10,366 bases of DNA from Mailhella sp. GTDB taxonomy: Bacteria; Desulfobacterota; Desulfovibrionia; Desulfovibrionales; Desulfovibrionaceae. The stretch spans positions 1 to 10,366 of the forward strand of contig JAKSQA010000019.1 of NCBI GenBank assembly GCA_024404335.1, written 5' to 3'. Position 1 is the first letter of the stretch. Every line of letters begins with the position of its first letter. This document shows, piece after piece, positions 1 through 10,366 of the stretch. The position numbers and the translations under genes are program-made. The notes under the pieces are model-generated. The model was given only the letters and a program-made list of their open reading frames with translations. It was not told where the DNA came from and ran no database searches.

Positions 1-1
1 C

Positions 2-1216
2 CATATTCCGCAGGCCCTGTCGCATTTTGCCAAGCGCGATCCGAACACTCCGCTACGCACGGAAGGTTCGAGCGACATGGACTACAGGCATTTCCGAAAG
101 CTGTTCTTCTCAGCCTGGAACCAGTCGAAGCCGGATTCGAGAGGCATTTCCGACCTCTCGGGCATTCTGAACCGCAGAAACAGGGGCTATGCGGAAAACC
201 TTCGCCCCTGGGCCGAAAAGGCATGGAATGACATGCGCCGCAATGCCGACTACGCGCACTGCCCCAGCATGAGCAGGCACGCCGTCACTGTCGAGCGTAC
301 CGACCTCCGCGCCGCGCCTACGCTGCGCCCGCGTTTCGCCCAGATCACGGGCGCGGGGCAGGGATTCCCCTTTGACGACTTCCAGGAAAGCGCGCTCCCT
401 CCCGGACTTCCCGTAGTTGCCTGGCATATAAGCCGTGACGGAGCATGGGTTTTCGTTGAGTCAGCCATCGCCTGCGGCTGGGTGCAGGCCAGGAACATAG
501 CGTGGACTGATGCCGCCTTTGAAAAGAAATGGTCGTCCGCACCGCTTATGTCATTCATCAGGGAAGACGTCGCGCTTTCCCACAGCGGCGTGTATCTCTG
601 CAGAGCAGACATCGGCACGGTGCTGCCGTCCGCAGGAGAGGGCAGGGTGCTTGTTCCGCATCGCAGGCTTGATGGCATGGCCGATGCCGTGGAGGTCTCG
701 GTTCCTGCCGATTCCGTAGGCCCCATGCCCATGAAGCTCACCTCCGGATCCGTCGCGGCAATCGGTGACCGCATGATGGGCGAGCCATACGGCTGGGGCG
801 GCCTCTTCGGCAACAGGGACTGCTCGGCCATGATGAGGGACCTCTTCACCCCTTTCGGAATCTGGCTTCCGCGCAATTCGGCCGCACAGGCTAAAGCCGG
901 CGCCTTCACCAGTCTCGAAAAGACGGCCGACAGCGCACGGCCGGCCGTCATAAGCGGCGGGGCCGTTCCGTTTCGAACCCTTCTGTGGCTCAAAGGGCAC
1001 ATAGGGCTTTATGTGGGGGAATACCAGGGGGAGCCTGTCTTCTTCCACAATCTCTGGGGCGTGCGCAACACTCTGCCTGACGGAAAAGAGGGAAGGATTG
1101 TCGTGGGGCGGGCCGTCATCACCGGGCTGCGCCCGGGACAGGAAAGGGAGGACATGCGTTCCGGATCATTCCTGGTGAGCAGACTGCGCGGATTCACCAC
1201 GATAGGAGACCGCTGA
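2..1216 (+). CDS. SH3-domain NlpC/P60 peptidoglycan hydrolase, 5' end missing
   Basis: Cell-wall endopeptidase of the NlpC/P60 family, expected to cut peptide stems of peptidoglycan in the envelope. The frame stays open to the left edge, and the ATG at 77 lies inside the N-terminal helical region (DYRHFRKLFFSAWN), so the true start and any signal peptide are upstream. Counting from that ATG, residues 1-65 resemble the N-terminal NlpC/P60-stabilising segment, and about 68-145 look like an SH3b domain (from AVTVERTDLRAAP to GWVQARNIAW). A second SH3-like stretch follows to about 215, and the catalytic domain runs from about 220 to the end. The nucleophile is Cys249 in GNRDCSAMMRD, with His308 in LKGHIGLYVG and His324 in FFHNLWG as triad partners. 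Related enzymes such as YkfC and DvLysin act on gamma-D-Glu-diamino acid bonds; that specificity is inferred here. The stop overlaps the mtaB start. Confidence 0.9.
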   Translation, partial: HIPQALSHFAKRDPNTPLRTEGSSDMDYRHFRKLFFSAWNQSKPDSRGISDLSGILNRRNRGYAENLRPWAEKAWNDMRRNADYAHCPSMSRHAVTVERTDLRAAPTLRPRFAQITGAGQGFPFDDFQESALPPGLPVVAWHISRDGAWVFVESAIACGWVQARNIAWTDAAFEKKWSSAPLMSFIREDVALSHSGVYLCRADIGTVLPSAGEGRVLVPHRRLDGMADAVEVSVPADSVGPMPMKLTSGSVAAIGDRMMGEPYGWGGLFGNRDCSAMMRDLFTPFGIWLPRNSAAQAKAGAFTSLEKTADSARPAVISGGAVPFRTLLWLKGHIGLYVGEYQGEPVFFHNLWGVRNTLPDGKEGRIVVGRAVITGLRPGQEREDMRSGSFLVSRLRGFTTIGDR

Positions 1217-2526
1217 TGAGAACGTTCACCTTCTACATGATCACCTACGGGTGCAGAGTCAATCAGTATGAGGCCCAGGCAGTGCGTGAGCTCTGGACCG
1301 GCATGGGGGGCTCCGAACTCGATACGCCCGACGGCGCCGACGTCATCCTGCTCTCCAGCTGCGCCGTCACGGCAGAAGCGGTCAGTGATGCGCGCCAAAT
1401 GGCACGCAAGCTCTCCAGGGAGCATCCTTCGACCCGCATCTTCGCCGCAGGCTGCGCCTCCACCGCAGAGCCGGCGGACTTCTCATCCATTCCGGGAGTC
1501 GTCGCCATTCCTCAGACGGCGAAGTATGTCCTTCTCGACAGGCACCCCCTCGATGATGAGGCGCTCGAAATCCCTGACGGATCGGAAAAGATCTTCGCCC
1601 CCTTTGCAATACGCTCCTTCAAAAGGGCAAGGCCCGTGGTGAAGATAGAAGACGGCTGCTCACAGGGATGTGCGTACTGCATCGTGCCGCTCACCCGCGG
1701 CCCGGCCCGCAGCAGGCCCGTATCCGAAATACTTGCGGAGACACGGAGGCTTCTCGAATCCGGCCACCGGGAGATCCAGCTTTCAGGCATAAACCTTCGC
1801 CAGTTCCATACCGATGATAAGCCGGGCGGAAATTTCTGGACTCTGCTGCAGCGCATGGAACAGGAGTTCTCCGGGGAATGGGGCGGGAAAGCACGATTCC
1901 GCCTGAGTTCCCTTGATCCGGCCCAGGTCATATCACAGGAATGTCTTGACACGCTTTCATCATGCAGCATGGTGTGCCCCCATCTTCATCTTTCGCTCCA
2001 GAGCGGAAGCCCGTCAGTGCTTAGAAGAATGGGGCGGTCGCCGTATTCACCCGAAAGCGTGGCCCGTGCCGTCGAAGATATCATGCGCAGCCGCCCTGTT
2101 CTGGGGCTGGGAGCTGACATCCTTATGGGATTTCCCGGCGAAACGGAGCAGGAGACCGAGGAAACGCTTTCCATGATCAGGGCTCTGCCGTTCACGTATG
2201 CCCATGTGTTCCCCTATTCCCAGCGTCCGGGGACGAGAGCGGCCTCAATGCCGGACCAGCTTCCCAGGAAGGTGAGGCAGGAACATGCCGCCCGGGTTCG
2301 GACACTGATAGCTGAGAAGCATGCGGCATTCCTTGCGGAACAGCTTAAGATGTCCTCCATGTCCGTGGCTTTTGACGGGGCCGACGGCAGGCACGGCAAT
2401 AACGAAATGTATGCCGACTGCAGGCTTGAGCCGGACGGAGGCGGGCCGCTGCAGGGCCACGAACTTGTCTGCGCCGTACCTCTGCGCATAGAGAACGGCC
2501 TCATTGTCGTACGCCGCAAGGGTTGA
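1216..2526 (+). CDS. mtaB: tRNA (t6A37) methylthiotransferase MtaB
   Basis: Radical-SAM enzyme that converts t6A to ms2t6A at position 37 of tRNAs reading ANN codons, using SAM and two iron-sulfur clusters in the cytoplasm. The N-terminal UPF0004-type domain carries Cys13 (TYGCRVNQYE), Cys49 (SSCAVT) and Cys80 (AAGCAS) for the auxiliary cluster. The radical-SAM CxxxCxxC is Cys148, Cys152, Cys155 in EDGCSQGCAYCIVP. GCRVNQYE is the MtaB/YqeV-type signature, unlike GCQMN of MiaB or the GCPKN-type of RimO. Further family motifs are LSGINLRQF, LHLSLQSGS and DILMGFPGET. The 436 residues are normal for the family, with a short TRAM-like tail (GHELVCAVPLRIENGLIVV). ATG 1216 overlaps the previous TGA as TGATG, with AGGAGA at 1204-1209 as ribosome site, so translation is probably coupled to the hydrolase. 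Confidence 0.93.
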   Translation: MRTFTFYMITYGCRVNQYEAQAVRELWTGMGGSELDTPDGADVILLSSCAVTAEAVSDARQMARKLSREHPSTRIFAAGCASTAEPADFSSIPGVVAIPQTAKYVLLDRHPLDDEALEIPDGSEKIFAPFAIRSFKRARPVVKIEDGCSQGCAYCIVPLTRGPARSRPVSEILAETRRLLESGHREIQLSGINLRQFHTDDKPGGNFWTLLQRMEQEFSGEWGGKARFRLSSLDPAQVISQECLDTLSSCSMVCPHLHLSLQSGSPSVLRRMGRSPYSPESVARAVEDIMRSRPVLGLGADILMGFPGETEQETEETLSMIRALPFTYAHVFPYSQRPGTRAASMPDQLPRKVRQEHAARVRTLIAEKHAAFLAEQLKMSSMSVAFDGADGRHGNNEMYADCRLEPDGGGPLQGHELVCAVPLRIENGLIVVRRKG

Positions 2527-2588
2527 CCTTTCGACATTGCGCACGCATATTCACTTCCATCGGCATGAAATAACCGCAAGGAGCCAAA

Positions 2589-3467
2589 ATGGCACTCAGA
2601 AGCATGACCGGATTCGGACGTTCACGTCAGGAATCCGATTTCCTATCGCAGACCTGGGAAATCAGAAGCGTCAACAACCGCTTTCTCGACCTTAAATGGA
2701 AACTTCCTCCCCAGGCCAGGAACATGGAATCCAGGTTCGAAAAAATCGTTCGGGCCGCAGCATCCCGGGGAAGGGTGGAGGTCACTCTCAATCTCCAGCT
2801 CAAGACCGCATCCGCAACGATGTTCGATGCCCCTCTTGCCGACTCCATGCTTTCAGACCTCACCGCCTATGCCGCCCGTCGAGGAGAATGCCTGACCGTC
2901 AATTATATGGACCTGCTGCGTGTGCCTGCGCTCTGGAGTTCCGCGGAAGACGCCGATGACAGCCTTCTGTTCACCGAGCTCGCCACCGGTCTTGAGGCTG
3001 CGCTTGCCGACTGGACGCATTCCAGGGAAATCGAGGCTCAAAGCCTCGCTGCCGACCTCAGAGGCCGTTTCGATTCTCTTGCCTCATGGATAGAGGCTAT
3101 TGGAGAAAAAGCTCCGTAGATAAAGACACAGCGCTTCGAACAGGTGAGGACACGTCTTTCGGAGATGCTTTCATCCATGGGGTCGGCGCTCGATGAGGGC
3201 CGCTTCCTTCAGGAAATGGTCATCATGGCTGACAAGCTCGATGTGACCGAAGAGCTGACCCGGCTTCATTCCCACCTTGAAAGGCTGAACTCCCTGCTGC
3301 AGTCAGGAGAAGACGCCGGCAGGAAGCTCGACTTCACCCTTCAGGAAAGTTTCCGCGAAATCAACACCTGTGGAAACAAAATCCAGGATGCCGCGGTTTC
3401 CGCTATAGTCGTCGACTGCAAAAACGAGCTCGAAAAGTGCCGCGAACAGGTTCAGAACCTGGAATAG
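2589..3467 (+). pseudogene. yicC: YicC/YloC-family endoribonuclease gene interrupted by an in-frame TAG
   Basis: The family is a metal-dependent endoribonuclease implicated in RNA turnover; the genes often sit next to gmk, as here. The 5' part (176 codons) has the hallmark start LRSMTGFGRS, then WEIRSVNNRFLDLKWKLP and SRGRVEVTLNL. TAG at 3117-3119 ends it. In the same frame, 3120-3464 continues with IKTQRFEQVRTRLSEM, EGRFLQEMVIMADKLDVTEEL, a GRKLDF block and the usual ending EKCREQVQNLE, stopping at TAG 3465-3467. Together they give 292 residues, close to E. coli YicC (about 287), with no indel at the join. By recall of homologs, the stop falls at a position usually Glu after Ala/Met-Pro, so one base change (for example GAG to TAG) could explain it. 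Start ATG 2589 follows AAGGAG. Reinitiation at GTG 3144 is possible, but no good ribosome site precedes it. Readthrough or sequencing error remain open. Confidence 0.85.
3117..3119 (+). other. In-frame amber codon splitting yicC
   Basis: TAG follows GCT CCG (Ala-Pro) and precedes ATA AAG. Both flanks are homologous to one continuous YicC protein in this frame. TAG also appears as the genuine terminator of yicC itself (3465-3467) and of recJ (5873-5875), so TAG is not globally reassigned to sense in this genome. Confidence 0.9.
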
Positions 3468-3504
3468 GCACATATTCGGCATCAGTCTGCCACGGAGCAA
3501 TGAC

Positions 3505-4122
3505 ATGAATGAACTTCCACGCAGAAAAGGCCTTCCTCTGGTAATCTGCGCCCCCTCAGGTGCAGGCAAGACCACTCTCGTCACCAAGCTCAGAGCTGAA
3601 TTTCCGCTCGACTTCTCCATTTCCTGCACCACACGGGCCCCCAGAGGGAATGAGAAAGATGGAATAGACTACATTTTCCTCTCCAAAGACGAGTTCCGCA
3701 GCCGTATCGACGCCGGATATTTCGCCGAATGGGCCGAAGTACACGGCAACTACTACGGCACCCCGCTGAAGCCTGTCCGCGACAGCCTTGACGCCGGCCG
3801 CGACATACTGTTCGATATCGACGTGCAGGGGGCGGCTCAGATTTCCCTCTCCCTGCCTGAGGCCCGCTTCGTGTTCATCCTTCCCCCAAGCATAGGCGAA
3901 CTCGAGCGCAGACTGAGGGGCAGAGGCACCGACAGCGACGAATCCGTCCGACTCCGTCTTTCGCACGCCGCTTCCGAAATCAGGGAAAGCCACTGGTTTG
4001 ACGCCGTCGTCGTAAACGATGATCTCGATGCCGCTTATGTCAGGCTCCGCGCGTTCTACCTGGCGGACACACTCCAGCCATCGCTGAACCCTGCACTCGC
4101 GCAGGCAGTCATCTCAGTCTGA
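3505..4122 (+). CDS. gmk: Guanylate kinase
   Basis: Cytoplasmic kinase that makes GDP from GMP and ATP, essential for GTP/dGTP supply. The P-loop is APSGAGKTT at residues 16-24. The GMP-binding SxTTRxPR motif is at residues 40-47 (Ser40, Arg44, Arg47), followed by Tyr56, the GNYYGTP loop (81-87) and the FDIDVQGA strand (103-110). The lid arginines lie in LERRLRGRGTDSDE. Length 205 is typical. The start ATG 3505 has CGGAG upstream at 3493-3497; the nearby ATG 3500 is out of frame and stops at once. It lies 37 nt after yicC. The small remA/DUF370 gene that often separates yicC and gmk in other bacteria is absent, as is rpoZ downstream. recJ begins 13 nt after the stop. Confidence 0.96.
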   Translation: MNELPRRKGLPLVICAPSGAGKTTLVTKLRAEFPLDFSISCTTRAPRGNEKDGIDYIFLSKDEFRSRIDAGYFAEWAEVHGNYYGTPLKPVRDSLDAGRDILFDIDVQGAAQISLSLPEARFVFILPPSIGELERRLRGRGTDSDESVRLRLSHAASEIRESHWFDAVVVNDDLDAAYVRLRAFYLADTLQPSLNPALAQAVISV

Positions 4123-4135
4123 CCGGACTTCCGAT

Positions 4136-5875
4136 ATGCGAACGACGAAGGAATGGAAAATCCGAAAGGAAGGAGGGGATCCTCTTCCTCCCGATAACTA
4201 TCTTGCCGGACTGGCGCAGAGGCTCCATGTGTCGCTGCGCTTTGCCCGCATGCTCTGGTCACGCGGTTTTCAGAGTTTCGACGCCATCTCCGCATATCTC
4301 AGCCCCGGCCTTCGTCTGCTCTCCCATCCTTCGCTGTGGCCGGGCATCTCCGATGCGGCCCGCCTTATTGCCGACGGCCTTCTGGCAGGAAGAAAGCTTG
4401 CGGTATGGGGCGACTATGACGTCGACGGTGTGACCAGCACCGCCCTGGTCCTCCAGGTCCTCGAACACTACGGCTATTCCGCCCTGTGGCATCTGCCCGA
4501 CAGACGCACCGAAGGCTATGGCATGAACACTGAAGGCATCGATGAGCTGGCAGCACAGGGGGTAACGCTTCTCCTTACGGTCGACTGCGGCATTTCCGAT
4601 GCCGAAGCGATCAGGCACGCCCGGGAAATCGGCATGACGGTCGTGGTGTCCGACCACCACCTTCCCCCCGAGGAGCTCCCCGAAGCCGATGCCATCTGCA
4701 ATCCGAGACTTGAAGACTGCCCGTGCAGGAATCTGGCCGGCGTCGGCGTCGCCTTTTTCCTCATGGCCGAAGTGAACACACGCATTGCCGAAGCGAAGTC
4801 CATGCAGCGGATGGACCTCAGGAACACACTCGACCTTGTCGCCCTCGGCACGCTGGCCGACCTTGTGGAACTGGAAGGGCAGAACAGGATCCTCGTCAAA
4901 AACGGCCTGCTTAAGGTCACGGAAGGAAAGCGCATAGGACTTGCCGCACTTAAGTCGGCCAGCGGGTTCACCCCGGGAGCCCCCGTAGGTGCGGGGCAGG
5001 TCGTCTTCAGCATCGCCCCCCGCATCAATGCCGCAGGGCGTGTCGACTCGGCGGAGTCATCACTCGCCCTCCTTCGCGCCTCCGACCAGAACACCGCGTA
5101 TGATCTGGCCAGACGCCTTGACGAACTGAACACAGCCCGCCGGGCGGAAGAGGAGCGTATCACAGCCGAAGCTCTCCTTCAGGCTGATGCGGAACCCGAC
5201 GCTCCGGCCGTCATAGTGTTCGGAGACGGCTGGAACCAGGGCGTCATAGGCATCGTCGCATCAAGGCTTGTCGAACGATACCACAGGCCATCGATCGTTT
5301 TGTGTACTGACGGACAGACGCTCAAAGGATCGGGGCGCTCGATATCCGGATTCGATCTCCATGCGGGGCTTGCCGCCTGCGCGTCCGAACTCATCTCATA
5401 CGGCGGGCACAGAATGGCCGCGGGACTGCGGGTCTCCCATGAACGGTACGAGTCCTTCCGCGCGGCGTTTCGAAAGGCCGTGGTAAGCGAACTGGGCGAC
5501 GTCATGCCCGAGCCGATACTCCACATTGACGGGGAACTTGACTTCAAGGCGGCATCGGATTCCGTTTTCCTCAAGGAACTTGATATGATGCAGCCTTTAG
5601 GCGTAGGTAATCCCGAACCGGTGTTCACAGCATCTTCCATTCTTATCCGAAGCAGACGCCTTTTCGGCCCGAAAAAGGACCATGTGATGCTCGAGCTTCT
5701 TGACGAGAGCTGCGGCATAACCATGAGCGCGAAGGCATGGCGCCAGGCGGATGACTTCCCCGCCGACATGGAAGGCCGGAGGATACGCATAGCCTACTGC
5801 CCGGCGGTGGACAACTATAACGGGACTCCCGTCCCTATCGTGAAGATCAAGGACTGGAAACTTCTGCCTGCCTAG
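4136..5875 (+). CDS. recJ: Single-stranded-DNA-specific exonuclease RecJ
   Basis: 5'-3' exonuclease on single-stranded DNA, acting in RecF-type recombination, mismatch and base-excision repair. The DHH core holds the metal ligands: DYDVDG at 93-98, TVDCG around Asp150 and SDHH with Asp173-His174-His175. A conserved ALGTLADLVEL segment and SIAPRINAAGR follow. The DHHA1 domain has FGDGWNQGVIGIVASRL, GSGRSISGFDL and GGHRMAAG (His425). The C-terminal OB-like domain contains MQPLGVGNPEPVF. 579 residues matches E. coli RecJ (about 577). ATG 4136 is chosen because residues 6-9 (EWKI) and LHVSLRFARMLWSRGF align with the usual N-terminus and no closer in-frame start exists. The ribosome site there is weak, so coupling to gmk, which ends 13 nt earlier, is likely. 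Confidence 0.96.
   Translation: MRTTKEWKIRKEGGDPLPPDNYLAGLAQRLHVSLRFARMLWSRGFQSFDAISAYLSPGLRLLSHPSLWPGISDAARLIADGLLAGRKLAVWGDYDVDGVTSTALVLQVLEHYGYSALWHLPDRRTEGYGMNTEGIDELAAQGVTLLLTVDCGISDAEAIRHAREIGMTVVVSDHHLPPEELPEADAICNPRLEDCPCRNLAGVGVAFFLMAEVNTRIAEAKSMQRMDLRNTLDLVALGTLADLVELEGQNRILVKNGLLKVTEGKRIGLAALKSASGFTPGAPVGAGQVVFSIAPRINAAGRVDSAESSLALLRASDQNTAYDLARRLDELNTARRAEEERITAEALLQADAEPDAPAVIVFGDGWNQGVIGIVASRLVERYHRPSIVLCTDGQTLKGSGRSISGFDLHAGLAACASELISYGGHRMAAGLRVSHERYESFRAAFRKAVVSELGDVMPEPILHIDGELDFKAASDSVFLKELDMMQPLGVGNPEPVFTASSILIRSRRLFGPKKDHVMLELLDESCGITMSAKAWRQADDFPADMEGRRIRIAYCPAVDNYNGTPVPIVKIKDWKLLPA
4167..4189 (+). other. Hairpin holding an internal Shine-Dalgarno-like sequence in early recJ
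   Basis: AAGGAGG (4170-4176) is a near-perfect ribosome-binding core inside codons 12-14 of recJ. It is folded against CCTCTTCC (4181-4188) with a 4-base loop (4177-4180), one bulged G (4173) and a closing A-T pair (4167/4189). No in-frame start codon sits at the right distance downstream, so it does not mark an alternative recJ start. Function, if any, is unknown. Confidence 0.45.
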
Positions 5876-5932
5876 CCGGCAGAACGCCAAGTGTCCATGA
5901 CATACCTGCATCATCTGCGGCATAGACTGCCG
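5876..5932. repeat. Widely spaced 7-bp inverted repeat between recJ and the Smr gene
   Basis: CCGGCAG directly after the recJ stop (5876-5882) is perfectly repeated in inverted form as CTGCCGG (5926-5932), 43 bases on. The second arm overlaps the start of the Smr ribosome site (GGAGG, 5932-5936). No T-run follows, so it does not look like an intrinsic terminator. It could be chance in GC-rich DNA. Confidence 0.3.
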
Positions 5933-5945
5933 GAGGCACACCGTA

Positions 5946-7043
5946 ATGAGCAAAGACAGCTTCAATCCCTTTGCATCCCTCGACGTCAAGTCATTCCCCG
6001 AACGCAGGAAAGGCGCTCCGGCTCCGCACGTGCGGGGGCATAAGACCGTTGTGAAGAACCCGAACGCACGGAAATCCCCTGATGATGAGGATTCCGAAAT
6101 GTTCCTCCAGTATCTTGGGATGACCGAAGCCGCCGGTTCAAAAGGCTCTTCCGGCGGACGGAATGCACCTGCCAAAGCAGCAAAAGGCAGGGCTTCCGCC
6201 GAAAAACCCACATACGCCGATGCCGGTCCGGCTCTATCCGAAGCAGGCATGCGTGAAGCGCTCGGCGGGCTTGGGAAGAGCTTCCGCTCCATGCGCCCGG
6301 AACCCGCTGTTAAGGCTGATGCTTCCGCTCAGGATGACGAATGCCGTCACGGTACGGATGAGCACAGAACCCTTGTGCAGATGGCGAGGAATGCCAGACG
6401 CATCGCGAAGGCGGATGACGGAAACGCTCCCGCCCGGGAACTCGGCTCCCCCGAGGCGGATGCCGACGACAGCAGGGATTTCCTCAGCGCCGTCAAGGGA
6501 ACGAAGCGGCTCGGAGGTGCGGGACGGGACGTGCCGGCCGAACCTGAGGTGCAGAGCGTTCCCTATACGGATCCGCGGCATCCTCTTCAGGATTTCATGG
6601 AGGGCAAGGTCGAATTCTCCGTAGCAAGCACCGACGAATATGCTGAAGGCCATGTCGTGGGGCTTGACCTCATGGTCGTCTCACAGCTTCAGTCGGGGCA
6701 GCTCAGCCCAGAGGCCCACATGGACCTCCATGGCCTGAACAGCAGCCAGGCATACAGCAACCTCGTGGGGTTCTTCCGCAGCGCCTGGTACAAGGGGGTC
6801 CGGGTCGTACTCATTGTGACAGGGCGAGGACTCAATTCATTCAACGGGATGCCCATACTCAGGGGAAAGGTGCAGGAATGGCTCACGCACGACCCCTTCA
6901 AAAGGATCGTTCTTGCGTTCTGTTCGGCCCGTCAGGAGGATGGAGGCGCCGGAGCCTTCTATGTGCTTTTGCGCAAGTACAGAAAGGGCGCGGGGAAAAT
7001 CCGATGGGACACCATGCCTGAGGATCCCGACCTTTATCTTTGA
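5946..7043 (+). CDS. Smr-domain protein with long disordered N-terminal region
   Basis: The Smr domain is the nuclease-type domain found at the C-terminus of MutS2 and in stand-alone bacterial proteins; stand-alone forms have been linked to DNA or RNA cleavage, so the substrate here is not certain. Residues 1-200 are rich in Ala, Lys, Asp, Ser and Gly and look disordered, apart from a short hydrophobic element (EMFLQYLGM, near 56-64). A conserved-looking linker, DFMEGKVEF to VVGLDLMVVSQLQSGQ, precedes the domain. The Smr signatures are DLHG (260-263), TGRG (292-295) and GGAGAFYVLLRK (from 333). ATG 5946 has GGAGG at 5932-5936, nine bases upstream. The gene follows recJ by 70 nt, perhaps as part of the same repair-oriented transcript. 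No MutS ATPase part is present, so this is not a truncated mutS2 by anything visible. Confidence 0.88.
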   Translation: MSKDSFNPFASLDVKSFPERRKGAPAPHVRGHKTVVKNPNARKSPDDEDSEMFLQYLGMTEAAGSKGSSGGRNAPAKAAKGRASAEKPTYADAGPALSEAGMREALGGLGKSFRSMRPEPAVKADASAQDDECRHGTDEHRTLVQMARNARRIAKADDGNAPARELGSPEADADDSRDFLSAVKGTKRLGGAGRDVPAEPEVQSVPYTDPRHPLQDFMEGKVEFSVASTDEYAEGHVVGLDLMVVSQLQSGQLSPEAHMDLHGLNSSQAYSNLVGFFRSAWYKGVRVVLIVTGRGLNSFNGMPILRGKVQEWLTHDPFKRIVLAFCSARQEDGGAGAFYVLLRKYRKGAGKIRWDTMPEDPDLYL

Positions 7044-7076
7044 ACCTCGGGCAAGCCTTCTTCCTCGTGTCTTGGC

Positions 7077-7105
7077 TTGAAGAAAACACGATGCTCGGCT
7101 ATACA
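7077..7105 (+). promoter_or_regulatory. Candidate sigma70 promoter for glpX
   Basis: TTGAAG (7077-7082) and TATACA (7100-7105) are spaced by 17 bases, each matching the consensus hexamers at four of six positions. Transcription would start near 7112, leaving a leader of about 50 nt before the glpX ATG. The site lies in the 117-base gap after the Smr gene, one of the two longest gaps in the window. The -35 box overlaps the right arm of a CAAGCC/GGCTTG inverted repeat (7052-7057 with 7074-7079). Confidence 0.45.
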
Positions 7106-7149
7106 TCGGAGAGTACGGCTTGACCGTTCCACCCATACTTCAAATATCC

Positions 7150-7163
7150 ATGGAGATACTATG
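7150..7163 (+). promoter_or_regulatory. Ribosome binding site fixing the glpX start
   Basis: GGAG at 7152-7155 sits five bases before ATG 7161. This start gives an N-terminus (MQAPEKNLGFDLVRVTESAAL) that matches the family. The longer open frame reaching back to a TTG at 7077 would add 28 residues over a promoter-like region with no family resemblance. Confidence 0.8.
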
Positions 7164-8144
7164 CAGGCTCCAGAAAAAAATCTTGGCTTTGATCTTGTCC
7201 GTGTAACGGAATCCGCAGCTCTTTCCGCCGCCCGCTGGCTTGGCAAGGGCGCCAAGGAAGACGGAGACGGCGCTGCCGTAGACGCCATGCGTCTTTCCTT
7301 TGATTCCCTAAGCGTCAAGGGCAGGGTCATCATCGGCGAAGGCGCCAAGGACGAAGCCCCTATGCTGTATAACGGCGAGGAAGTAGGCGACGGCACGGGC
7401 CCTGCCATCGACATCGCGGTCGACCCTGTTGAAGGCACGAATCTTCTCGCTCTGGGCAGGCCGAACGCCATTGCCGTCATCGGAGCCTGCAAGGCAGGCT
7501 ACATGTATAACCCCGGCTCAAGCTACTATATGAAGAAGCTTGTCGTCGGCCGCGAGGCCCGCGATGTGGTCGACATAGACGCTCCTGTCGCCGACAACCT
7601 GCATGCTGTGGCACATGCTCTCGGCAAGGACATCAATGACCTCGTCGTCTTCGTCCTTGACAAGCCCCGCCATAAGGAGCTCATTGCCGAGATCCGCAAA
7701 ACCGGTGCACGGATCACCCTCCATACCGACGGCGACGTGGCCGGATCGCTTATGGTCGCCGACCCCGCTACTGACGTTGACATTATGATGGGTACCGGAG
7801 GCACGCCTGAGGGCGTCATCTCCGCCTGCGCGATCAAGGGTGTCGGCGGGCAGATTTTCGGACGTTTCGACCCTCAGTCCGATGCGGAGAGAAAGGCGAT
7901 GCAGGCCGAAGGCACCAGGCTTGACGAAATCCTCACCGTGGATTCCATCATCCGTGCCGACGATGCGTTCTTCGCCGCAACAGGCATATCCGGCGGGACA
8001 TTCCTGGGTGGAGTAAGCTACACTGGCCGCGGCGCAGTCACTCATTCGCTCGTCATCCGCGCCAAAACGGGTACATTCCGCTACATCGAATCTCACCATA
8101 ACTGGGAACGGCTGATGAAGTTCAGTTCCGTCCGCTACGACTGA
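7161..8144 (+). CDS. glpX: Class II fructose-1,6-bisphosphatase
   Basis: Hydrolyses fructose 1,6-bisphosphate to fructose 6-phosphate and phosphate, the committed step of gluconeogenesis, using Mn/Mg. The 327 residues match the GlpX family (E. coli about 336). Visible motifs are LGKGAKEDGDGAAVDAMR near the N-terminus, IIGEGAKDEAPMLYNGEEVG, DPVEGT at 88-93 with metal ligands Asp88 and Glu91, LHTDGDVAGSL, and GTGGTPEGVISA with Glu217, the counterpart of the metal-binding Glu213 of E. coli. The tail GAVTHSLVIRAKTGTFRYIESHHNW is also typical. It lies between the Smr gene and fabD, with no glycerol genes nearby, so the role is central carbon rather than the glpFKX operon. A candidate promoter lies about 55 bases upstream. 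TGA is followed directly by a second stop, TAG. Confidence 0.96.
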   Translation: MQAPEKNLGFDLVRVTESAALSAARWLGKGAKEDGDGAAVDAMRLSFDSLSVKGRVIIGEGAKDEAPMLYNGEEVGDGTGPAIDIAVDPVEGTNLLALGRPNAIAVIGACKAGYMYNPGSSYYMKKLVVGREARDVVDIDAPVADNLHAVAHALGKDINDLVVFVLDKPRHKELIAEIRKTGARITLHTDGDVAGSLMVADPATDVDIMMGTGGTPEGVISACAIKGVGGQIFGRFDPQSDAERKAMQAEGTRLDEILTVDSIIRADDAFFAATGISGGTFLGGVSYTGRGAVTHSLVIRAKTGTFRYIESHHNWERLMKFSSVRYD

Positions 8145-8164
8145 TAGCAGCCGCCGCAGGAGTG

Positions 8165-8212
8165 CCCGCGGAATCTCTCACGGCCCGCTGCACACCGTGT
8201 CTGCTCCGCGGG
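8165..8212 (+). terminator. Nested inverted repeat between glpX and fabD, possible terminator or leader fold
   Basis: CCCGCGGA (8165-8172) pairs perfectly with TCCGCGGG (8205-8212). Inside it, CACGG (8179-8183) pairs with CCGTG (8195-8199) around an 11-base loop. A run of six T (8224-8229) follows 11 bases after the outer stem, which is farther than in a classical intrinsic terminator. It could end the glpX transcript in part or fold the fabD leader. No convincing promoter is visible between it and fabD. Confidence 0.4.
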
Positions 8213-8249
8213 TATCTGAAGTCTTTTTTCCCATCAAAGGAGTATAGGA

Positions 8250-9209
8250 ATGTCCGTCGATAAAACCGCTATTCTATTCCCCGGTCAGGGAGCCCAGGCC
8301 TTTGGAATGGGCCGGGCGCTTGCCGAATCCGATTCCGACATCATGGACCTGTGGAAGAAGGCAGAAAAAATCAGCTCCTTGCCTCTGCGCGAAATCTACT
8401 GGGAAAGCGATGATAATAATCTGATGGCCGAAACCCGCAACCTGCAGCCCGCCATCACCGTCGTCAACACCTCTCTCTGGCTTACAAGCGCCGGCAAAGT
8501 GACTCCTGCCGCGGCCGCCGGACACAGCCTGGGCGAGTTCAGCGCCCTTGCTGCAGCAAAAGTGCTCGACATAGACAGCGTGCTGGAACTCGTCTCCCTC
8601 CGGGGCAGACTTATGTCCGAGGTCGATCCTGACCACCTGGGCACGATGTGCGCTCTCATCCGCGTAACCCAGGAACAGGTTGAGGCTGTCGTCAAGGAAA
8701 TCGCCGAACAGTCCGGGAAGCTTGTCAGGCTTGCCAATAAGAACACTCCGGTGCAGTTCGTCATCAGCGGCCACAGGGATGCCGTGCTTGAAGCCGCTGA
8801 AAAGATAAAGGATGCCGCACCACGCTCAAAGGCCGTCCCGCTCGCCGTGAGCGGTGCGTTCCATACTCCGATGATGGCTGAAGCCGCAGCGGAATTCACG
8901 CGCCTGCTCGACAGCAAGGACTGGCATGATGCGGCCTTCCCCATCTACTGCAATGTAAACGGCGCCCCGCTTACCGCAGCGGAAGAGCTGCGGAGCGTGA
9001 TGCGCAGACAGATGACATCCTCGGTCTGCTGGATTGAGACTGTTGCAAACCAGTGGCGCGATGGAGTGAGACGCTGGATAGAGTTCGGTCCTCAGGGAGT
9101 CCTCACCAGAATGGTCCGCCCGATCCTTACGGGTGAAGGGGCTGCCGATGGCAGCTATGCGACCGTCCATATTCCGAACAAAGAAGCTTTGGAAGCATTC
9201 GAAGGATAA
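8250..9209 (+). CDS. fabD: Malonyl-CoA:acyl carrier protein transacylase
   Basis: Moves malonyl from CoA to ACP, supplying the extender unit for type II fatty acid synthesis in the cytoplasm. GQGAQ is at 12-16. The nucleophile elbow is GHSLGE with Ser93. Arg118 (SLRGRL) is the carboxylate-binding Arg, and His205 in SGAFHTPMM is the catalytic His. The C-terminal block is WIEFGPQGVLTRM. The 319 residues are normal (E. coli about 309). At the position of E. coli Gln250 (in a VQW context; Arg in many homologs) this protein has Cys260 in SSVCW. AAGGAG at 8237-8242 precedes ATG 8250 by seven bases. The gene is not in a fab cluster within this window; glpX is upstream and argS starts 3 nt after its stop, so it is co-transcribed with argS. 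Confidence 0.96.
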   Translation: MSVDKTAILFPGQGAQAFGMGRALAESDSDIMDLWKKAEKISSLPLREIYWESDDNNLMAETRNLQPAITVVNTSLWLTSAGKVTPAAAAGHSLGEFSALAAAKVLDIDSVLELVSLRGRLMSEVDPDHLGTMCALIRVTQEQVEAVVKEIAEQSGKLVRLANKNTPVQFVISGHRDAVLEAAEKIKDAAPRSKAVPLAVSGAFHTPMMAEAAAEFTRLLDSKDWHDAAFPIYCNVNGAPLTAAEELRSVMRRQMTSSVCWIETVANQWRDGVRRWIEFGPQGVLTRMVRPILTGEGAADGSYATVHIPNKEALEAFEG

Positions 9210-9212
9210 ACG

Positions 9213-10366
9213 ATGAAAGCTATGCTTATCATGGAAAAGGCTCCGCGGGAGATCGTCTCCGCGGAGGGCTGGCAGTGGCCCGCCAAGGCCGTACTTGAAA
9301 AGCCAAGGGAAGCCGGTCACGGCGACCTCGCCACGAACCTTGCCATGGTCCTTTCCAAACAGGCGAAGTGCGCCCCCAGGGCCGTTGCGGACAAGCTCAT
9401 CGCGGCAATAGGCGAAAAGCTGAACGGAATCGTCACCTGCGAAGTCGCCGGCCCGGGATTCATCAACTTCACATTCGCCCCCTCATTCTGGCAGGAAGCG
9501 GTGAGTGAGATAGAGGAGCAGGGCGCCCGCTTCGGCTCTTCCGACAATGGAACGGGAAGGCGCATCGTAGTGGAATATGTCTCGGCGAATCCGACCGGCC
9601 CTCTCCACATCGGACATGGCCGCGGCGCGGCCGTCGGCGACTCTCTTACCAGGCTCCTCCGCTTTGCCGGCTATTCCGTCTCTACCGAATACTACATCAA
9701 CGATGCAGGCCGCCAGATGCGCCTTCTCGGAGATTCGGTCTATCTGCGTATGCGGGAAATCTGCAATCTGCCCGTAGTATATCCCGAAGACCCCAAGGGA
9801 TGGTATCACGGTGACTACATCCGTGATATCGCTCGTGAAATGCTCGACCGTGATCCATCGCTCCCTCAGCGTGAAGAGGCCGAAGCGAAAAACCTGTGCT
9901 ACGAGTATGCCTGTGCAACCATTCCTGCCGGTAGCAAGGAAGACCTTAACGAATTCCGCGTCGAGCACCAGGTATGGTTCTCCGCGAAGAGCCTTGTCGA
10001 TGCGGGCAAAGTTGAGGAAGCATTCGACAAGCTCCGTTCGATGGGGCTCGTGTACGACAAAGACGGCGCCATCTGGCTCGCGACTGAGCAGTTCGGTGAC
10101 GACAAGGACCGCGTACTCAGGAAAAGCGACGGATACCTCACATACTTCGCCTCAGACATCGCCTACCATGCCGATAAGTTCGGGCGCGGATTCGATGAGT
10201 GCATCGACGTATGGGGTGCGGACCATCACGGATATATCCCGCGCATGAAAGCCGCTATCACATGTATGCAGCATGACCCGGAAAATGACTTCCATGTCGT
10301 GCTGATCCAGCTTGTGAACCTGATGCGGGCCGGCGAACCGGTAGCCATGTCCACCCGTTCCGGAGA
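9213..10366 (+). CDS. argS: Arginyl-tRNA synthetase, 3' end missing
   Basis: Charges tRNA-Arg with arginine using ATP. The frame is open to the right edge, giving 384 complete codons of a protein usually near 550 residues, so part of the C-terminal anticodon-binding domain is missing. Residues 1-90 form the ArgS-specific N-terminal domain (KPREAGHGDLATNLAMVLSK). The class I core holds VEYVSANPTGPLHIGHGRGA, with HIGH at 132-135, then YYINDAGRQM, and SDIAYHADKF followed by VWGADHHGYIPRM. The KMSKS-equivalent near the edge reads AMSTRSG from residue 378, with Ala where the first Lys would be; ArgS proteins are known to vary here. ATG 9213 is preferred over ATGs at 9222 and 9231 because AAGGA (9202-9206) is correctly spaced before it. 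That ribosome site overlaps the end of fabD, implying coupled translation. Confidence 0.96.
   Translation, partial: MKAMLIMEKAPREIVSAEGWQWPAKAVLEKPREAGHGDLATNLAMVLSKQAKCAPRAVADKLIAAIGEKLNGIVTCEVAGPGFINFTFAPSFWQEAVSEIEEQGARFGSSDNGTGRRIVVEYVSANPTGPLHIGHGRGAAVGDSLTRLLRFAGYSVSTEYYINDAGRQMRLLGDSVYLRMREICNLPVVYPEDPKGWYHGDYIRDIAREMLDRDPSLPQREEAEAKNLCYEYACATIPAGSKEDLNEFRVEHQVWFSAKSLVDAGKVEEAFDKLRSMGLVYDKDGAIWLATEQFGDDKDRVLRKSDGYLTYFASDIAYHADKFGRGFDECIDVWGADHHGYIPRMKAAITCMQHDPENDFHVVLIQLVNLMRAGEPVAMSTRSG
9241..9266 (+). repeat. Perfect 8-bp hairpin in the first codons of argS
   Basis: CTCCGCGG (9241-9248) and CCGCGGAG (9259-9266) are perfect inverted copies with a 10-base loop, beginning 28 bases after the argS start. 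The ten bases from 9240 (GCTCCGCGGG) are identical to 8203-8212 in the fabD leader. It is coding sequence (PREIVSAE), so structure may be incidental or may tune early translation. Confidence 0.45.

Follow-up and report, generated by a model that had tools for sequence, protein, structure and literature searches.

An in-frame amber codon in yicC of a Mailhella draft genome is most likely an ordinary nonsense codon

Introduction

An in-frame TAG inside an otherwise complete gene can be an ordinary stop, a codon that is read through, the boundary between two separately translated pieces or an error of the draft. We addressed this question for yicC in a window that represents one whole contig (C101; 10,366 nucleotides) of a fragmented Mailhella draft genome (1,422,346 bases, 316 contigs, 69.32% complete). 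Besides yicC, the window encodes an NlpC/P60 protein, a UPF0004/radical SAM protein which we take to be MtaB, guanylate kinase (gmk), RecJ, an Smr protein, GlpX, a FabD-like acyl transferase and part of arginyl-tRNA synthetase. No tRNA was found in the window and no Rfam family matched it at gathering thresholds.

Results

A single amber codon separates the two YicC domains

The translated frame of yicC (2589..3467, plus strand) is open save one internal stop, TAG 3117..3119, and ends on a TAG as well. The 5' piece (2589..3119, plus strand) consists of 176 codons and the amber stop and matches the N-terminal YicC domain (PF03755, E 9.6e-35 in the profile search), and the 3' piece (3120..3467, plus strand), with 115 codons and the terminal TAG, matches the C-terminal domain containing the residues proposed to be catalytic (PF08340, E 3.9e-40). 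The two domains that characterize YicC/YloC proteins are thus present in one frame with the stop between them. Along the 291 positions of TIGR00255 the 5' piece covers 2-174 and the 3' piece 183-291, neither of them reaching the cut-off of this family alone, and one TAG was counted inside the family match. The two pieces add up to 292 codons, as many as in the best-matching relatives in the database. The initial annotation had described a single amber codon in an otherwise full-length yicC whose halves sum to the normal family length, and both statements were confirmed. Inspection by eye revealed no homopolymer at the TAG.

In E. coli YicC, exchange to alanine of M5, N28, R30, E216, E217, F244, R251, E252, R280 or E281 abolished cleavage, and a catalytic role was proposed for the four glutamates among them (PMC10793500). 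All ten positions, mapped by hand on alignments, are present in the two pieces of the window. Seven of them, including all four proposed catalytic glutamates, are encoded beyond the stop, so the 176-residue product should be inactive. If the TAG acts as a plain stop, translation would end at codon 177, leaving an N-terminal fragment of 176 residues devoid of the four glutamates, and the allele would be null for RNase YicC.

The stop interrupts a widely kept gene at a variable position

A whole-protein match to yicC was found in 265 of 288 genomes of the family (203 of 205 if only near-complete genomes are counted), and among the family matches listed the window's own copy is the only one with an internal stop. 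The C-terminal half was matched in 37 of 41 genomes (own genome included) and contained no stop in any of them. The comparison with sister strains proposed by the initial annotation yielded an uninterrupted gene in all 15 other genus members having a match. Hence, the stop breaks a real and widely kept gene. Three genus genomes (G002, G004 and G008) had no yicC match. Loss of the gene in these near relatives was considered and rejected: gmk is likewise unmatched in G002 and G008 and reaches a 27% match in G004, and a full mtaB orthologue is present in none of the three (33 residues at 70% in G004), therefore these absences represent gaps in the drafts.

To describe the position of the stop, loci were cut out for 29 of the 36 matching relatives (own genome excluded). 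The aligned column holds E in seven, D in seven, S in four, A in three, G in two, Q in two and L, V, N and H in one each, and none of the 29 has a stop there. The column is therefore variable in this alignment. Glutamate, which the initial annotation had named as the usual residue, is indeed the joint commonest one, but not the rule, as it occupies only 7 of 15 sequences within the genus.

In the protein databases, the 12 best named records listed for the C-terminal half belong to Mailhella (77-88% identity). A yicC of the same species did not turn up there: the most similar full-length protein is 73% identical, and the best identities for the separate halves were 65% (5' half) and, among short proteins, 86% (3' half). 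A search for proteins consisting of the C-terminal part only returned 81 matches, in which fragments from contig ends are mixed with possible splits.

The two halves show no clear decay

Pairwise comparison of the 3' half with seven genus members gave pN values of 0.116-0.138 and pS values of 0.644-0.742, silent sites being near saturation and dS values accordingly rough. We further compared window-to-sister with sister-to-sister protein distances in 8 of 10 named genus taxa, namely those with all four gene pieces present (recJ was dropped with two sequences only). The ratio was 2.70 for the 5' half (bootstrap 2.21-3.44) and 2.19 for the 3' half (1.49-3.66), as compared to 1.87 (1.56-2.29) for mtaB and 6.10 (4.01-10.80) for gmk. 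The 5' half thus exceeds mtaB somewhat but stays far below gmk. With the ten key residues kept and the divergence of both halves within the range of the two intact neighbours, the lesion looks recent. That the halves lack clear decay is a weak statement, as the comparison comprises two neighbouring genes only, one of which, gmk, is itself unusually diverged. Absent decay would be expected of a recent change, of a false change and of continued function, and does not separate the three.

Independently of yicC, gmk (3505..4122) stands out as unusually diverged in its own lineage, at 6.1 times the sister-to-sister distance versus 1.9-2.7 for mtaB and the yicC halves.

Translational restart downstream of the stop

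Continued function could be achieved if ribosomes restarted past the stop, with both protein pieces joining in a working hexamer. Three restart sites were examined for pairing with the anti-Shine-Dalgarno sequence. GTG 3144, put forward by the initial annotation as a site of reinitiation, showed no pairing (+0.5 kcal/mol, with 90.0% of window positions at least as strong) and was not supported. ATG 3165 reached -5.6 kcal/mol, and of all three sites the in-frame ATG at 3177..3179 (plus strand) is preceded by the strongest Shine-Dalgarno-like sequence (-6.6 kcal/mol, with 8.0% of window positions at least as strong). This value is close to that of the true yicC start (-7.2 kcal/mol) and exceeds those of gmk (-5.8 kcal/mol) and recJ (-3.2 kcal/mol), but the GGAG core is located 12 bases before the ATG, which is a long spacing. 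A C-terminal fragment starting at 3177 is possible; it would be without M5, N28 and R30. The spread of the key residues over both pieces is in line with a two-piece protein, and against it stands the fact that 0 of 29 relatives exhibit such a split. Overall, we regard a functional two-piece YicC as very unlikely.

No means of decoding TAG was detected

Alternatively, the TAG could be read through by pyrrolysine insertion, by another suppressor tRNA or by leaky near-cognate decoding, such that full-length YicC is made. The initial annotation had pointed to pyrrolysine machinery in Bilophila, and this premise is correct: Bilophila encodes pyrrolysine, with a TAG in its TMA methyltransferase gene (PMC7593587). 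The search for pylS, pylT and a CUA-anticodon tRNA that it proposed was run and found none of them in the own, 69%-complete genome. PylS (TIGR02367) exceeded the cut-off in 0 of 19 genus genomes, the own genome included, whose best score was 23.9 bits versus a cut-off of 178.15. Only the cut-off is meaningful for this profile, since it gave weak background matches in nearly every genome (58 of 59, and 13 of 14 among the controls). Searches with TIGR03912 returned nothing in the 59 genomes, the PylS-positive pair included, and are hence uninformative.

tRNA-Pyl was searched with an anticodon-arm pattern allowing at most two mismatches, which recovers both PylS-positive genomes with confirmation by ARAGORN. 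The own genome (69% complete) gave 0 matches. Among 39 pattern matches in the genus, 14 were tested with ARAGORN, including all five with a CTA anticodon, and none is a tRNA-Pyl: three are tRNA-Leu at the matched place, and no tRNA was identified at the others, including the five places that keep CTA. No CUA-anticodon tRNA was present among the 21 tRNAs found in the own, 69%-complete genome, to which 60 sampled own contigs added a tRNA-Sec. As the own genome is incomplete, the weight rests on the negative result in the near-complete members of the genus.

PylS above the cut-off was seen in 2 of 59 relatives. Both (G035:C75:29052 and G053:C71:8724; L140 and L141) belong to another family of the same order and carry PylS together with tRNA-Pyl.

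The use of TAG as a terminator was determined for gene ends in the sampled contigs. With a codon-position filter applied, 67 genes ended on TGA (29), TAG (26) or TAA (12); without the filter the numbers were 30, 27 and 12 for 69 genes. TAG is a frequent terminator, which speaks against a general reassignment, as the initial annotation had argued from its use as a normal stop in the window.

Taken together, the 3' half, whose frame and key residues are intact and whose amino-acid changes are few compared with silent changes, and the missing part of the genome leave some room for readthrough, and at a column tolerating many residues the inserted one would probably be harmless. Against it stand the 19 genus genomes without PylS above the cut-off or tRNA-Pyl, given that both control genomes were detected, as well as the missing CUA tRNA, the 26 of 67 genes terminated by TAG and the stop-free column in the relatives. 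Pyrrolysine readthrough is not supported by the own incomplete genome or the 18 other genus genomes, and readthrough of any kind is very unlikely in our view. Less likely still appears the specific scenario of a real TAG decoded by an amber suppressor tRNA whose gene lies in the unassembled portion of the genome, in a genus otherwise showing no amber decoding; full-length YicC would then carry an ordinary or an unusual amino acid at this permissive position.

A different stop codon was encountered elsewhere in the genome. On own contig C124 a small frame (L190:8979-9371), which we presume to be HesB/IscA-like, contains an in-frame TGA at 9153 where the sister has Cys (GG-C-SGPR), and another own contig carries a tRNA-Sec (L188:10429-10522). 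The frame probably encodes a selenoprotein; under the terms used, no article on selenoproteins of the HesB/IscA-like type was retrieved. The genome seems to recode TGA, yet shows no means for TAG.

Interruptions elsewhere in the draft

A consensus or assembly error would leave the organism's yicC intact and confine the TAG to the draft, or to a minority strain variant. Sixty sampled own contigs were scanned against one sister genome, yielding 118 accepted matches, 108 of which were sense-like in a codon-position test (37,342 aligned residues); stops at match edges were left out of the count. Three further clear interruptions were identified: at L152:6815 an efflux-adaptor-like gene contains a TAG, the adjoining gene is frameshifted, and L192 carries another frameshift. 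Together with yicC, four genes are interrupted among about 100 compared, so that yicC does not stand out in the draft.

The first two of these lesions break two adjacent genes on own contig C90 (L152, at ~5954 by frameshift and at 6815 by TAG), next to a long gene that is intact relative to the sister; the broken pair presumably represents parts of an RND-type efflux operon. The third is a frameshift-like break on own contig C157 (L192, ~5371-5473) in a gene matching a 713-residue frame of the sister. Several candidates were discarded. The stops at L176:7403 and L197:3805 failed the codon-position test. Those at L200:6852, L211:4481 and L178:1296 passed it but overlap intact open frames in other registers, which are likely the real genes and which we assume to encode ribosomal protein L31, ParA and a histidine kinase. 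The TGA at L190:9153 was not counted either, as it probably encodes selenocysteine.

The fragmentation and incompleteness of the draft together with the three additional interruptions argue for an error, and the lack of clear decay fits it equally well. Conversely, the site contains no homopolymer, and the eight other genes of the window exhibit neither a stop nor a frameshift relative to the sister. We therefore consider an error a serious possibility, if a less probable one than a real mutation.

Discussion

The TAG in yicC is most likely an ordinary, isolated nonsense codon. Somewhat more probably than not in our estimation, it is a real and recent null mutation: a single-codon change in the yicC of a Mailhella-like bacterium would have created a plain stop. 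The one internal stop, the 15 of 15 intact genus relatives and the lack of detected decoding machinery favour this reading; that the cell itself carries the change, and that its fragment has no activity, we infer. On the other side, a consensus error would look identical, no other genome of the species turned up (the 73% relative being the closest full-length protein), and, with 21 tRNAs and tRNA-Sec seen in a genome that is 69% complete, a suppressor could sit in the missing part.

Compared to the YicC/YloC endoribonucleases (TIGR00255; called 'RNase CS' in PMC10793500), the window copy shares the domain order, the 292 codons and the ten essential residues, but differs by the in-frame TAG between the domains and by pieces that individually stay below the family cut-off. 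With pyrrolysine-decoded genes such as the TMA methyltransferase of Bilophila (PMC7593587) it has a single in-frame TAG and conserved downstream sequence in common; here, however, the TAG is located at a variable column instead of a conserved site, TAG is in use as an ordinary terminator of other genes, and neither PylS above the cut-off nor tRNA-Pyl was found in the genome or the genus. A nonsense pseudogene or null allele resembles the window copy in its isolated stop, otherwise normal gene, intact relatives and lack of detected decoding machinery. It differs in that no clear erosion has set in yet, which points to a recent event or to a sequence error.

Unless a synthetase, a tRNA and a second genome agree, a lone in-frame TAG should not be taken as evidence for recoding when the draft is fragmented. 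If recoding were true, amber decoding would reach beyond methylamine metabolism to a housekeeping RNase.
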